The notes below the pieces were generated by a model, which worked only from the letters and a program-made list of their open reading frames with translations, was not told where the DNA came from and made no database searches. Source: Ancylobacter sp. TS-1 (GTDB lineage: Bacteria; Pseudomonadota; Alphaproteobacteria; Rhizobiales; Xanthobacteraceae). From it: DNA of 64,000 nucleotides. The DNA lies in contig NZ_CP045144.1 in the NCBI RefSeq assembly GCF_009223885.1, positions 62,001 to 126,000 of the forward strand, read 5' to 3'. A program made the translations under genes and the position numbers. Every line of letters starts with the position of its first letter. Positions within the stretch are counted from its first letter, which is position 1. Positions 1 to 64,000 of the stretch are shown one piece after another.

Positions 1-410
1 AGTGCCCGCAGCAGCGGCATCGGCGCGGCCGCGAAGCGTCGCTGCGCCGGCGCGCCCGGCTCCAGAAGGCGCGTGGCCGGGCGCTGGCGCGCTATGTCCG
101 GAAAAACCCCGGTGGCGTTGCGGGCGACGCGCTCGATGCAGACATGGCGTCGCCGGCCGGCAACGCCGAGCATCAGCACGATGTCGGGTGCGGCGGCGTC
201 CAGAAGGGCCGGGAAGGAGGCCGCCTCGCTCCACAGGGTCGGCAGGATGCGGGCTTCCACGCGGGCGCCGCCGAGCCGGCGGCTGCGCGCCAGTGCCAAA
301 GCGAGCGCCGCCGAGGGATTGGACGGCATGCCCGGGAAGCGGCCGAAGCCGGTGACGAGGATATGCGGCCGGGCGCCGGGCGCGGCCCGCGCGAGCGCCT
401 CAGGCGCCAC
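1..410 (-). CDS. Pyroglutamyl-peptidase I-like protein (peptidase C15), 3' end outside window
   Basis: Cysteine peptidase family that removes N-terminal pyroglutamate from peptides in the cytoplasm. The translation shows the family's N-terminal signature ILVTGFGRFPG followed by NPS (roughly residues 17-32) and, further on, GVAGRRRHVCIERVARN, which holds the catalytic Glu region of C15 enzymes. The catalytic Cys and His would lie beyond the window edge and cannot be checked. The GTG start at 410 overlaps the stop of the upstream receiver gene by 11 bases, suggesting co-translation. No better start is visible. Some C15-like proteins in this order are divergent, so activity is not certain. Confidence 0.7.
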   Translation of the reverse strand, partial: MAPEALARAAPGARPHILVTGFGRFPGMPSNPSAALALALARSRRLGGARVEARILPTLWSEAASFPALLDAAAPDIVLMLGVAGRRRHVCIERVARNATGVFPDIARQRPATRLLEPGAPAQRRFAAAPMPLLRA

Positions 411-786
411 GCGCGGCGAGCGCGCGCGCCAGCGCGCCTTCAAGATCGACGAGGCGGAACGGCTTGCTGAGCAGCGGGCGGTCGCGCCACGGGTCCTCGA
501 TGGCGCCATCGGTGTAGCCGGTGGAAAACACCAGCGGTATGCCGTGGCCGGAGACCGCCTGCGCGATGTCGTAGCTGCGACCTTCCCCCAGATTGAGGTC
601 GAGCAGCGCCACGTCGATCTCGCCGTGGCGGCTGGCGATGAAGCTGAGGGCATCGGCGATGCGGGTCTCGGTGCCGATCACCACGGCGCCGAGTTCCTCG
701 ACCATGGCCTCGATCATCGCCGCCACCAATGTCTCGTCCTCGACGACGAAGACGCGTCGGCCCGACAGCTCCTGCGGCTCGCCCAT
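400..786 (-). CDS. Stand-alone response regulator receiver domain protein
   Basis: A 128-residue CheY-like receiver with no output domain. The acidic pocket (VVEDE, Glu16/Asp17), the phosphoacceptor Asp63 in LLDLNL, Thr89 in FSTGY and Lys108 in SKPF are all present, so it should be phosphorylatable. Single-domain receivers usually act by protein-protein contact or as phosphate sinks. The partner kinase is not in this window. The gene ends overlapping the start of the C15 peptidase gene, and a functional link is not obvious. ATG at 786 follows a weak purine-rich stretch. Confidence 0.85.
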   Translation of the reverse strand: MGEPQELSGRRVFVVEDETLVAAMIEAMVEELGAVVIGTETRIADALSFIASRHGEIDVALLDLNLGEGRSYDIAQAVSGHGIPLVFSTGYTDGAIEDPWRDRPLLSKPFRLVDLEGALARALAARGA

Positions 787-907
787 CGCGTCATCATCCC
801 CGTTTTCCGGTGTCTGCCGGCATCCACCGGCGGCGCCTGTCGGAGCCGCCCCCGGCCCCGATCTGATTGAAAACCACTATCGCGGTCAATCGGGCTTTTT
901 TGCGGGG

Positions 908-1900
908 TCACCAGCCGAACAGGGTGGCGATGCGCGTGGCGCCAAGCGTGGGCGACAGCGTGCCGTCCGCGACCGCGCGCTCGATGTCCGGCAGCTGCGA
1001 GCGCAGCGCCAAATCCGCGCGCATGCGGGCGCGCAGCCGGTCGTCGAACAGGGTCCACATCCACTTGACCTGCTGGGCGCTGCGCTTGTCCGCGAAGGCG
1101 CCGGCGGAGCGTGCCCGCTCGCGGTGCAGCAGCACCTGCGCCCACAACTCCGCGATGCCGGCGCCGGTGAGGCCGGAATAGGTGAGCACCGGCGTCGTCC
1201 AGTGCGCCTCGCGTCCGCCGAGCACATGCAGCGCCGCGCGGTACTCGCTCGCCGCCGCCTTGGCGCGCGGGGCGTTGGCGCCGTCCGCCTTGTTCACCGC
1301 GACGATGTCGGCGAGTTCGATGATGCCCTTCTTGATACCTTGCAGTTCGTCGCCGGCGCCGGGGAGCATCAGGACGAGGAACGTATCGGTCATGTCGGAG
1401 ACAGCGGTTTCGGACTGGCCGACGCCGACCGTTTCCACGAGAACGACGTCATAGCCGGCCGCCTCGCACAGCAGCATCGTCTCGCGCGTGCGCGCCGCCA
1501 CCCCGCCCAGTGTGCCCGCCGAGGGCGAGGGGCGCACGAAGGCGCGCTCGTCCATGGAGAGCCGGGCCATGCGGGTCTTGTCGCCGAGGATCGAGCCGCC
1601 GGTGCGCGTCGAGGAAGGATCGACCGCCAGCACCGCGATGCGGTGGCCCTGTTCGAGCAGATAGGTGCCGAGCGCGTCGATGGTGGTCGATTTGCCGACG
1701 CCGGGAACGCCGGTGATGCCGACACGCAGCGCCTTGCCGGTGAAGGGCAGCAGCGCCTGCGTCAATTGCTCGGCCAGAGCCCGGTGCTCCGGCTTGCGCG
1801 ATTCGATCAGGGTGATGGCGCGCGCCAGCATGGCGCGGCGTCCGGCGCGCACGCCGTCCACGAGGTCGTCGAGCGGGGGAAGCGGGTTGGCGTGGATCAA
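908..1900 (-). CDS. meaB: MeaB/ArgK-type GTPase, chaperone of methylmalonyl-CoA mutase
   Basis: G3E-family P-loop GTPase of 330 residues that protects and loads B12 enzymes, chiefly methylmalonyl-CoA mutase, in the cytoplasm. Walker [10 protein letters not shown] is at residues 64-72. The family-typical [28 protein letters not shown] and NKADG motifs follow in order. Length matches the family. The start is TTG at 1900, chosen because it gives the expected N-terminus and has AGG upstream; no ATG is nearby. The mutase gene itself is not adjacent here, which is common in alphaproteobacteria. Transcribed toward the receiver gene, with a 121-bp gap. Confidence 0.93.
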
Positions 1901-1988
1901 ATCGGGGACCTGCGCGTTGTCGAGGCGATGCTAGCAGCCAAGCCGGCGCCTGACGAGGCGAGGCACCTTGGTATCAAAGGAGACCCCC

Positions 1989-2192
1989 ATGAACTGGGAT
2001 CGGATTGAAGGCAACTGGAAGCAGGTCAAGGGTCAGGTGCGCCAGCAGTGGGGCAAGCTGACCGATGACGACGTCGACCGCCTGCACGGCAAGCGGGAGG
2101 AACTCGAGGGCGTGCTCCAGGAGCGCTACGGCCTCGCCAAGGATGAGGCCAACCGTCAGATCGACGACTGGAGCAACCGCTTCAAGATGTGA
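1989..2192 (+). CDS. CsbD family stress-response protein
   Basis: Small hydrophilic protein of 67 residues with the CsbD signature: MNWDRIEGNWKQVKG at the start and a charged helical body with GKLTDDD. CsbD-like proteins are abundant under general stress in many bacteria, but their molecular role is unknown. The start at 1989 is set by AAAGGAG six bases upstream; an upstream in-frame start would lack a ribosome site. The gene stands alone and ends in a strong hairpin terminator. Confidence 0.92.
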   Translation: MNWDRIEGNWKQVKGQVRQQWGKLTDDDVDRLHGKREELEGVLQERYGLAKDEANRQIDDWSNRFKM

Positions 2193-2220
2193 GCGGAGCC
2201 TCGTTCGAGGCCGTGAACAG

Positions 2221-2252
2221 GGCCCCCGCCATCAGGCGGGGGCCTTCGCGTT
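2221..2252 (+). terminator. Rho-independent terminator of csbD-like gene
   Basis: A perfect 10-bp GC stem (GGCCCCCGCC / GGCGGGGGCC) with loop ATCA, followed by TTCGCGTTT. It lies 28 bases after the csbD-like stop codon. The T tract is imperfect. Confidence 0.75.
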
Positions 2253-2295
2253 TCAGGCGGGGCTTTCGCGTTTAGGCAGGCCTTCGCGTTTCAGG
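2241..2295. repeat. Short tandem direct repeat overlapping terminator and aminotransferase stop
   Basis: GGCCTTCGCGTTTCAGG occurs at 2241-2257 and again, identical, at 2279-2295, with a degenerate copy (GGCTTTCGCGTTTAGG) at 2261-2276. The last copy contains the stop codon of the minus-strand aminotransferase gene. This looks like a small slippage duplication of the terminator tail. Confidence 0.7.
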
Positions 2296-3151
2296 AATGA
2301 GCGAAGTCCCAGTAGAGCTTGCGCGCCTTGCGGTAGACTGGACCGGGCTGAAGGTCGCGCTCCTCGATGCGGGTGATCGGCGAGACCTTGGAGTAGTTGC
2401 CGGTCGAGAAAATCTCGTCCGCTTCCAGGAAGTCGCGCCAGGTCAGCGTGCCCTCGACCACCTCGACGCCGCCCTGCCGCAGCAGGCCGAGCGTGCGGGT
2501 GCGGGTGATGCCGGCGAGGAAGGTGCCGTTGGCGGCCGGCGTCAGGGCCACCCCGTCCTTGACGATGAACACATTGGCGGTGGCCAGCTCGGCGACGTTG
2601 CCCAGCATGTCGCACAGGGCCGCATTGTCGAAGCCGCGCGCATGCGCCTCGACCAGCGCGCGGGCATTGTTGGGATAGAGGCAGCCCGCCTTGGCGTCGG
2701 TGACGGCGCATTCGATGGTCGGCCGGCGGAAGCGCGACAGGGTGATCGAGGTGCCGTAGGCGGGATCGGGCATGCCGGCCTCGTAGAGGCTGAGGCACCA
2801 GCGGGTCGATTCCGGGTCGGCGTCGACGGTGCGCGCGCCGGGATATTCCGCCCAGTACATCGGCCGGATGTAGAGCGCCGCGTCGGGGGCGAAGTGCTTG
2901 AGCCCGGCATGGGTCAGCTCGATCCATTTCTCGACCGAGACGACCGGCTTGAGCCCCATCGCCACCGCCGAGCGGTTCACCCGCAGGCAGTGCTGCGCGA
3001 GGTCGGGGGTCACGCCCTCGAAGGCGCGGGCGCCGTCGAACACCGAGGTGCCGAGCCAGGCGGCATGGGTGCGCACGCCCATGATCGGCACGTTGCCCTC
3101 GTGCCAGGCGCCGTCGAGATAGGTGAAGGTGCGGGTCCAGTGATGCGACAT
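2291..3151 (-). CDS. Class IV PLP-dependent aminotransferase (branched-chain amino acid aminotransferase family)
   Basis: 286 residues of the fold-type IV aminotransferase family, which transfers amino groups between branched-chain amino acids and 2-oxoglutarate using PLP. Recognisable blocks are the N-terminal VFDGARAFEG, the region DAKAGCLYPNNA carrying the likely PLP lysine, ATANVFIVKDG, and the C-terminal phosphate-binding LAGITRTR. D-amino-acid transaminase or aminodeoxychorismate lyase activity cannot be fully excluded. ATG at 3151 gives the usual family start. The gene lies five bases downstream of the M20 peptidase stop, so the two form an operon, perhaps linking peptide breakdown to amino acid turnover. 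Confidence 0.88.
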   Translation of the reverse strand: MSHHWTRTFTYLDGAWHEGNVPIMGVRTHAAWLGTSVFDGARAFEGVTPDLAQHCLRVNRSAVAMGLKPVVSVEKWIELTHAGLKHFAPDAALYIRPMYWAEYPGARTVDADPESTRWCLSLYEAGMPDPAYGTSITLSRFRRPTIECAVTDAKAGCLYPNNARALVEAHARGFDNAALCDMLGNVAELATANVFIVKDGVALTPAANGTFLAGITRTRTLGLLRQGGVEVVEGTLTWRDFLEADEIFSTGNYSKVSPITRIEERDLQPGPVYRKARKLYWDFAHS

Positions 3152-3156
3152 CGCCC

Positions 3157-4542
3157 TTACTCCGCCAGCGCCGCGAGGATGCGCACCCAGCTGCGTATGC
3201 CCTTGTGGAACGAGGCGAGGTCGTATTTCTCGTTCGGCGAATGGATGCGGTCGTCGTCGAGCGCGAAGCCGACCAGCAGCGTGTCCTGCCCCAGCACCTT
3301 CTTGAACTGGCCGACGATCGGGATGGAGCCGCCTTCGCCATAGGTGACGGCCGGCGCGCCCCATTCGTCGCCGAGCGCGGCGGCGGCCCTGGCCAGCAGC
3401 GGATTGTCATGGGCCACGGCCACCGCGCGGCTGCCCTCGCCGCCGAGGAACTCGACCGTGCAGTCGGCCGGCAGCTTCGAGCGGATATAGGCCCGCACCA
3501 CGTCGCGCACATGGGCCGGATCCTGATCCGCCACGAGGCGGCAGGAAATCTTGGCGGTGGCGATGGAAGGAATGACCGTCTTGGCGCCCTCGCCGATATA
3601 GCCGCCCCACAGGCCGTTGACCTCGAAGGTCGGGCGGGTGGAGACCATCTCGATCAGCAGCCGGTCCTTCTCGCCGATCGGATCGGAAAGGCCGACGGGG
3701 CCGAGGAAGTTCTCCGCCGTCAGGTCGAGCTGCGACCACGCCGCCTTCACATGCTCCGGCGGCTCGACCACGCCGTCATAGAAGCCGGGGATGGTGATGC
3801 GCCCGTCCTCGCCGTGGATGCTGCCGATGATGTTGGAGATCACATGCAGCGGGTTGGCGGCGGCCCCGCCATAATAGCCGGAATGCAGGTCGCGGTCGGC
3901 GCAGCGTACGACGAACTCGTCATGCATCAGGCCGCGCAGCGAGAGGATGATGGCGGGGGTCTGGGCGTCCCACATGCCGGTGTCGCAGACGAGGGCGAGG
4001 TCGGCCTTCAGCTCGTCCTTATGCGAGGCGAGGAAGGTGCCGATATTGGCCGAGCCGCTCTCCTCCTCGCCCTCGACGACGATGGTGACGTCGACGGGGA
4101 GCTTGCCGAGCACCTTCACATAGGCGCGGCAGGCCTCCACGAAGGTCATCACCTGACCCTTGTCGTCGGAGGAGCCGCGCGCCACGATCCGCTTCACGCC
4201 CTCCGCGCTTTCGACGATGCGCGGTTCGAAGGGCGGGTTCTCCCACAGCTCCAGCGGGTCGACCGGCTGCACGTCGTAATGGCCGTAGAACATCACCCGC
4301 CGCGCGGCGCCGGCATGCGAGGTGCCGGTGACGATGGGGTGGCCGGCGGTCGCGTTCAGCCTGGCGTCGAGGCCGAGCGTGGCGAGATCGTCGGTCAGCC
4401 ACTGGCCGGCGCGGCGGCACTCCTCCGCATAGGTGCGGTCGGTCGAGATGGAGGGAATGCGCAGGAAGGCGAACAGACGCTCGAGGCTGGCGTCGAGATC
4501 GGCATCCACCTGCGCGAGAACGCGGTCGAGATCGGACATCAT
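3157..4542 (-). CDS. M20 family metallopeptidase (ArgE/DapE/CPG2-type dipeptidase)
   Basis: Cytoplasmic zinc peptidase of about 461 residues. Metal-binding and catalytic blocks are present in order: FYGHYDVQP, RGSSDDKGQ, VEGEEESGS and the dimerisation-domain histidine in DLHSGYYGG. Length and motifs match the M20 dipeptidase group that cleaves short peptides. Start choice: AAGGAT lies just before two adjacent ATG codons (4542 and 4539) and either could be used. A palindromic repeat follows upstream of the start, and the aminotransferase gene follows immediately downstream. Confidence 0.93.
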   Translation of the reverse strand: MMSDLDRVLAQVDADLDASLERLFAFLRIPSISTDRTYAEECRRAGQWLTDDLATLGLDARLNATAGHPIVTGTSHAGAARRVMFYGHYDVQPVDPLELWENPPFEPRIVESAEGVKRIVARGSSDDKGQVMTFVEACRAYVKVLGKLPVDVTIVVEGEEESGSANIGTFLASHKDELKADLALVCDTGMWDAQTPAIILSLRGLMHDEFVVRCADRDLHSGYYGGAAANPLHVISNIIGSIHGEDGRITIPGFYDGVVEPPEHVKAAWSQLDLTAENFLGPVGLSDPIGEKDRLLIEMVSTRPTFEVNGLWGGYIGEGAKTVIPSIATAKISCRLVADQDPAHVRDVVRAYIRSKLPADCTVEFLGGEGSRAVAVAHDNPLLARAAAALGDEWGAPAVTYGEGGSIPIVGQFKKVLGQDTLLVGFALDDDRIHSPNEKYDLASFHKGIRSWVRILAALAE

Positions 4543-4561
4543 CGGAATCCTTGTCGGTGTC

Positions 4562-4648
4562 GTCATCCCGGACGGAGCGAAGCGAAGATCCGGGATCGTC
4601 AAATCGGAAAGCGATCCCGGATACGGCCTGCGGCCGTTCCGGGATGAC
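4562..4648. repeat. Long palindromic intergenic repeat, family A copy 1
   Basis: Begins GTCATCCCGGA and ends TCCGGGATGAC, with an inner pair GATCCGGGATC / GATCCCGGAT, so it can fold into a long double hairpin. Four relatives occur at 37421, 49225, 57065 and 61659. It fills the gap between the M20 peptidase start and the HerA-like gene. Confidence 0.9.
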
Positions 4649-4664
4649 GCTGGAAGAGAGGCGG

Positions 4665-6203
4665 TCAACGTCGCCGGGCGCCGCCGAGAACGTTGCGCAG
4701 GATCGCCTTTGTGACCTGGTTGGTGACCTCGCGCGCGACCTGCCGCGTCACCTGCTCGCCGACGCTCATGCGTCCGCGCGAGGGGGTGCCGAGAATGCCG
4801 CCGAGAATGCCGTCGAGCCAGCCGCCGCCTGCCGCCGCGCCGGCCTGGGTGGGGGCCGGCGTGTTCGCGGGGGCCGCCGGCGCCTCGGGCGGGGCGGCGT
4901 CCGCGGCGCGCTTGGTCAGTATCTCGTAGGCGGATTCGCGGTCCAGCGTCTCGTCATAGACGTTGCGCACCGGGCTCTGCGCGATGGCGACCTTGCGCAG
5001 TTCCGGGCTGATCGGGCCGACGCGCCCGGCCGGCGGGGCGATGAGCGTGCGCTCCACCATGGAGGGCGTGCCGTTGCCCTCCAGCATGGAGACCAGCGCC
5101 TCGCCCTTGCCAAGCTCGGTGATGACCTGCGCGGTGTTGAGCGCCGGGTTGGGGCGGAAGGTGTCGGCCGCCGCCTTCACCGCCTTCTGGTCGCGCGGGG
5201 TGAAGGCGCGCAGCGCGTGCTGCACGCGGTTGCCGAGCTGGGCGAGGACGCTTTCCGGCACGTCGAGCGGGTTCTGGGTGACGAAATAGACGCCGACGCC
5301 CTTGGAGCGGATCAGCCGCACCACCTGCTCGACCTTTTGCAGCAGCGCCTTGGGCGCCTCGTCGAACAGCAGATGCGCCTCGTCGAAGAAGAACACGACC
5401 TTCGGCTTGTCCGGGTCGCCGACCTCGGGAAGCTCCTCGAACAGCTCGGAGAGCAGCCAGAGCAGGAAGGAAGCGTAGAGCTGGGGCGCGCCCATCAGCT
5501 TGTCGGCGGCCAGAAGCGAGATGGTGCCGTAGCCCGAGCGCGGATCGACGCGCATCAGGTCGGAAATCTTGAGCGCCGGCTCGCCGAAGAACTTGTCGGC
5601 GCCCTGGTTCTCCAGCACCAGCAGCGAACGCTGGATGGCGCCGACCGTGGCCGGCGAGACGTTGCCATAGGTGGTGGTGAGCTTGGAGGCGTTCTCCGCC
5701 ACGAAAGCGAGCAGGGCGCGCAGGTCCTTCAGGTCGAGCAGCAGCAGGCCCTGCTCGTCGGCGATGCGGAAGACGACGTTGAGCACGCCTTCCTGCACCT
5801 CGTTGAGGTTCAGCAGCCGCGCCAGCAGGAGAGGCCCCATCTCCGAGACGGTGGCGCGCACCGGATGGCCCTGCTCGCCGAACAGGTCCCAGAAGATTAC
5901 CGGGAACTCGTCCGGCTCGTAGTCGATGCCGATCTCGGTGCAGCGCTTGACGATCCATTCCTGCCCCTCGCCGGGCATGGCGATGCCGGACAGGTCGCCC
6001 TTGATGTCGGCGGCGAAGACCGGGACGCCGGCGCGCGAGAAGCCTTCCGCCAGCGTCTGCAGCGTCACCGTCTTGCCGGTGCCGGTGGCGCCGGTGGCGA
6101 GGCCGTGGCGGTTGGCCAGCCTGAGGGTGAGGTATTCGGGCTTGCCTCCGTCGCCTGAGATGCTTTTGCCGACGAAGATCTTGCCGTCGATGTCCCCGGA
6201 CAT
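4665..6203 (-). CDS. HerA-like / DUF853 ATPase
   Basis: 512-residue P-loop ATPase of the DUF853 (YjgR) group, related to the HerA-FtsK pumping ATPases. Walker A GATGTGKT is near residue 40 and Walker [15 protein letters not shown] near residue 270. The body ends in an Ala/Pro-rich linker and a basic C-terminal helix ([19 protein letters not shown]). Its cellular role is not established. The start at 6203 is set by AGGAG nine bases upstream, rejecting a longer reading from 6368. Divergent from folP. Confidence 0.93.
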
Positions 6204-6345
6204 TGTCGTCTCCTGCGGGCGAACTCCCCGGCCACCTTTAGAGCGCAGGCGGGGGCATTTGGGCAAGCTGCGCCGCAACGTCAAATGGTCGATCCGCCAT
6301 CGCGGCGCTTGCCATCGGGGCACAGGCGCGCGATTGGAGGCCGGC

Positions 6346-7209
6346 ATGTCCAACGCCGGGAACGCCATGGCCTCGTTGACGCCGCCGACCCAACGCCTGT
6401 TCGACGCCCGCGGCCGCGAACTCCGCTACGGGGGGCGCACGCTGGTGATGGGCATCCTCAACGTCACGCCGGATTCCTTCTCCGACGGCGGGCGCAGCGC
6501 CGCGCTCGACGACGCGCTCGCCAACGCGCACCGGCTGGTCGCGGAAGGGGCGGACATTCTCGACATCGGCGGTGAATCGACCCGGCCCGGCCATACGCCG
6601 GTATCTCCCGACGAGGAACTGCGCCGCGTGCTGCCCGCCATCGAGGCGCTGGCGGACCTGCCGGTGCCGATCTCCGTCGACACACAGAAGGCGGTGGTGG
6701 CCGAGGCGGCACTGCGCAAGGGCGCGGCCATCGTCAACGACATATGGGGGCTGATGGGCGACCCGGAGATGGCGCGGGTGGCGGCGACCTACGACGCCGG
6801 CGTGGTGGCGATGCACAACCGCGCCAGCGTCGACCCGAACGTGGATATCGTCGCCGACATCCTCGCCTTCTTCGAGCAGTCGCTGGAGCGCGCGGCGCGG
6901 GCGGGCATACGCGCCGACCGCATCAGCCTCGATCCGGGCATCGGCTTCGGCAAGACCTTCGAGCAGAATCTCAGGGTGCTCGCCTCGCTGGCCGAATTCG
7001 GCAAGCTGGGCTTCCCGCTCTTGCTCGGCACCTCGCGCAAATCGCTGATCGGCAAGGTGATCGAGACGACGCCGGCCGAGCGCCTGCCGGGCACCATCGC
7101 CTCCAACGTGATCGGCATCATGGCCGGCTGCGCCATCATCCGCGTGCACGACGTCGCCGCCCATGTGCAGGCGGCGCGGGTGACGGAGGCGATCCTCCAT
7201 GCCGCGTGA
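6346..7209 (+). CDS. folP: Dihydropteroate synthase
   Basis: Condenses p-aminobenzoate with 6-hydroxymethyl-dihydropterin pyrophosphate in folate synthesis; it is the sulfonamide target. 287 residues with both DHPS signatures: [14 protein letters not shown] and [10 protein letters not shown], plus [10 protein letters not shown] and GTSRKS. GGAGG sits five bases before ATG 6346. The 3' end overlaps folK by 11 bases, so the two are translationally coupled. The folB gene that often separates them in this order is absent here. Confidence 0.97.
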
Positions 7210-7750
7210 GGAGGCGCCCGAATTCTTCATCCGCCGGCCGCGCAAGGTCGAGAGGCGCGTGGCCTATCTGTGCCTCGGCTCCAATCTCGGCGACCGCGCC
7301 GGCACCATGGCGAAGGCGGTGGGGCTGATCGCCCGCACGGGGCTGAGAATCGTCGCCCGCTCCTCGCTCTACGAGACCCCGCCCTGGGGGCCGGTGCCGC
7401 AGGGGCCCTACCTCAACATGGTGGTGGCGGTGGAGACCGAGCTTTCGGCGCGCGAACTGCTCAACATGCTGCTCGGCGTCGAGCACGCCTTCGGGCGCGA
7501 CCGCACCCGCGAGGTGCGTTTCGGGCCGCGCAAGATCGACATCGACATCCTGCTCTATGGCGACGAGGTGGTGGCCGAGCCCGACCTCGAAATCCCGCAT
7601 CCGCGCATGATGGAACGCGCTTTCGCGCTCATTCCGCTGGCCGAGCTGGCGCCGGACCTCGCGGTCGGCGGCGTGCCGGTGCGCGCGGCGCTGGAGACGC
7701 TGGACCGCAGCGGCATCGTCAAGGTCGACCCGCAGCCCGTGACCTACTGA
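7199..7750 (+). CDS. folK: 6-hydroxymethyl-7,8-dihydropterin pyrophosphokinase
   Basis: Transfers pyrophosphate from ATP to hydroxymethyl-dihydropterin, producing the folP substrate. 183 residues with YLCLGSNLGD, the GPVPQGPYLN loop and the diagnostic GPRKIDIDILLY motif. An N-terminal extension of about 20 charged residues precedes the core. ATG 7199 lies inside the end of folP, and an operon of two genes is clear. A hairpin terminator follows. Confidence 0.96.
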   Translation: MPREEAPEFFIRRPRKVERRVAYLCLGSNLGDRAGTMAKAVGLIARTGLRIVARSSLYETPPWGPVPQGPYLNMVVAVETELSARELLNMLLGVEHAFGRDRTREVRFGPRKIDIDILLYGDEVVAEPDLEIPHPRMMERAFALIPLAELAPDLAVGGVPVRAALETLDRSGIVKVDPQPVTY

Positions 7751-7756
7751 CGCGCG

Positions 7757-7785
7757 AAGGGCGACGGATCGCTCCGCCGCCCTTT
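7757..7785 (+). terminator. Terminator hairpin between convergent folK and secreted-protein gene
   Basis: AAGGGCG pairs with CGCCCTT, with an inner CGGA/TCCG stem and a TCGC tetraloop, ending in TTT. The genes on either side converge, so it may serve both. Confidence 0.7.
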
Positions 7786-7810
7786 GGGGCACTCCATCCG
7801 GCGCCTGCCT

Positions 7811-8143
7811 TCAGCGGCAGACCTCGACGTCGCGATAATAGGGCTGGCCCCAGCTGTTGTAGACGGTCCGGGTCTCGGTCCAGCAGCGCGGGCGGTAATT
7901 GTTGGCGGCGGTGGCGGCCAGAGCGCCGACGGCGAGGCCGCCGATGATGCCGGCCGCGATGGCGGCGCCGTTATTGTTGCGGCGCGGGCCGTAATAGTGG
8001 CCCGGACCACCCCAGCCGGGGCCGCCCCAGCCGGGACCGCCGCGACCGCGCCAGCCAGCATCGGCGGGAACGGCGGAGGCGAGGACCGTGGCGCCCGCAA
8101 TGACGAGCGCGGCGAGCTTGGTGGACTTCGGGAAGCGGATCAT
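7811..8143 (-). CDS. Small secreted glycine/tryptophan-rich protein, function unknown
   Basis: 110 residues. A Sec signal peptide (KLAALVIAGATVLASAVPADA) precedes a GGPGWGGPG repeat, a short hydrophobic glycine-rich stretch (residues 62-83, IAAGIIGGLAVGALAATAA) and a C-terminal tail with two cysteines and aromatic residues. This layout is common in small exported proteins of Rhizobiales with a single membrane-associating segment. GAGG lies seven bases before ATG 8143. I do not recognise a function. Confidence 0.8.
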   Translation of the reverse strand: MIRFPKSTKLAALVIAGATVLASAVPADAGWRGRGGPGWGGPGWGGPGHYYGPRRNNNGAAIAAGIIGGLAVGALAATAANNYRPRCWTETRTVYNSWGQPYYRDVEVCR

Positions 8144-8226
8144 GACGACCTCGATAAACTCTGCTAGTCGCTCGCGGCCGGGATTGGCCGTTGATGGAGA
8201 TCACCCTAGTCTCCGGCCGCTGACCC

Positions 8227-8267
8227 CAAACTGAACCGGCTGTTGCAAAAGGTTCATCAAACTGAAC
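8227..8267. promoter_or_regulatory. Direct repeat CAAACTGAAC upstream of transporter gene
   Basis: CAAACTGAAC occurs at 8227-8236 and 8258-8267, 31 bases apart (about three helical turns). The second copy also forms GTTCA-N6-TGAAC. It lies in the divergent gap between the secreted-protein gene and the CorA/ZntB gene. A regulator site is an inference. Confidence 0.35.
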
Positions 8268-8322
8268 GCATTCCAGTTCTTCCGTTCATCCGCCGTTCAT
8301 TGTGGAAATGAGGAGCGCCCGC

Positions 8323-9309
8323 GTGCCCGATTACGATAGGGAAGGCCTGATTTCCGCCTGGGCGTTCGACGGCGCCGGTGGCGCGCGGCGCATCGGCTGG
8401 GAGGAGATCCAGCGCGGGCAGCCGCCGGCCGGCGGGTTCCACTGGATCAACCTGCAGCAGCTCGACCACCGGCACGGGCGGACCTGGCTGGCCGATGAAA
8501 GCCAGATCGACCCGTCCATCGTCGAGTCGCTGACGGCAGCGGAGACCCGCCCGCGCTGCGCGCTGTTCGACAATGGCGCCTTCCTCAACCTGCGCGGCAT
8601 CAACCTGATGCCCTATTCGCTGCCGGACGAGATGCATTCGGTGCGCTTCTGGGTGGAGCCGCACCGCATCGTCTCGGTGCGCAAGCGCGCCCTGTCGGCG
8701 GTGGGCGATTTCGAGGACGCGATCCAGCGCGGCCGCGCGCCGCGCACGCCGGGCGAGTTCGTCGCCGACCTCTCCATGCGCCTCGTCGACCGCATGGACA
8801 CGGTGATCACCGCGCTGGCCGAGCAGGCGGACGAGCTGGAAGAGAAGGTGCTGAGCGCCACGCTGTCCAATCTGAGCCCGAAGGTCTCGGAAGTCCGGCG
8901 CGTCGCCATCATCCTGCGCCGCTACATCGCCCCGCAGCGCGAGGCGCTGAACCATTTCTCGCTGGAGGATGCCGAGTGGCTCTCCCCGCGCGACCGCAAC
9001 CGGCTGCGCGAGGCCGCCGACCGGGTGACGCGCTTCGCCGAGGAACTCGATTCGGTGCGCGACCGCGCGGCGGTGATCTACGACCAGATGGTGGAACGCC
9101 GCGCCGAGCAGATGAACCGTTCCATGCTCATCCTCGCCGCCGTCACCGTCATCTTCGCGCCGCTGACGCTGATTACCGGCCTGATGGGCATGAACGTGGA
9201 AGGCATTCCCGGCTCGCAGGATCCGAACGGCTTCTGGGCGGTCACGGTGATGGCGGCGATGCTCGGCGTCGGGCTGGTGGCGTGGCTGCGGATGATCCGC
9301 TGGCTGTAG
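8323..9309 (+). CDS. CorA/ZntB-family divalent cation transporter
   Basis: About 328 residues of the 2-TM-GxN family. A large N-terminal cytoplasmic domain with a long coiled helix (residues ~150-255) leads to TM1 ending in the signature GMN (TGLMGMNVEG), and TM2 lies near the C-terminus (MAAMLGVGLVAWL). The ion (Mg, Zn or other) cannot be told from sequence; the layout resembles ZntB. Start: GTG 8323 has AGGAG seven bases upstream. An in-frame ATG at 8308 is possible but lacks a ribosome site. Confidence 0.9.
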   Translation: MPDYDREGLISAWAFDGAGGARRIGWEEIQRGQPPAGGFHWINLQQLDHRHGRTWLADESQIDPSIVESLTAAETRPRCALFDNGAFLNLRGINLMPYSLPDEMHSVRFWVEPHRIVSVRKRALSAVGDFEDAIQRGRAPRTPGEFVADLSMRLVDRMDTVITALAEQADELEEKVLSATLSNLSPKVSEVRRVAIILRRYIAPQREALNHFSLEDAEWLSPRDRNRLREAADRVTRFAEELDSVRDRAAVIYDQMVERRAEQMNRSMLILAAVTVIFAPLTLITGLMGMNVEGIPGSQDPNGFWAVTVMAAMLGVGLVAWLRMIRWL

Positions 9310-9403
9310 GTCTTCGTCGCCCCCTTCCACAGGCGGCGCGGGGGACTACATTCGAGCGCGAGCGGGCCGGCGGCTGTCGCCCGTCCGCCGGAGGTGATGC
9401 GTC

Positions 9404-9781
9404 ATGACACGCGCTGTTCTCGCCGGGGCGGCCCTGGCCCTCGGCACCTTTCTCGCCCTTGCCGCAACCGGGCCGGCGGGCGCCTACCAGTTCACCGGCA
9501 CTTTTCCGGGCGGGGACTGCCGCAAGATGGCGGCGTCGATCCCGCCGTCGAAGCTCTGGTACGGGCACTTCACCGGCCGTCGCGAAGCCTCGTGGAACAC
9601 CGACTTCATCGAGGGGCGGACAGCCGAGGGCTGCTTCCGCACCCAGGACGAATGCCAGAACTGGCTCTACCAGTGGCGCTCGGAGTGGCAGCTCAATTTC
9701 TGGAACGACTACTGCGTGAAGGGCTGGCCGCCCAAGACGCGTCCCTTCGGGCCGCGCACCGAGGTGCCCTTCGGCCAGTAG
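9404..9781 (+). CDS. Small secreted four-cysteine protein, function unknown
   Basis: 125 residues with an N-terminal signal peptide ending near ATGPAGA. The mature part of about 98 residues is rich in Trp, Phe and Tyr and has four cysteines (GDCRK, EGCFR, DECQN, DYCVK) that could form two disulfides in the periplasm. GGAGG lies upstream of ATG 9404. No family is recognised. Confidence 0.8.
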   Translation: MTRAVLAGAALALGTFLALAATGPAGAYQFTGTFPGGDCRKMAASIPPSKLWYGHFTGRREASWNTDFIEGRTAEGCFRTQDECQNWLYQWRSEWQLNFWNDYCVKGWPPKTRPFGPRTEVPFGQ

Positions 9782-9783
9782 CG

Positions 9784-9819
9784 CAAAGAAAAGGGCGCCG
9801 TCGACCCGCGACGGCGCCC
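9784..9819 (-). terminator. Rho-independent terminator of superoxide dismutase gene
   Basis: GGGCGCCGTCG / CGACGGCGCCC with loop ACCCG (9793-9819). On the minus strand it is followed by TTTTCTTT, so it terminates sodB transcripts. It can also act weakly on the plus-strand gene ending at 9781. Confidence 0.85.
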
Positions 9820-9856
9820 CCGAATTTCGTCAGGCCCGGCGAGAGGGCCGTGTCGC

Positions 9857-10453
9857 TCAGACCGCCTTGGAATAAAGCTCGGCGACGTAGTCCCAGTTGA
9901 CCAGGTTCTCGACGAACGCCTTGAGGTAGTCCGGGCGGCGGTTGCGGTAGTCGATGTAGTAGGAGTGCTCCCACACGTCGACGCCGAGGATCGGGGTCGC
10001 GCCGGTGACCAGCGGGCTCTCGCCGTTCGCGGACTTGGCGATGACGAGCTTGCCGTCCTTGACCGCCAGCCAGGCCCAGCCCGAGCCGAACTGCGTCACG
10101 CCGGCCTGGATGAAGTCTTCCTTGAACTTCTCGACCGAGCCGAGGTCCTCGACGATCTTCTTCTCAAGCTCGCCGGGGATCGCGCCGCCGCCATTCGGCT
10201 TCATCCAGTGCCAGAAATGCAGGTGGTTGTAGTGCTGGCCGGCATTGTTGAAGAGGCCGGCATTCTTGCCGAAGGATCCCTTGACGACCTCTTCCAGCGA
10301 CTTGCCTTCCCACTCGGTGCCCTTGAGCAGGTTGTTGCCGTTGTTGACATAGGCAAGGTGATGCTTGTCGTGGTGATACTCGAGCGTCTCGCGCGACATG
10401 TAGGGGGCGAGGGCATCGTAGGAATAGGGAAGATCGGGAAGCGAGAAGGACAT
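9857..10453 (-). CDS. Fe/Mn superoxide dismutase
   Basis: 198 residues. Converts superoxide to hydrogen peroxide and oxygen. Family signatures are LEYHHDKHHLAYVNN near the start (first metal His), the central NHLHFWHWM, and DVWEHSYYIDY with the C-terminal Asp and His ligands. Residues around the active site resemble alphaproteobacterial iron-type SODs, but the metal cannot be fixed from sequence. GGAG precedes ATG 10453. The gene is single, with a strong terminator. Confidence 0.96.
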   Translation of the reverse strand: MSFSLPDLPYSYDALAPYMSRETLEYHHDKHHLAYVNNGNNLLKGTEWEGKSLEEVVKGSFGKNAGLFNNAGQHYNHLHFWHWMKPNGGGAIPGELEKKIVEDLGSVEKFKEDFIQAGVTQFGSGWAWLAVKDGKLVIAKSANGESPLVTGATPILGVDVWEHSYYIDYRNRRPDYLKAFVENLVNWDYVAELYSKAV

Positions 10454-10730
10454 GGAGCGTCTCCGCGAAATGAAATCCGGCCGAACCCCGGCAAGGGTTG
10501 CTTCCGCCGGTGCTGAGAAGCCCGCGAAAGCTCGGCGCTGATTAGATAGGTCGGTATGGGGCGCCGGACAACCAAAAGCATCGTGCGCGGCCGATTTCTT
10601 CCCCGCCGAATTCCCGCCTGCCATTCGGGGTATGACGCATTTGCACCGCCCCGCTTTCGTTAGGGCTGTACTGGACGTAAAGTCTCGTGGAAGAAGGATC
10701 GACGGCGAATCGGTCCGGTGGAGTTTCTTG

Positions 10731-11594
10731 ATGGGTGCAATTGTCATCGGAATCGGCGTAGCGGTGGCCGCGCTCGGTGTCGTCCTCGGGGCTATTGGCT
10801 TCGGTTCCGCGGAGACGACTTCCGGCTCGGCTCTGATGACGGTCGGCAGTACGGCTTTTGTCGGCGGACTTCTGCTGTTCGCTCTCGGCTTCATTCTGAG
10901 GGTCTTGGGCGACATAGCCGAGAAGCTCGACGGGGCGGTCCATTTCGAGGCCGACGAGGACGACGCCTCCCATGCGCATGCGGGGGCGGCCGTGCTCACG
11001 GTCGAAACCGGCAGCTTCGCATCGGTCGCGCCGGACTATCCCGAGCCCTCGCGGGCGGCCCCCAAGGCACCCGCCGCGCCGGACTTCCCCGAGATGGACG
11101 AGCTGCCGGAGCCGACCGGCGAGCGCGGCCTTCCCTCCTGGTTCCGTCGCAAGCGCGCGGACGAGGCGCCGGCCGACGAGCCGGTCTTCGAGCCCGAGCC
11201 GGCGCTGGCGGAAACGCCGGACTTCGAGCCGCTGCCGCCCTTCCGTTCGGCGACCCCCGTGCCGCCGCGCCGCGAGGCGCCGCCGGTCGAGGCGTTCGAG
11301 GAGGAGCCCTACGAGCCACGTGCGCCGAGGGCGCCGCGCGCACGGGAGGAGTTCACGCCCGAGCCCGCCGCGCCGCCGGCCTTCCTGCAGGATGCCGACC
11401 TGCTTGCCGACGAGCCCGAGGCGCCGCCCGCCGCGCCGGATGTCACCGTGCTCAAATCGGGCACCATCGGCGGCATGGCCTACAAGCTCTATTCGGACGG
11501 CTCCATCGAAGCCGACCTGCCGGACGGCACGCTGCGCTTCGCCTCGCTTCAGGAACTGCGCGACCACGTCGCCGGCGGCGACAATCGCGGCTGA
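10731..11594 (+). CDS. Membrane protein with acidic Pro-rich linker, function unknown
   Basis: 287 residues. Two hydrophobic segments (residues 1-22 and about 35-60) are followed by a long, low-complexity linker rich in Glu, Pro and Ala. A compact C-terminal block (GTIGGMAYKLYSDGSIEAD to the LQELRDHV helix) looks folded and conserved. The layout suggests an inner-membrane protein with a flexible cytoplasmic arm. GGTGGAG eight bases before ATG 10731 sets the start. A strong bidirectional terminator follows. No function is known to me. Confidence 0.8.
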   Translation: MGAIVIGIGVAVAALGVVLGAIGFGSAETTSGSALMTVGSTAFVGGLLLFALGFILRVLGDIAEKLDGAVHFEADEDDASHAHAGAAVLTVETGSFASVAPDYPEPSRAAPKAPAAPDFPEMDELPEPTGERGLPSWFRRKRADEAPADEPVFEPEPALAETPDFEPLPPFRSATPVPPRREAPPVEAFEEEPYEPRAPRAPRAREEFTPEPAAPPAFLQDADLLADEPEAPPAAPDVTVLKSGTIGGMAYKLYSDGSIEADLPDGTLRFASLQELRDHVAGGDNRG

Positions 11595-11617
11595 GCCCGG
11601 CCGACGGTCGAGATGAG

Positions 11618-11645
11618 AAAAGGGCGCCCTCGCGGGCGCCCTTTT
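11618..11645 (+). terminator. Strong bidirectional terminator
   Basis: Perfect stem AAAAGGGCGCCC / GGGCGCCCTTTT with loop TCGC. A-tract and T-tract are symmetric, so it can stop both the plus-strand membrane protein gene and the minus-strand S9 peptidase gene. Confidence 0.92.
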
Positions 11646-11674
11646 GCGTCTGAAGCCGCTGTCCAGCGGTCGCG

Positions 11675-13774
11675 TCAGCGACCGGCGACGGCGAGCGCGA
11701 AGGCGTAGACCAGCGCCGTCTCCTCCAGCCGGTCGAAGCGGCCCGAGGCGCCGCCATGGCCGGCATCCATATTGGTGCGCAGCAGCAGCGGGCGATCGTC
11801 GGTCTTCATCTCGCGCAGCCGCGCCACCCATTTGGCCGGCTCCCAATAGGTCACGCGCGGGTCGGTCAGGCCGGCGAGGGCGAAGATCGCCGGATAGTCC
11901 TTTGCCGCCACATTGTCGTAGGGCGAATAGGCGCGGATGCCGGCGAAGGCTTCCGGGTCTTCGATCGGGTTGCCCCATTCCGGCCATTCCGGCGGGGTGA
12001 GGGGCAGCGTGTCGTCGAGCATGGTGTTGAGCACGTCGACGAAGGGCACTTCCGCCACGATGCCGGCGAACAGGGATGGGCGCAGATTGGCCACCGCGCC
12101 CATCAGCATGCCGCCGGCCGAGCCGCCATGGGCGACGATGCGGTCCGGCGCGACGATCTTCTGCGCCACGAGGTAGTCGCCGGCCGCGATGAAGTCGGTG
12201 AAGCTGTTGGTCTTCTTCGCCAGCTTGCCCTCGCGGTACCAGCGCCAGCCCTTCTCGGTGCCGCCGCGTATATGGGCGATGGCGTAGACGAAGCCGCGGT
12301 CGACCAGCGACAGGCGCGAGGTCGAGAAGCCCGCCGGGATCGAGATGCCATAGGCGCCGTAGCCATAGAGCAGGCAGGGCGCGGTGCCGTCGAGCGGGGT
12401 GTCCTTCGAAAACAGCAGCGAGACCGGGATCAACTCGCCGTCGGCCGCGGGGGCCATCACGCGGCGGGTGACGTAGCGCTTCGGGTCATGGCCCGAGGGC
12501 ACTTCCTGCCGCTTGCGCAGCACGCGGGCGCGGCTGGCGACGTCGTAGTCCCACACTTCGGACGGGGTGGTCATCGAGGAATAGGTGAAGCGGATCTCGG
12601 TCTTGTCGAAGCCGTAGCCGGGATCGAAGCCGAGCGAATAGGCCTCCTCGGCGAAGTCGACCACATGCTCGGCGCCGTCGGCCAGCGCGCGCACCACGAT
12701 GCGCGGCAGGCCGTCCTCGCGCTCCAGCCGCACCAGATGGTCGCGCAGCACGCTGACCGAGAGGATGAGCCGGCCCGCCTTGTGCGGCACCAGATCGCGC
12801 CAGCTCGCGCGGCCGGGGCTCGCCAGCGGGGCGGTGACGATCTTGAAATCCTCGGCGCCGTCCGCATTGGTCTCGATGACAAGGCTCTCCGCGCCCCCGA
12901 GCGCGGGATGGTGCTCGACGCCGTAGCGCAGGCCGGTCTCGCGCGGCTCGACGCACAGGGGAGCCGCCAGCGGCGCGTGGAGGTCGAGCAGCCACACTTC
13001 GCTGGTCTCGTGGTCGCCGCAGGAGATGAGGCCGAAGCGGCCCGACTGGGTGCGGCCCAGCGAGACGAAGAAGCCCTTGTCCGGCTCCTCATAGACCAGA
13101 ACGTCCGAGGCCGGGTCGGCGCCGAGCGCGTGACGGTAGACGAAGCTCGGCCGGTGCTCGGCGTCGCGGCGGACATAGTAGATATGGGCGCCGTCGGCGC
13201 CCCACAGCACGTCGCCGGTGGTCTCGGACACGATGTCCGGCAGATCGGTGCCGGCGGCGATGTCGCGGATGCGCAGCGTGTAATATTCCGAGCCCGCCTC
13301 GTCCGCCGTCCAGGCGTAGAGCGCATGGTCGGGCGACTGCCGGGCATCGCCGAACTGGAAATAGGCCTTGCCCTGGGCGAGCGCGTCGCCGTCGAGCAGC
13401 ACGGCTTCGCCGGCGATGGCGCCGGTCGGCCGCCGGCAGATCAGCGGGTGCTGGCCGCCGTCGCGATAGCGGGTGAAATAGGCGAAGGGGCCGTCCGTCG
13501 CGGGAACAGAGGAATCGTCCTCCTTGATGCGCGCGCGCATCTCGCGCACCAGCGTGCGGCGCAGTTCCGCCTGCGGGGCGAACCACGCCTCCGCCGCCGC
13601 GTTCTCGGCTTCCAGAAAGGCGCGGATGTCCGGGGCGAGCACGGAGGGCTCGCGCATGACCTCGCGCCAGTTGTCGGCGCGAAGCCAGGCGTAAGGGTCG
13701 ACCAGGGTCTGGCCGTGGAAGCTGCGGACCAGCGGCGGATAGGCGGGGGCCGTCACGGCAGGCGCGTCGCTCAC
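11675..13774 (-). CDS. S9 family serine peptidase (oligopeptidase B / prolyl oligopeptidase type)
   Basis: 699 residues: an N-terminal beta-propeller (about residues 70-400) over a C-terminal alpha/beta-hydrolase domain. The nucleophile is in [11 protein letters not shown], and the terminal catalytic His lies in [13 protein letters not shown]. The region YGYGAYG with [11 protein letters not shown] is typical of oligopeptidase B. It should cleave short peptides in the cytoplasm. The GTG start at 13774 overlaps the msrB stop as GTGA, so translation is coupled to msrB. Confidence 0.95.
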
Positions 13775-14190
13775 GAGGCCGCGTCCGCCTTGAAGGTCAT
13801 GGCGACGCCGTTGATGCAGAAGCGCAGCCCGGTCGGGCGCGGGCCGTCCGGGAAGACATGGCCGAGATGGGCGTCGCAGGTGGCGCAGCGCACCTCGACC
13901 CGGCGCATGCCGTAGGAGTGGTCGTGATACTCGCTCACCGCCTCGGCATCGACCGGCTGGAAGAAGCTCGGCCAGCCGGTGCCGGACTCGAACTTGGCAC
14001 TGGAGCGGAACAGCGGCTCGCCGCAGCACACGCAGCTGTAGACGCCGGGCTCCTTCTGCGACAGATGCGGCCCGCTGAACGCGCATTCGGTGCCATGGCC
14101 GCGCGTGACGTGGTACTGCTCGGGCGTGAGCAGGGCGCGCCACTCCGCATCCGTCTTCACGACCTTGGGCCGGCGGGTTGTCTGGTTCAT
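13771..14190 (-). CDS. msrB: Peptide-methionine (R)-S-oxide reductase
   Basis: Repairs R-methionine sulfoxide in proteins. 139 residues with two zinc-binding Cys pairs (CVCCG at 53-57 and CATCD at 102-106), the [11 protein letters not shown] motif, [12 protein letters not shown], and catalytic Cys125 in [13 protein letters not shown] lies ahead of ATG 14190. First gene of a two-gene operon with the S9 peptidase; joint action on oxidised proteins is plausible but inferred. Confidence 0.97.
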
Positions 14191-14555
14191 GTCGGATTCC
14201 TTGAGGTTTGCGTCGAGATAATCACCTATCCCGGCGGCGGCAAGTGTTGATGCCGTTCACGAAGTCTTGGTTCTGTCGGCAATGCCGCCACCTTGACGGA
14301 AAAGACAGCCTCCACCGGCATTTGAGCTTGAGCAAACGAACAGACAGCGTGCCCCTTGCGGGTTGGCACGCAGATTTGCGTTGAGGGTGGCTCGAAAAAC
14401 CTTGTTATTCCCGTTTTCGAAGTTTATTTACGGTAGAGTATCCGAACGCGGAATGGTGAGACGTCCATGCGACGTAGTTTCGCGTAGTTCGGTGAATGCA
14501 AACGGGCGCCAGGACGCGGCGTCAGGGTTTATCGATACAATTCGAAGAATGGGCC
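14191..14555 (+). promoter_or_regulatory. mucR upstream region with candidate promoter
   Basis: 365 gene-free bases, unusually AT-rich for the window. A candidate sigma-70 promoter is TTGTTA (14402-14407), 17-base spacer, TATTTA (14425-14430), about 125 bases before the mucR start. A hairpin GCGTGCC/GGCACGC lies at 14347-14371. MucR proteins bind AT-rich DNA and often repress their own genes, so autoregulation here is a reasonable guess. Confidence 0.5.
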
Positions 14556-14978
14556 ATGAGCGACACCAAGGACGCCGACATCTATATCGAACTGGCCGCC
14601 GATATCGTCTCCGCCTATGTGAGCAACAATGCGATCTCGGCGAATGACCTTACCGTCCTGATCGGCGACGTTCACGGCGCGCTTCAGCGCGTGGGGAGCG
14701 GCGAGGCCGAGCCGGTCGCCGAGCCGCTGAAGCCGGCGGTGCCGTTGAAGCGGTCGGTGACGCCCGACTACATCATCTGCCTCGAGGACGGCAAGAAGTT
14801 CAAGTCGCTCAAGCGGCACCTGCGCACGCAGTACAACCTCACCCCCGAGGAGTACCGCGAAAAGTGGGGCCTGCCGGCCGACTACCCGATGGTCGCCCCC
14901 AATTACGCCGCGGCGCGCTCGACGCTCGCCAAGGAGATGGGCCTCGGCCAGCAGCGCCGCCGCACCGCGCGGGCCTGA
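14556..14978 (+). CDS. MucR/Ros family transcriptional regulator lacking zinc ligands
   Basis: 140 residues. MucR/Ros proteins are H-NS-like regulators of exopolysaccharide, motility, virulence and cell-cycle genes in Rhizobiales. The C-terminal DNA-binding block [32 protein letters not shown] is the family hallmark. Of the usual Cys2His2 ligands only one Cys and one His are clear: the second Cys is Asp and the distal His position reads Gln-Tyr-Asn. Ligand-poor members that still bind DNA are known in Mesorhizobium. The N-terminal part forms the oligomerisation region. Confidence 0.95.
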
Positions 14979-15020
14979 CCGGACGGCGCGATCCGAGGAC
15001 GAGCGGCTGCCGGCCGCCCG

Positions 15021-15347
15021 TCATCGCGATGTCGACGAAGATGGGCCGCCACCTCGTGTGGCGGCTTTTTCGTGAGAACGGGCCGGCCGGGGGCGGGGCG
15101 CCGTGAACCGTGCGGGCTCCGCTTCGGCAAGCAGCCGGCGCAGGGCCGCGTGGCGCATGGCGTCGTAGCCGATGCCGGTTCCGGCGGCGCGCCGCTCCGC
15201 GCGCAGCAGACGGCGCAGGGCGACCTGCCGCTCCTCGCCAGTCCGGCCCAGAAAGGGCCTCAGCGCCGCCACGCGGGCGGCGATCGCCTCCTCGGGATTC
15301 TCGCTTCGGGCGACGCGGATGCGGCGGCTCCGGTGACATAGGTGCAT
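15021..15347 (-). CDS. Possible small basic protein, function unknown
   Basis: 108 residues, rich in Arg, Ala, Glu and Leu. The central part (ARVAALRPFLGRTGEERQVALRRLL and AMRHAALRRLLAEAE) reads like amphipathic helices, which supports coding, while the C-terminal 30 residues are low-complexity and run into the mucR terminator. GAGG lies six bases before ATG 15347. No family is recognised, and coding is uncertain. Confidence 0.4.
   Translation of the reverse strand: MHLCHRSRRIRVARSENPEEAIAARVAALRPFLGRTGEERQVALRRLLRAERRAAGTGIGYDAMRHAALRRLLAEAEPARFTAPRPRPARSHEKAATRGGGPSSSTSR
15045..15070 (+). terminator. Rho-independent terminator of mucR
   Basis: GCCGCCAC / GTGGCGGC stem with loop CTCGT followed by TTTTT, 66 bases after the mucR stop. 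Confidence 0.9.
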
Positions 15348-15533
15348 GGACGGCCTCGCTGATGGACGCGGGCAGTATCGGCGTGCCGTGCAGGGGTGCG
15401 GATAAAATTCCTACAACATGACCGATGCAGCGGGCTGGGGTTCATCGACCTGCGTCGTTTGAATGTTCATGATTTGTTCTTGATTGCTTGTGAGCGAGGC
15501 GCTAGGCTTAAATTCCTTTCACGGAGATAAGCC

Positions 15534-15905
15534 ATGCCGACGATCCGCACTCCGGCCGCCCACCCGGCGGGCCGGCAGGCCTGCCTCGTTGCCGCCCGCC
15601 TTGCCGCCACGGCGACCGGGCTGCCGCTGGACAGGGTTCTGCATCCGCGCCGTCTCGACCGCCGCAGCGCGTCGGCGCGGGCGCTCGCCATGTATCTCGC
15701 CCATGTCGGTCTCGGCCTACCGATGACGCGGGTCGCCGCCGATTTCGGCCGTCACCGCTCCACGGTCGCCCATGCCTGCCGCCGGATCGAGGAGCGCCGC
15801 GAGGTCGCCGGCTGGGACCGGCGGGTCGCCGCGCTGGAGGAGACGGCGCGGGCGGAGACGGCGCAGGCGGAGGCCGGCCGGGCGATGGGAGGCGGGCATG
15901 GTTGA
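15534..15905 (+). CDS. DnaA C-terminal-type helix-turn-helix protein
   Basis: 123 residues. The middle (residues ~45-90: SARALAMYLAHVGLGLPMTRVAADFGRHRSTVAHACRRIEE) matches the DnaA domain IV HTH that reads DnaA boxes, with the HRSTV.HA signature. There is no AAA+ domain, so it cannot initiate replication by itself. It may be a DNA-binding regulator or compete for DnaA boxes; both are inference. GGAGA precedes ATG 15534. The end overlaps the DUF6456 gene start by 8 bases, indicating a coupled pair. Confidence 0.88.
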   Translation: MPTIRTPAAHPAGRQACLVAARLAATATGLPLDRVLHPRRLDRRSASARALAMYLAHVGLGLPMTRVAADFGRHRSTVAHACRRIEERREVAGWDRRVAALEETARAETAQAEAGRAMGGGHG

Positions 15906-16470
15906 GCGTCGCACGGCCCGGCGCCGGACCGAGTGCGTCGAGGTCGAGATCGAGGGCGTGCGCAGCCTCGTCGCGGTGGACATGGAGGAGAGCCCGCTCG
16001 GCTGGCTGGCCCGGCGCCGCGACCGCGAGGGCCGCGCGCTGGTGACGGCGACGCAGTTCGTCGCCGGGGAGCGGCTGCGGGCGGACTTCACCCGCGCCGG
16101 GCTGACGCCGCGCCTCACCAGCGACTGGAGCGGGGTGGCGCGCAGCGGCCGGCGCGGGCCGGCGGGGCTGTCGCTGCCGGAGGCGGCTTTGGCGGCGCGC
16201 CAGCGCCTGTCGCGCGCGCTCGACGCCGCGGGGCCGGAATTCGCCGGGCTGCTGCTGGATGTGTGCTGTTTCCTGAAGGGCCTCGAACAGCTCGAACGCG
16301 AGCGCGGCTGGCCGGCGCGCGCCGCCAAGGTGGTGCTGTCGCTGGCGCTCGACAGGCTCGCCCGCCATTACGGGCTCGCGGAAGCGGCGCGCGGCCCGGC
16401 GCGGGGGCGCCTGCGGGCCTGGAAGGCCCCGGAGGGACCGGACGGTGCGGAGACCGGCGCCGGCGGCTAG
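15898..16470 (+). CDS. DUF6456 domain protein
   Basis: 190 residues of a family found in Rhizobiales beside DnaA-HTH genes. The conserved core reads SPLGWLARRRDREGRALV, AGERLRADFTRAGLTPRLTSDW and a C-terminal block DVCCFLKGLEQLERERGWPARAAKVVLSLALDRLARHYG. The last part resembles an HTH-like fold, so DNA binding is possible. ATG 15898 overlaps the previous stop. The stop TAG shares the tetranucleotide CTAG with the stop of the convergent sufE gene. Confidence 0.85.
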   Translation: MVERRTARRRTECVEVEIEGVRSLVAVDMEESPLGWLARRRDREGRALVTATQFVAGERLRADFTRAGLTPRLTSDWSGVARSGRRGPAGLSLPEAALAARQRLSRALDAAGPEFAGLLLDVCCFLKGLEQLERERGWPARAAKVVLSLALDRLARHYGLAEAARGPARGRLRAWKAPEGPDGAETGAGG

Positions 16471-16904
16471 GACGCCGCTTCGGCGAGCGCCCGCTGCGCA
16501 TCGTTGCGAATGCGCTCGACCATCGAGCGCAGGCCGTTGGAGCGCTGCGGCGTCAGATGGTCCTTCAGGCCGATGCGGGCGAACACCGCGCCGGGATCCG
16601 CCGCCACGATGTCGCGCGCGGTGCGGCCGGAATACAGCGCCAGCAATATGGCGATGAGGCCGCGCACGATATGGGCGTCGGAATCGCCGAGAAAGCCGAG
16701 GCGCGGCCCGTCCGCCGCGCCCGGAACGGGCTCGCTCACCAGCCAGACCTGGCTGGCGCAGCCCTGCACCTTGGTGGCGTCGGTGCGCTCCGCCTCCGGG
16801 AAGGGCGGCAGCGCGCGGCCCAGCTCGATCAGGTAGCGGTAGCGGTCGTCCCAGTTATCGAGGAGTTCGAAGTCCTCGATGATGCTGTCGATCTTTGATG
16901 TCAT
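16467..16904 (-). CDS. sufE: SufE-type cysteine desulfuration protein
   Basis: 145 residues. Accepts persulfide sulfur from SufS and stimulates iron-sulfur cluster assembly. The active-site loop KVQGCASQVW carries Cys49, with the downstream DSDAHIVRGLIAI helix and GLKDHLTPQRSNGL block. The length is normal for the family. ATG 16904 has GAGAGG upstream. No suf operon is adjacent; an isolated sufE is common in this order. It converges on and overlaps the DUF6456 gene by four bases. Confidence 0.95.
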   Translation of the reverse strand: MTSKIDSIIEDFELLDNWDDRYRYLIELGRALPPFPEAERTDATKVQGCASQVWLVSEPVPGAADGPRLGFLGDSDAHIVRGLIAILLALYSGRTARDIVAADPGAVFARIGLKDHLTPQRSNGLRSMVERIRNDAQRALAEAAS

Positions 16905-16975
16905 CGGCGCCTCTCGGGGCCGCATATAGGGGCGGGCAGGGCGCAAGCGCAATGGCCGCGCCGCGTTTGGCCCGC

Positions 16976-17473
16976 TCAGGCGGGGCGCTTGGGCGGCAGC
17001 GGCACGGCGCCGGACGGCGCGGCGGCGGGGGCGGACTTCCCCGTCGAGCCGGTATAGGCCGGCGCGTTCGCCGGGATCGTGACGGCCGGCAGCCCCGGGC
17101 CCTTCCAGGCCGGGCTGAGGTCGTGGGTGGTGAGGGTGTCGCCGGGCGCCGGGCCGGCGGCGCGGGCCGCCGCCTTGCGCTTTTCCTCGACGATCTGCTC
17201 GGAAATGTAGCTGATCGCGAAGCGGGCCCCGGCCTCGGCGCGCTCGCTGATCAGTTCGATGAGCCCGGCGCCGATGACGCAGGCCTGCGGCTGACGCGTG
17301 CAGAAGCCGCCGGCATCCGCCACGGCGGAGGTGGCGGCGGAGAGCGCGTCCACCGCGCTGACCTTCTGCTCCTCGCCGGCCTGCGGCGTGCGCGAGGAAG
17401 TCCCGCCCGTCACCGCCGGCAGCAGGAGGAACACGATGGTCAGCCAGAAACCGATGCGCAGCAGGAAGAACAT
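16976..17473 (-). CDS. DUF5330-like membrane-anchored protein
   Basis: 165 residues. An N-terminal transmembrane segment (FLLRIGFWLTIVFLLLPAV) is followed by an ordered region with two cysteines (GGFCTRQPQAC) and helices (ALSAATSAVADA, LIELISERAEAGARFAISYI), then a Pro/Ala-rich tail. This pattern fits DUF5330 proteins of Rhizobiales, whose role is unknown. The start at 17473 places the TM segment at the N-terminus; an upstream reading to 17560 adds an implausible Cys-rich stretch. Confidence 0.75.
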   Translation of the reverse strand: MFFLLRIGFWLTIVFLLLPAVTGGTSSRTPQAGEEQKVSAVDALSAATSAVADAGGFCTRQPQACVIGAGLIELISERAEAGARFAISYISEQIVEEKRKAAARAAGPAPGDTLTTHDLSPAWKGPGLPAVTIPANAPAYTGSTGKSAPAAAPSGAVPLPPKRPA

Positions 17474-17603
17474 GACCCTTCTCGCGGTCGTCCCACGGAA
17501 CCCTTCACATGCCCCACAATAGCGGCGATGCGTTGAGCAACCGATGTCGCAATCGCGCAAAATCGGCCTTTCGCGGAAAGCCGCCGTTAAGCACGTCGCC
17601 GTT

Positions 17604-17618
17604 TTAGGGTTCGCTTAA
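17604..17618. promoter_or_regulatory. Near-match to CtrA full site
   Basis: TTAG-N7-TTAA, one mismatch from the CtrA consensus TTAA-N7-TTAA, in the 223-bp divergent gap between the DUF5330-like gene and the peptidoglycan-binding gene. A second half site, GTTAA, lies at 17586. Single-mismatch sites are expected by chance about once per window, so this alone is weak. Confidence 0.3.
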
Positions 17619-17696
17619 ACCCCTTCATGGCACTGTGGCGGACGAACCCGCGCCACGCTGCGCGACGGCCCCTTTCGCATCCTGACCTCGGCTGCC

Positions 17697-18371
17697 ATGC
17701 CCCGATCCTACGCGAGCGACCTGCTGGTGGACGATATAGACCTCGACGGCGAGCGCGTCGCCGGGCGGCCCTATCGTTCCGGCCGCCGACGGTCGGACGT
17801 GTTCATGGTCTTCGTGGCCGCCGCCGCCAGCGCCGCCGTCCTGTTCAATGCCTTCGCGCTCCAGCAGGGCCGGAACGGCTCCCGCGCCGCCGCGCCGGCA
17901 TCGGCGCAGTCCGACATTCGCGCCATTCCCGCCCCTCAGGCGGCGACGCCCGCCCCTGCGGCACCGGCGGCCGCCCCGCCCGCCGCGATGGCGCCGGCCG
18001 ATCCGGTCGCCGCTCTGGCCAATGCCCCGGCCGTGGCGACACCGCTGCCGCCGTCGCGTCCCGCCGCCCCGCCCCGGCCCGCCGCCGCCGCGCCGAGCCC
18101 GGCCATTTCGGCGCCGGTGGCCCTGACCAATACGCCCGCCGCCGGCCTGCTGCCGCCCGGCGAGGTGCCGGTGTCGCCGCGCGTCATGGCGGTGCAGAAG
18201 GCGCTGTCGCAGCTCGGCTACGGCCCGGTCCGGGTCGACGGCCGGCTCGGCGCCGCGACCGAGGAAGCCGTGCAGCGTTTCGAGCGTGACCGCCGGCTGC
18301 CGGTGACGGGCCAGATCTCCGACCGTGTGGTGCGCGAGATCAACGCCGTCGCCGGCCTGTCCATCCCGTAG
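17697..18371 (+). CDS. Membrane-anchored peptidoglycan-binding domain protein
   Basis: 224 residues. A charged N-terminus precedes one TM segment (about residues 35-55), then a long Ala/Pro linker and a C-terminal PG_binding_1 domain (residues ~163-222: VMAVQKALSQLGYGPVRVDGRLGAATEEAVQRFERD). It is likely an inner-membrane protein reaching the periplasmic cell wall. It is followed seven bases later by the DUF1491 gene, so an operon is likely. Confidence 0.85.
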   Translation: MPRSYASDLLVDDIDLDGERVAGRPYRSGRRRSDVFMVFVAAAASAAVLFNAFALQQGRNGSRAAAPASAQSDIRAIPAPQAATPAPAAPAAAPPAAMAPADPVAALANAPAVATPLPPSRPAAPPRPAAAAPSPAISAPVALTNTPAAGLLPPGEVPVSPRVMAVQKALSQLGYGPVRVDGRLGAATEEAVQRFERDRRLPVTGQISDRVVREINAVAGLSIP

Positions 18372-18378
18372 GCCGGTC

Positions 18379-18723
18379 ATGCGGCTGAAGAGCGCGATCT
18401 GGGTCTCTGCGCTGATCCGCCGTGCCAATGGCGCCGGAGCCTTCGCCGCCGTGCGCCGGCGCGGCGCCGAGGAGGCGGGGGCGATCTTCGTCAAGGTGTC
18501 GACGCAGGACGGCCGGGCGGCGCTCTACGGCCCGGCTCTGCCCTCGCTTAATGCCGAGCCCGAGCCGGGCGTGCGCCTCTTCTCGGTGATCGTGCCGGCG
18601 GGCAGCGCGGAGAGCGACGCCGAGGCGCGCATGGCGCGCGAGATCGGCTTCGATCCCGACCTCTGGTTCGTCGAGATCGAGGACCGCGAGGGCCGTTGCT
18701 TCCTCGACCTGTCGGCCGACTAG
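18379..18723 (+). CDS. DUF1491 family protein
   Basis: 114 residues matching the DUF1491 family: RLKSAIWVSALIRRANGAGAFA at the start, GAIFVKV in the centre and DPDLWFVEIEDREGR near the end. The family is confined to alphaproteobacteria and its role is unknown. It lies just downstream of the peptidoglycan-binding gene. Its TAG stop shares CTAG with the convergent DUF2336 gene. Confidence 0.87.
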   Translation: MRLKSAIWVSALIRRANGAGAFAAVRRRGAEEAGAIFVKVSTQDGRAALYGPALPSLNAEPEPGVRLFSVIVPAGSAESDAEARMAREIGFDPDLWFVEIEDREGRCFLDLSAD

Positions 18724-20189
18724 CCCTTGCGGGGCTGAACCTCGGACGTCTTCGGCGCCGACTGGGCGCTCGCCTGCGCCACCGGATGCGGCTGCGCGAA
18801 GCTGCGCATGGAGGGGGCCTCCTCGGCCCGCTCGCGGCCCGGCCGGCGGCTGCCGCGCCACGACGCCACGAGATGCTGCGCGCTGGCGAGCGGGAGCGAA
18901 TCGAACATTTCGGCGAGCCGCGCCATCTCCCCCGTCGAGCGCCCGGCGACCGGGTGGAGGCGGAACAGAACGCGCGAGAGGATGGCGAAGGACAGGCCGA
19001 GCGCGCGGGCGGCGACCGCCATGGACTGGCCGGTCTCGTCCGCCACGATGCGGGCGGCACTCTCCTCGCTGACGCCGAGCGTGCGCTCCAGCATCTTCGC
19101 CAGCGCGCCGTTCTCGGCGGTGCGGGCGGCGTCGAGCAGCGCGTCGATGAAGCCCGCCGGCGGTGCGGCCGACCGTTCGGCGAGCGGCAGCGGCGGCAGG
19201 GTGACGAGCCGCGCGATCAGCGTGGCGCGCTCTTCCGGCCCGGCGGCGAAGAATTCGGCGGAGGGCAGGACGGCCGGCGCAGCCGCTTCTGCGGCGGCGG
19301 GTTCCTCCGGCGGGACCTTGGCGAGGGGCTGGGCCTCGGCGAGGGTCGCCTGCGTCACCGTCTCGGGCAAGGGGGCTTCGGGCAAGGAGGCTTCGGTCAC
19401 GGGCGCTTCGGGCGTCGGCACGGTGTCGTCCGAGGCATGCGCGGCCACCGCTTGCGAGGTCTCCGCAACGGGCTGCGTCGCGACCGCTTCGGCCAGGGGT
19501 ATCTCGGCAGTGGAAACATCCGTTGCCGGCGGCTCCGCCACGAAGGTTGCGACGGATTCGGGTGTCTCGGCTTCGGGAAACTCGGCTTCGGGAATCTCGG
19601 CCTCGGCCGGGCGCGCGCCTTCGGATTCCGGTTCGATCGCGGCGGCGATGTCGGCGACGGGGGGCGTCGCTTCCTCGTCGTCTACCGGCGATTCGGGCGC
19701 GGCATCCAGCGTATCGCCGGCCTCGTGGCGGCGATGGACGAGTTCGGCGATGCGCTTGGCGAGGCCCGGCGAGACGTCGCGCCTCGCCGCCATGGCGGCG
19801 AGATGGGAGGGGGCGGCCTGTTCGGCCAGCCCCGCGAGGTCGTCCTCGCCGAGCACCGGCGAAAGGCGCAGGAAAGGACCGGCGAGCGAGAGCGGGGCCG
19901 TTGCGAGGTAGAGCGCGAGCGCGCGCGGCACTGCCGGATGCGGCGCCAGTTCGCGCACATGCTTGGCGGCGACCGGCACGTCCACCGCCTCGATCAGGCG
20001 GATCGCCAGCGTCACGAAGCGCGATTCGGCGGCCTCGTTGCGGATGGGCTGCTTGAGGAACTCGTGCACCAGCAGCCGCAGCATCTCCGGGCGCGTGTCC
20101 TGCGGCGGACGGCGCGCGGCATCGATCGTATCGGAAGGGCCGGAGCCGGGCGTGGACGACATGGGCGGCGGGCTGCTCGCGATTGGCAC
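18720..20189 (-). CDS. DUF2336 domain protein
   Basis: About 489 residues. Helical N-terminal repeats (residues ~40-160) and a C-terminal helical block (ERTLGVSEESAARIVADETGQSMAVAARALGL) flank a long acidic linker with Ala-Glu-Pro repeats (TPEAPVTEASLPEAPLPE). DUF2336 proteins are alpha-helical, and some are linked to cell-cycle or stress signalling in alphaproteobacteria; the role here is unknown. Start: GTG 20189 has GGGAG five bases upstream; ATG 20162 is the alternative. It converges with DUF1491 with a four-base overlap. Confidence 0.85.
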   Translation of the reverse strand: MPIASSPPPMSSTPGSGPSDTIDAARRPPQDTRPEMLRLLVHEFLKQPIRNEAAESRFVTLAIRLIEAVDVPVAAKHVRELAPHPAVPRALALYLATAPLSLAGPFLRLSPVLGEDDLAGLAEQAAPSHLAAMAARRDVSPGLAKRIAELVHRRHEAGDTLDAAPESPVDDEEATPPVADIAAAIEPESEGARPAEAEIPEAEFPEAETPESVATFVAEPPATDVSTAEIPLAEAVATQPVAETSQAVAAHASDDTVPTPEAPVTEASLPEAPLPETVTQATLAEAQPLAKVPPEEPAAAEAAAPAVLPSAEFFAAGPEERATLIARLVTLPPLPLAERSAAPPAGFIDALLDAARTAENGALAKMLERTLGVSEESAARIVADETGQSMAVAARALGLSFAILSRVLFRLHPVAGRSTGEMARLAEMFDSLPLASAQHLVASWRGSRRPGRERAEEAPSMRSFAQPHPVAQASAQSAPKTSEVQPRKG

Positions 20190-20235
20190 TCGCGCTCCCG
20201 GGCGGGGGCGCGGAACCAAAGCTAGGCGGCGAACG

Positions 20236-20254
20236 TTAGAAACCCGTTAACCAT
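20236..20254. promoter_or_regulatory. CtrA-like site upstream of DUF2336 gene
   Basis: TTAG-N7-TTAA (20236-20250), with the second half extended to TTAACCAT, the 8-mer reported for CtrA in alphaproteobacteria. It lies 47 bases upstream of the DUF2336 start and 50 before the small plus-strand gene. Suggestive only. Confidence 0.35.
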
Positions 20255-20303
20255 AATCGCACGTACTGTCGGTTATCCGGTCGACCGAGCGGTGGAGAGC
20301 GCA

Positions 20304-20516
20304 ATGGGCGCGGTGGTGCCGTTTCCGATGTGCCGGACGCCCGCGCAGAGTCGCAGCGTCCGTGCGAGGTCCGCGCTGGCGAGCCCGTCGTCGGACCGAT
20401 CTTCGCGCCAGCTTTGGGGCGAGGTCATCATCCTGCCCGTGGTGCAGCTTGTGCGCCACGCCGACGCGCCGACGCCGCCCGATTCCCCCACGCGGGAACG
20501 ACGCGAGCCGCTATAA
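20304..20516 (+). CDS. Small protein, function unknown
   Basis: 70 residues. It begins MGAVVPFP and contains a hydrophobic strand EVIILPVVQLVRH between polar arms. GGAGA lies five bases before ATG 20304, giving a good ribosome site. Its stop overlaps the convergent DUF1254-like gene by six bases. Small proteins starting with a VVPFP-like strand are frequent in Rhizobiales but uncharacterised. Confidence 0.5.
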   Translation: MGAVVPFPMCRTPAQSRSVRARSALASPSSDRSSRQLWGEVIILPVVQLVRHADAPTPPDSPTRERREPL

Positions 20517-21056
20517 GGCGGGGCCGCAGTTCGCCGCTTCCATCCGTGCCCGTACTTCCTCCCGGGCGCCCCGCTCGCGCACCATGGCGCGGATGAGGAC
20601 GATGCCCTCATTGCTCGGCGATTCGACGATCAGGCGGTCGGCGGCGGTGACTTCCTCGTCCTCCGGCAGCGCGGCGCGCTGCTTGCTGTTCATCAGGTCC
20701 AATTCGATGATGCTGCGCCCCGCCGAACGGTCGTTGATCGCGTAGAAGGGCAGCCCGAACCGCGTGTAGAACGACACCGAGGTGTAGTCCTCGGTGGTCG
20801 GCACGCGCACCTTGAGCGGGCCGTCGCTGAGGTCGTAGAGGCAGACAGCCGAGATGAAGGCCGGATCGGTCGCCGGCAGCACGGCGCCGAGCGCGGACGG
20901 GTCGTCGATCTGCGCCACCCGGTTGGGATCGCCGACCGCCGAGAGGCGCGCATAGGCATCCTGCTCGGAGAGGTAGGGCAGGATCAGCACCGCCACCAGA
21001 TGCACGATGCCGCCGAGCACGATGCCGGCGAGGATGGGAAGGATCAGCCGCTTCAC
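20511..21056 (-). CDS. DUF1254-like protein
   Basis: 181 residues with an N-terminal signal/TM segment (LILPILAGIVLGGIVHLVAVLIL). The remainder contains DPAFISAVCLYDLSDGPLKV and FYTRFGLPFYAINDRSA, resembling the DUF1254 core of alphaproteobacterial short forms. It is probably periplasmic and membrane-anchored; function unknown. The GTG start at 21056 overlaps the DUF1214 stop as GTGA, so the pair is translationally coupled and the products probably act together. Confidence 0.8.
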   Translation of the reverse strand: MKRLILPILAGIVLGGIVHLVAVLILPYLSEQDAYARLSAVGDPNRVAQIDDPSALGAVLPATDPAFISAVCLYDLSDGPLKVRVPTTEDYTSVSFYTRFGLPFYAINDRSAGRSIIELDLMNSKQRAALPEDEEVTAADRLIVESPSNEGIVLIRAMVRERGAREEVRARMEAANCGPAL

Positions 21057-21628
21057 GGGCAGCTCTCCGTCGCGATGGCCGGCATGGGCGGCGCGTCGCT
21101 GGTGCGGCTGGCGAGGCCGACCGAGGTGTCGTAGAGGCGCAGCGTAAGCGCGATGCGGTCGCGGGCGCCGGTCGGCAGCCAGTTGCCGGCGCGTGCGCGC
21201 GGGCCGAGCGCCACGTCGATGCTGCCGTTGCGGTTCCACACCACTTCGGCGCTGGTGAAGCCCGAGCGGTCGGCGGCGTTCTCGATCAGCCGTCCCTGGC
21301 CGTCGGTGGCGGTCAGGGTCCAGAACCGCGCCTGCGGCAGTTCGCCGGAAATTCGGATGTCGCAGCGGCCGTCGAGCGGGCGGCCCGCCGAATCGGTGGT
21401 GGCGACGAAGGCGATGCCGTCCGCCAGTTCGAGCGGCAGCTCGCCGGCGCGGGCGAGGGCGGCACGCGCATACGGGTCCGCCGTCTCGGTGCCGGCCTTG
21501 GGCCAGGTTTCCCACGGCCCCGAGCGCACGAGGCCGGGCCCGTAGCCGTCCACCGTGGAGATCCAGGTGAGGCCGAGCCCGACGGCGGTGCCGACGGCCA
21601 TGGTCAGGATGAGCAGCAGGGAACGCAC
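21053..21628 (-). CDS. DUF1214 domain protein
   Basis: 191 residues. A signal/TM segment (LLLILTMAVGTAVGLGLTWIS) is followed by a DUF1214 domain: FVATTDSAGRPLDGRCDIRISG, ARFWTLTATDG and a C-terminal WLPTGARDRIALTLRLYDT. Larger proteins in other bacteria fuse DUF1254 and DUF1214; here they are two coupled genes. Exported, function unknown. Confidence 0.88.
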   Translation of the reverse strand: MRSLLLILTMAVGTAVGLGLTWISTVDGYGPGLVRSGPWETWPKAGTETADPYARAALARAGELPLELADGIAFVATTDSAGRPLDGRCDIRISGELPQARFWTLTATDGQGRLIENAADRSGFTSAEVVWNRNGSIDVALGPRARAGNWLPTGARDRIALTLRLYDTSVGLASRTSDAPPMPAIATESCP

Positions 21629-21696
21629 GGGCGGCAGCTATCCGGTGAAGGGCCCATGGATGGGCGCAAGCGGGGGCAAGGTCAATCGCGGCGGGG

Positions 21697-23943
21697 TCAG
21701 TTGTTTCCGGTGAGGGCGATTCCGGTCGTCGATGCCGGGTCGGCGGCGGCGGTGGGGCGGCGCGCCGGCTGGGCGGCGGCCTCGCGCAGGCGGGCGGAGA
21801 GCGCCATCAACCGCTCGGCGGCGGCCGGGCTCAACGTCACCGGGCGCTGCACGCCCTCGATCTGGAGGGCCGAGGCCTGCGCCGCCGCGCCGTCGAGCAC
21901 GGGAGGCGGCTGGTTGCCGAGCCCCGGCGTCGGCTTGATCTCGATGCCCTGATGGGCGAAGGCCATCACCTTCTGCCACGTCATCGCCGGCAGCGACCCG
22001 CCGGTCATCCGGCGGGTCGAGGCGTAGTCGTCATTGCCGAACCAGATCGCCCCTACGTAATTACCGGTAAATCCAACAAACCAGGCGTCGCGATAGGCGT
22101 TGGTGGTGCCCGTCTTGCCGGACACCTTGGTGCCCGGGATCATGGCGCGCCGGCCGGTGCCGTTCTCGACCACGCTGTTCAGCATCGGGTTGATCATGGC
22201 GATGATGTTGGGCGGAATCACCTGATGCGGCTTGGGGCCGTTCTGGGCGAAGCTCCAGACCGGCTCGCCCGCCGGGGTGCGCATCTCGACCACGGCGTGC
22301 GGATCGACCGAATAGCCGCCGGAGGCGAACACGGCGTAGCCGGTGGCCTGATCGAGCACCGTCACCTCCGCCGCGCCGAGCGGCAGCGCGCGGGTGATCT
22401 TGAGCTCGCTCTTCACGCCCATGGCGTGGGCGAGGTCGACGATGCGCCCGCGCCCGATGGATTCGGCGAGCTTGACCGCCACCGTGTTGAGCGAGCGGGT
22501 CAGCGCGGTCATCATCGTGATCGAGCCGGCATAGGAGCGCCCGTAATTCTGCGGGCACCAGTTGCCGATGCAGATCGGACCGTCGACGACGATGGTCTGC
22601 GGGTTGTAGCGCCCGGTCATCAGCGCCGCCGTGTAGACATAGGGCTTGAAGGACGAGCCGGGCTGGCGCAGCGCGTCGGTGGCGCGGTTGAACTGGCTCT
22701 CGCCATAGTCGCGCCCGCCCACCATGGCGCGCACGGCGCCGTTCGGCTCCATCACCACCATGGCCGACTGGCTGGCGCCGTAATCCTTGCCGAACTGGCG
22801 CAGGCTGTCGCGGATGGCGGTGTCGGCGGCCTTCTGGATGTTGGGATCGAGCGCCGTGCGCACGATGAAGGAGCGCTCGGCGAAGTCCTTCGGCAGCTTG
22901 TCGACGATGCGCTTCACCTGCTCGAAGGCGAAGTCGAGATAGTACTCGGGCAGGTCGTCCTGCTTGCGGTCGATGGGGGTCGCCGGGTTGCGGCGGGCGC
23001 CGAACACCTGACCCTCGGTCATGAAGCCGGCATCGACGAGGTTGTCGAGCACGACGGAGGCGCGCCCGCGCGCGGCCGGCAGGTTGACGTGCGGGGCAAA
23101 GCGCGAGGGCGCCTTGAACAGGCCGGCCAGCATGGCGGCCTCGGCGAGGTTCACGTCGCGCGCCGACTTGCCGAAATAGTATTGCGAGGCTGCGTCCACG
23201 CCGAAGGCGCCGCCGCCCATATAGGCGCGGTCCAGATAGAGCTTGAGGATCTGGTTCTTGGTGAGGTGGAACTCCAGCCACAGCGCGAGGAACGCTTCCT
23301 TGATCTTGCGCTCCAGCGTGCGCTCGTTCGACAGGAACAGGTTCTTGGCGAGCTGCTGGGTGAGCGAGGAACCGCCCTGCACCACGCCGCCGGCGCGCGC
23401 GTTCGACAGCACGGCGCGGAAGGTGCCGGGAATGTCGATGCCGAAATGCTCGTAGAAGCGCCGGTCCTCGGTGGCCAGCACCGCCTTGATGAGGTGGTCG
23501 GGGAATTCTTCCAGCGGCACCGTGTCGTTGTGGCGGATGCCGCGCTCGCCGATGGTGTTGCCGTAGCGGTCGAGGAAGGTGACGGAAAGCTCGGCCCGCT
23601 TGAGCCAGTCGTCGGAGGTCTCGCGGAAGGCGGGAACGGCCAGCGCCAGCATCAGCACGGCGCCGACCGCGCCCCAGGTCATGCCCTCCGAGCCCAGCGA
23701 GATCGCCCAGCGGGCCGGGCCCTGCACGTTGAACCGCTCGGTGAAGGCGACGAAACCGTCCCACGTCGAGCGCAGGCCGACGCCGCCATTGTAGATCGAC
23801 GAGTCGATCCAGGAATCGATGGCCAGAAGCGCATTGCGCACGCGCCGGCCGAACCCCGACGGCGCCGGCTTGCCCTCGGGCGCATCCTGCGGCTCGGTCG
23901 GCGGAGCGGCCTCCGTCGGATCGGTGTTCGGCGTGTCGTTCAA
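21697..23943 (-). CDS. Class A penicillin-binding protein (bifunctional transglycosylase/transpeptidase)
   Basis: 748 residues that build and cross-link peptidoglycan at the inner membrane. A cytoplasmic Pro/Glu-rich N-terminus leads to a TM segment (about residues 90-107). The GT51 domain follows, with ATEDRRFYEHFGID and QGGSSLTQQLAKN, then the transpeptidase domain with SxxK in PGSSFKPY, SLN and KTG in SGKTGTT. The likely start is TTG 23943, with GGAG eight bases upstream and no nearby ATG. An unusually long N-terminal tail of about 85 residues precedes the membrane anchor. It is divergent from the YcgN-like gene. Confidence 0.95.
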   Translation of the reverse strand: MNDTPNTDPTEAAPPTEPQDAPEGKPAPSGFGRRVRNALLAIDSWIDSSIYNGGVGLRSTWDGFVAFTERFNVQGPARWAISLGSEGMTWGAVGAVLMLALAVPAFRETSDDWLKRAELSVTFLDRYGNTIGERGIRHNDTVPLEEFPDHLIKAVLATEDRRFYEHFGIDIPGTFRAVLSNARAGGVVQGGSSLTQQLAKNLFLSNERTLERKIKEAFLALWLEFHLTKNQILKLYLDRAYMGGGAFGVDAASQYYFGKSARDVNLAEAAMLAGLFKAPSRFAPHVNLPAARGRASVVLDNLVDAGFMTEGQVFGARRNPATPIDRKQDDLPEYYLDFAFEQVKRIVDKLPKDFAERSFIVRTALDPNIQKAADTAIRDSLRQFGKDYGASQSAMVVMEPNGAVRAMVGGRDYGESQFNRATDALRQPGSSFKPYVYTAALMTGRYNPQTIVVDGPICIGNWCPQNYGRSYAGSITMMTALTRSLNTVAVKLAESIGRGRIVDLAHAMGVKSELKITRALPLGAAEVTVLDQATGYAVFASGGYSVDPHAVVEMRTPAGEPVWSFAQNGPKPHQVIPPNIIAMINPMLNSVVENGTGRRAMIPGTKVSGKTGTTNAYRDAWFVGFTGNYVGAIWFGNDDYASTRRMTGGSLPAMTWQKVMAFAHQGIEIKPTPGLGNQPPPVLDGAAAQASALQIEGVQRPVTLSPAAAERLMALSARLREAAAQPARRPTAAADPASTTGIALTGNN

Positions 23944-24129
23944 ACCGTTGCTCCAGCGGCGTCCGGGCTGCCGCCCGATGCCTCTTCGCTCTTATAGCCG
24001 AGCCCTTGCCGCCGGACGAGGGCGGCAACAAGGCTCGCCAGAGCGAGAATGCAACGCTATCTAATCCGTGATCGTCGGTTCGTGAAGCGCGGACCGGCTC
24101 CACGATTGCGATCGGGAACCCCCCTGCCG

Positions 24130-24681
24130 ATGCCCGACCCTTCGACCCCCGCCGAGGCGGCGCCGTTCTGGCGAACCAAGACGCTGGACGAGATGAGCCC
24201 CGCCGAGTGGGAGAGCCTGTGCGACGGCTGCGGGCGCTGCTGCCTCGTCAAGTTGCAGGACGAGGACAGCAACGCCGTCGCCTATACCGATATCGGCTGC
24301 CAGCTTCTCGACGATTTCGGCTGCCGCTGCCGCGACTATCCCAACCGGCAGGCGCAGGTGCCCGATTGCGTGCGTCTCACCCCCGAGGCGGTGCGCACGC
24401 TTGGCTGGCTGCCGCCCTCCTGCGGCTACCGGCTGGTGGCCGAGGGGCGCGACCTCTACTGGTGGCATCCGCTGGTCTCCGGCGATGCGGAAAGCGTGCA
24501 TGCGGCGGGCGTCTCGGTGCGCGGCAAGGTCGCGGCGCTGGAGGACGAACTGCCTCTGGAGGATTATCTCGACCACATGGTGCGCTGGCCGGTGCGCCTG
24601 CCGCGCGGGGCCGTGCGCAAAAAAGAACTCCGCACGGGGGAGCCCCTCAAGGCCGCCCCCGCCAAAACATCGCCGCGCTAG
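24130..24681 (+). CDS. YcgN/UPF0260 family cysteine cluster protein
   Basis: 183 residues. Conserved features are [27 protein letters not shown] with a CxxCxxCC cluster, and [22 protein letters not shown] and PPSCGYRL with further cysteines. The family probably binds a metal or Fe-S centre; its role is unknown. ATG 24130 is preferred to an upstream reading because the family begins close to the FW motif, though no ribosome site is obvious. Confidence 0.92.
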
Positions 24682-24708
24682 CTGGCCGCCGCTCCCGTCC
24701 GCTCCCGC

Positions 24709-24996
24709 TCAGGGCGGGCCGCCGCCACCGCCATGTTCGTCGGCGAATTCGATGCCGGCCTGGGTCTGCTCGATGGCCTGCCGGATGAGCCCGATGGCCC
24801 GCTCGCGGTGACCGCCCTTGTTGGGCGTCGCCTCGCGCAGCGAGGCCAGCGCCGCGTAGAGGTCCGACAGGGCGCGTTCCATGTTGCCCTGATAGGCCGC
24901 CGCCGGCAGCGCCGGCAGGGTGGCGAAGGCCACGGCGAGGGCACCGCCGGCCGCCAATACGCCGAGGTCGCGGCGGGTCATCGATTCATCGGACAT
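24709..24996 (-). CDS. Small exported protein with Tat-like signal, function unknown
   Basis: 95 residues. The N-terminus MTRRDLGVLAAGGALAVAF is a twin-arginine-type signal (RRDLG), cleaved near AAA. The mature part of about 60 residues is helical (MERALSDLYAALASLREATPN, AIGLIRQAIEQTQAGIEFADE) and ends in a Gly-rich tail. AGGAG lies seven bases before ATG 24996. No known domain. Confidence 0.75.
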   Translation of the reverse strand: MSDESMTRRDLGVLAAGGALAVAFATLPALPAAAYQGNMERALSDLYAALASLREATPNKGGHRERAIGLIRQAIEQTQAGIEFADEHGGGGGPP

Positions 24997-25084
24997 GCGA
25001 TTTCTCCTGCCGTTCCCCCGGCGCGGGCACGATGCCGCGCCCGCAGGCCCGCTGCAAGAGCGTGGGGCGGCGCCCCGGCCGCGC

Positions 25085-26221
25085 TCACAGCTCCAGCACG
25101 CTCCTGTCGACCTTCTCGATGTCCCGGGTGCCGGTGAGCGCCATGGAGACGTCAAGCTCCTTGCGCATGATCTCGATGGCCTTGGCGACGCCGGCCTGGC
25201 CGCCGGCGGCCAGCGACCACAGGAAGGCCTTGCCCATCATGCAGCCGCGCGCGCCCAGCGCCCGCGCCTTCAGGATGTCCTGTCCCGACTGCACGCCGCC
25301 GTCGAACCAGACCTCGCTGTTGCTGCCGCCGATGGCGTCGACGATGCGCGGCAGCGCCTTGATCGAGGAGATGGCGCCGTCCAACTGGCGGCCGCCATGG
25401 TTGGAAACGACGATGGCGTCGGCGCCGGTGGCGGCGGCGATCTTCGCGTCCTCGACGTCGAGCACGCCCTTGAGGATGAGCTTGCCCGGCCAGATGGAGC
25501 GGACCCATTCGACGTCCTTCCACGACAGGGACGGGTCGAACTGGCCGGCGATCCACTGCGAGAGGGTGCTCAGGCTGTCGCTTTCCTTGCGCACCGCGAG
25601 ATTGCCGAAGGAATGGCGCTTGCCCATCAGCACGCTGGCGATCCAGCGCGGCTTGGTGGCGATGTCGAGGGCGTTGGCGAGGGTGAGCTTCGGGGGAACG
25701 GCGAGGCCGTTCTTGATGTCCATGTGGCGCTGGCCCTGGATCTGCAGGTCGAGCGTCAGCACGAGGGCCGAGCATTTGGCGGCCTTGGCGCGCTCGATCA
25801 GCGATTCCGAGAACTTGCGGTCGCGCATCACGTAGAGCTGGAACCAGAAGGGCTTGTCCACCGCGCCCGCCACGTCCTCGATCGAGCAGATCGACATGGT
25901 GGAGAGGGTGAAGGGGATGCCGGCGGCCTGCGCGGCACGGCAGCCATGGATCTCGCCGTCGCCGTGGAACAGGCCGGTGAGGCCGGTCGGGGCGATGGCC
26001 AGCGGCAGGGCGACCTTCTCGCCGATCATGGTGGTGGCGGTCGAGCGCTCGGAGACGTCGATCATGACGCGCTGGCGCAGGCCGATGGCGGCAAGGTCCG
26101 CCTTGTTGGCCTTGAGCGTCGCCTCGTCATAGGAGCCCCGGTCGGCGTAGTGGAAGATCGCGCGCGGCACCTTGCGTTTGGCGATGGCGCGCAGGTCCTG
26201 GATGTTGGTGACGGCAGCCAT
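25085..26221 (-). CDS. lldD: FMN-dependent alpha-hydroxy-acid dehydrogenase (L-lactate dehydrogenase type)
   Basis: 378 residues. Oxidises L-lactate to pyruvate and passes electrons to the respiratory chain. The FMN-binding TIM-barrel motifs are present: YADRGSYDE, LAIAPTGLTG, the active-site VSNHGGRQLDG with the catalytic His and Arg, and DGGVQSGQDILKA. AAGGA lies upstream of ATG 26221. The gene follows lldP, but a terminator hairpin lies between them. Another short 2-hydroxy acid is a possible substrate, though the lldP/lldR neighbours argue for lactate. Confidence 0.93.
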   Translation of the reverse strand: MAAVTNIQDLRAIAKRKVPRAIFHYADRGSYDEATLKANKADLAAIGLRQRVMIDVSERSTATTMIGEKVALPLAIAPTGLTGLFHGDGEIHGCRAAQAAGIPFTLSTMSICSIEDVAGAVDKPFWFQLYVMRDRKFSESLIERAKAAKCSALVLTLDLQIQGQRHMDIKNGLAVPPKLTLANALDIATKPRWIASVLMGKRHSFGNLAVRKESDSLSTLSQWIAGQFDPSLSWKDVEWVRSIWPGKLILKGVLDVEDAKIAAATGADAIVVSNHGGRQLDGAISSIKALPRIVDAIGGSNSEVWFDGGVQSGQDILKARALGARGCMMGKAFLWSLAAGGQAGVAKAIEIMRKELDVSMALTGTRDIEKVDRSVLEL

Positions 26222-26276
26222 GAGGACGTCCTTCCACGAAACCGGGACGGGCGCGGGGCGTCCGTCCCGATGCAAG

Positions 26277-26306
26277 AAAACCGGGGGAGGCTCTTACGCC
26301 TCCCCC
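26277..26306 (-). terminator. Terminator/attenuator between lldP and lldD
   Basis: On the minus strand GGGGGAGGC / GCCTCCCCC with a six-base loop is followed by GGTTTTCTT. It should partly stop transcripts leaving lldP, so lldD would be expressed less than lldP unless it has its own promoter. Confidence 0.85.
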
Positions 26307-26312
26307 GCGGGG

Positions 26313-27992
<1,680 letters not shown>

Positions 27993-28109
27993 GGGCGTTT
28001 CTCCGGGGAAGACGTGTCTGCCGGGTTGACCCCGTTTTTTGCCGGATTGGGCCCGGTCTCTGCCGCGCCAGTCCTCCTTCTGGTAAGGAGGTCACAAGGA
28101 AGTTCTGCT

Positions 28110-28128
28110 TGGTAAGTTTGCCTTACCA
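28110..28128. promoter_or_regulatory. Probable LldR operator (FadR-type inverted repeat)
   Basis: TGGTAAG-TTTGC-CTTACCA, a perfect 7-bp inverted repeat of the TGGT-N-ACCA type used by FadR-subfamily GntR regulators. It lies between divergent lldP and lldR, 118 bases upstream of lldP and 96 upstream of lldR. A half copy TGGTAAGG is at 28081-28088. Control of both genes by LldR, relieved by lactate, is the usual arrangement and is inferred here. Confidence 0.75.
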
Positions 28129-28223
28129 TTCAAGTCAATTGGTACGAAGATACGACTTTCGTGTTAATTACGTAGCGGAATGGAAAAAAATTCCGTAGGA
28201 AAAACAAAGGGGAGGCTGGTTCC

Positions 28224-28985
28224 TTGGAGCGCCTGCGAACACCAAAATTGGCGGAAGCCATCGCCGAGCATATTGAGAGACTGATCCTCGAAGGCGTGCT
28301 GCGCCCCGGCGAGAAGCTCGCCAGCGAGCGCGATCTGGCCGAGCGCCTCGACGTCTCGCGTCCCTCGCTGCGCGACGCGCTGGAGATTCTGGAGGGGCGG
28401 GGACTGCTGGCGACCAGCCGCGAGGGCACCCGCGTCACCCAGTTCCTGTCGGGCCTGACCGAGCCGCTCGCCGGGCTGCTGCAATCGAACGAGCAGGTGA
28501 CGGCCGACTATTTCGAATACCGCGCGGCGGTGGAGCGCACGGCGGCGGGGCTGGCGGCGGTGCGCGCCACCGAGCCCGAGCGGCAGGCGATCCGCGACTG
28601 CCTCGCCGAGATGGAGGCCGCCCATCAGGTCCGGGACGCCGACCGCGAGGCCGAGGCGGATATCGAGCTGCACCGGCTCGTCTACGCCGCCTCGCACAAC
28701 CTCGTCATCCTGCACGTGATGCGGGCCTTCTCGGAGATGCTGCGGCGGGACATCTTCTTCAACCGCACCTCGCTGTTCGAGCTGGCCGCCTTCCGCGACG
28801 CGCTGCTGGAGCAGCACCGGGCGATCGGCGAGGCGGTGGTGGCGGGCGACGCGCCGGTGGCCGAGAAGGCGACGCACGACCACCTCACCTTCGTCAACGA
28901 CACGGTGGAGCGCACGCGGCGCGATGCCGCCCGGGTCGATCTCGCGGTGCGCCGGCTCACCCGCTCGACGCTGCTGGGGGGCTGA
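28224..28985 (+). CDS. lldR: FadR-subfamily GntR transcriptional regulator
   Basis: 253 residues: an N-terminal winged HTH (ASERDLAERLDVSRPSLRDALEILEGRGLL) and a C-terminal FCD ligand-binding domain with the metal-binding histidines in ELHRLVYAASHN, LEQHRAIGEAV and HLTFVND. It is the likely lactate-responsive regulator of lldP/lldD because it is divergent from lldP and shares the operator region. The start is TTG 28224, preceded by GGGGAGG; no upstream ATG is suitable. Confidence 0.9.
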   Translation: MERLRTPKLAEAIAEHIERLILEGVLRPGEKLASERDLAERLDVSRPSLRDALEILEGRGLLATSREGTRVTQFLSGLTEPLAGLLQSNEQVTADYFEYRAAVERTAAGLAAVRATEPERQAIRDCLAEMEAAHQVRDADREAEADIELHRLVYAASHNLVILHVMRAFSEMLRRDIFFNRTSLFELAAFRDALLEQHRAIGEAVVAGDAPVAEKATHDHLTFVNDTVERTRRDAARVDLAVRRLTRSTLLGG

Positions 28986-28997
28986 GCGGGGCGGGCC

Positions 28998-29897
28998 TCA
29001 GGCGCCGGGGCGCTCGGCCACGGCATCCGCCCGGCCGACCCGGATGACGCCGAGCACCAGCGCGCAGCCGACGCCGATCACCGCCGCGCCGGCGACCTGC
29101 GGCAGCGACAGCGGCTCGTCGAGCAGCAGCGTGCCGATCGTCACCGCGACGGCGGTCACGGCGAACTCGACGCTGATGGCCCGGGTCGGGCCGATGGAGG
29201 CGATGAGGCCGAAATAGGCGACATAGGTCATCGCGCTCATCAGCGTGCCGGCGATCAGCAGCATGAGATAGTCGTGCAGCACCGGCACGGTCGGGATCGG
29301 CACGATGGCGAGCAGCGGCAGCGTCAGCAGCCCGCCGGACAGGAAGGCGCCGATGGTGACTTCCCACGAACCCGCGCTGGACAGGCGGCGGCCGGCATAG
29401 ACGCTGCCGAAGGCCGCCGACAGGGTGGAGGCGATGGTGGCGGCGCAGCCAATGAGGAAGTCGTGCGTCACCGGCCGCGCCGGGAAGCCGACCAGCAGCA
29501 CCACGCCCACCATGCCGAGGCCGATGCCGAGGAGCCCGCCGGGGCGGATCGGCTCGACACGCCAGAGCCGGGCGATCAGCATCGAGAACAGCGGGATGGT
29601 GGCGACCAGGATCGCCGACATGGCGGTGCCGATGCGCGGCAGGCCGTAGGAGATCAGGGTGAGCTGCGCCGCCACGGTGAAGGCGCCGACCACTATCAGC
29701 GGCCAGATGCCGAAGCTGAAATCGAGCCGGCGGCCGATGAGCCGGGCGGCGACGAACAGCGTACCGGCGGCGAGGAAGGAGCGCAGCGCCACCGAGCCGG
29801 CCCAGCCGAAGGCATGGATGATGTGGGTCATCACCACGAAGGACGCCCCCCAGGTGATCGCCAGGAAGACGTAGGCGGCGATGTCTCTGGGGGTCAT
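28998..29897 (-). CDS. EamA/DMT superfamily transporter
   Basis: 299 residues with ten predicted TM helices in two EamA repeats: the first begins AAYVFLAITWGASFV, the second IGCAATIASTLSAAFGSVYAGRR. Typical end motifs are FGLIASIGPTRAISVEF and LLDEPLSLPQVAGAAVIGVG. It is probably an exporter of amino acids or other small metabolites; the substrate is unknown. It converges with lldR, leaving a 12-bp gap. Confidence 0.92.
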   Translation of the reverse strand: MTPRDIAAYVFLAITWGASFVVMTHIIHAFGWAGSVALRSFLAAGTLFVAARLIGRRLDFSFGIWPLIVVGAFTVAAQLTLISYGLPRIGTAMSAILVATIPLFSMLIARLWRVEPIRPGGLLGIGLGMVGVVLLVGFPARPVTHDFLIGCAATIASTLSAAFGSVYAGRRLSSAGSWEVTIGAFLSGGLLTLPLLAIVPIPTVPVLHDYLMLLIAGTLMSAMTYVAYFGLIASIGPTRAISVEFAVTAVAVTIGTLLLDEPLSLPQVAGAAVIGVGCALVLGVIRVGRADAVAERPGA

Positions 29898-30210
29898 GCG
29901 TGGGCACCGAGGAGCAGGACGCGGCTCAACCCGGCCGGATCACGCGCGGAACCTAGCGGCCCGCCGGCTTCTGTCAATCGGGCCGTGCGGGGAGGGGACG
30001 CGGTGCGCCGCCGCTCCGCCCGTCCGCCCGCCCGTCCGCCGGCATAGCGTCATCTCCCGACCTTTACCCGGGCACCATGTGCCGGACATGGCGGAAAACG
30101 TGCAGACAAGCCGTTTCCGGCTGTCATAATCCGTCCGCTCCCCTGTACAGGCGAGATAAACGGGGACTAGGCTCGGCTTCCACTTCGTGTTTCCCAAGGG
30201 GAGATGCGTG
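29898..30210. promoter_or_regulatory. Divergent gap with perfect palindrome CCTGTACAGG
   Basis: 313 gene-free bases between the EamA and LuxR-type genes. A perfect 10-bp palindrome CCTGTACAGG lies at 30142-30151, 60 bases before the regulator start. It resembles a compact lux-box-like dyad. A C-rich CGCCCGTCCG stretch lies around 30015-30045. Nothing else is recognisable. Confidence 0.4.
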
Positions 30211-31344
30211 ATGCGTGACGAACGCGTGCGGTCGGCCCTCGACCGTTGCTACGACGCGGTGGTGATGCCGTCGCTGTGGGCGGATGCGCTGCAGGACCTG
30301 GCGTCGGCGTTCGGCGCCGCCGCGATGATGTTCTATCCCTACCAGAAGAACCTCGATTCACCCGATCCGCGCGATCCCAAGCGAAGCTTCACCAAGGTCC
30401 CGATCTCCCACGAATATCAGGAGCTGATCGAGGAATACGAGAAGCACAAATGGTACCTCAACCACTACCGGGCCGAGCGCGGGCTGCCGCTGATGATCGC
30501 CGGGCAGGCGGTGGTCATCGAGCAGCAGCTCGCCACCGACGAGGAACGCCGCACCTCCCGCCACTACAATGATTTCTACCTGCGTCGCGGCTTTCCCGGC
30601 TACGCCATGATCAACGTGCCGATGCTCGACCAGAACTGGTGCATCCCCATGCTGCGGGCGCGCGGGCAGGAACATTTCAGCCCGCAGGAGGCGCGCTATG
30701 TCGGCCGCTACGCGGCGCAGTTCCGGCGCCTGATCACTCTCTCGGACAAGCTGGAGATCGAGAAGGGGCGCGCGGCAATGACCGGGCTCGGCGCCCTCAA
30801 CGCGCCGGCGGCGCTGATCGACTGGCGCGGCTGCGTGCACTCGCTGAACCCGGCCGCCGAGGCGCTGCTCGGCCCCGATCTCAAGCTGGTGCGCGGCGTG
30901 CTGGCGGCGACGCACGCGGCCAGCCACCACGCGCTGCAGGCGATGATCCGCAACGCGCTGCGCGAGGAGCGGACGGCGGTCGAGCGGATGCGTCCGTCCT
31001 CGCTGATCCTGCGGCAGCAGGGGCGCCCGATCCTCGCCGAGGTGCTGCCGCTGTCCGGCATCTTCCTCGACATGTTCGACCGCGCCCATGTGCTGCTGCT
31101 GCTCACCGATCTGGACCGTTTTCCCGCCCCGCGCGAGGAAAGGCTGCGGCTGGGCTTCGCGCTGACCGCCTCGGAGGCGCGGCTGGCGGCGCGGATCGCC
31201 GCCGGGACGGATCTGCGCGAGGCAGCCGCCGCGCTCGGCATCACCTACGACACCGCCCGCGTGCAGCTTCGCGCGGTGTTCCAGAAGACCGGCACGCACC
31301 GGCAGGGGGAACTGGTGGCGCTGCTCTCGCGCCTCGCCCATTGA
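30211..31344 (+). CDS. LuxR-type helix-turn-helix regulator with unidentified sensor region
   Basis: 377 residues. The C-terminal 65 residues form a LuxR/GerE-type HTH (LTASEARLAARIAAGTDLREAAAALGITYDTARVQLRAVFQKTG). The N-terminal ~200 residues are a helical region, followed by a PAS-like segment (ALNAPAALIDWRGCVHSLNPAAEALLG). The ligand is unknown and this is not a clear autoinducer-binding domain. AAGGGGAG seven bases before ATG 30211 sets the start. A palindrome upstream may be its own operator. Confidence 0.85.
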   Translation: MRDERVRSALDRCYDAVVMPSLWADALQDLASAFGAAAMMFYPYQKNLDSPDPRDPKRSFTKVPISHEYQELIEEYEKHKWYLNHYRAERGLPLMIAGQAVVIEQQLATDEERRTSRHYNDFYLRRGFPGYAMINVPMLDQNWCIPMLRARGQEHFSPQEARYVGRYAAQFRRLITLSDKLEIEKGRAAMTGLGALNAPAALIDWRGCVHSLNPAAEALLGPDLKLVRGVLAATHAASHHALQAMIRNALREERTAVERMRPSSLILRQQGRPILAEVLPLSGIFLDMFDRAHVLLLLTDLDRFPAPREERLRLGFALTASEARLAARIAAGTDLREAAAALGITYDTARVQLRAVFQKTGTHRQGELVALLSRLAH

Positions 31345-31374
31345 GGGCCTCCGGCCCGGCGGGTGCGGGAAGCC

Positions 31375-32010
31375 TCAGCCGGCGGCGCGCTGGCCGGCGA
31401 ACTGGCCGCCATAGCCGCGCTGGGGCACGCCGAGCGTCTGCTCGAGAATGAGCTGGCACACCTTCATGCCCGCCCGCAGGCGGATCGGGCGCGGCCCGAG
31501 ATTGATGATTTCGAGCTGGATGCGTCCCGTCGAGCCGGCATGGATGGTGGGGGCGGTGAGGTGGACGATGAGGCCGATGCGCGCCAGCGAGCTTTTGCCC
31601 TCGACGCGGGCGGCAAGGCGCGCCCCGGGGCGCAGGTCCACCCGCTCCAGCGTCCAGCCGAGCACCAGCCGGCCGGGATCGAGCACGAAGCCGGCCTCGC
31701 CGATCTCGATATCGTCGGCCATGCGGGTGATGGCCTCGCGGAAGGAATAGCCCGGCCCGGCCGGGTCGATCACCGGGTCCTCGTCCTCGGCCGGGTCGCG
31801 GTAGAGGGTGAGGCGGGTGTCGAGGCGCAGATCCACCCCGTTCGGCGCGTAGAACTCGGCCGGCGGCGGCGGCTCGATGGCGACCGAGCCTTCGGCGATG
31901 GCGTCGAGAATGTCGCGGTCGGTCAGGATCAAGGCGGGCTCACTCGCGGGATCGGGCGCAACATCTGGATCGGTAACATGGTTTTCCGGCAGGGGAAACG
32001 GCGCGGGCAT
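31375..32010 (-). CDS. dCTP deaminase/dUTPase-family protein
   Basis: About 211 residues. The core EGKSSLARIGLIVHLTAPTIHAGSTGRIQLEI matches dCTP deaminase, including the Ser and Arg of the first motif and the catalytic Glu in QLEI. It would convert dCTP to dUTP for thymidylate synthesis. An N-terminal extension of about 25 residues is Asp/Pro-rich. Start at 32010 is the best internal ATG; 32103 is possible. Divergence from E. coli Dcd leaves some doubt about the exact activity. Confidence 0.8.
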   Translation of the reverse strand: MPAPFPLPENHVTDPDVAPDPASEPALILTDRDILDAIAEGSVAIEPPPPAEFYAPNGVDLRLDTRLTLYRDPAEDEDPVIDPAGPGYSFREAITRMADDIEIGEAGFVLDPGRLVLGWTLERVDLRPGARLAARVEGKSSLARIGLIVHLTAPTIHAGSTGRIQLEIINLGPRPIRLRAGMKVCQLILEQTLGVPQRGYGGQFAGQRAAG

Positions 32011-32177
32011 GCCGTCGCCCGGTTGAGCAGGGTTTGCGCGCAACCGGACGGAGGGGCATGCAACAAAAACAGTGCAATCCTGCAATGATTTGGGCTTGAG
32101 CATTCCGCGCGCGGGAACGAGGTTAGGCGCCGAGCCGGCCGCCCCCTTCCGGGCGCCGCAACCGGAGTCCCCCAGAG

Positions 32178-32744
32178 ATGACCGACCGCCCCTCGCTTCT
32201 CGCCATTTCCGGCAGCCTGCGCGCCGGCGCCTTTTCGACCGCCGTGGCGAAGGCCCTGAAGGAAGCCGCCGCCGCCAAGGCCGACGTCACCGTGCAGCTT
32301 CTCAACGACGTTCCCTTCTACAACCAGGACGAGGACGGCGAGACCCAGCCGGCCGGGGCGGCGGCGCTGCGCGCGGCGATGGCGGCGGCGGACGGGGTGA
32401 TTTTCATCTCGCCGGAATATAATTACGGCACCTCCGGCGCGCTGAAGAACGCCATCGACTGGGGCTCGCGCCCCTATGCCAAGGGCGCGCTGCTCGGCAA
32501 GCCGGCGCTGGTGGTCACCTCCTCGCCGGGCTCGACCGGCGGCATCCGTGCACAGGCGCAGGTGCGTGAATCGCTCTCCGCCGCCGGCGCGCGGGTGGTC
32601 TCCTATCCGCACCTCGCCATTCCCAATGTCGGCGAGAAGATCAAGGACGGCATCTTCGCCGACGAGAAGACGCGCGGCTTCCTTGTCGGCGGCGTCGAGG
32701 CGCTGCTGCGGGAAATCCGCCTGCTCAAGCTCGCCGCCGGCTGA
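32178..32744 (+). CDS. NADPH-dependent FMN reductase family flavoprotein
   Basis: 188 residues, flavodoxin-like fold. ISGSLRAGAFSTAVAKAL binds the FMN phosphate; FISPEYNYGTSGALKNAIDW is the family hallmark. Such enzymes reduce flavins, quinones or azo/chromate compounds in the cytoplasm; the true substrate cannot be told. The gene is monocistronic and divergent from the dCTP-deaminase-like gene. Confidence 0.92.
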   Translation: MTDRPSLLAISGSLRAGAFSTAVAKALKEAAAAKADVTVQLLNDVPFYNQDEDGETQPAGAAALRAAMAAADGVIFISPEYNYGTSGALKNAIDWGSRPYAKGALLGKPALVVTSSPGSTGGIRAQAQVRESLSAAGARVVSYPHLAIPNVGEKIKDGIFADEKTRGFLVGGVEALLREIRLLKLAAG

Positions 32745-32824
32745 GGCCGACTGTCCCGCCGGGCGGGGGCTTGAGCCTGCCGCCCGGCCGGTCACTATGG
32801 GCGCCCCCGCACCCGGAGCGCGCC

Positions 32825-34393
32825 ATGACCCGCACCCGCACCCGATCCCGCACCCTTTCCCGTCTGGTCCCGCTGCTGGCCGGCGCGGTCCTCGCCGCCG
32901 GACCCGCCCGGGCGGAGCCGGTATCCCGTGCGCCGGTATCCCGGGCGCAGGTGGAGGCGGCGCTGCCCGCGCTCGACGCGCAGGCGGCGAAGGCGGTGGC
33001 CGACGGCCTCGTGCCGGGGCTCGCCATCGCTGTCGTTCAGGGCGATGCGGTGGTGTTCGCCAAAGGCTACGGCGTGCGCGAGGAAGGCAAGCCCGGCGCG
33101 GTCGACGCTGACACGGTGTTCCAGCTCGCCTCCTTCTCCAAGCCGATCACCGCCACCGTGGTCGCCGCGCTGGTCGGCGACAAGCTGCTGGACTGGGACA
33201 CGCCGGTCGCGGCGCTCAACCCCTCCTTCCAGCTCAGGGACGCCTACCCGACCCAGCAGGTGAGCGTGCGCGACCTGCTCGCCCATCGCTCCGGCCTGCC
33301 CGGGGACGCCGGCAACGAGCTGGAGGCGCTGGGCTATGACCGCGCCACGATCCTCGCGCGGCTGCGCCTAGTGCCGCCTTCGTCGAGCTTCCGGGCCGGC
33401 TATTCCTATTCGAATTTCGGCTTCACCGCCGGGGCGGTGGCCGCCGCCGCGCCGACCGGCAAGCCGTGGGAGGAGGTGGCGAAGGAGAAGCTGTTCGCCC
33501 CGCTCGGCATGGCCTCCACCTCGGCGCGCCACGCCGATTTCATCGCCCATGAGAACCGCGCCGAGCTGCACATAGGCGGGCCCGGCCACTGGGCGGCGAA
33601 GCTGAAGCGCCAGCCGGACGCGCAGGCGCCGGCGGGCGGGGTCTCCTCCAACGCCCGCGACCTCGCGCAATGGCTGCGGCTGGAACTGGCCGGCGGCATG
33701 TTCGACGGCCGCCGGCTGATCCCGGAGGCCGCGCTGGCGGCGACGCACCAGCCGGTGATGGCGCGCGGCGCCAACCCGGTGACGGGCGCCGCCTCCTTCT
33801 ACGCGCTGGGCTGGAACGTGGAATATGGACGCCACGGGGTGAGCTGGGGCCATGCCGGCGCCTTCAGCGTCGGCGCCCGCACGCTGGTGACGATCTACCC
33901 CGAGGCGGATATCGCCATCGTGGTGCTGGCCAATGCCTTCCCGACCGGGGTGCCGGAAGGGCTGGCCGACAACTTCTTCGACCGCGTGTTCGACGGCAAA
34001 CCGGGCACGGACTGGATGGGGCCGTGGAACGCCGCCTATGAGGGGATGTTCGCCCCCGCCATGGCGGCGGCGAAGGCGCGCTTCGCCCCGCCCGCCGCGC
34101 CGCTGCCGGCGGCGCCGCTCGCCGCCTATCAGGGCCGCTATGCCAATGCCTATGTCGGCGGGGCGCAAGTGGCGGCGGCGGGCGAAGGGCTGGAACTGCG
34201 GCTTGGCCCGGACGGGCAGGCGCGCTTCCCGCTCACCCATGTCAACCGCGACGTCTTCCTCTACTACCCCGCGCCGGAGCTTCCCGACCTGCCCTCCGCC
34301 GCCACCTTCACCCTCGGCCCGGACGGCACGGCGGGCGCGCTGACGCTGGAGGATTTCGACGGCTTCGGGCTGGGAACGCTGACGCGGGAGTGA
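32825..34393 (+). CDS. Secreted beta-lactamase-fold serine hydrolase (class C / S12 type)
   Basis: 522 residues. A basic N-terminus and signal peptide (VPLLAGAVLAAGPARA) lead to an S12 domain with the nucleophile motif SFSK (near residue 103), YSN and HAG. A C-terminal all-beta extension of about 100 residues (AAYQGRYANAYVGG onward) resembles the DUF3471-type domain of peptidase or esterase relatives. Likely roles are peptidase, esterase or cell-wall amidase; true beta-lactamase activity is unproven. GGAG precedes ATG 32825. Confidence 0.9.
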   Translation: MTRTRTRSRTLSRLVPLLAGAVLAAGPARAEPVSRAPVSRAQVEAALPALDAQAAKAVADGLVPGLAIAVVQGDAVVFAKGYGVREEGKPGAVDADTVFQLASFSKPITATVVAALVGDKLLDWDTPVAALNPSFQLRDAYPTQQVSVRDLLAHRSGLPGDAGNELEALGYDRATILARLRLVPPSSSFRAGYSYSNFGFTAGAVAAAAPTGKPWEEVAKEKLFAPLGMASTSARHADFIAHENRAELHIGGPGHWAAKLKRQPDAQAPAGGVSSNARDLAQWLRLELAGGMFDGRRLIPEAALAATHQPVMARGANPVTGAASFYALGWNVEYGRHGVSWGHAGAFSVGARTLVTIYPEADIAIVVLANAFPTGVPEGLADNFFDRVFDGKPGTDWMGPWNAAYEGMFAPAMAAAKARFAPPAAPLPAAPLAAYQGRYANAYVGGAQVAAAGEGLELRLGPDGQARFPLTHVNRDVFLYYPAPELPDLPSAATFTLGPDGTAGALTLEDFDGFGLGTLTRE

Positions 34394-34639
34394 GGGGGCG
34401 ACAGCGTGGGCGCGCTCCGCCGCCTTTGCCCAGAGTCGACGAGTGGGCGAAAATCCCAAACTAGGAAAATAGTCGCAATCGTGCACGTAATAAGGCAGAC
34501 TTCGAAGTGGTAGGTGATTCGGGACAGGCCGGCGCGGAGGTTGAGTTGACGGAAGAGGGCTACGCCACCCTGCGCCTTATTATGCGCAAATGGATCACTG
34601 CCAACATTGGCGCCATAGATGAGGGTGGCGATGGGGACA
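34394..34639. other. Gene-poor left part of AT-richer islet
   Basis: 246 bases between the serine hydrolase and the HEPN-like gene. The left 13-bp repeat is at 34462-34474. A plus-strand reading frame from 34507 to 34707 (66 codons, GTG start, no ribosome site) overlaps the end of the HEPN-like gene and is probably not a gene or only a remnant. Nothing else is recognised. Confidence 0.5.
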
Positions 34640-35161
34640 TTAAGTCCCTTGCTGCCCAAATCGACCCGCTTTGGCATAGTCCTCGATATCGTCGCCAGAG
34701 ATATTGAGAGCATCCGCTGCAGCTAGATGGAGTCGGCGAAATTCCAGGAAATGCTCGTGGAATTGAGCGGCTGTAAACTCCGCCCGGCTGACTCGGTAGC
34801 GGTCCTTGATATCTCGCTTGATGAAGGCGAAGTTTGAATAGTCGTCCTCTGTAGCTGGAGTGCCGTGCACAAGCGCATTGCGGCGCGCATGATTGATGAG
34901 CGCCTTGACCGGCTCGATCTTGGATTGCTCTCCAGCCTCAACTAGGAGGCTGTACAGGATGGAGGGCTTGTTGCCGAAGCTTAGCCCGCCGAGCACAATC
35001 GATGCCGCTAGTGGCTTCATCTCCGCCAGGCGAGCGATGGCAATCTCTAGGACGATCTCGAACTCGCTCCAGAGGGTCATGAACGCGCCGAAATCGTGTA
35101 GAAGCTGCGTTCGGTTTTCGACTCCGATTTGATCAGGCAAGTCAGATGGAAGCGTCACCAT
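34640..35161 (-). CDS. HEPN-motif protein, possible RNase/defence protein
   Basis: 173 residues, mostly helical, with base composition unlike the neighbours. Helices LLHDFGAFMTLWSEFEIVLEIAI and AASIVLGGLSFGNKPSILYSLL precede ALINHARRNALVHG, which carries R94-N95-x3-H99, the Rx4-6H signature of HEPN nucleases common in toxin-antitoxin and anti-phage systems. The C-terminal part is helical and charged. AGGGG precedes ATG 35161. The start codon overlaps the start of the divergent ORF within the palindrome CATG. HEPN assignment rests on motif and helicity only. Confidence 0.6.
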   Translation of the reverse strand: MVTLPSDLPDQIGVENRTQLLHDFGAFMTLWSEFEIVLEIAIARLAEMKPLAASIVLGGLSFGNKPSILYSLLVEAGEQSKIEPVKALINHARRNALVHGTPATEDDYSNFAFIKRDIKDRYRVSRAEFTAAQFHEHFLEFRRLHLAAADALNISGDDIEDYAKAGRFGQQGT

Positions 35162-35372
35162 GTCAGATGCCCCTAGCGACGATGCAAAATTTCAGGAGAC
35201 GGTGAAGCGGCCTCTACAGACGCCGCCGAACCCTACCATTCGGCCAACGCTATGCTTCCAGATACTCGCGGGCCTTATCGGCCCCTTGGAAGATCGGATT
35301 GTCGAGGTTGATCATGGGCTTGGCTCCTATATTGCCAACCTATCACACGGCCCTGCTTTGTCACGTATATAA
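35160..35372 (+). CDS. Small ORF divergent from HEPN-like gene, possible partner or remnant
   Basis: 70 residues. The N-terminal MSDAPSDDAKFQETVKR is polar and helical and is followed by TPPNP; this resembles small proteins of Rhizobiales ending in a TPPKPH-like tail, but here the reading continues into an unrelated hydrophobic segment, as if frameshifted or fused. GGAAG lies eight bases before ATG 35160. Its start overlaps that of the HEPN-like gene on the other strand. Coding is uncertain. Confidence 0.35.
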   Translation: MSDAPSDDAKFQETVKRPLQTPPNPTIRPTLCFQILAGLIGPLEDRIVEVDHGLGSYIANLSHGPALSRI

Positions 35373-35387
35373 TTAGGAAAATAGTCC

Positions 35388-35416
35388 TTGACAGCGTGAC
35401 GCTGGCGGGGTAGGTT
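35388..35416 (+). promoter_or_regulatory. Strong sigma-70-type promoter facing the GTA cluster, with palindromic spacer
   Basis: TTGACA (35388-35393), a 17-base spacer, and TAGGTT (35411-35416). A perfect inverted repeat CAGCGT-G-ACGCTG (35392-35404) overlaps the -35 end and the spacer, an ideal position for a repressor. It is the first recognisable promoter upstream of terS and probably drives the cluster or the small transcript at 35423. Confidence 0.7.
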
Positions 35417-35422
35417 TTCTTC

Positions 35423-35515
35423 ATGCTCCACAACTGCGTCGGAAGGCCGTGAGGTCACGATGCCCCGAGGCCCCCGCAGGGGCGTCGTTTCGGCCGGCCT
35501 TCGCGCCGGCTTTTT
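35423..35515 (+). ncRNA. Structured leader or small RNA upstream of terS
   Basis: From the predicted start, the transcript contains a 9-bp stem CGATGCCCC/GGGGCGTCG (35458-35487) and then a terminator GCCGGC-CTTCGC-GCCGGC-TTTTT (35493-35515), all before the terS start at 35545. Either a ~93-nt small RNA ends here or the leader attenuates GTA transcription. A nine-codon reading frame (35423-35452) precedes the stems; its use is doubtful. No known RNA family is recognised. Confidence 0.5.
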
Positions 35516-35544
35516 CGTTTCCGGGTTCGATCTGCGGAGGTGGA

Positions 35545-36114
35545 ATGTCGGTTCCCCGCAAGAGCGTTACGCCCGAGGCGGCCGCCATGGCGCGCCACCT
35601 CTATGAACAGACGAATGTGCCCTTGCGCGACATCGCCGTCCTGCTCGGCATCGGTGTGACGACGCTGGTCCAGCGGGCGAAGCGGTGGCAATGGACGCCG
35701 CGCTCGCAACGCGTGCCGACCGCGCCGCCGCCGCCCACTTCCCTCGCGCCGGCCCCGCCGGCCGGGGGCGGGGAAGCCCAAGGCGAGGGCGCGGCTGGCG
35801 AAGGAGCGACAGCATTGTCGCGAAGCGCGCTGATCGGGCGGCTGATCCACCGCATCGAGGCCGAGATCGCCGCCATCGAGCGGCTGATCGGGCTCGGCGG
35901 GGGCGCGACCGTGACGCCGGAGGCGAGCCCGGCCGATGCCGAGCGCGCCGCGCGCACGCTCGCCGTGCTGGTGCGGGCGCTGCGCGAGCTGGCCGTGCTG
36001 GAAAAGCAGGCGCCGGACGGGGACGAGGATGAAGCCAGCCGCGATGCCGACGCCTTCCGACGCGAGCTTGGCGCGACGCTTGAGCGCGTGCTGGCGGGCG
36101 GGGAAGCTGCCTGA
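35545..36114 (+). CDS. GTA small terminase-like protein (g1)
   Basis: 189 residues. An N-terminal HTH (MARHLYEQTNVPLRDIAVLLGIGVTTLVQRAKRW) is followed by a Pro-rich linker and two helices (LIGRLIHRIEAEIAAIERLIG and ARTLAVLVRALRELAVLE), the layout of GTA g1/TerS that recognises DNA for packaging. GGAGG precedes ATG 35545. It overlaps terL by 86 bases. First structural gene of the cluster. Confidence 0.85.
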   Translation: MSVPRKSVTPEAAAMARHLYEQTNVPLRDIAVLLGIGVTTLVQRAKRWQWTPRSQRVPTAPPPPTSLAPAPPAGGGEAQGEGAAGEGATALSRSALIGRLIHRIEAEIAAIERLIGLGGGATVTPEASPADAERAARTLAVLVRALRELAVLEKQAPDGDEDEASRDADAFRRELGATLERVLAGGEAA

Positions 36115-37402
36115 GGCGCTGGCCGCGCTCGACGCGCCGACGCTGGACTGGCTGCGCCACCACTGGCCGCTGATCGGCCGCGCCTCGCAGCAGCCGCCGG
36201 AAACGGCGCCGGGCGGCGGCGACTGGCTGACCTGGCTGCTGCTCGGCGGGCGCGGTGCCGGCAAGACGCGGGCGGGCGCGGAATGGGTGCGCGCCCTCGT
36301 CTTCGGGCGGGCGGGCCCGCCGGCCGGGCGCATCGCGCTGGTGGCGGAAAGCCTTGGCGATGTGCGCGAGGTGATGGTGGAGGGCGTCTCCGGCCTCCTC
36401 TCCGTGCATCCGTGTGCCGAGCGCCCGAGCTGGGAGCCGACCCGGCGCCGGCTGCAATGGCCGAACGGGGCGGTGGCGCAGGGCTTTTCCGCCGACGACC
36501 CCGAAAGTTTGCGCGGCCCGCAATTCGACGCCGCCTGGTGCGACGAGCTGGCCAAGTGGCGCTACGCGCAGGCGGCCTTCGACATGCTGCAATTCGGCCT
36601 GCGGCTCGGCGCCCGTCCGCGCCAGATGGTGACGACGACCCCGCGCCCGACCGCGCTCATCCGCGCGCTGCTCGCCGATCCGCGCACGGCGGTGACGCGG
36701 ATGGCGACGGCCGAGAACGCCGCGCATCTGGCCCCTCCCTTCCTCGCCACCGTGGTCGGCCGCTATGCCGGCACAAGGCTCGGCCGGCAGGAACTCGACG
36801 GCGAACTGGTCGAGGACCGGGCCGACGCGCTGTGGAGCCGGGCGGCGCTGGAGGCGGGACGCGAGAGCGCGGCGCCGGAGCTGCGGCGCCAGATGGTGCG
36901 CCTCGTGGTGGCGGTCGACCCGCCGGCCTCCTCGGGCAAGCGGGCCGATGCCTGCGGGCTCGTCGCGGCGGGGATCGACGCGGCGGGCATCGTCCACGTG
37001 CTGGCCGACGAGAGCGCGCAGGGGCTGACGCCCACGGGCTGGGGCGCGCGGGCGGTGGGCCTGTTCCACCGGCTCGACGCCGACCGCGTGGTGGTGGAGG
37101 TGAACCAGGGCGGCGAGATGGTGAAGACCATTCTGGCCGGCATCGACCCCGCTGTCCCGGTCGCCGAGGTGCGGGCGACGCGCGGAAAATGGCTGCGCGC
37201 CGAGCCGGTGGCCGCGCTCTACGAGCAGGGACGGGTGCGCCATGCCGGCGCCTTTCCCGCGCTGGAGGACGAGATGTGCGACTTCGCGCCGGAGGGACTT
37301 TCGGGCAGGCGCTCGCCCGACCGGCTCGACGCGCTGGTCTGGGCGGTGACGGCGCTGGCCCTCGGCCCCCGCGAGACCGCGCCGCGGGTGAGAAGGGTGT
37401 GA
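36029..37402 (+). CDS. GTA large terminase (g2)
   Basis: About 457 residues. Packaging ATPase and nuclease that fills GTA heads with host DNA. Walker A is GGRGAGKT and Walker B is near FDAAWCDELAKW; the C-terminal RNase H-like nuclease begins VVAVDPPAS and includes VVVEVNQGG and SPDRLDALVWA. ATG 36029 lies inside terS, preceded by GACGAGG; ATG 36044 is an alternative. GTA terminases lack sequence-specific packaging, which cannot be judged here. Confidence 0.95.
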   Translation: MKPAAMPTPSDASLARRLSACWRAGKLPEALAALDAPTLDWLRHHWPLIGRASQQPPETAPGGGDWLTWLLLGGRGAGKTRAGAEWVRALVFGRAGPPAGRIALVAESLGDVREVMVEGVSGLLSVHPCAERPSWEPTRRRLQWPNGAVAQGFSADDPESLRGPQFDAAWCDELAKWRYAQAAFDMLQFGLRLGARPRQMVTTTPRPTALIRALLADPRTAVTRMATAENAAHLAPPFLATVVGRYAGTRLGRQELDGELVEDRADALWSRAALEAGRESAAPELRRQMVRLVVAVDPPASSGKRADACGLVAAGIDAAGIVHVLADESAQGLTPTGWGARAVGLFHRLDADRVVVEVNQGGEMVKTILAGIDPAVPVAEVRATRGKWLRAEPVAALYEQGRVRHAGAFPALEDEMCDFAPEGLSGRRSPDRLDALVWAVTALALGPRETAPRVRRV

Positions 37403-37420
37403 GGGGGCGCTCCAACAGTC

Positions 37421-37508
37421 GTCATCCCGGCCGAAGCGAAGCGGAGCGCCGGGATCGTTCCCCGTCCTGCACGCGATCCCGGATCGGCCTGCGGCCGTCC
37501 GGGATGAC
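37421..37508. repeat. Palindromic repeat, family A copy 2
   Basis: GTCATCCCGG to GGGATGAC, with inner GCCGGGATCG / CGATCCCGGATC. Lies between terL and portal genes. Confidence 0.9.
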
Positions 37509-37535
37509 GGACTTGTTTCCAACCGGAGCCCTTCG

Positions 37536-38696
37536 ATGAAGCTCTTTCCCTTCTCCCTCGGCCGCCGCGCCGCCCCGCCCGAGGCCAAGGCGTCGCGGGC
37601 GCAGGCGCTGGTGGCGCTGCTGGCGGGCCAGCGGCCACAATGGACGCCGCGCGACTATGGCGCGCTGGCCCGCGAGGGCTACCAGCGCAACGCCATCGCC
37701 CATCGCTGCGTGCGGCTGATCGCGCAGAGCGTCGGCGAGGTGCGCTTCGTGCTCGCCGAGGAGGGGCGCGAGATCCCCGCCCATCCGCTGCTGGACCTGC
37801 TCGCCCGGCCCAATGGGCGCCTCAGCGGCACGGGTCTCATGGAGGCGCTGGCGAGCCATCTGATGATCGCCGGCAACGGCTATGTGGAGGCGGTGGCGCT
37901 GGGCGGAGTGCCGCGCGAGCTGCACGTGCTGCGCCCCGACCGCATGCGCGTCGTGCCGGGGGCGGATGGCTGGGCGCAGGCCTATGACTACACGGCCGGC
38001 GGGCGCACCGTGCGCTTCGCGCAGGACGGCGTGCCGCCGCCCATCCTCCATGTCGGCCTGTTCAACCCGCTCGACGACCATTACGGCGCCCCGCCGCTGG
38101 AGGCGGCGCAGGTGGCGCTCGACCTGCACAACGCCGCCGGCGCCTGGAACAAGGCACTGATCGACAATGCCGCCCGCCCTTCCGGCGCGCTGGTCTATGG
38201 CGGGGCGGGCAACCTCTCCGACGAGCAGTTCGACCGGCTGAAGGAGGAGCTGGAGGCGAATTTCGCCGGCGCCGCCAATGCCGGGCGCCCGCTGCTGCTG
38301 GAAGGCGGGCTCGACTGGCGCCCGCTCTCGCTCACGCCGAAGGAGATGGATTTCCTCGAGGCGAAGAACGCGGCGGCGCGCGAGATCGCGCTGGCCTTCG
38401 GCGTGCCGCCCATGCTGCTCGGCATTCCCGGCGACGCCACCTATGCCAATTACGCCGAGGCGAGCCGGGTGCTGTGGCGCCAGACCGTGCTGCCGCTGGC
38501 ACGCCGGCTGGGGCAGGACCTGTGCCACTGGCTCGCCCCCGCCTTCGGCACCGCCCGGCTGGACTTTGAGCCCGACCTCGACGCGGTGGAAGCGCTGCAT
38601 GGCGAGCGCGAGGCGCTGTGGCGCCGGGTGAACGAGGCGAGCTTCCTCACCGAGGACGAGAAGCGCCAGGCGGTGGGCTACGGGGTGCGGGGGTAG
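37536..38696 (+). CDS. HK97-family phage portal protein (GTA g3)
   Basis: 386 residues. Forms the dodecameric DNA gate at the head vertex. Family blocks are AYRCV-like NAIAHRCVRLIAQSVGEV, LMIAGNGYVEAV, LHVLRPDRMRV, ILHVGLFNPLDDHYGAPPLEAA, and the C-terminal FGVPPMLLGIPGDATYANYAEA. Length is typical for GTA/HK97 portals. GGAG lies before ATG 37536. It is flanked on both sides by palindromic repeats. Confidence 0.96.
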   Translation: MKLFPFSLGRRAAPPEAKASRAQALVALLAGQRPQWTPRDYGALAREGYQRNAIAHRCVRLIAQSVGEVRFVLAEEGREIPAHPLLDLLARPNGRLSGTGLMEALASHLMIAGNGYVEAVALGGVPRELHVLRPDRMRVVPGADGWAQAYDYTAGGRTVRFAQDGVPPPILHVGLFNPLDDHYGAPPLEAAQVALDLHNAAGAWNKALIDNAARPSGALVYGGAGNLSDEQFDRLKEELEANFAGAANAGRPLLLEGGLDWRPLSLTPKEMDFLEAKNAAAREIALAFGVPPMLLGIPGDATYANYAEASRVLWRQTVLPLARRLGQDLCHWLAPAFGTARLDFEPDLDAVEALHGEREALWRRVNEASFLTEDEKRQAVGYGVRG

Positions 38697-38727
38697 GGGC
38701 CCGCCGGAGCGGCACACCCATCCTCCC

Positions 38728-38812
38728 CTCATGGCCGGGCTTGACCCGGCCACCCAGCCTTTCGGCGCCGCGCGGACCGAGCCTGGGTCCCCGGGTCAAG
38801 CCCGGGGATGAG
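38728..38812. repeat. Palindromic repeat, family B copy 1
   Basis: CTCATGGCCGGGCTTGACC to CCCCGGGTCAAGCCCGGGGATGAG, long imperfect hairpin between portal and the small TM gene. Confidence 0.9.
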
Positions 38813-38841
38813 GGGGAAGTGTGCCGATAAAGGAGTCGCCG

Positions 38842-39030
38842 ATGCAACCGCTGTTCGCCGCCTTCGCCGAGAAGGCGGACATCGCCCATCTCGCGCTGCT
38901 GCTGTGGGCGCTCGGCGCTTCGGCGCTGGCCGGGCTCGCGCTGCGCGAACTGGGGCACGCCGCGCGCCGCTTCGACGAGTTCGTGCGCGAGATTGCGCGC
39001 TTCAACGCCCTGTTCGGAGACGAGACATGA
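38842..39030 (+). CDS. Small GTA membrane protein (g3.5 position)
   Basis: 62 residues with one hydrophobic helix (LALLLWALGASALAGLAL) and an amphipathic C-terminus (RRFDEFVREIARFNALFG). It occupies the place of g3.5 between portal and protease in GTA clusters. AAAGGAG six bases before ATG 38842 sets the start. Role unknown. It ends in an ATGA overlap with the next gene. Confidence 0.75.
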   Translation: MQPLFAAFAEKADIAHLALLLWALGASALAGLALRELGHAARRFDEFVREIARFNALFGDET

Positions 39031-39212
39031 CGTCGACACCCCGCATCCGGGCCTTCCTGCCCGGCCGCTTCAACGGGCTCGCCCCGCGCCTGCCGGCCCC
39101 GCACCGGGCCGGCGACGCGCCGCAGGTGTTCCGCCAGTTCGGCCGCACGCTGGGGCGCCTCGAACGCGCCGCCGCCACCCGCCGCCCGAGGGGCGAGGGA
39201 GACGGCGCATGA
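39027..39212 (+). CDS. Small basic protein in GTA cluster, function unknown
   Basis: 61 residues, basic, no TM. Coupled on both sides by ATGA overlaps (39027-39030 and 39209-39212), which strongly supports translation. FRQFGRTLGRLERAA looks like an amphipathic helix. No homology recognised. Confidence 0.65.
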   Translation: MTSTPRIRAFLPGRFNGLAPRLPAPHRAGDAPQVFRQFGRTLGRLERAAATRRPRGEGDGA

Positions 39213-39793
39213 GCGGCCCGGCGCGCATTCTCGCCCGCCATGGCGCGCCGGCGCTGGACACCAAGGCGCAAGCCGGCACCCTCGCCAATGTGGCGCCGGA
39301 CGGCTCCTTCGAGGGTTATGCGGCGCTGTTCGGTCGGGTCGATCTCGGCCGCGACCTGATCCTGCCCGGCGCCTTCGCCCGCTCGCTCGCCGAGCGCGGG
39401 GCGGGCGGGGTGCGCATGCTGTTCCAGCACGACCCGGCCGAGCCGATCGGCACCTGGCTGAGCTTGCACGAGGACGGCGTGGGCCTCTTCGTGCGCGGCC
39501 GCCTCGCGCTCGATGTCGGCCGCGCCCGCGAGGTGCTGGCGCTGATGCGCGCCGGGGCGCTGGACGGGCTTTCCATCGGCTTCCGCGCGGTGGAGGGACG
39601 CACCGACCCGCGCTCGCGGGTGCGCCGGCTGTCGCGCATCGACCTGTGGGAAGTGTCGGTCGTGACCTTTCCCATGCAGCCCGACGCCCGCATCGCCTCG
39701 GTGAAGCGGGCGGGCGACGCGCTGGCGGCGACGATCCGGCGCGGCGCGCGGCGCCTGCGGGCCTTTCCCGGGCTGCGGCCGGCGACGGCGTGA
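39209..39793 (+). CDS. HK97-family prohead protease (GTA g4)
   Basis: 194 residues. Cleaves scaffold segments of the capsid during head maturation. The serine-protease fold signature is present: FEGYAALFGRVD, LILPGAFARSL, catalytic His74 in MLFQHDPAEPIG and Ser122 in DGLSIGF, then LWEVSVVTFPM. Length is standard. Coupled to the upstream gene by ATGA. Confidence 0.96.
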   Translation: MSGPARILARHGAPALDTKAQAGTLANVAPDGSFEGYAALFGRVDLGRDLILPGAFARSLAERGAGGVRMLFQHDPAEPIGTWLSLHEDGVGLFVRGRLALDVGRAREVLALMRAGALDGLSIGFRAVEGRTDPRSRVRRLSRIDLWEVSVVTFPMQPDARIASVKRAGDALAATIRRGARRLRAFPGLRPATA

Positions 39794-39805
39794 AGCTGCT
39801 GCTTT

Positions 39806-39914
39806 CCTCTCCCCATTGGGGAGAGGTGGCCCGCGAAGCGGGTCGGTGAGGGGCGACAACATCGCGGAGCGGCGAAAGCCCCTCACCCCAACCCTCTCCC
39901 CGACGGGGAGAGGG
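39806..39914. repeat. Palindromic repeat, family D
   Basis: CCTCTCCCCATTGGGGAGAGG at the left, CCTCTCCCCGACGGGGAGAGG at the right, and a CGGTGAGGGG / CCCCTCACCC pair between. Lies between protease and capsid genes. Confidence 0.9.
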
Positions 39915-39972
39915 AGCACGCAATCGGCCATCCTCCTCCCGGCCAGTCCGGGACGGCGTTTCCATTCCGAAC

Positions 39973-41232
39973 ATGGACATGAGCAACATGGATCCCAGCA
40001 ATCCCGCCCCCGAGATGAAGTCCGCCGGCCCGGAAGTGACGGCGGCCTTCGAGGAATTCATGGGCGCCTTCGAGGCGTTCAAGGACGCAAACGACCAGCG
40101 CCTCGGCGAGCTGGAGCGGCGCGGCGGCGACGCCGTGACCGCCGACAAGGTGGAGCGCATCGGCGCCGCGCTCGACACCCAGAAGGCGCTGATCGACGAG
40201 CTGGTGCTCAAGGCCCGCCGGCCGGCGCTGGGCGGCGGCGATCTCGCGGTCGATCTGGCCGCCCGCGAGCACAAGGCGGCGTTCGACTCCTATGTGCGTA
40301 CCGGCGAGGCGGCCGGGCTGAAGCGGCTGGAGGCCAAGGCGCTCTCCGCCGGGGTCGGCACTGACGGCGGCTACACCGTGCCCGCCGAGACCGAGCGCGA
40401 GATCGGCCGCCGGCTCACCGCCCTGTCGCCGATCCGCGCCATCGCCGATGTCAGGGTGATTTCGGCCGGCACCTACAAGAAGCCGTTCATGACCTCCGGC
40501 CCGGCGGTCGGCTGGGTGGCCGAGACCGGCGCCCGCGCCCAGACCACGAGCCCGGTGCTGGACGAACTCGCCTTCCCGGCCATGGAACTCTACGCCATGC
40601 CGGCGGCGACGCAGACCCTGCTCGACGATTCGGCGGTCAACATCGACGAGTGGCTCGCCATCGAGGTCGAGGCCGCCTTCGCGGCGCAGGAGGGCACTGC
40701 CTTCGTGACCGGCGACGGGGTGGGCAAGCCGAAGGGCTTCCTCGCCTATGACACGGTGGCGGAGAACGCCTGGGCGTGGGGCAAGCTCGGTTTTGTGGCC
40801 ACCGGCGCGGCCGGCGACTTCCCCGCCGCCAACCCCTCCGACCCGCTGGTCGATCTCGTCTATGCGGTGAAGGCCGGCTACCGGCAGAATGGCGGCTTCG
40901 TGATGAGCCGGCGCACGCAGGGCGCGGTGCGCAAGCTCAAGGACGAGAACGGCCAGTATCTGTGGGCCCCGCCGACCGCGCCGGGGGCGCAGCCGAGCCT
41001 GCTCGGCTTCCCCGTGCACGAGGCCGAGGACATGCCGGGGATCGGCGCCGACAGCCTCTCGGTAGCGTTCGGCGATTTCCGCCGCGGCTATCTGGTGGTC
41101 GATCGCGCCGGGGTGCGCGTGCTGCGCGATCCCTATTCGGCCAAGCCCTATGTGCTGTTCTACACCACCAAGCGGGTCGGCGGCGGCGTGCAGGACTTCG
41201 ACGCCATCAAGCTGCTGAAGTTCGCGGCCTGA
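39973..41232 (+). CDS. HK97-family major capsid protein (GTA g5)
   Basis: 419 residues. Helical N-terminal delta/scaffold region (about residues 20-110) is removed by the prohead protease; the HK97 fold starts near LSAGVGTDGGYTVP. Later blocks are GWVAETGARAQT, TQTLLDDSAVNIDEWLA, FVTGDGVGKPKGFLAY, and the C-terminal FGDFRRGYLVVDR. Followed by a terminator that mainly serves the opposing peptide genes but may also weaken read-through to the tail genes. Confidence 0.97.
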   Translation: MDMSNMDPSNPAPEMKSAGPEVTAAFEEFMGAFEAFKDANDQRLGELERRGGDAVTADKVERIGAALDTQKALIDELVLKARRPALGGGDLAVDLAAREHKAAFDSYVRTGEAAGLKRLEAKALSAGVGTDGGYTVPAETEREIGRRLTALSPIRAIADVRVISAGTYKKPFMTSGPAVGWVAETGARAQTTSPVLDELAFPAMELYAMPAATQTLLDDSAVNIDEWLAIEVEAAFAAQEGTAFVTGDGVGKPKGFLAYDTVAENAWAWGKLGFVATGAAGDFPAANPSDPLVDLVYAVKAGYRQNGGFVMSRRTQGAVRKLKDENGQYLWAPPTAPGAQPSLLGFPVHEAEDMPGIGADSLSVAFGDFRRGYLVVDRAGVRVLRDPYSAKPYVLFYTTKRVGGGVQDFDAIKLLKFAA

Positions 41233-41243
41233 GGCCGGCGGAC

Positions 41244-41276
41244 AAAAGAAGGGGCGCTCCCTCGCGGGAGCGCCCC
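41244..41276 (-). terminator. Hairpin terminator between capsid gene and peptide genes
   Basis: GGGGCGCTCCC / GGGAGCGCCCC with loop TCGC (41251-41276). On the minus strand it is followed by TTCTTTTGT, a good T tract, so it terminates the three-peptide transcript. There is no T tract on the plus side. Confidence 0.85.
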
Positions 41277-41303
41277 ATGTGACGACGGTCGGGTCGGTCG
41301 GGA

Positions 41304-41516
41304 TCAGCGGGTCGAGCGCGCGTTCGCCTCGACGGACTGGGCGATGTAGCCGTCGGTGGTGGTGGGCACGGCCACCGTGGCGTTGCGGCCTTCGATGACC
41401 TGGGCCTGCGCGGTGGCGGGCGCGGTGTAGAGGCTGGCGTCACGGCCATCGGCGGCCTGCGCGGCGACGGAACCGAAAGCGGCCAGAGCCACGGCGGCGA
41501 TGATGATCTTGTTCAT
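41304..41516 (-). CDS. 70-aa secreted peptide, tandem copy 1
   Basis: 70 residues: a Sec signal peptide (IIIAAVALAAFGSVAAQA) and a 48-residue mature part containing DGRDASLYTAP, VIEGRNATVAVP and ending SVEANARSTR. No cysteines. It is nearly identical in layout and much of its DNA to the two genes upstream, so the three arose by recent tandem duplication. They lie on the opposite strand within the GTA structural cluster. Function unknown. Confidence 0.85.
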   Translation of the reverse strand: MNKIIIAAVALAAFGSVAAQAADGRDASLYTAPATAQAQVIEGRNATVAVPTTTDGYIAQSVEANARSTR

Positions 41517-41623
41517 GATGGATGCTCCAGAAGAGAGGGACGGCGCGCGCTCGAACGGGGCGCCGTCAGAGGTCGTGCCCCGGGGCGGGCGCCCCGGGAA
41601 CTGCGTTGACGATCAGGCGATGA

Positions 41624-41836
41624 TCACTTGGTCGAGCGGGCGTTCGCCTCGACGGCCTGGTTGATGTAGGCGTCCGTGCCGGCCGGGGCGGCCACGGCGG
41701 CGTTGCGGCCCTCGACGACCTGGACCTGCGCGTTGGCGGGGGCGGTGTAGAGGCTGGCGTCACGGCCATCGGCGGCCTGAGCGGCGACGGAACCGAAGGC
41801 GGCGAGAGCCACGGCGGCGACGAGAATCTTGTTCAT
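41624..41836 (-). CDS. 70-aa secreted peptide, tandem copy 2
   Basis: 70 residues with the same signal peptide and DGRDASLYTAP core. It differs most in the middle (AAVAAPAGTDAYINQA instead of ATVAVPTT.DGYIAQS) and ends in Lys. AAGGAAAA precedes the start; ATG 41842 is an alternative two codons upstream. The gap to copy 1 is 107 bases. The variable middle between conserved ends may mark the functional surface. Confidence 0.85.
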   Translation of the reverse strand: MNKILVAAVALAAFGSVAAQAADGRDASLYTAPANAQVQVVEGRNAAVAAPAGTDAYINQAVEANARSTK

Positions 41837-41906
41837 GGTCATTTTCCTTGAAGAAAGCCGGCGCTCACGCACATCGGGGGGCCGGCGGAAGTAGGGGGGC
41901 GTGAGA

Positions 41907-42119
41907 TCAGCGGGTCGAGCGCGCATTAGCCTCGACGGACTGGGCGATGTAGCCGTCGTTGGTGGTGGGCACGGCCACCGTGGCGTTGCGGCCTTCGACG
42001 ACCTGGACCTGCGCGTTGGCAGGGGCGGTGTAGAGGCTGGCGTCACGGCCATCGGCGGCCTGCGCGGCGACCGAACCGAAGGTGGCCAGAGCCACGGCGG
42101 CGAGGAGGATCTTGTTCAT
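41907..42119 (-). CDS. 70-aa secreted peptide, tandem copy 3
   Basis: 70 residues, very close to copy 1 in the mature part (NATVAVPTTNDGYIAQS) and to copy 2 at the N-terminus. It is the first gene after the candidate promoter region at 42190-42300, and a single transcript through all three copies to the terminator at 41244-41276 is likely. Function unknown. Confidence 0.85.
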   Translation of the reverse strand: MNKILLAAVALATFGSVAAQAADGRDASLYTAPANAQVQVVEGRNATVAVPTTNDGYIAQSVEANARSTR

Positions 42120-42393
42120 CTTGGTCTTCTCCACAGTGTGGGCGGCGGCCCGTTTCGGCCGCGCCGTTTTCGTGAGGAGAACCTAGTCGCTGCGCTGGCG
42201 CATCGCCAATTGCGATATGGCGACTGTCATATTGCGTGTACGCAATAACAATCGCGTGTCTGGCTGTAACAAAATCGCAGTCGAGCGCACACGACACATA
42301 CGTGCACGATAGAGCTTACGCCGGTCTGATTTGACCCGCCAGAGCGGGCGTCGGGCGATCCGCGTCGCAGCACATCCGCAAGCCGGGGCGCGT
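42120..42393 (-). promoter_or_regulatory. AT-richer control region of peptide genes with inverted repeat
   Basis: 274 gene-free bases between the protease gene end and peptide copy 3. A dyad TTGCGT-GT-ACGCAA lies at 42232-42245, with related elements CCAATTGCGATATGG and CATATTGCG just left of it. The stretch 42205-42310 is the most AT-rich inside the GTA cluster and probably holds the promoter of the peptide genes. The regulator is unknown. Confidence 0.5.
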
Positions 42394-43122
42394 CTACCGC
42401 GTCAGAGCGCGCAGCGTGGCGTCGATCCAGGCGCGCTGCGGGCCGACCAGCGTCGCGCCGGTGACGCCGCCGCAGCCGCGCGCCCCGCCGGCCGCCGTCG
42501 ACCAGCCGATGATGCCGGCCACCACGCCGTCGACCAGCACCGGGCCGCCGCTGTCGCCGGTGCAGCCGCCGCGCGCGGGGCCGTCCGACAGGCGCACCAT
42601 GATGCCGCCGGTCGTGCCGATGCTCGGCAGCTCGGCGCGGCGCAGCGTGCCGGCTGAGGCACCGTTGCCGTCCTTGGTCACGCCATAGCCGGCGATGACG
42701 AAGCCGGTGCGCTTCGCCGGCAGCGCCACCTGCGCCGACAGCTCGGCCGGCCGGAAGCCCGCCGGCAGGTTCTCGTTCAGCCGCACCAGGGCGAGGTCCG
42801 GGGTCGGGCGGCGGCTTTCGAAGGAATGCGGGTCGTAGGACGGGTGCAGCGCGATGCGGTTCACCGTGATCAGGCGCGGCCCGGCCGGCTCGAACACCAC
42901 CACCGCGTAGTCGGCCGCCGGCTGCACGCAATGGGCGGCGGTCAGCAGCACGTTCGGCCCCAGCACCACCCCGGTGCAGGAAGCCCCGCGCGTCGAGACG
43001 ATCATCGCCGTCTGCGCCTTCAGCGCCGCATCCGCCGGCTCGCCGCCGACAATGGCGCGGGCGGGTGTGGCCAGGAGGAGGGCGAGGCAGGCGGCGGCGA
43101 AGGGGCGGGCGAGACAGCGCAT
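42394..43122 (-). CDS. Secreted S1-family (chymotrypsin-fold) serine protease
   Basis: 242 residues. Signal peptide ends ARA at residue 23, so signal cleavage directly yields mature IVGG, the N-terminus that active S1 proteases need; no propeptide is required. The triad is His64 (TAAHC), Asp109 (DLALV) and Ser191 (GDSGGP). The specificity position two before Cys187 is Gly, not Asp, so Lys/Arg preference is unlikely. GGAG precedes ATG 43122. It is transcribed toward the peptide genes but separated from them by 274 bases. Embedded between GTA capsid and connector genes. Confidence 0.92.
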   Translation of the reverse strand: MRCLARPFAAACLALLLATPARAIVGGEPADAALKAQTAMIVSTRGASCTGVVLGPNVLLTAAHCVQPAADYAVVVFEPAGPRLITVNRIALHPSYDPHSFESRRPTPDLALVRLNENLPAGFRPAELSAQVALPAKRTGFVIAGYGVTKDGNGASAGTLRRAELPSIGTTGGIMVRLSDGPARGGCTGDSGGPVLVDGVVAGIIGWSTAAGGARGCGGVTGATLVGPQRAWIDATLRALTR

Positions 43123-43215
43123 GGGTCGCTCCGGAAGAGGGGGCGGCGCCGTTGTGGCGGCGCCCGGACGGAACGTCAATCGCCGGCAGCGCCGGTTTCC
43201 AGACAAGAGGACCTC

Positions 43216-43782
43216 ATGCCCGCGATCCTTCTCGCCGGGCCGACGGTCGAGCCGCTGACGCTCGCCGAGGCCAAGACCTATCTGCGCGTCGATCACGACG
43301 CCGAGGACGCGCTGATCGCCTCGCTGCTCACGGCGGCGCGGGCGACCGTCGAGGCGCTGACGCGGCGCTGCCTGATCGACCAGGACTGGCGCCTCGTGCG
43401 CGACGCCTGGCCGGCCTCCGGGCTGATCCCGGTGCCGGTGAACCCGCTGCGCGCGATCCTCGCCGCGCATGTGATCGGCGCGGAAGGCGGCGATGTCGAG
43501 GTGCCGCTGACGGCCTTCACCGCCGACACGGCGCGGCTGCCCGCACTGATCCGGGTGGAGCGCGGCGCGGTGCCGGCGCCGGGGCGCCCGCTCGCCGGCA
43601 TCGCGCTCGACCTGCGGGCCGGGCACGGCCCGGGCGCCGACCATGTGCCCTCGCCGCTGGTCGAGGCGGTGCGGGTGGTGCTGGCGCATTTCTACGAGCA
43701 CCGCGACGTGCCGGGGCCGGGCGCGGCCTTTCCCGCCCGGCTCGACGCGCTGGTCGGCCCCTACCGGGTGACGCGGCTGTGA
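43216..43782 (+). CDS. GTA head-tail connector/adaptor (g6)
   Basis: 188 residues. The N-terminal helices TLAEAKTYLRVDHDAEDALIASLLTAARATVEALT match gp6-like head-tail connectors that bind below the portal. A beta insert (residues ~70-140) and a C-terminal helix VEAVRVVLAHFYEHRD follow. AAGAGG precedes ATG 43216. It resumes the GTA plus-strand order after the minus-strand block and is GTGA-coupled to g7. Confidence 0.92.
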   Translation: MPAILLAGPTVEPLTLAEAKTYLRVDHDAEDALIASLLTAARATVEALTRRCLIDQDWRLVRDAWPASGLIPVPVNPLRAILAAHVIGAEGGDVEVPLTAFTADTARLPALIRVERGAVPAPGRPLAGIALDLRAGHGPGADHVPSPLVEAVRVVLAHFYEHRDVPGPGAAFPARLDALVGPYRVTRL

Positions 43783-44099
43783 GCGCGCTCGGTTCGTTGC
43801 GGCACCGGCTGGTGCACGAGACGCCGGTGGAGACGCCGGACGGGCTGGGCGGGGTCACCATCGCCTTCATCGCGGTCGACGCGCTGTGGGGCGCCATCGA
43901 GACCCGGGCGGCGCCGGCCGAGATCGCCGACCGCCCCGGCGCGGTGCTGACCCATGCGGTGACGGTGCGCGCGCCGGCGACGCTTCAGCCGGGCGACCGG
44001 CTGCGGCTGGGCGCGCGGCGCTTCCTCGTCGAGGCGGTGCGCGATCCCGACAATCGCGGCCGCTTCCTCCTCTGCGACTGCCGGGAGGAGACGCCGTGA
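43779..44099 (+). CDS. GTA head closure / stopper protein (g7)
   Basis: 106 residues of the phage head-tail joining family (SPP1 gp16-like). LGSLRHRLVHETPVETPDGLGG at the start and LQPGDRLRLGARRFLVEAVRDPDNRGRFLLCDC at the end are typical. It begins with GTG overlapping the g6 stop and ends in a GTGA overlap with the next tiny gene. Confidence 0.9.
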   Translation: MSALGSLRHRLVHETPVETPDGLGGVTIAFIAVDALWGAIETRAAPAEIADRPGAVLTHAVTVRAPATLQPGDRLRLGARRFLVEAVRDPDNRGRFLLCDCREETP

Positions 44100-44194
44100 G
44101 GTTCGAGGTGCGGGTGAGGGGGCTGGAGGCGCTGCGGCGCCGGCTCGCTGTGCTGGGCGAGCGGAGGACGGGGAGGCGGCGATGGGTACGGTGA
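44096..44194 (+). CDS. 32-codon ORF, probable remnant of HK97 gp10-like gene
   Basis: GTG start overlapping the g7 stop (GTGA) and ending 13 bases inside g8. The peptide VRFEVRVRGLEALRRRLAVLGERR matches the very beginning of HK97 gp10-type tail-completion proteins, which are normally over 100 residues. The rest of the gene is missing. It may be kept only for translational coupling between g7 and g8. Confidence 0.55.
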   Translation: MRFEVRVRGLEALRRRLAVLGERRTGRRRWVR

Positions 44195-44598
44195 CGGGCG
44201 CGGCGGCGGAGCTGCGCCGGGCGATCCATGCGGCGCTTGTCGCCGACATCCCGCTGCGCGACGCGCTGGGCGGGGCACGCGTCCACGACGTGCCGCCGGC
44301 GGCGCCGGAATTTCCCTATGTGACGCTCGGCGAGGCGCAGGTGAGCGACTGGTCGACCGCCACCGAAAGCGGGCAGGAGCACCGCCTCACCCTTGCCGCC
44401 TGGTCGCGGCAGGGCGGGCATGGGCAGGCGCACACCATCGCCCATCTGGTGCAGCAGGTGCTGCACGACGCGCCGCTGGCGCTGGAGGGGCACCGGCTGG
44501 TCAATCTGCGCCTGTCGAGCGCGGAGATTCGCCGCGAGCCGGGCGGGCGAACCTATCGCGCGCTGATGCGCTTCCGGGCGGTGACGGAAACCGATTGA
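44182..44598 (+). CDS. GTA tail terminator (g8, DUF3168)
   Basis: 138 residues of the DUF3168 family. AAAELRRAIHAALVADIPLRDALGG, FPYVTLGEAQVSDWST and HRLTLAAWSRQGG followed by LVNLRLSSAEIRRE are typical. It caps the tail tube at the head-proximal end. GGGGAGG precedes ATG 44182. Confidence 0.92.
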   Translation: MGTVTGAAAELRRAIHAALVADIPLRDALGGARVHDVPPAAPEFPYVTLGEAQVSDWSTATESGQEHRLTLAAWSRQGGHGQAHTIAHLVQQVLHDAPLALEGHRLVNLRLSSAEIRREPGGRTYRALMRFRAVTETD

Positions 44599-44821
44599 GG
44601 TTTTCCGAACCTGCGAGCTTTCGCGCGCAAGCGATTCCCGCGACTCGGGAATCCGCGTGAAGTTGAATCGGAAGATGAAGTGACTTGGCGGGGTTTGCGG
44701 AATCAAACCGCGAGGACGTGAAGACGTCTGCCGCCGCTCACCGACGCCAAATCTAGCCCAACAGGGTTAACCATCTCTGAATACCGTCCGTACCGGGCGG
44801 GTGCAAGGAAAGGATCCGTCG
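44599..44821 (+). promoter_or_regulatory. Gap before tail-tube gene with CtrA-like half site
   Basis: 223 gene-free bases. A hairpin GATTCCCG/CGGGAATC lies near 44632-44653. TTAACCAT begins at 44767, and the wider site TTAA-N7-TGAA (44767-44781) is one mismatch from the CtrA consensus, 41 bases before the tail-tube start. An internal promoter for tail genes is possible. Confidence 0.4.
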
Positions 44822-45229
44822 ATGGCGGCGCAGAAGGGCAAGGACCTCTTGCTCAAGATCCATGACGGCGCGGCCTATGCCACCGTGGCGGGGCTGCGCT
44901 CGCGGCAGATCGCGTTCAACGCCGAGCCGGTCGACGTGACCCATGCCGAGAGCGCCGGGCACTGGCGCGAGCTGCTCGCCGGGGCGGGGGTGAAGCGCGC
45001 CTCGGTGGCCGGCTCGGGCGTGTTCAAGGACGCGGCGTCGGATGCGCTGATCCGCCAGAGCTTCTTCGATGGGGCGATCCGGCAGGCGCAGATCGTGGTG
45101 CCGGATTTCGGCACGCTGGCCGGGCCGTTCCAGATCACGGCGCTGGAGATCGCCGCCGAGCACGACCGCGAGGTGACGTTCGACATCGCGCTGGAGAGCG
45201 CCGGCGAGATCACCTTCGCGGCGCTGTGA
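44822..45229 (+). CDS. GTA major tail (tube) protein (g9)
   Basis: 135 residues of the TP901-1-like tail tube family. AQKGKDLLLKIHDG, TVAGLRSRQIAFNAEPVDVTHAES and SGVFKDAASDALIRQSFFDG are diagnostic. It polymerises into the tail tube. Purine-rich AAGGAAAGGA precedes ATG 44822; an upstream in-frame start at 44801 is less likely. Confidence 0.95.
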   Translation: MAAQKGKDLLLKIHDGAAYATVAGLRSRQIAFNAEPVDVTHAESAGHWRELLAGAGVKRASVAGSGVFKDAASDALIRQSFFDGAIRQAQIVVPDFGTLAGPFQITALEIAAEHDREVTFDIALESAGEITFAAL

Positions 45230-45248
45230 GGGGGGGTACCCGTTCGCC

Positions 45249-45335
45249 CTCATGGCCGGGCTCGACTCGGCCACCCGGCACGTCGTCGACCCGCCGATGG
45301 GAAGGCTGGGTCCCCGGGTCAAGCCCGGGGATGAG
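45249..45335. repeat. Palindromic repeat, family B copy 2
   Basis: CTCATGGCCGGGCTCGACTC to GGTCAAGCCCGGGGATGAG, imperfect long hairpin after the tail-tube gene. Confidence 0.88.
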
Positions 45336-45414
45336 GGCGTTCTGGTGGGGGGCTCGACGAACGGGTGTGCGGGCGCTGTCCGGTCATCGACGCTTTCAGC
45401 CGGCACTCCCTCCC

Positions 45415-45510
45415 TCGTCATCCCCGGGCTTGACCCGGGGATCCATGACTTTTCGCTGGGCGTCTTCCGTCGGCGAAGACGTGGATGGCCGGGTCGAGCC
45501 CGGCCATGAC
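45415..45510. repeat. Palindromic repeat, family B copy 3 (inverted)
   Basis: Runs GTCATCCCCGGGCTTGACC to GGGTCGAGCCCGGCCATGAC, so it lies in the opposite orientation to copy 2, 79 bases away. Together they fill the 336-bp gap before g10. Confidence 0.88.
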
Positions 45511-45565
45511 GGTGCTCGGAGCGACGTTGCGACTGGGCAAACTCTGAATTCAGAAGGAGCCACCC

Positions 45566-45943
45566 ATGGCCAACCGGCATCGCGGGGAAATCTCCGCCGA
45601 GCTCGACGGGCGCGCGCGCACGCTGGTGCTGACGCTCGGCGCGCTGGCGGAGCTGGAGGACGCCTTCGGCGCCGAGGACCTGGTGGCGCTGACCGGGCGT
45701 TTCGCCAGCGGCCGGCTGTCGGCGCGCGACGCCATCCGCATCGTGGCGGCGGGGCTGCGCGGGGCGGGCGAGGCCGCCACCGAGGCGGAGGTGGCCCGCA
45801 TGACCACGCCCGGTGGGGCGGCGGGCTTCGCCCGCCTCGTCGGCGCGCTGATCGCCGCCACCTTCGGCGCGGCTGGAAGCGACGCCTCGGGAGCCGGGGA
45901 GGGCCCCTCCTGCCCTTTGCCCGATCCGCCGCCGGCGATGTGA
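45566..45943 (+). CDS. GTA tail assembly chaperone-like protein (g10)
   Basis: 125 residues of the 'gene transfer agent family protein' group. NRHRGEISAELDGRARTLVLTLGALAELEDAFG is the family core, followed by LVALTGRFASGRLSARDAIRIVAAGL. It is thought to assist tape-measure and tail assembly. AAGGAG precedes ATG 45566. The low-complexity C-terminus overlaps the next gene by four bases. Confidence 0.92.
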   Translation: MANRHRGEISAELDGRARTLVLTLGALAELEDAFGAEDLVALTGRFASGRLSARDAIRIVAAGLRGAGEAATEAEVARMTTPGGAAGFARLVGALIAATFGAAGSDASGAGEGPSCPLPDPPPAM

Positions 45944-46155
45944 CCGGCGGCGGGCCTGCGTCGCGTGCCTTTCCGCGCGCCTTTCCCTGGGCCGAGGCGA
46001 TGGCCTTCGGCCTCGGGCGTCTGGGGCTTGCCCCCGATGCCTTCTGGCGGATGACGCCGCGCGAGCTGGCCGCCGCCGCCGGCCTCGCCGGGCCGGCCCG
46101 CGCGCCGCTCGACCGCGCCCGGCTCGACGTGCTGATGGCGCGCTTTCCCGACTGA
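45940..46155 (+). CDS. Phage tail assembly chaperone (GTA g10.1)
   Basis: 71 residues. The core FPWAEAMAFGLGRLGLAPDAFWRMTPRELAAA is characteristic of the short chaperone after g10. Begins with GTG overlapping the g10 stop. In tailed phages the equivalent pair is linked by frameshifting; here the genes overlap by GTGA instead. Confidence 0.88.
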   Translation: MTGGGPASRAFPRAFPWAEAMAFGLGRLGLAPDAFWRMTPRELAAAAGLAGPARAPLDRARLDVLMARFPD

Positions 46156-46187
46156 GGGCGGGGGAAGTCGGCCGAAGATTTTTCGCT

Positions 46188-46289
46188 GGGTCCCGGAGCG
46201 CCGGTGCGCGATGCGCACCTTGTCCGGGAAACAGCTTGCCTCGTGTCCCGGACAAGTGACGCCGCAGGCGGAACGCCGATCCGGGACCC
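46188..46289. repeat. Palindromic repeat, family E
   Basis: GGGTCCCGGA to TCCGGGACCC with an inner TTGTCCGGGA / TCCCGGACAA pair. Lies between g10.1 and tape-measure genes. Confidence 0.85.
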
Positions 46290-46352
46290 GGGAGAAAATC
46301 GCCGCGCTGCGGCGGGCGAAATCTGCAACCGCCGTGAGCGAGGCACAGGGAA

Positions 46353-46952
46353 ATGGCCGACGAGATGGAAGACGGGCTGACCGTCGAGATCGCCGCCGAT
46401 ACCGGCGCCTTCCGCCGCGAGATCGCCGAGGCCGAGCGGCTGGCGCGCGGCTTCGGCCGGGTGGTCGGCGACGCGCTGACCGGGGCGGCGCTGAAGGGCC
46501 GCGAGGCCGACGACGTGCTGCGCTCGCTGGCGGGCCGGCTGTCCGCGCTGGCGCTCGACATGGCGTTCCGGCCGCTGGAGCAAGGCCTCGCCGGGCTCGC
46601 GCAAAGCGTGCTGGGCGGGGCGCTCGGCGGGGCGGCGGGCTTCGCCAAGGGCGGCGCCTTCGCGGCCGGGCGCGTCGTGCCCTTCGCCGAAGGCGGGGTG
46701 GTGGCCGCGCCCACCTATTTCCCGATGGCGGGCGGTGCGCTCGGCCTGATGGGCGAGCGCGGGGCCGAGGCGATCCTGCCGCTGCGGCGCGGACCGGACG
46801 GAAGGCTCGGCGTCGCCGCCGGCGGGGGCGGGCGGGCGGTAAGCGTGACGGTGAACGTTTCCACGCCCGACGCGACCGCGTTCCGCCGCTCCGACGCCTA
46901 TCTCGCCGGCCTCGTCGCCCGCGCCGTGGCGCGCGGGGAAAGGAGCCTCTAG
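46353..46952 (+). CDS. Short tail tape measure protein (GTA g11)
   Basis: 199 residues. The helical N-terminus (VEIAADTGAFRREIAEAERLARGFG) precedes a Gly-rich hydrophobic centre and a C-terminal block GAEAILPLRRGPDGRLGV typical of tape-measure tails. The small size, close to that of RcGTA, predicts a short tail and argues against an ordinary siphophage. It abuts the next gene (TAG then ATG). Confidence 0.93.
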   Translation: MADEMEDGLTVEIAADTGAFRREIAEAERLARGFGRVVGDALTGAALKGREADDVLRSLAGRLSALALDMAFRPLEQGLAGLAQSVLGGALGGAAGFAKGGAFAAGRVVPFAEGGVVAAPTYFPMAGGALGLMGERGAEAILPLRRGPDGRLGVAAGGGGRAVSVTVNVSTPDATAFRRSDAYLAGLVARAVARGERSL

Positions 46953-47594
46953 ATGCCGGCCTTCCACGAAACTCTGTTTCCGCTCGACATCGCGCTCGGC
47001 GCGGCGGGCGGGCCGGAGCGGGCGACCGAGATCGTTACCACGCTGACCGGCCGCGAGGAGCGCAACACGCGGCTCGCCCATTCGCGCCGGCGCTGGGATG
47101 CCGGCTATGGCGTGACCTCGCTCGCCCAGCTCGCGGCCGTCGTCGCCTTCTTCGAGGAACGGCGCGGGCGGCTCTACGGCTTCCGCTGGCGCGACCGGCT
47201 GGACCATTCCTCCGCCGCGCCGGGGGCCGGGGTGACGCCGTTCGACCAGCCGATCGGCACCGGCGACGGTGAACGCGCGGTGTTCGCGCTGGCCAAGACC
47301 TATGGCGGCGCTCACGCGCCCTATGCCCGGCCCATCGCCAAGCCGGTCGCCGGCTCGGTGCGGGTGGCGGTGGGCGGGGCCGAGCGGACCGAGGGCGTGC
47401 ATTTCGCGCTCGACGTCACCACCGGCGCGCTCGCCTTCCTCGCCGGCCATGTGCCCGATGAGGGCGCGGGCGTGACCGCCGGCTTCCTGTTCGACGTGCC
47501 GGTGCGCTTCGACACCGATTTCCTCGAGGTGAACCTCACCGCCTTCGAGGCCGGGGCGATCCCGCGCATCCCCATTCTGGAGATACGGCCATGA
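46953..47594 (+). CDS. DUF2460 distal tail protein (GTA g12)
   Basis: 213 residues. FHETLFPLDIALGAAGGPERATEIVTT opens the family and RLYGFRWRDRLDHSS and the C-terminal FDVPVRFDTDFLEVNL are conserved. It corresponds to the RcGTA distal tail ring. Directly adjacent to g11. It is followed by a 150-bp gap containing one palindromic repeat. Confidence 0.95.
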   Translation: MPAFHETLFPLDIALGAAGGPERATEIVTTLTGREERNTRLAHSRRRWDAGYGVTSLAQLAAVVAFFEERRGRLYGFRWRDRLDHSSAAPGAGVTPFDQPIGTGDGERAVFALAKTYGGAHAPYARPIAKPVAGSVRVAVGGAERTEGVHFALDVTTGALAFLAGHVPDEGAGVTAGFLFDVPVRFDTDFLEVNLTAFEAGAIPRIPILEIRP

Positions 47595-47611
47595 GCACCG
47601 GCAGGGGCGCC

Positions 47612-47704
47612 GTCATCCTGAGGTGCCGCCGCAGGCGGCCTCGAAGGACGCACCCGGCCGGCATCCTTCGAGGCCCGGCTGGCGGCCGGGCACCTCAGGA
47701 TGAC
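47612..47704. repeat. Palindromic repeat, family C
   Basis: GTCATCCTGAGGTGCC to GGCACCTCAGGATGAC, with inner CCTCGAAGGA / TCCTTCGAGG. Lies between g12 and g13. Confidence 0.9.
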
Positions 47705-47745
47705 GTTCTGACAGGCCAAACCGGATCAACCGTGAGGAGGCGCCG

Positions 47746-48609
47746 ATGAAGACCATTCCTCCCGGCCTGGCCGCCGCGCTGGCGGGCGGGGTGACGACGC
47801 TGGCGCGCGGCTGGCGCCTCACCCGCCGCGACGGCGTGGTGATCGCCCTGACCGAGCATGACGAGGACCTGTTCGTCGACGGCACGCTGTTCCGCGCCGC
47901 TTCCGGCGCCTCCGGCAGCGAGGATGCCAGCGCGCTGGGCTTCGCGGTCGGCGGCGGCGAGATGTCGGCGGCGCTGACCTCGGACCTCATCGACGAGGCC
48001 GATCTCGACGCCGGCCGCTATGACGGGGCGGCGATCGAGCTGATCCTTGCCGACTGGTCGGCGCCGGAGAACTTTCTCGTGCTGCGGCGCGCCACGCTCG
48101 GCGAGGTGCGGCGCGAGGGCGGCAGCTTCCAGGCCGAGCTGCGCGGCCTGTCGGCGGCGCTCAACATGGTGCGCGGGCGGCTGTTCACCGCCGGCTGCGA
48201 CGCCGATCTCGGCGATGCCCGCTGCACGGTGGCGCTCGACGGCCCGGCCTATCGGGCCGACGGCACGGTGGCGGGCGTGGAAGGGCCGGGGCTGCTCACC
48301 GCGAGCGGGCTCGATGCCCATGCGGCCGGCTGGTTCGCGCAGGGCCGGCTCGTCTTCACCGGCGGCGCCAATGAGGGCTTCGCCACCGAGGTGAAGGCGC
48401 ATGGCATCGATGGCGGCGCGCGGCTGGAACTGTGGCAGCGCCCGCCCGCACCGCTCGCCCCGGGCGACGGCTTCACCGTGACGGCCGGCTGCGACCGCCG
48501 CTTCGAGACCTGCCGCGACCGCTTCGCCAACACGGCCAACTTTCGCGGATTCCCGCACATGCCGGGCAATGACGCGGTGCTGCGCGTCGCCCTGCCGGGA
48601 GGGCAGTAG
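47746..48609 (+). CDS. DUF2163 tail hub protein (GTA g13)
   Basis: 287 residues. TTLARGWRLTRRDGVVIALTEHDEDL is the DUF2163 start; four cysteines in two CxnC pairs (GCDADLGDARC and GCDRRFETC) lie in the second half, matching the Fe-S-type cysteine site described for the RcGTA hub. GAGGAGG precedes ATG 47746. It forms part of the baseplate with g12, g14 and g15. Confidence 0.95.
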   Translation: MKTIPPGLAAALAGGVTTLARGWRLTRRDGVVIALTEHDEDLFVDGTLFRAASGASGSEDASALGFAVGGGEMSAALTSDLIDEADLDAGRYDGAAIELILADWSAPENFLVLRRATLGEVRREGGSFQAELRGLSAALNMVRGRLFTAGCDADLGDARCTVALDGPAYRADGTVAGVEGPGLLTASGLDAHAAGWFAQGRLVFTGGANEGFATEVKAHGIDGGARLELWQRPPAPLAPGDGFTVTAGCDRRFETCRDRFANTANFRGFPHMPGNDAVLRVALPGGQ

Positions 48610-48611
48610 CG

Positions 48612-49049
48612 ATGGAGGCGGGTGACAGGCGCGCCCTCGTCGTCGCCGAGGCGCGGGCGTGGATCGGCACGCCCTATCTGCACCGCGCCTCCTGCAGGGG
48701 CCACGGCGCCGACTGCCTCGGGCTGGTGCGCGGCGTGTGGCGGGCGGTCGTCGGGGCCGAGCCGCAGGGCCTGCCGCCCTACGCCCCCGACTGGGCCGAG
48801 GCGACGAAGGCCGAGCAGATGGCCGATGCCGCCGGCCGCCACATGCGCGCGGTCGCTTCCGAGGCCATCGCGCCGGGCGACGTGCTGCTGTTCCGCTGGC
48901 GCGAGGGCTTTCCCGCCAAGCACGCGGCGATCCTCGTCGCGCCGGACCGGATGGTGCACGCCCATGACGAGGCGGCGGTGGCCGAGGTGTGCCTCGCCCC
49001 CTGGTGGCGCCGGCGGCTGGCCTTCGCCTTCGCCTTTCCGGGGACGTGA
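48612..49049 (+). CDS. NlpC/P60 family cell-wall peptidase of the GTA tail (g14)
   Basis: 145 residues. Catalytic Cys35 in HGADCLGLVRG and His104 in PAKHAAILV identify an NlpC/P60 peptidase; a third polar residue lies in MVHAHDE. It probably cuts peptidoglycan peptides so that the tail can deliver DNA across the recipient wall. GGGAGGG precedes ATG 48612, three bases after the g13 stop. Confidence 0.94.
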   Translation: MEAGDRRALVVAEARAWIGTPYLHRASCRGHGADCLGLVRGVWRAVVGAEPQGLPPYAPDWAEATKAEQMADAAGRHMRAVASEAIAPGDVLLFRWREGFPAKHAAILVAPDRMVHAHDEAAVAEVCLAPWWRRRLAFAFAFPGT

Positions 49050-49119
49050 GGGGCGATTTCGCTGTGCCGCCGCGCGGCCCTTGCGCCCTCGCGCCCTCGC
49101 ACCCTCCCACCCTTCCACC

Positions 49120-49205
49120 CTCATGGCCGGGCTTGACCCGGCCACCCAGCCTCCGACCGGGCGCGCGCCGTTGGGCTGGGTCCCCGGGTCAAGCCCGGGG
49201 ATGAG
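49120..49205. repeat. Palindromic repeat, family B copy 4
   Basis: CTCATGGCCGGGCTTGACC to GGTCAAGCCCGGGGATGAG. Nearly identical to copy 1 at 38728. Confidence 0.9.
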
Positions 49206-49224
49206 GGTGCTTTGAGGGGGCGCC

Positions 49225-49324
49225 GTCATCCCGGACGGCCGCCGGCCGATCCGGGATCGCTCTCCGCCCCCGCTCTCCACTTCCGCAGGCGATCCCGGCT
49301 CTCGCTGCGCTCGGCCGGGATGAC
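49225..49324. repeat. Palindromic repeat, family A copy 3
   Basis: GTCATCCCGGACGGCC to GGCCGGGATGAC, with inner GATCCGGGATCG / GCGATCCCGG. With the family B copy just left, it fills the 334-bp gap between g14 and g15. Confidence 0.9.
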
Positions 49325-49383
49325 GGTCGGGTGGGATGACGGCCTGACAGACCGCGCCTATCGCGCTTTCCAACGGAGCCCCC

Positions 49384-52300
49384 ATGGCCACACTCATTCT
49401 TGGCGCCCTTGGCGGGGCGGTCGGCGGGGCTCTGCTCGGGCCGGTCGGCGCGCTGGCCGGGCGGGCGCTCGGCGCGCTCGGCGGCTCAGCCGTCGACAGC
49501 CTCGTGCTCAACCCCGGCCGCCGGGCCGAGGGGCCGCGCCTCGCCGAATTCGGCACCATGACCTCCACCGAGGGGGCGGCGATGCCGCGCCTCTATGGCC
49601 GCGCCCGGCTTTCCGGCCAGGTGATCTGGGCGGCGCCGGTGGAGGAGGTGATCTCCACCCAGACGCAGGCGTCCGGCGGCAAGGGCGGCACACTCGGTGG
49701 CAGTGCCGGCGCCGTCACCACCACCAGCTACAGCTATTTCGGCAGCTTCGCGGTCGGGCTGTGCGAGGGGCCGGTGACGCGGATCGGCCGCATCTGGGCG
49801 GACGGGCGCCCGCTCGACACGCGCGGACGCCTGGTGCGGCGGCACCTCGGCGGCGAGGACCAGCTTCCCGATCCGCTGATCGAGGCGCGCGTGCCCGGCG
49901 CGCCGGCCTATCGCGGGCTGGCCTATCTCGTGTTCGAGCGGCTGGCGCTGGCCCCGTTCGGCAACCGGCTGCCGCAGATTTCGGTCGAGGTGGAGCGCGC
50001 GGTCGGCACGCTGGAGCGCGAGCTGCGCGCGGTGACGCTGATCCCCGGCGCCACCGAATTCGGCTACGACCCGCGCGAGGTGGTGCGGGTGGACCGGCCC
50101 GGCGTCTACCAGCCGGAAAACCGGCATGTCGCCACCCATGCCAGCGACTTTTCCGCCGCGCTCGACCAGCTTCTCGCCACCTGCCCGAACATCGAGCGCG
50201 TGGCGCTGGTGGTGAGCTGGTTCGGCGACGATCTGCGGGCCGGCGTCTGCGCGATCCGGCCCGGCGTCGAGCGGCGGGTGAAGCCGACGCAGATGCTGCC
50301 CTTTCCCGTCGTCTGGCGGGTGGCCGGGCAGACCCGCGAGAGTGCCACCCTCGTCAGTCAGCACGAGGGGCGCCCGGCCTATGGCGGCACGCCCTCCGAC
50401 GACAGCGTGGTCGAGGCGATCAAGGCGCTGAAGGCGCGCGGGCTGGCGGTGACGCTCTATCCCTTCGTGATGATGGACATTCCCGCCGGCAACACGCGGC
50501 CCGACCCGTGGAGCGGGGAGCCCGGCCAGCCGGCGTACCCGTGGCGCGGGCGCATCACCTGCCACCCCGCGCCCGGCCGGCCCGGCTCGCCGGACGGCAC
50601 GGGCGAGGCCGGCGCGCAGCTCGCCGCCCTGTTCGGCGCGGCCGAGGCGGGCGATTTCGCGATTGCCGGCGGGCGGGTGGTCTATTCCGGCCCGGAGGAA
50701 TGGTCGCTGCGCCGCATGGTGCTGCACTATGCCCGCCTCTCGGTGCTGGCGGGCGGGGTGGAGGCGATCCTCGTCGGCTCGGAAATGGCGGCGCTGACCC
50801 GTGTGCGCGCGGCGCCCGGCGTCTATCCCGCCGCCGCCGCCTTCGCCGCGCTGGCGGGGCAGGTGAAGACCATGGTCGGCGCGGGAACCCGGGTCGGCTA
50901 TGCCGCCGACTGGGCCGAATATGGCGCCCATGTGCGCGATGGCGGGGCGGAGGTTCGCTTCCCGCTCGATCCGCTCTGGGCGGCGCCCGCGCTCGATTTC
51001 ATCGGCATCGACTGGTACCCGCCGCTCGCCGATTGGCGCGACGGCGACGGCCATCTCGACGCGCAGGACCATGAGAGCCTGCACGATCCCGCCTATCTCG
51101 CCGGCAATCTCGCCGGCGGTGAGGCCTTCGACTGGTACTACCCGGACGAGGATGCGCGCGCCGCGCAGGCGCGCCTGCCGATCACCGACGGGGCTTATGG
51201 CGAGCCCTGGCTGTTTCGCCAGAAGGATGTTGCGGGCTGGTGGAGCCATGCCCATCACGAGCGCGTCGGCGGCGTGCGGCAGGCGGCGCCGACCGCCTGG
51301 GTGCCGGGCTCAAAGCCGGTGCGTCTCACCGAGATCGGCTGCCCGGCGGTCGACAAGGGCGCCAACCGGCCGAGCGTGTTCCCCGACGCCAAATCCGCCG
51401 ATGGCGGCCTGCCGCCCTTCTCCAGCGGGCGGCGCGACGACCTGATGCAGCGCCGGCTGATCGAGGCGACGCTGGCGGGCTTCGCCAGTTCGCTTGCGCT
51501 CAACCCGGCCGCGCCCGCGCTGCCCGGCGGGCGGATGGTGGAGCCGGCGTCGATCTTCGCCTGGAGCTGGGACGCGCGGCCCTTCCCGGTCTTTCCGCTC
51601 GCCCGCGAAGTGTGGGCGGACGGAGCCAACTGGGACACCGGCCACTGGCTGAGCGGCCGGCTCGGCGCCGCCCCGCTGGCCGAGCTGACCGCCGCGCTGG
51701 CGGCCGATTTCGGGGTCGACCAGATCGACACGGCGACGCTTTCCGGTGTCGTCGACGGCTATGTGGTGGACCGGCCGATGACCGCACGCGCCGCGCTGGA
51801 GCCGCTGGCGCAGGCCTTCGCCTTCGATCTCGTCGAGCGCGGCGAGGGGCTGGCGCTGCGCCGTCGCGGCGGGCGGGTGCGCGCGCTTCTCACCGATGAG
51901 GACATCGCCGCCGGCGAGGGCATCGCCCCGCCTCGCCTCGTGCGGGCCGCCGAGGGCGAACTCCCCGCCAGCGCCACGCTCGGCTTCGTCGACGGCAATG
52001 GCGACTACCGCCGCGCCACCGCCTCCTCGCGCCGGCTCGCCGGGGCGGCGCAGGCGGCAACCGGGCTCGACGTCGCCATGGTGACCGATCCCGGCTTCGC
52101 GGCGGGGCTGGCCGACCGCTTTCTTCAGGATATCTGGGCCGGGCGCGAGACGGCGAGCCTAACGCTGCCGCCCTCGCATCTGGCGCTGGAGCCGGGCGAC
52201 CTTGTGCGGCTGGACCGCGACGGGCGCGCGCGGCTTCTGGAGATCACCGCCATCGAGGACCGCGAGGCGCGCCTCGTGAGCGCGCGCAGCATCGACCCCG

Positions 52301-53295
52301 CCGTGTTCGACCTTGCCGTGCAGGCGGGCCGGCCGGTCTCGCCCGAACTGCCGGCGGGCGAGGGACCGCCGCAGGTGCAGCTTCTCGCCCTGCCGCTGCC
52401 GGGCGGGGAGGGCGCGCCGGTGCTGGCGTGGCTCGGCGCCTTCCTCGCGCCGTGGCCGGGCAGCCTCGCCGTGTGGCGGGCGGTGGACGGGGCGAGCTTC
52501 GAGCGCGTCGCCACCATCCCTGCGCCGGCGGTGACGGGCGAAACGTTGACCGATCTGCCGCCCGGCCCGTGCTGGCGCTGGAACCGGACATCGCTCGACA
52601 TCGAACTCGACGGCGGGCTGATCGCCGCCGCCAGCGAGGAGGCGGTGCTCGGCGGGGCGAACGCGCTGGCGCTGATCGCGCCCTCCGGGGAGTTGGAGGC
52701 GATCCAGTTCGCCGAGGCCGAGCTGACCGGCGCGCGGCGCTGGCGACTTTCCGGCCTGCTGCGCGGCCAGCTCGGCACCGAGGCCCGCGCCGCGATGGCC
52801 TGGCCGGCGGGCACGCGGCTGATGCGGATCGACGCCAATCTCATTCCCGTCGCCGGCGGGCTCGACATGCTCGGGCGCGCGCTGGTGTTGCGCGTCGGCC
52901 GCGCCGACCGCGACCATGGCGACCCCGCCGTCGCCGAGATCGCCGCCGTCGCCGGCCCGCAGGCGCTGCGCCCGCTCGCCCCCGTGCATGCCCGCGCCCG
53001 CCGCACGCCGGAAGGCGTGACGATCGGCTGGACGCGGCGAACGCGGACGGGCGGGGATTCCTGGGATCTGGTCGAGGTGCCGCTCGGCGAGAGCGGCGAA
53101 GCCTATGAGGTCGCCATCCTCGACGGGGGAGAGGCGGTGCGCCGCCTCGCCGCTTCCGGCCCGTCCGTCACCTATGCGGCGGCCGACGAGATCGCCGATT
53201 TCGGCGCCGCCCGGCCCTTCCTCGATGTCCGCATCGTCCAGCTTTCCGCCGAGGTCGGCGCCGGGGCGGCGCTGGAGGCGCGGCTGGCGACCTGA
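49384..53295 (+). CDS. GTA 'megatron' tail tip protein with TIM-barrel domain (g15)
   Basis: 1303 residues, the largest protein of the cluster. A Gly/Ala-rich N-terminal helix (LILGALGGAVGGALLGPVGALAGRALG) may insert in membranes. Domains follow: a tail-tip region (~30-420), a glycoside-hydrolase-type TIM barrel (~430-730, with FIGIDWYPPLADW near 540), and a phage-tail-3/FN-like C-terminus with LSGLLRGQLGTEAR. In RcGTA it forms the needle that contacts the recipient cell wall and guides DNA. Confidence 0.96.
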   Translation: MATLILGALGGAVGGALLGPVGALAGRALGALGGSAVDSLVLNPGRRAEGPRLAEFGTMTSTEGAAMPRLYGRARLSGQVIWAAPVEEVISTQTQASGGKGGTLGGSAGAVTTTSYSYFGSFAVGLCEGPVTRIGRIWADGRPLDTRGRLVRRHLGGEDQLPDPLIEARVPGAPAYRGLAYLVFERLALAPFGNRLPQISVEVERAVGTLERELRAVTLIPGATEFGYDPREVVRVDRPGVYQPENRHVATHASDFSAALDQLLATCPNIERVALVVSWFGDDLRAGVCAIRPGVERRVKPTQMLPFPVVWRVAGQTRESATLVSQHEGRPAYGGTPSDDSVVEAIKALKARGLAVTLYPFVMMDIPAGNTRPDPWSGEPGQPAYPWRGRITCHPAPGRPGSPDGTGEAGAQLAALFGAAEAGDFAIAGGRVVYSGPEEWSLRRMVLHYARLSVLAGGVEAILVGSEMAALTRVRAAPGVYPAAAAFAALAGQVKTMVGAGTRVGYAADWAEYGAHVRDGGAEVRFPLDPLWAAPALDFIGIDWYPPLADWRDGDGHLDAQDHESLHDPAYLAGNLAGGEAFDWYYPDEDARAAQARLPITDGAYGEPWLFRQKDVAGWWSHAHHERVGGVRQAAPTAWVPGSKPVRLTEIGCPAVDKGANRPSVFPDAKSADGGLPPFSSGRRDDLMQRRLIEATLAGFASSLALNPAAPALPGGRMVEPASIFAWSWDARPFPVFPLAREVWADGANWDTGHWLSGRLGAAPLAELTAALAADFGVDQIDTATLSGVVDGYVVDRPMTARAALEPLAQAFAFDLVERGEGLALRRRGGRVRALLTDEDIAAGEGIAPPRLVRAAEGELPASATLGFVDGNGDYRRATASSRRLAGAAQAATGLDVAMVTDPGFAAGLADRFLQDIWAGRETASLTLPPSHLALEPGDLVRLDRDGRARLLEITAIEDREARLVSARSIDPAVFDLAVQAGRPVSPELPAGEGPPQVQLLALPLPGGEGAPVLAWLGAFLAPWPGSLAVWRAVDGASFERVATIPAPAVTGETLTDLPPGPCWRWNRTSLDIELDGGLIAAASEEAVLGGANALALIAPSGELEAIQFAEAELTGARRWRLSGLLRGQLGTEARAAMAWPAGTRLMRIDANLIPVAGGLDMLGRALVLRVGRADRDHGDPAVAEIAAVAGPQALRPLAPVHARARRTPEGVTIGWTRRTRTGGDSWDLVEVPLGESGEAYEVAILDGGEAVRRLAASGPSVTYAAADEIADFGAARPFLDVRIVQLSAEVGAGAALEARLAT

Positions 53296-53321
53296 CCGCC
53301 CGTCCACCGACAGGAAACCAA

Positions 53322-54008
53322 ATGAGCGAGACGACACCCCTGCTGGCGCTGCCGCTGATCGCGGCGGCGCAGGCGCAGAAGCACGTGACCCATAACGAGG
53401 CGCTGCTGCGGCTCGACGCGCTGGCGCAGCTTTGCGTGCGCGAGCGCAGCCTCACCTCCCCGCCGGCCGATCCCGTGCCGGGCGAGCGCTACATCGTGGC
53501 GGCCGGCGCCACCGGCGACTGGGCCGGCCATGAGGGCGAGGTGGCGCTCCACGACGCCGGCTGGCGCTTTCTCGTCCCCGGCGCCGGCTGGCGCGCCTAT
53601 GTCGAGGCCGAGGGGCGCACGCTGACCCATGACGGCATCGGCTGGCGCGATCTTCTCGCCGCCACGCCCGGCGGCGGCGTGCGGCTGTGCGCGGCGGAGG
53701 AGGAGCTCGATCTCGCCGGTGCCGTCGTCGAGGCCACGCTCGCCATCCCGAACCGCGCCATCGGCCTCGCCGTCGCCAGCCGCACGCTGGCGGCGGTGAC
53801 CGGCGCCACCGCCTATGAGGTCGGCATCGCCGGGGAGACCTCGAAATTCGGCGGGCTGCTAAGCGTGGCGCCGGGGGCGACCAATGTCGGCGTCATCGGC
53901 CCGCAGGCCTTCTACGCCGACACGCCGCTGCGCGTCACCGCGCTGGGCGGCGCCTTCACCGGGGGGCGGGTGCGCCTCGTCCTCTCCTACCTCGCCTTCG
54001 ACATCTGA
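53322..54008 (+). CDS. DUF2793 protein, GhsA-like spike/fibre
   Basis: 228 residues. The N-terminal PLLALPLIAAAQAQKHVTHNEALLRLDALAQL is the DUF2793 hallmark, shared with the head-spike protein GhsA of R. capsulatus GTA. The middle contains GERYIVAAGATGDWAGHEGEVA; the C-terminal ~100 residues look like a beta-rich receptor-binding domain. It follows g15 directly, 26 bases away. Confidence 0.9.
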   Translation: MSETTPLLALPLIAAAQAQKHVTHNEALLRLDALAQLCVRERSLTSPPADPVPGERYIVAAGATGDWAGHEGEVALHDAGWRFLVPGAGWRAYVEAEGRTLTHDGIGWRDLLAATPGGGVRLCAAEEELDLAGAVVEATLAIPNRAIGLAVASRTLAAVTGATAYEVGIAGETSKFGGLLSVAPGATNVGVIGPQAFYADTPLRVTALGGAFTGGRVRLVLSYLAFDI

Positions 54009-54035
54009 GCCCCACATCAGCCGCGGGAGACCCCC

Positions 54036-54341
54036 ATGCCCTACACTGCCGCCAAGGACCCCTGGCGGGGCCGCGCCCTCTCGCCCGCCGCGCTCGGCCG
54101 CTCCGGCGCGCTCGTGGTGCCGGACGACGCCAACGACCTGCCGCGCTATGCGCGCCTGCGCGTCTTCGTGCCGGCGACGCTGGCGAGCGCGGAGGTGCGC
54201 ATCCTGCCGCTCGACGCGGCGGACGACGCGCCGCTGACCCTGCCGGTGCCGCTGGGACAGGCGAGCGTGCTCGAATTCCTCGTCCGGCGCGTGCTGGCGA
54301 CCGGGACCACGGCCGGCCTCGTCATCCACCGGATCGACTGA
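54036..54341 (+). CDS. Spike base-like protein
   Basis: 101 residues, beta-rich. LVVPDDANDLPRYARLRVF and VLEFLVRRVLATGTTAGLVIHRID resemble the 'spike base' family (RCAP_rcc01079-type) that anchors GTA spikes. The assignment rests on this pattern and on position between the DUF2793 gene and the sugar-binding gene; it is likely but not proven. GGGAG precedes ATG 54036. Confidence 0.7.
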   Translation: MPYTAAKDPWRGRALSPAALGRSGALVVPDDANDLPRYARLRVFVPATLASAEVRILPLDAADDAPLTLPVPLGQASVLEFLVRRVLATGTTAGLVIHRID

Positions 54342-54342
54342 G

Positions 54343-55218
54343 ATGGCGGCATCCCTCGGAATGTCCCTCGACCTCGCCCGCCGCCGTCCGGCCGGCACGC
54401 CCGCGCCGCTCGATGGCTTCGCCGGCCAGATCTATGCCGCGTTCGGGCTGGAACGGCTGTTCTCCGCTTATGCCGGACCCTGCCTGCGGGTGCGGCGTTC
54501 CACCGACGACGCGCAGGCCGATATCGGCTTCGCCGGCCGGCGGCTCGACATGGCGGCGCTGCTCGCCTTCGTCGGCGCCGGCTCCGGCCATGTCGTCGCC
54601 TGGTACGACCAGAGCGGCAACGGGCGCCATGCCGAGCAGGCGGGCGCCGCCTACCAGCCGCGCCTCGTCAATGCCGGCGTGCCCGGCACCGGGCCGGGCG
54701 GCCGGCCGGCGATGACCTTCGACGGCAGCGACGATTTTCTCGAAATCGCCGCCAGCCTCGGCTTCTCCCGCGCCCAGCCGGCGGTCGCGATGGGGGCGGT
54801 GGCGCTGCGCGATCTGGCCGGCACCCGCATGATCGGGTTCGCGGCGGTCGGCGGCGGCGTGGTCAGCCGCGCGCAGCTCTCCGTGGGGACCGCCGTCGTG
54901 CCGGGAGGGCGGCGCCTGAACACGGATGCCTATGCCGACGTGCTCGGCCCGGCGATCGCCAGCGGGGCGTGGCGCCGCATCATCGGCCGGTGGCGCCCGG
55001 TGACGGCGCAGATCGACGCGGCGGTGGACGGCGCCGTCATTACCGGCGCATGGCACGGTCCCGGGCCCTTCGCCGACACCGACCAGAACCTGCCGGTCCG
55101 CGTCGGCTCGGGCCTCGGCTCCAGCTTCCATTCCGGCGGGCTGGCGGCCTTCGTCCTCGCGCAGGGCGCGCCGGACATCGCCACTCTCGACCGGGCGCTG
55201 GCGCGGCTGCTGCCGTGA
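54343..55218 (+). CDS. Arabinofuranosidase-B-catalytic-domain-like fibre protein
   Basis: 291 residues. The block LFSAYAGPCLRVRRSTDDAQADIGF, LDMAALLAFVGAGSGHVVAWYDQSGNGRHA matches the catalytic domain of fungal-type alpha-L-arabinofuranosidase B found in phage fibres; the C-terminal half is a LamG/jelly-roll-like beta region. It could bind or trim capsular or envelope sugars during GTA attachment. It starts two bases after the spike-base stop, so it is the third gene of the spike operon. Confidence 0.82.
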   Translation: MAASLGMSLDLARRRPAGTPAPLDGFAGQIYAAFGLERLFSAYAGPCLRVRRSTDDAQADIGFAGRRLDMAALLAFVGAGSGHVVAWYDQSGNGRHAEQAGAAYQPRLVNAGVPGTGPGGRPAMTFDGSDDFLEIAASLGFSRAQPAVAMGAVALRDLAGTRMIGFAAVGGGVVSRAQLSVGTAVVPGGRRLNTDAYADVLGPAIASGAWRRIIGRWRPVTAQIDAAVDGAVITGAWHGPGPFADTDQNLPVRVGSGLGSSFHSGGLAAFVLAQGAPDIATLDRALARLLP

Positions 55219-55228
55219 GGCGGCGCCG

Positions 55229-55726
55229 CTATTCGGCCGGGCCGGGGGCTTCGGACGGCGCCGGGCGCGGGGCGGGTGCCGCCGGCCGGGACAGGATGCG
55301 GGGCGCCGGGGCGGGCGCTGTCGATGATCCCGCCGCCGCGTCCGTGCCGGCGCGCGCGGCCATCGTCGCCGGCAGCCGGGGGCCGATGATCGTCGACGGC
55401 CGGGGCGCGGGTGCACGCGGGGTCAGGACCGGGCCGGCAGCGATGCGGCTGCGCGCTTCCTCGACCACGGTCGCCATGCGCTCGAAGCGGCGCAGGCGGG
55501 TGATCTCGCCATTGAGCCGGTCCAGCTCGTCGCCGATGGCGCGGCAGATGGCGCGGTAGCTTTCCTGGGTCAGCCGGTCGCGCATGTAGCCGAGGGTGCG
55601 GGCCTCGCCGCGCAGCGCAATCGGCGCGGCGGCGAGCAGCGCCTCGGCCTGCACCTGTCCCGAGCTGCGGCGGGCATCGTCGAAGATGCTCCTCAGATCG
55701 TCGACGAGCTTGTCATCCCTGGCCAT
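55229..55726 (-). CDS. Coiled-coil protein with Pro/Ala-rich tail, function unknown
   Basis: 165 residues. Helical N-terminus (DDKLVDDLRSIFDDARRSSG, LTQESYRAICRAIGDELDRLNGEITRLRRFERMATVVEEAR) and a disordered Ala/Pro tail. It lies on the opposite strand between fibre and lysis genes. GGGAGG lies upstream of ATG 55726. It shares the regulatory gap with the divergent lysis genes, so it may be under the same CtrA/DnaA control. Confidence 0.7.
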   Translation of the reverse strand: MARDDKLVDDLRSIFDDARRSSGQVQAEALLAAAPIALRGEARTLGYMRDRLTQESYRAICRAIGDELDRLNGEITRLRRFERMATVVEEARSRIAAGPVLTPRAPAPRPSTIIGPRLPATMAARAGTDAAAGSSTAPAPAPRILSRPAAPAPRPAPSEAPGPAE

Positions 55727-55826
55727 GCCGAGCGGACCTCCCTGATCGCGGAACCCACTGAACGGTGAGGACAAAATCGTCCGGCAAACTTCGCTGCGGC
55801 GCAACCGTGTCCCGGTAGTGTCGTGG

Positions 55827-55857
55827 TTAATGAATCGTTAACGCCCGGTTATCCACA
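55827..55857. promoter_or_regulatory. Perfect CtrA box and perfect DnaA box upstream of the lysis genes
   Basis: TTAATGAATCGTTAA (55827-55841) fits the CtrA consensus TTAA-N7-TTAA exactly. TTATCCACA (55849-55857), eight bases further, is a consensus DnaA box. They lie 17-47 bases before the endolysin start and about 100-130 bases before the divergent coiled-coil gene. Both sites match exactly in high-GC DNA, so chance is unlikely. CtrA control of GTA release is known in Rhodobacter; use here is inference. Confidence 0.75.
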
Positions 55858-55873
55858 GTTGCGGGAGCTTACC

Positions 55874-56662
55874 ATGACCGCGTCGAGCTTCGACGAGGCG
55901 ATCAGGCGCGTCCTCGTGCATGAGGGCGGCTATGCCGACCATCCCGCCGATCCCGGCGGGGCGACCATGAAGGGCATCACCCAGCGGGTCTATGACGGCT
56001 GGCGCTGCCGGCGCGGCGAGGAGGTGCGCGCCGTGCGCCTGATCGCGCCGGGCGAGGTCGCGGCGATCTATCGCCGGCAGTACTGGGAAGCCGTGCGCGC
56101 CGACGAACTGCCGGCCGGCGTCGATTATTGCGTGTTCGACGCGGCGGTGCATTCCGGCCCGGTGCAGGCGGCGAAATGGCTCCAGCGCGGGCTCGGCGTG
56201 GCGGCCGACGGGCAGGTCGGCGAGGCGACGCTGGCCGCGCTCGCCGGGGCGGATGCCGCCGCGCTCATCGAGGCGGTCTGCGAGCGCCGGCTCGCCATGC
56301 TGCGCGCGCTGAGGACCTTCCCGACCTTCGGCGCCGGATGGACCCGGCGCGTGAGCGAGGTGCGCGCGGCCGCCAGGGCGATGACGCGCGGCGGCGCACC
56401 CGCGCAGGTTGCAGAGGGGGCCGGCGGCAAGGCGCGGCCCGCCGATACGCGGCTCTCGCGCACCCCGGAGGGGGCGGGCGGGCTGATCGCCGGGGCGGGC
56501 ACGCTCGGCGCCATGGTGGCCGAGCAGGCCGACCGGCTGGCCCCGCTCGCCGCCTATGCCGGCCCGCTGAAATGGCTGTTCGCCGCGCTGGTGCTGGCCG
56601 GCGTCGGGCTGACGCTGCACGGCGCGCTCCGGCGCATCGCGGCCGGGGAGGGCGCGCGATGA
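55874..56662 (+). CDS. GH108 endolysin with C-terminal membrane helix
   Basis: 262 residues. GH108 N-acetylmuramidase: catalytic Glu in VLVHEGGYADHPADPGGATMKGIT, then YWEAVRADELP and the C-terminal peptidoglycan-binding-like LQRGLGVAADGQVGEATLAAL. A TM helix near the end (WLFAALVLAGVGLTLHGAL) could tether the enzyme. It would degrade the host wall for GTA release. GGGAG precedes ATG 55874. It is ATGA-coupled to the inner-membrane spanin gene. Confidence 0.92.
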   Translation: MTASSFDEAIRRVLVHEGGYADHPADPGGATMKGITQRVYDGWRCRRGEEVRAVRLIAPGEVAAIYRRQYWEAVRADELPAGVDYCVFDAAVHSGPVQAAKWLQRGLGVAADGQVGEATLAALAGADAAALIEAVCERRLAMLRALRTFPTFGAGWTRRVSEVRAAARAMTRGGAPAQVAEGAGGKARPADTRLSRTPEGAGGLIAGAGTLGAMVAEQADRLAPLAAYAGPLKWLFAALVLAGVGLTLHGALRRIAAGEGAR

Positions 56663-56931
56663 CGGCGCTGCTCGGCGTGCTGACAAGCCTGCTGTCGACC
56701 CTGCTGTCGAGCCCGCTCGGGCGGGCCGGCGTGCTGGCGCTGGCCGCGCTGGCGGCGGCCGGCTGGCTTTATCTCAAGGGACGCAGCGAGGGCCGCGAGG
56801 CCTGCCGGCTGGAGGGAGAACGCGATGTCGTGGAGACGATCGAGCGCGCGGATCGCGCGCGTGCTGACGCTGACCGGCGCAATGGCGTCGATGGCCGGCT
56901 GCGCGACGACGACGCCTTCCGCCGCGACTAG
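56659..56931 (+). CDS. Rz-like inner-membrane spanin (i-spanin)
   Basis: 90 residues: one N-terminal TM helix (GRAGVLALAALAAAGWLYL) and a charged periplasmic coiled-coil (RDVVETIERADRARADADRR), the layout of i-spanins that fuse inner and outer membranes in the last step of lysis. ATGA overlap with the endolysin gene. An o-spanin gene is nested in its second half in another frame, as in lambda Rz/Rz1. A holin role for the TM helix cannot be excluded. Confidence 0.8.
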   Translation: MTALLGVLTSLLSTLLSSPLGRAGVLALAALAAAGWLYLKGRSEGREACRLEGERDVVETIERADRARADADRRNGVDGRLRDDDAFRRD

Positions 56932-57055
56932 GGGCGCGTGCGGCGCCTTCCGGCCCATAAGCTGGGCGCGCGCCGACACCGACCCGACCATCCGGCAGGT
57001 GAAGGCGCACAATGCGGTAGGTCGGGAACTGTGCGGGTGGAGGGGCGGGAAATAG
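56825..57055 (+). CDS. Rz1-like outer-membrane lipoprotein spanin, nested
   Basis: 76 residues. Signal peptide with lipobox MAGC at residues 23-26 (SMAGCATTTP), so the mature lipoprotein is about 51 residues; C-terminal TIRQVKAHNAVGRELCGW is typical of alphaproteobacterial Rz1-like proteins. Starts inside the i-spanin gene in a +1 frame, with GGAGGGAG five bases before ATG 56825. Last gene of the GTA lysis module. Confidence 0.82.
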   Translation: MSWRRSSARIARVLTLTGAMASMAGCATTTPSAATRGACGAFRPISWARADTDPTIRQVKAHNAVGRELCGWRGGK

Positions 57056-57064
57056 GTTCACGCC

Positions 57065-57152
57065 GTCATCCCGGCCGCAGCGCAGCGAAGAGCCGGGATC
57101 GTGCGCCGCCGGCGGGACGATCCCGGATCGGCCGGCGGCTGTCCGGGATGAC
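57065..57152. repeat. Palindromic repeat, family A copy 4
   Basis: GTCATCCCGGCCGCAG to GTCCGGGATGAC with inner GCCGGGATCG / CGATCCCGGATC. Marks the right edge of the GTA cluster, ten bases after the spanin stop. Confidence 0.9.
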
Positions 57153-57250
57153 GGGAGACGACGAGGCACCCCGCACCTGACATCCGCGCCGCGCGGTGGC
57201 ATTCTGCCCGCGCCGCGCCTGCGTCGCGCGGTCAAGCGTGGGGAGTGGAC

Positions 57251-57952
57251 GTGCGCCTGCTCGTTGTCGAGGACGATCCCGATCTCAACCGGCAGCTCCA
57301 CGAGGCGCTGGTCGATGCCGGCTATGCCGTCGACCGCGCCCATGACGGCGAGGAGGGCCATTTCCTCGGCGATACCGAGCCCTACGACGCCGTGGTGCTC
57401 GACATCGGCCTGCCGAAGATGGACGGGCTGTCGGTGCTGGAGGCCTGGCGCCGCGAGGGGCGCAAGATGCCGGTGCTGATCCTCACCGCGCGCGACCGCT
57501 GGAGCGACAAGGTGCAAGGCTTCGACGCCGGCGCCGACGATTATGTCGCCAAGCCCTTCCACATGGAGGAGGTGCTGGCGAGGCTGCGCGCGCTGCTGCG
57601 CCGCTCGGCCGGGCATGCGGCGAGCGAACTGACCTGCGGGCCGGTCATGCTCGACACACGCTCGGGCCGGGTGACGGTGAACGGCAAGCAGGTGAAGCTG
57701 ACCTCGCACGAGCATCGGCTGCTCGCCTATCTCATGCACCATACCGGGCGGGTGGTCTCGCGCACCGAACTGGTCGAGCATCTCTACGATCAGGACTTCG
57801 ACCGCGATTCCAACACCATCGAGGTCTTCGTCGGCCGGCTGCGCAAGAAGCTCGACGTCGACGTGATCCAGACCGTGCGCGGGCTCGGCTACCTGCTGGT
57901 GCCGCCGGAGAATGCCCGTCAGGAGAACGCGCGTCAGGACGGTCCGCGCTGA
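57251..57952 (+). CDS. OmpR/PhoB-type response regulator, FeuP-like
   Basis: 233 residues. Receiver with phosphoacceptor Asp51 in VVLDIGLPKMDG and Lys in VAKPFHMEEV, then a winged-helix DNA-binding domain ending NTIEVFVGRLRKKLDVDVIQTVRGLGYLL. The wording closely resembles rhizobial FeuP, which controls cyclic glucan export or iron uptake genes depending on species. GGGGAG five bases before GTG 57251 sets the start. Coupled to the kinase gene by TGATG. Confidence 0.9.
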   Translation: MRLLVVEDDPDLNRQLHEALVDAGYAVDRAHDGEEGHFLGDTEPYDAVVLDIGLPKMDGLSVLEAWRREGRKMPVLILTARDRWSDKVQGFDAGADDYVAKPFHMEEVLARLRALLRRSAGHAASELTCGPVMLDTRSGRVTVNGKQVKLTSHEHRLLAYLMHHTGRVVSRTELVEHLYDQDFDRDSNTIEVFVGRLRKKLDVDVIQTVRGLGYLLVPPENARQENARQDGPR

Positions 57953-59337
57953 TGCGCGCCGGCTCGCTGGCGCTACGCCTGTTCGTCTCGGCGACGGTGG
58001 TCAGCGTCTGCGTGCTGCTGATCACCGGCTTCGCGCTGCATCAGGTCTATCGCGACGCGGTGGAGCGCGCCTTCGACCAGCGGCTCGACGTCTATCTCAA
58101 GACCATCGTGGCCGATGTCGCCAATTCCGCCTCCGGCACCATGCCGGAGCCGACGACGCTGGGCGACCCGCTGTTCAATTTCCCCATTTCCGGCTGGTAC
58201 TGGCAGATCACCCGCACCGACGGGCCGGCGCGGCAGGTGAAGACCTCGCGCTCGCTGCCCGAGGGCACGCTGCCGCCGCTGTTCGAGCGCGAGGGGCAGG
58301 CGGACCTGTCGGGCCTGCGCGAAGGCTATGGCAAGGGTCCGGCGGACCAGAAGCTGCGCATCGTCGAGCGTATCGTCGACCTTGGCGAGGACGGGCGCTA
58401 CGCGGTGGCGGTGGCGGCCGATTCCGGCGAGATCGAGGAGGAGGTGGAAGCCTTCGACCGCGCGCTGGCGGTGACGCTCGCCGTGCTTGGCGCGGCCTTC
58501 CTGCTCACCCTTGTCTTTCAGGTGCTGTTCGGCCTGCGCCCGCTCAAGCGCATGCTGGCCGCGCTGCACGCCGTGCGTACCGGCCGCGCCGACCGCATCG
58601 AGGGCGACTATCCCGTCGAGATCGCCCCGCTGGCGGCGGAGGTGAACGCGCTGATCGAGACCAATCGCGAAATCGTCGAGCGCGCCCGCACCCATGTCGG
58701 CAATCTCGCCCATGCGCTGAAGACCCCCATCTCCGTGCTGCAGAACGAGGCCGCGCGCACCGCCTCGCTGGCGCCCGGCGACGCGCTCGCCGGTAAGGTG
58801 GGCGAGCAGGCCGAGATCATGAAGGGGCAGGTGGCGCACCATCTCGAGCGCGCGCGCATGGCGGCGCGCGCCTCGGTCGTCACCACGGTGGAGGAGGTCG
58901 GCCCCATCGTGGAGCGGCTGGCGGGCACGCTCGGCAAGGTCTATCGCGGCAAGGGCGTCGCGGTGGAGGCGGAGGTCGCCGACGGCGTGCGCTTCCGCGG
59001 CGAGCGGCAGGACCTTGAGGAAATCCTCGGAAACCTCGTCGACAATGGCTGCAAATGGGCGCGCTCGCTGGTCGAGATCGCGGTGGCGCCGGTGCCGGAG
59101 ACACCAGGCGAGCGGGCCTATTTCGAGATCGTCATCGACGATGACGGGCCGGGCCTGACCCCGGCCGAACAGGCCGAGGCGCTCAAGCGCGGCAAGCGGC
59201 TCGACGAGACCGTGCCGGGCTCCGGGCTGGGGCTTTCCATCGTGTCGGAACTCGCCGCGCTCTATGGCGGGCGGCTGTCGCTCGACCGCTCGCCCTTCGG
59301 CGGGCTGCGCTGCGTCGTGCGGCTTCCGGCGGCCTGA
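57952..59337 (+). CDS. Sensor histidine kinase, FeuQ-like
   Basis: 461 residues. Two TM helices (about 8-30 and 170-192) bound a periplasmic sensor region of about 140 residues; a HAMP-like linker leads to the H-box NLAHALKTP with His254. N, G1 and G2 boxes are NLVDNGCKWA, DDDGPGL and GSGLGLSI. Partner of the adjacent FeuP-like regulator. The signal sensed is not known from sequence. Overlaps the regulator gene by one base. Confidence 0.92.
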   Translation: MRAGSLALRLFVSATVVSVCVLLITGFALHQVYRDAVERAFDQRLDVYLKTIVADVANSASGTMPEPTTLGDPLFNFPISGWYWQITRTDGPARQVKTSRSLPEGTLPPLFEREGQADLSGLREGYGKGPADQKLRIVERIVDLGEDGRYAVAVAADSGEIEEEVEAFDRALAVTLAVLGAAFLLTLVFQVLFGLRPLKRMLAALHAVRTGRADRIEGDYPVEIAPLAAEVNALIETNREIVERARTHVGNLAHALKTPISVLQNEAARTASLAPGDALAGKVGEQAEIMKGQVAHHLERARMAARASVVTTVEEVGPIVERLAGTLGKVYRGKGVAVEAEVADGVRFRGERQDLEEILGNLVDNGCKWARSLVEIAVAPVPETPGERAYFEIVIDDDGPGLTPAEQAEALKRGKRLDETVPGSGLGLSIVSELAALYGGRLSLDRSPFGGLRCVVRLPAA

Positions 59338-59430
59338 GGTGTCACGCTACAGGTGACGGGGCCGCGCTTTCGCCCTATTCCTCTCGCTTGGTGCCATTCA
59401 TTCCTTGAGCGAGCCGGAGGGTCTCTTTTC

Positions 59431-59898
59431 ATGCGCGCACACCATCTCGTGGCCATTGGCCTCATCGGCGGTGTCCTGGCGGGCTGCAGCACCGCCCAGG
59501 AGAATCCGAACACCGTGGGCGGAGCGGCCATCGGCGCGGTGGCGGGCGGCGTGATCGGACAGGTCGTCGGCCACAACACCGCCAGCACGCTTGTCGGCGC
59601 GGCGGTGGGCGGCCTCATCGGCGGCTCGATCGGCAACGCGCTGGACCAGGCGGACCGTGCCCGCGCCCGCGATGCCGAGAACCAGGCGCTGGAGAACGGC
59701 ACGCCCGGCGCGCCGGTGAGCTGGCGCGGCGAGAGCGGCGCCTACGGCACCATCGTGCCGGGCCCGACCTATGCGCGCGGCGGCTCGCCCAAGTGCCGCG
59801 AATTCACCCACACCATCTACATCAACGGCCAGCCGCAGACCGCGCGCGGCACCGCCTGCCGCAACCCGGACGGCACCTGGTCGCCGGTTTCCGGCTGA
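59431..59898 (+). CDS. Glycine-zipper 2TM lipoprotein (17-kDa surface antigen-like)
   Basis: 155 residues. Lipobox LAGC at residues 15-18 predicts an outer-membrane lipoprotein. A glycine zipper (VGGAAIGAVAGGVIGQVVG and VGAAVGGLIGGSIGNAL) and the C-terminal CREFTHTIYINGQPQTARGTACRNPDGTW with two cysteines match the rickettsial 17-kDa antigen family. It is likely structural for the envelope. GGAGG lies ten bases before ATG 59431. Confidence 0.9.
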   Translation: MRAHHLVAIGLIGGVLAGCSTAQENPNTVGGAAIGAVAGGVIGQVVGHNTASTLVGAAVGGLIGGSIGNALDQADRARARDAENQALENGTPGAPVSWRGESGAYGTIVPGPTYARGGSPKCREFTHTIYINGQPQTARGTACRNPDGTWSPVSG

Positions 59899-60033
59899 CG
59901 CGCGACCCGTGGCGGGCTGACGCAGGGCGCGCTCAGACTCGCGCGACTGTGAGCCTGCGGCGATCCGACTGGGGCGCATACGGATTGGCGCCGGCCTCCC
60001 GGTCGGCTACCTCAGCGCATTAGAGGAAGACTA

Positions 60034-61179
60034 ATGCTGCTGTGGATCGCCTTCTCGCTGATGACCGCCGCCGCCGTTCTGGCGGTGCTCTGGCCGTTGC
60101 GCACCGGCGCGGGCGTCGTGCCGGCCGGCTCGGCGCAGGCGGACCTTGCCGTCTACCGCGACCAGCTCGCCGAGATCGAGCGCGACCGCGCCTCCGGTCT
60201 CATCGGCGGCGCCGAGGGCGAGGCGGCGCGGGCCGAGGTCGCTCGCCGCATCCTGCGCGCCTCGGCCGAGACCGAGGCGGGGGGCGCCTTTGTCCGTGGC
60301 GCGGACCTGCGCCGCCGGGCGGTCGCGGTGATCGCGCTCATCGGGGTGCCGCTGCTGGCCGGCGGGCTCTATTTCTTCCTCGGCTCCCCGCTCTACCCGC
60401 CGCAGCCGCTGGCGCAGCGTCTGGAGGCGCGCCCCGACCAGTCCGACATCGCGATCCTGATCCGCAAGGTCGAGGGCCATCTGGAAGCCAACCCCGATGA
60501 CGGGCGCGGCTATGAGGTGGTGGCGCCGATCTATGCCCGGCTCGGCCGCATCGACGATGCGGTGCGGGCGTGGAACACCGCCATCCGCCTGCTGGGCTCC
60601 TCGCCGCAGCGCCAGACCGGACTCGGCGAGGCGCTGGTCGCGCAGGCCGGCGGCGTCGTCACGACCGAGGCCAAGGCCGCCTTCCAGGCGGCGCTTGCCG
60701 CGTCGCCAGGCGATCCCAAGGCGCGTTATTTCCTCGGCCTCGCCGCCGAGCAGGACGGCCAGCCGGCCGAGGCCGCGCGCATCTGGGGCGCGCTGGCGGC
60801 CGATTCGCCGCCCGACGCGCCCTGGCTCGGGCTGGTGCGCGAATCCCTTACCCGCGTCGGCGCTCCGCCGCCGGCGGCCGCGCAGGCGCCGGGGCAAGGG
60901 TCGGGTCCCGGCGCCGCCGACGTGGCGGCAGCCGAGAACCTCACCCCGGAACAGCGCCAGCAGATGGTGCGCGACATGGTCCAGCGCCTGTCCGACCGGC
61001 TGGCGCAGGACGGCGACGACATCGAGGGCTGGCTGCGGCTGATGCGCGCCTGGAACGTGCTCGGCGAGGCCGACAAGGCGAAGGCCGCCGCCGCGCAGGC
61101 CCGCACCCACTTCGCCAAGGATGACGGCGCGCTCGGGCGCATCGACGCGCTGGCCCGCGAACTCGGCCTCGGGAGCTGA
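60034..61179 (+). CDS. ccmI: Cytochrome c maturation protein CcmI
   Basis: 381 residues. Two TM helices (residues 2-21 and about 100-118) flank a cytoplasmic loop; the periplasmic C-terminal part is TPR-rich ([77 protein letters not shown]). CcmI delivers apocytochrome c to the CcmFH haem lyase. AGAGGAAG precedes ATG 60034. First gene of the ccm operon here. Confidence 0.94.
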
Positions 61180-61183
61180 CGCC

Positions 61184-61630
61184 ATGACCCGCAAGGGACG
61201 CCGCCTTCTGCTGATCTCCGGCGCGCTCGGTACGCTGGCGCTGGCCGCCGGCCTCGTGCTGTTCGCGCTGAACGACACCATCGTGTTCTTCCGCTCGCCG
61301 AGCGACATCGCCGCCGAGCGCACCGCGCCGGGCACCCGGCTGCGGCTCGGCGGGCTGGTGAAGGACGGCAGCGTCGTGAAGTCCGACAACACCCATGTGC
61401 GCTTCGTGGTGACGGATGGCGGGGCCGATCTCGCCGTGAACTATGTCGGCCTGCTGCCCGACCTCTTCCGCGAGGGACAGGGCGTGATCGCCGAGGGTAC
61501 CATGGCGCCCGACGGCACCTTCCGCGCCGACAGCGTGCTGGCCAAGCACGACGAGAACTACATGCCCAAGGAAGTCGCCGACGCCCTCAAGAAGCAGGGC
61601 GTGTGGAAGGAAGGGGAGGGCAAGCCGTGA
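61184..61630 (+). CDS. ccmE: Cytochrome c maturation haem chaperone CcmE
   Basis: 148 residues. N-terminal TM anchor, then an OB-fold domain: [19 protein letters not shown] and GQGVIAEG; the haem-binding His lies in [10 protein letters not shown], with the family's conserved Tyr. Carries haem covalently in the periplasm to CcmF. It follows ccmI by four bases. Confidence 0.96.
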
Positions 61631-61658
61631 GGGTTTTTCCGCGCCGCCTTTTTTCGGC

Positions 61659-61761
61659 GTCGTCCCGGACGCGGCGCAGCCGCGAGCCGGGATCGGCTGC
61701 CGGTTCCTGCGCCATCATCGGCACGCGCTCCCGGATCGGCCTGGCGGCCGTCCGGGATGAC
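61659..61761. repeat. Palindromic repeat, family A copy 5, within the ccm operon
   Basis: GTCGTCCCGGACG to GTCCGGGATGAC with inner GCCGGGATCGG / CTCCCGGATCGG. It separates ccmE from ccmF by 187 bases in an operon whose other genes nearly touch. Confidence 0.88.
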
Positions 61762-61817
61762 GGCTTCATGGGCGAGGCAGCCGCGAAGCATGCCCGCCGG
61801 CAGGGAAGGGTGTTCGC

Positions 61818-63830
61818 ATGAACCCGGAATTCGGCCATTACGCCCTCGTCCTCTCGCTCGCCGTCGCCATCCTGATGACGGTGATCCCGATCTGGGGCGC
61901 GCGCACGGGCGATGCGGCGCTGATGCGGGTCGGCTCGGCGCTGGCGCTGGCGCTGGCCGGCTTCGTCGCCCTCGCCTTCGCGGCGCTGGTGAGCGCCTAT
62001 GTGCAGTCCGACTTCTCGGTGCTGAACGTGGTCGAGAACTCGCATTCGGCCAAGCCGCTGCTGTACCGGATCACCGGCACATGGGGGAACCATGAGGGCT
62101 CGATGCTGCTCTGGGTTCTGGTGCTGGCCATTTTCGGGGCGCTGGTGGCGCTCTTCGGCTCCAATCTGCCGGAGCGGCTCAAGGCCAATGTGCTCGGCGT
62201 GCAGGGCTCGGTGGCGGTCGCCTTCCTGCTGTTCATCCTGCTGACCTCGAACCCCTTCGCCCGGGTGGTGCCGCCGCCGGCCGAGGGCAACGACCTCAAC
62301 CCGATCCTTCAGGATATCGGCCTCGCCATCCATCCGCCGCTGCTCTATCTCGGCTATGTCGGCTTCTCCATCACCTTCGCCTTCGCCGTCGCGGCGCTGA
62401 TCGAGGGGCGCATCGACGCCGCCTGGGCGCGCTGGGTGCGGCCCTGGGCGCTGGCGGCGTGGGGCTTCCTGACGCTCGGCATCGCGATGGGCTCCTACTG
62501 GGCCTATTACGAGCTGGGCTGGGGCGGCTGGTGGTTCTGGGACCCGGTGGAGAACGCCTCGCTGATGCCGTGGTTCGCCGGCACCGCGCTGATCCATTCC
62601 GCCGTGGTGATGGAAAAGCGCGACGCGCTGAAGGTGTGGACCGTGCTGCTGGCCATCCTCGCCTTCTCGCTGTCGCTGCTCGGCACCTTCCTCGTGCGCT
62701 CGGGCGTGCTGACCTCGGTGCACGCCTTCGCCACCGATCCCTCGCGCGGCGTGTTCATCCTCGGCATCCTGATCTTCTTCATCGGCGGCTCGCTGGCGCT
62801 CTACGCGCTGAGGGCGCCGATGCTGCGCCAGGGCGGCCTGTTCGCGCCGGTCTCGCGCGAGGGCGCGCTGGTGCTGAACAACCTGCTGCTGACCGCCGCC
62901 GCCGCCGCCGTGCTGGTGGGCACGCTCTACCCGCTGGCGCTGGAAGCCTTCAACGGCGAGAAGATCACCGTCGGCCCGCCCTATTTCAACCTGACGGTCG
63001 GCGCGCTGATGCTCCCCGTCGCCTTCGCCATGCCGTTCGGCCCGCTGCTGGCCTGGAAGCGCGGCGACCTCGCCGGGGCGAGCCAGCGCCTGATGCTGGC
63101 CTTCGGCGCCGCCATCCTCGCCGCCGCCATTGCCGCCTGGGCGCAGGGCGGCGGGCCGCTGCTGGCGCCCTTCGGCATGGGGCTGGCGGCCTTCGTCGTC
63201 ATCGGCGCCGCGGTTGAGATCGTCGAGCGCGCCGGCTTCGGCCGGCTGCCGCTGGCGACCGCCTTCGCCCGGCTGCGCGGCCTGCCGCGTTCGGCCTTCG
63301 GCGGGGCGCTGGCCCATGCGGGCGTGGGCATCTGCTTGTTCGGCATCATCGCCGAGACCAACTGGAACGCCGAGCGCATCACCGGCGTCAAGGTCGGCGG
63401 CAGCTTCGAGGTCGGCGGCTACGAACTCACCCTCGACCGGCTGGAGCCGCGCACCGGGCCGAACTACCGCGATCTGGTCGGGGTGTTCTCGGTGCGGCGC
63501 GGCGGCGCTGAGGTCGGCACCATCGAATCGGCCAAGCGCCTGTTCACCGCCCGCAACATGCCGACCACCGAGGCCGGCATCCGCACCATCGGCTTCAGCC
63601 AGCTCTATGTGAGCGTCGGCGACGAACTGCCCGGCGGGGCGGTGGGCGTGCGCGCCTACTGGAAGCCGCTGGTGACGCTGATCTGGATCGGCGCGCTGGT
63701 GATGGCGCTGGGCGGGGTGCTGTCGCTGAGCGACCGGCGCCTGCGCGTCGGCGCGCCCAAGCCGGCGAAGAAGCCGAAGGCCCGGCCGGAGGAAAAGCCC
63801 GACCCGGCCGCGCCGGTGCCGGCGGAGTGA
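61818..63830 (+). CDS. ccmF: Haem lyase subunit CcmF
   Basis: 670 residues with about 14-15 TM helices. The tryptophan-rich haem-handling WWD domain WGGWWFWDPVENASLMPW is intact, with flanking histidines (IAIHPPLLYLGYVG, LIHSAVV). CcmF attaches haem to apocytochrome c in the periplasm. The Lys/Pro-rich C-terminal tail is cytoplasmic. ATG 61818; the ribosome site GGGAAGG lies upstream. Confidence 0.97.
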   Translation: MNPEFGHYALVLSLAVAILMTVIPIWGARTGDAALMRVGSALALALAGFVALAFAALVSAYVQSDFSVLNVVENSHSAKPLLYRITGTWGNHEGSMLLWVLVLAIFGALVALFGSNLPERLKANVLGVQGSVAVAFLLFILLTSNPFARVVPPPAEGNDLNPILQDIGLAIHPPLLYLGYVGFSITFAFAVAALIEGRIDAAWARWVRPWALAAWGFLTLGIAMGSYWAYYELGWGGWWFWDPVENASLMPWFAGTALIHSAVVMEKRDALKVWTVLLAILAFSLSLLGTFLVRSGVLTSVHAFATDPSRGVFILGILIFFIGGSLALYALRAPMLRQGGLFAPVSREGALVLNNLLLTAAAAAVLVGTLYPLALEAFNGEKITVGPPYFNLTVGALMLPVAFAMPFGPLLAWKRGDLAGASQRLMLAFGAAILAAAIAAWAQGGGPLLAPFGMGLAAFVVIGAAVEIVERAGFGRLPLATAFARLRGLPRSAFGGALAHAGVGICLFGIIAETNWNAERITGVKVGGSFEVGGYELTLDRLEPRTGPNYRDLVGVFSVRRGGAEVGTIESAKRLFTARNMPTTEAGIRTIGFSQLYVSVGDELPGGAVGVRAYWKPLVTLIWIGALVMALGGVLSLSDRRLRVGAPKPAKKPKARPEEKPDPAAPVPAE

Positions 63831-63833
63831 GGC

Positions 63834-64000
63834 GTGGCGGATTTTCGCCTCAGTGACCATGCGAAGGTCGCGATGGCCGAACGGGGCATCGAGATGAGCT
63901 GGGTCGAGCGCACGCTGGATGCGCCGGAGCGCGTGGAAGCGGACCCCGGCGACCCGTCCCTCCTGCGGGCCTTCGGGGCGATCCCCGAGCGCGATGGGCG
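63834..64000 (+). CDS. DUF4258-like protein, cut by window end
   Basis: Only the first 55 codons are visible. LSDHAKVAMAERGIEMSWVERTLDAPERVEADPGDPSLLRAFGAIPE matches DUF4258, a RelE-like fold found in toxin modules. GTG 63834 has GGAG six bases upstream and lies three bases after ccmF, so it is co-transcribed. In ccm operons ccmH/ccmL normally comes here; this gene may be an inserted toxin-like unit. Confidence 0.75.
   Translation, partial: MADFRLSDHAKVAMAERGIEMSWVERTLDAPERVEADPGDPSLLRAFGAIPERDG

Follow-up and report, generated by a model that had tools for sequence, protein, structure and literature searches.

A conserved CtrA-box-like site upstream of the GTA lysis genes in some Ancylobacter genomes

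The locus described here resembles RcGTA from Rhodobacter capsulatus, with which it has in common an RcGTA-type gene cluster and an activator of the GafA type. In R. capsulatus, CtrA and GafA are both required for the endolysin to be expressed, GafA binding at the lysis promoter and CtrA at that of gafA (PMC6363796), which contains a CtrA site that is maintained in an alignment with 14 species (PMC9638019, PMC6363796). CtrA-P acts together with GafA on late genes, the lysis genes among them, and the lysis, head-spike and tail-fibre promoters have been reported to contain putative CtrA half-sites (PMC9638019). A direct control of GTA lysis by CtrA is thereby an existing proposal for R. capsulatus. 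RcGTA also requires LexA, which apparently works by way of CckA (PMC9638019).

A second point of comparison is CcGTA from Caulobacter, whose activator is split into GafY and GafZ as in Ancylobacter (PMC9632790, PMC11150451, PMC13236601) and whose gafYZ genes are repressed by RogA and by XRE proteins (PMC9632790, PMC10688885). The CtrA phosphorelay is said to regulate GTA synthesis in Rhodobacter and not in Caulobacter (PMC9632790). For CcGTA, no holin-endolysin genes have been found and lysis is carried out by LypABC, whereas Ancylobacter has a GH108 endolysin. A split gafA, made of a small DnaA-like gene followed by a DUF6456 gene and then by sufE, has also been described in Hyphomicrobiales (PMC9638019), and the Ancylobacter genes follow the same pattern. 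Finally, host CtrA has been proposed to time the lysis of CtrA-controlled phages, a behavior termed "lytic deferment", with CtrA sites in promoter regions and binding in gel-shift assays (PMC9437464).

Ancylobacter differs from these systems in the place and the form of its CtrA-box-like site. In contrast to R. capsulatus, the lysis promoter of our genome displays a full box with two half-sites, a box that 27 of 28 gafY promoters of the genus lack. The lysis genes also differ, a GH108 gene and Rz/Rz1-like open reading frames beside the GTA cluster standing where R. capsulatus has rcc00555/6. What differs from R. capsulatus is thus the bacterial order, the full and conserved box, the lysis genes and an activator devoid of box. 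As for the CtrA-controlled phages, their CtrA sites form dense clusters within large intergenic regions (PMC9437464), whereas our genome has one site only, at the lysis genes of a domesticated GTA. Among the matches listed for the open-access literature, the excerpts contained no report of a CtrA box in lysis promoters of Ancylobacter or Rhizobiales, and none of gafYZ genes preceded by an SOS box.

The lysis genes and the two motifs upstream

We analyzed a 64-kb window, i.e. the whole stretch of DNA considered here, from a genome of 3.96 Mb carried by a single contig (positions 62001-126000). The window contains a gene cluster of the RcGTA type, in which the terminase, the GTA_TIM tail protein and the GafA-type activator are all present. 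The tail protein (49384..53295, + strand; GTA_TIM, Phage-tail_3 and Rcc01698_C) is encoded upstream of the GH108 gene and anchors the GTA assignment; DUF2793 is also found among the GTA genes upstream of the lysis genes. The GH108 endolysin (55874..56662, + strand) possesses a PG_binding_3 domain (Pfam PF05838, 1.1e-27, and PF09374, 1.3e-7), matches the PHROG 315 endolysin (5e-52) and shows by inspection a hydrophobic segment at its C-terminus. It is followed by a candidate Rz-like inner-membrane spanin (56659..56931, + strand), proposed from its sequence and from the layout of the genes, and by an overlapping Rz1-like open reading frame (56825..57055, + strand), in which inspection revealed a lipobox-like MAGC. 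The endolysin-spanin module proposed in the initial annotation is plausible in view of the GH108 and PG_binding_3 domains, of the layout and of the lipobox-like MAGC, the Rz-like frame having no family match in Pfam or PHROG.

The start of the GH108 gene is best placed at ATG 55874, where a GGAG ribosome site is seen by inspection. Upstream lies an intergenic region of 147 bp (55727..55873, no strand), with 59% GC in a window of 71% GC, that is shared with a divergent gene; the initial annotation did not bring up this shared region. This orphan gene (55229..55726, - strand, ATG at 55726) encodes a protein of 165 aa without Pfam or PHROG match, found here only in Ancylobacter/Starkeya and among metagenome proteins. 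Its relatives number 32 among 5.8 billion proteins; 22 of them were used for the alignment, and the ten that bear an organism name all come from Ancylobacter or Starkeya. Both for the GH108 protein and for the divergent protein, the nearest named relative is that of A. koreensis, and the protein and contig names of the relatives are those of Ancylobacter/Starkeya.

The two motifs reported in the initial annotation are indeed present, both of them inside this 147-bp region, and each is an exact match and the only one on the two strands of the window. TTAA-N7-TTAA (TTAATGAATCGTTAA, 55827..55841, no strand) resembles a CtrA box and, with the GH108 start placed at ATG 55874, begins 47 nt upstream of it. 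TTATCCACA (55849..55857, + strand) is a perfect match to a DnaA box. The spacer of the TTAA pair contains a CcrM-type GANTC site (GAATC); since this site is common only to A. koreensis, we do not argue for a control by methylation.

How much can be concluded from the rarity of these motifs? Dinucleotide shuffles gave an expectation per window of 0.00 for TTAA-N7-TTAA and of 0.05 for TTATCCACA. The whole genome contains seven copies of the former (eight for the reversed control motif) and three of the latter (25 for its control), which corresponds to 0.11 and 0.05 per 64 kb. The chance estimates initially put forward were 0.03 for the CtrA site and 0.1 for the DnaA box. For the 147-bp region alone, the CtrA box has an expectation of about 4e-4 and the DnaA box one of about 5e-4, both values being post hoc. 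Across the genus, TTAA-N7-TTAA is not enriched, with 331 sites against 358 for the control in 30 genomes (6-16 per genome against 5-27), so that its rarity in the window proves little by itself and it is position and conservation that decide. Motif counts by themselves give no proof of function.

Conservation of the TTAA pair and its probable relation to CtrA

An orthologous GTA-linked GH108 gene is found in 20 of the 30 genomes of the genus, our own genome counted. This set comprises all GH108 matches with E < 1e-100; weaker matches at 14 places occupied by paralogues (E 1e-79 to 3e-26) were left out, as were five short C-terminal ones, and neither box was present in the six paralogue loci that were scanned (L025 and L030-L034). 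The GTA tail protein is kept upstream of GH108 in 18 of the 19 relatives fetched, L048 being the exception. When 300 nt upstream of GH108 were scanned, TTAA-N7-TTAA was found in ten of the 20 orthologous loci, at 47 nt from the GH108 start in our genome and in A. koreensis and at 56-57 nt in the eight others. The type strains of A. aquaticus and A. polymorphus are among those that carry it, whereas A. novellus and A. moscoviensis have a region devoid of box. In these ten loci the eight TTAA columns are all invariant, while only two of the seven spacer columns are so, the other five being variable. The loci with a box form two groups, between which the intergenic DNA is 54-57% identical (43-46% of the positions differ) in the three between-group pairs compared.

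The alignment of 13 intergenic regions delineates a conserved core of about 46 bp (55801..55846, + strand), whose form in our genome is GCAACCGTG-N4-GGTAG-N8-TTAA-N7-TTAA. The core is longer than the box, and when a mask of eight columns having the shape of the box was placed at 133 offsets, three of them showed no variation at all, so that CtrA need not be the sole or the main reader of this core. We found no exact second copy of it (GCAACCGTG..GGTAG) in the genome, and matches with two mismatches were at the control level. In a tree of the GH108 proteins, the box occurs in two supported groups on a backbone without resolution. Two changes of the box are needed on the tree as drawn and a single one is imposed by its supported branches; equally few changes sufficed in 75 of 500 label shuffles.

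We also surveyed GH108 loci more widely, keeping 80 of the 138 named loci that were found. The box is present within 300 nt upstream in nine of the 80 and the control motif in none. The nine comprise two AT-rich Bacteroidales MAGs and seven loci of the Ancylobacter group, one of which bears the title Xanthobacteraceae bacterium 501b; these seven overlap with the set of 20 loci. No box was observed at the GH108 genes of Azorhizobium and of Methylobacterium and Rhizobiales PAR1 MAGs, all of which have the GTA tail protein upstream, nor at that of the Rhizobiales MAG 32-66-11, which has only downstream neighbours in common. Under the refuting condition given in the initial annotation, a lack of conservation upstream of orthologous lysis genes, the claim for CtrA holds at one half of the 20 loci and not at the other half, and the claim for DnaA fails. 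Altogether, the CtrA-box-like site appears to be a real and lineage-restricted element, conserved in part of the genus, and it is probably functional.

Is this element a CtrA box? The genome encodes 12 Trans_reg_C proteins, one of which (L237) is CtrA. It was picked among them by a CtrA motif, and its best PDB match is 4qpj, "Cell cycle response regulator CtrA" (3e-65, residues 1-118). The gene rcdA (DUF1465), with the RcdA identity taken from PDB 3ctw, served as a positive control. In 27 of the 30 genomes, the 400 nt upstream of rcdA contain an exact TTAA-N7-TTAA, the control motif occurring there in none of 30. A. koreensis has the box at its lysis locus and yet is one of the three genomes in which the rcdA motif is missing. 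A control of rcdA by CtrA has been predicted to be conserved in a cluster containing Rhizobiales; the same study calls RcdA absent in Xanthobacter (PMC2877005), which means that our control gene is not universal in the family. Elsewhere in our genome, four other exact sites lie near genes encoding a penicillin-binding protein, a nucleoside diphosphate kinase, an outer-membrane barrel and a CpsB/CapC protein, and one further site has no clear gene. With a CtrA encoded in the genome and the motif marking the predicted target rcdA, the TTAA pair at the lysis locus makes a credible CtrA box.

Candidate readers and targets of the site

One could nevertheless assume that TTAA-N7-TTAA belongs to another conserved promoter or operator element that merely resembles a CtrA site, as its lack of genome-wide enrichment and a conserved core running beyond the box would allow. 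However, invariant half-sites around a variable spacer are the pattern of an operator with two half-sites, and the identical motif stands at rcdA in most of the genomes; we consider this possibility to be improbable. The initial annotation went further than CtrA and proposed a dual gate, in which lysis would be controlled both by CtrA and by DnaA, i.e. by the state of replication. Its CtrA part is retained here, with a box that is conserved at half of the loci and may belong to the divergent gene; its DnaA part is not. A perfect TTATCCACA a few bases away from the CtrA box, when exact DnaA boxes are as rare as three in 3.96 Mb and the chance of one in the region is about 5e-4, does speak for such a gate. 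This estimate is however post hoc, and some match of this kind is expected among a few thousand intergenic regions. Moreover, among the 20 orthologous loci (300 nt upstream) TTATCCACA occurs in our genome only and is absent from the 19 others, including A. koreensis, and degenerate forms, either the Caulobacter DnaA consensus or TTATNCACA, are found in none of the 12 other intergenic regions that face the divergent gene. In the survey of 80 named GH108 loci, the DnaA box was found once, in a Desulfobacteraceae MAG. The first four bases of TTATCCACA can also be read as a third CtrA half-site with one mismatch, 11 bp past the start of the second TTAA, and neither TTAT nor TTAA occupies this position in any of the nine other loci with a box. 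The box being private to our genome, we dropped DnaA as a co-regulator and hold the dual gate to be very unlikely; the DnaA box appears to be an incidental match and is probably a coincidence. A related idea is that TTATCCACA would be read not by DnaA but by GafY, whose DNA-binding domain is DnaA-like. The window does encode a GafY-like protein with a Bac_DnaA_C domain, and a one-mismatch form, TTATCCGCA, is located before gafY at 15397-15405, within a conserved block. But the recognition stretch, whose residues presumably contact the bases, differs (GRHRSTV versus GRDHTTV), TTATCCACA is not kept at the lysis promoter, and none of the ten GTA promoter regions examined contains TTATNCACA. The element conserved ahead of gafY is GG-N7-TCCT, and none of the ten box-bearing lysis regions has it. 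An unconserved match and a different recognition stretch make GafY a weak candidate, and we give this idea hardly any credit.

The other uncertainty concerns the target, as the box may serve the divergent gene, the lysis genes or both. If it belonged to the divergent gene (55229-55726), the lysis genes would be expressed by read-through from the GTA operon, with antitermination of the GafZ type, or from another promoter. The divergent gene is present in 13 of the 30 genomes, always beside GH108, and the box is found in ten of the 13 loci with this gene and in none of the seven without it (Fisher 0.003, uncorrected for relatedness), three loci of divergent layout having no box. The distance from the box to the start of the divergent gene (-104 to -115) is about as constant as that to GH108. 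In our genome the -35/-10 pairs are poor and the best one (7 of 12) faces away from GH108, towards the divergent gene, and in Caulobacter GafYZ is known to act by antitermination (PMC11150451). On the other hand, the best -35/-10 pair faces GH108 in five of the eight genomes that make up the larger box group, its -35 being the half-site TTAACA, in a scan that had no control. As to the association of the box with the divergent gene, it is expected either way, because three of the seven loci without this gene have hardly any promoter region. In these three loci GH108 lies about 30-80 nt after the tail-gene match and there is no box, as would be expected if the box belonged to a stand-alone promoter. 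Such a short distance suggests that GH108 is transcribed there together with the GTA genes, and the box may be a sign of those loci whose lysis genes had to have a separate promoter. We tried to separate the box from the lysis genes by means of distant homologues of the divergent gene, and this failed: in the genus the gene is only found beside GH108, and outside it six weak order-level matches in 397 genomes (E 5e-5 to 9e-4, with only nine candidates scored in most of the genomes) were unconvincing once translated, so that we found no convincing homologue away from the lysis locus. An assignment of the box to the divergent gene seems to us rather unlikely on balance.

Proposed separate inputs for GTA production and release

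The genes of the activator are located in the same window, in the order gafY, gafZ and sufE, which is the layout of a split GafA. GafY-like (15534..15905, + strand) has a domain similar to DnaA domain IV (PF08299, 5.7e-10; PDB 1j1v, E 0.0012), and GafZ-like (15898..16470, + strand; start codon by inspection) is a DUF6456 protein (PF20057, 2e-48). DUF6456 is found in 28 of the 30 genomes of the genus and, among 14 controls, only in Caulobacter. The sole TTAA-N7-TTAA at a gafY locus (G011) is about 20 nt before gafY, where it overlaps a conserved TTAAATTCCTT block.

Instead of a CtrA box, the gafY promoter of our genome carries an SOS-box-like site, GTTC-N7-GTTC (15465..15479, + strand). The same motif precedes lexA and ssb, as identified by eye when the neighbours of seven of the 65 matches in the genome were inspected. 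With 65 copies against 30 for the control, two of them in the window, a lone match could be due to chance and the argument is one of conservation: the site precedes gafY in 16 of 28 genomes, at a fairly constant position, and the control motif in none of 28. The excerpts describing gafA of Hyphomicrobiales do not include such a site (PMC9638019). A palindrome, (T/G)(A/C)GG-N7-TCCT, is also found before gafY in 22 of the 28 genomes, as compared with four of 28 for the reversed motif and one of 28 for each of the spacings 6 and 8. Both the SOS-box (LexA) and the palindrome counts cover all 28 loci, including L199 and L201, where no gafY match was found and a missing motif may reflect an error of placement; the alignments were built from 13 of 28 genomes for the gafY promoter and, for the GTA promoter, from ten of the 28 genomes with a match.

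In the window, TAGG-N7-TCCT is confined to the region preceding gafY and to the GTA promoter; in the latter it abuts TTGACA-N17-TAGGTT. By inspection, the GTA promoter contains a CAGCGTGACGCTG palindrome between its -35 and -10 hexamers and a terminator-like hairpin before the first gene. This arrangement is like that of the GafZ element and terminator of Caulobacter, with a palindrome between -35 and -10 and a terminator near the start (PMC11150451). Among 13 lysis regions, the SOS motif was found in none and the palindrome in one, that of the box-less L010. In sequence terms, production and release have thus separate inputs.

Altogether, we propose that the 147-bp region is a promoter region with a genuine CtrA box in its core and that CtrA most likely acts directly on the GTA lysis module, a reading in which we have moderate confidence. 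From the sequence we infer the binding of CtrA, the sign of its effect and the choice of GH108, rather than the divergent gene, as its target. GafYZ would switch on the production of particles elsewhere, its own promoter bearing the SOS-box-like site and the palindrome common to the GTA promoter. CtrA would act directly on the transcription of the GH108 endolysin and of the spanin candidates, and possibly also on the divergent orphan gene. As production would be switched on separately by GafYZ, the release of particles would need a second input, dependent on the cell-cycle regulator CtrA. A more speculative hypothesis, which we put forward as tentative and somewhat doubtful, would be that of a GTA with two keys: DNA damage, by causing LexA to leave the SOS box of gafYZ, would arm production, and CtrA, at the box of the lysis promoter, would decide when the loaded cells burst. 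If this were true, the entry point of CtrA would have moved from the activator gene, where it is in Rhodobacterales, to the exit step.

These observations bear on the way in which particles of a domesticated phage may leave their cells while the population survives. As for the SOS-box-like site at gafYZ, it concerns the route from DNA damage to the GTA, a question raised in Rhodobacter (PMC9638019). GTA release in Rhodobacter requires CtrA, and the lysis promoter there is marked by putative half-sites only. With a full box beside the lysis genes of culturable Ancylobacter species, a direct control by CtrA would become testable, and the species devoid of box would provide a natural comparison.

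The intergenic region of the lysis genes

The spacer of the CtrA box upstream of the GH108 endolysin gene (TTAA-N7-TTAA, 55827-55841) contains a CcrM-type GANTC site, here GAATC, at 55832-55836. Among the 13 comparable regions, this placement is found only in Ancylobacter sp. TS-1 and A. koreensis; 10 of the remaining 11 carry GANTC elsewhere, and the comparable intergenic region of A. dichloromethanicus lacks it. The divergent 165-aa orphan protein (55229-55726) is conserved in its N-terminal half, and its low-complexity Ala/Pro tail terminates in AE; its organism-named relatives all belong to Ancylobacter or Starkeya.

The neighbouring DnaA-box match TTATCCACA (55849-55857) is one of only three in the whole TS-1 genome, versus 25 for the control motif. 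The two others are at G000:C1:365271 and 2731561 (loci L054 and L055 on the single contig), and one of them has an apparent rho gene close by, rho being frequently located near oriC.

Promoter and extent of the GTA cluster

By inspection, the GTA promoter of TS-1 (TTGACA-N17-TAGGTT, 35388-35416) encloses an inner palindrome, CAGCGTGACGCTG, and is followed, before the first GTA gene, by a hairpin with a T-run at about 35495-35517. This arrangement resembles the GafZ element and the antitermination site of Caulobacter. Another palindrome, (T/G)(A/C)GG-N7-TCCT, is present twice upstream of gafY (15398-15413 and 15503-15518) and once in the GTA promoter (35374-35389). It precedes gafY in 22 of the 28 genus genomes, against 4 for the reversed control, and is a candidate GafY or RogA site.

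At locus L048 of genome G016, searches for the gp14, gp15, DUF2793 and p101 GTA genes gave none, although GH108 and a terminase-side gene lie on the same contig, about 5.5 kb apart. The GTA cluster is possibly shrunken there.

A putative SOS box before gafYZ

A motif scan placed an SOS-box-like site, GTTC-N7-GTTC (15465-15479), 5' of the gafYZ operon. Such a site precedes gafYZ at a fairly constant position in 16/28 genus genomes (control motif, 0/28), and in TS-1 the motif also precedes lexA and ssb, both genes being read by eye. This conservation and company suggest that GTA induction may be under LexA control through the putative SOS box, with the caveat that the genome holds 65 such sites versus 30 for the control motif.
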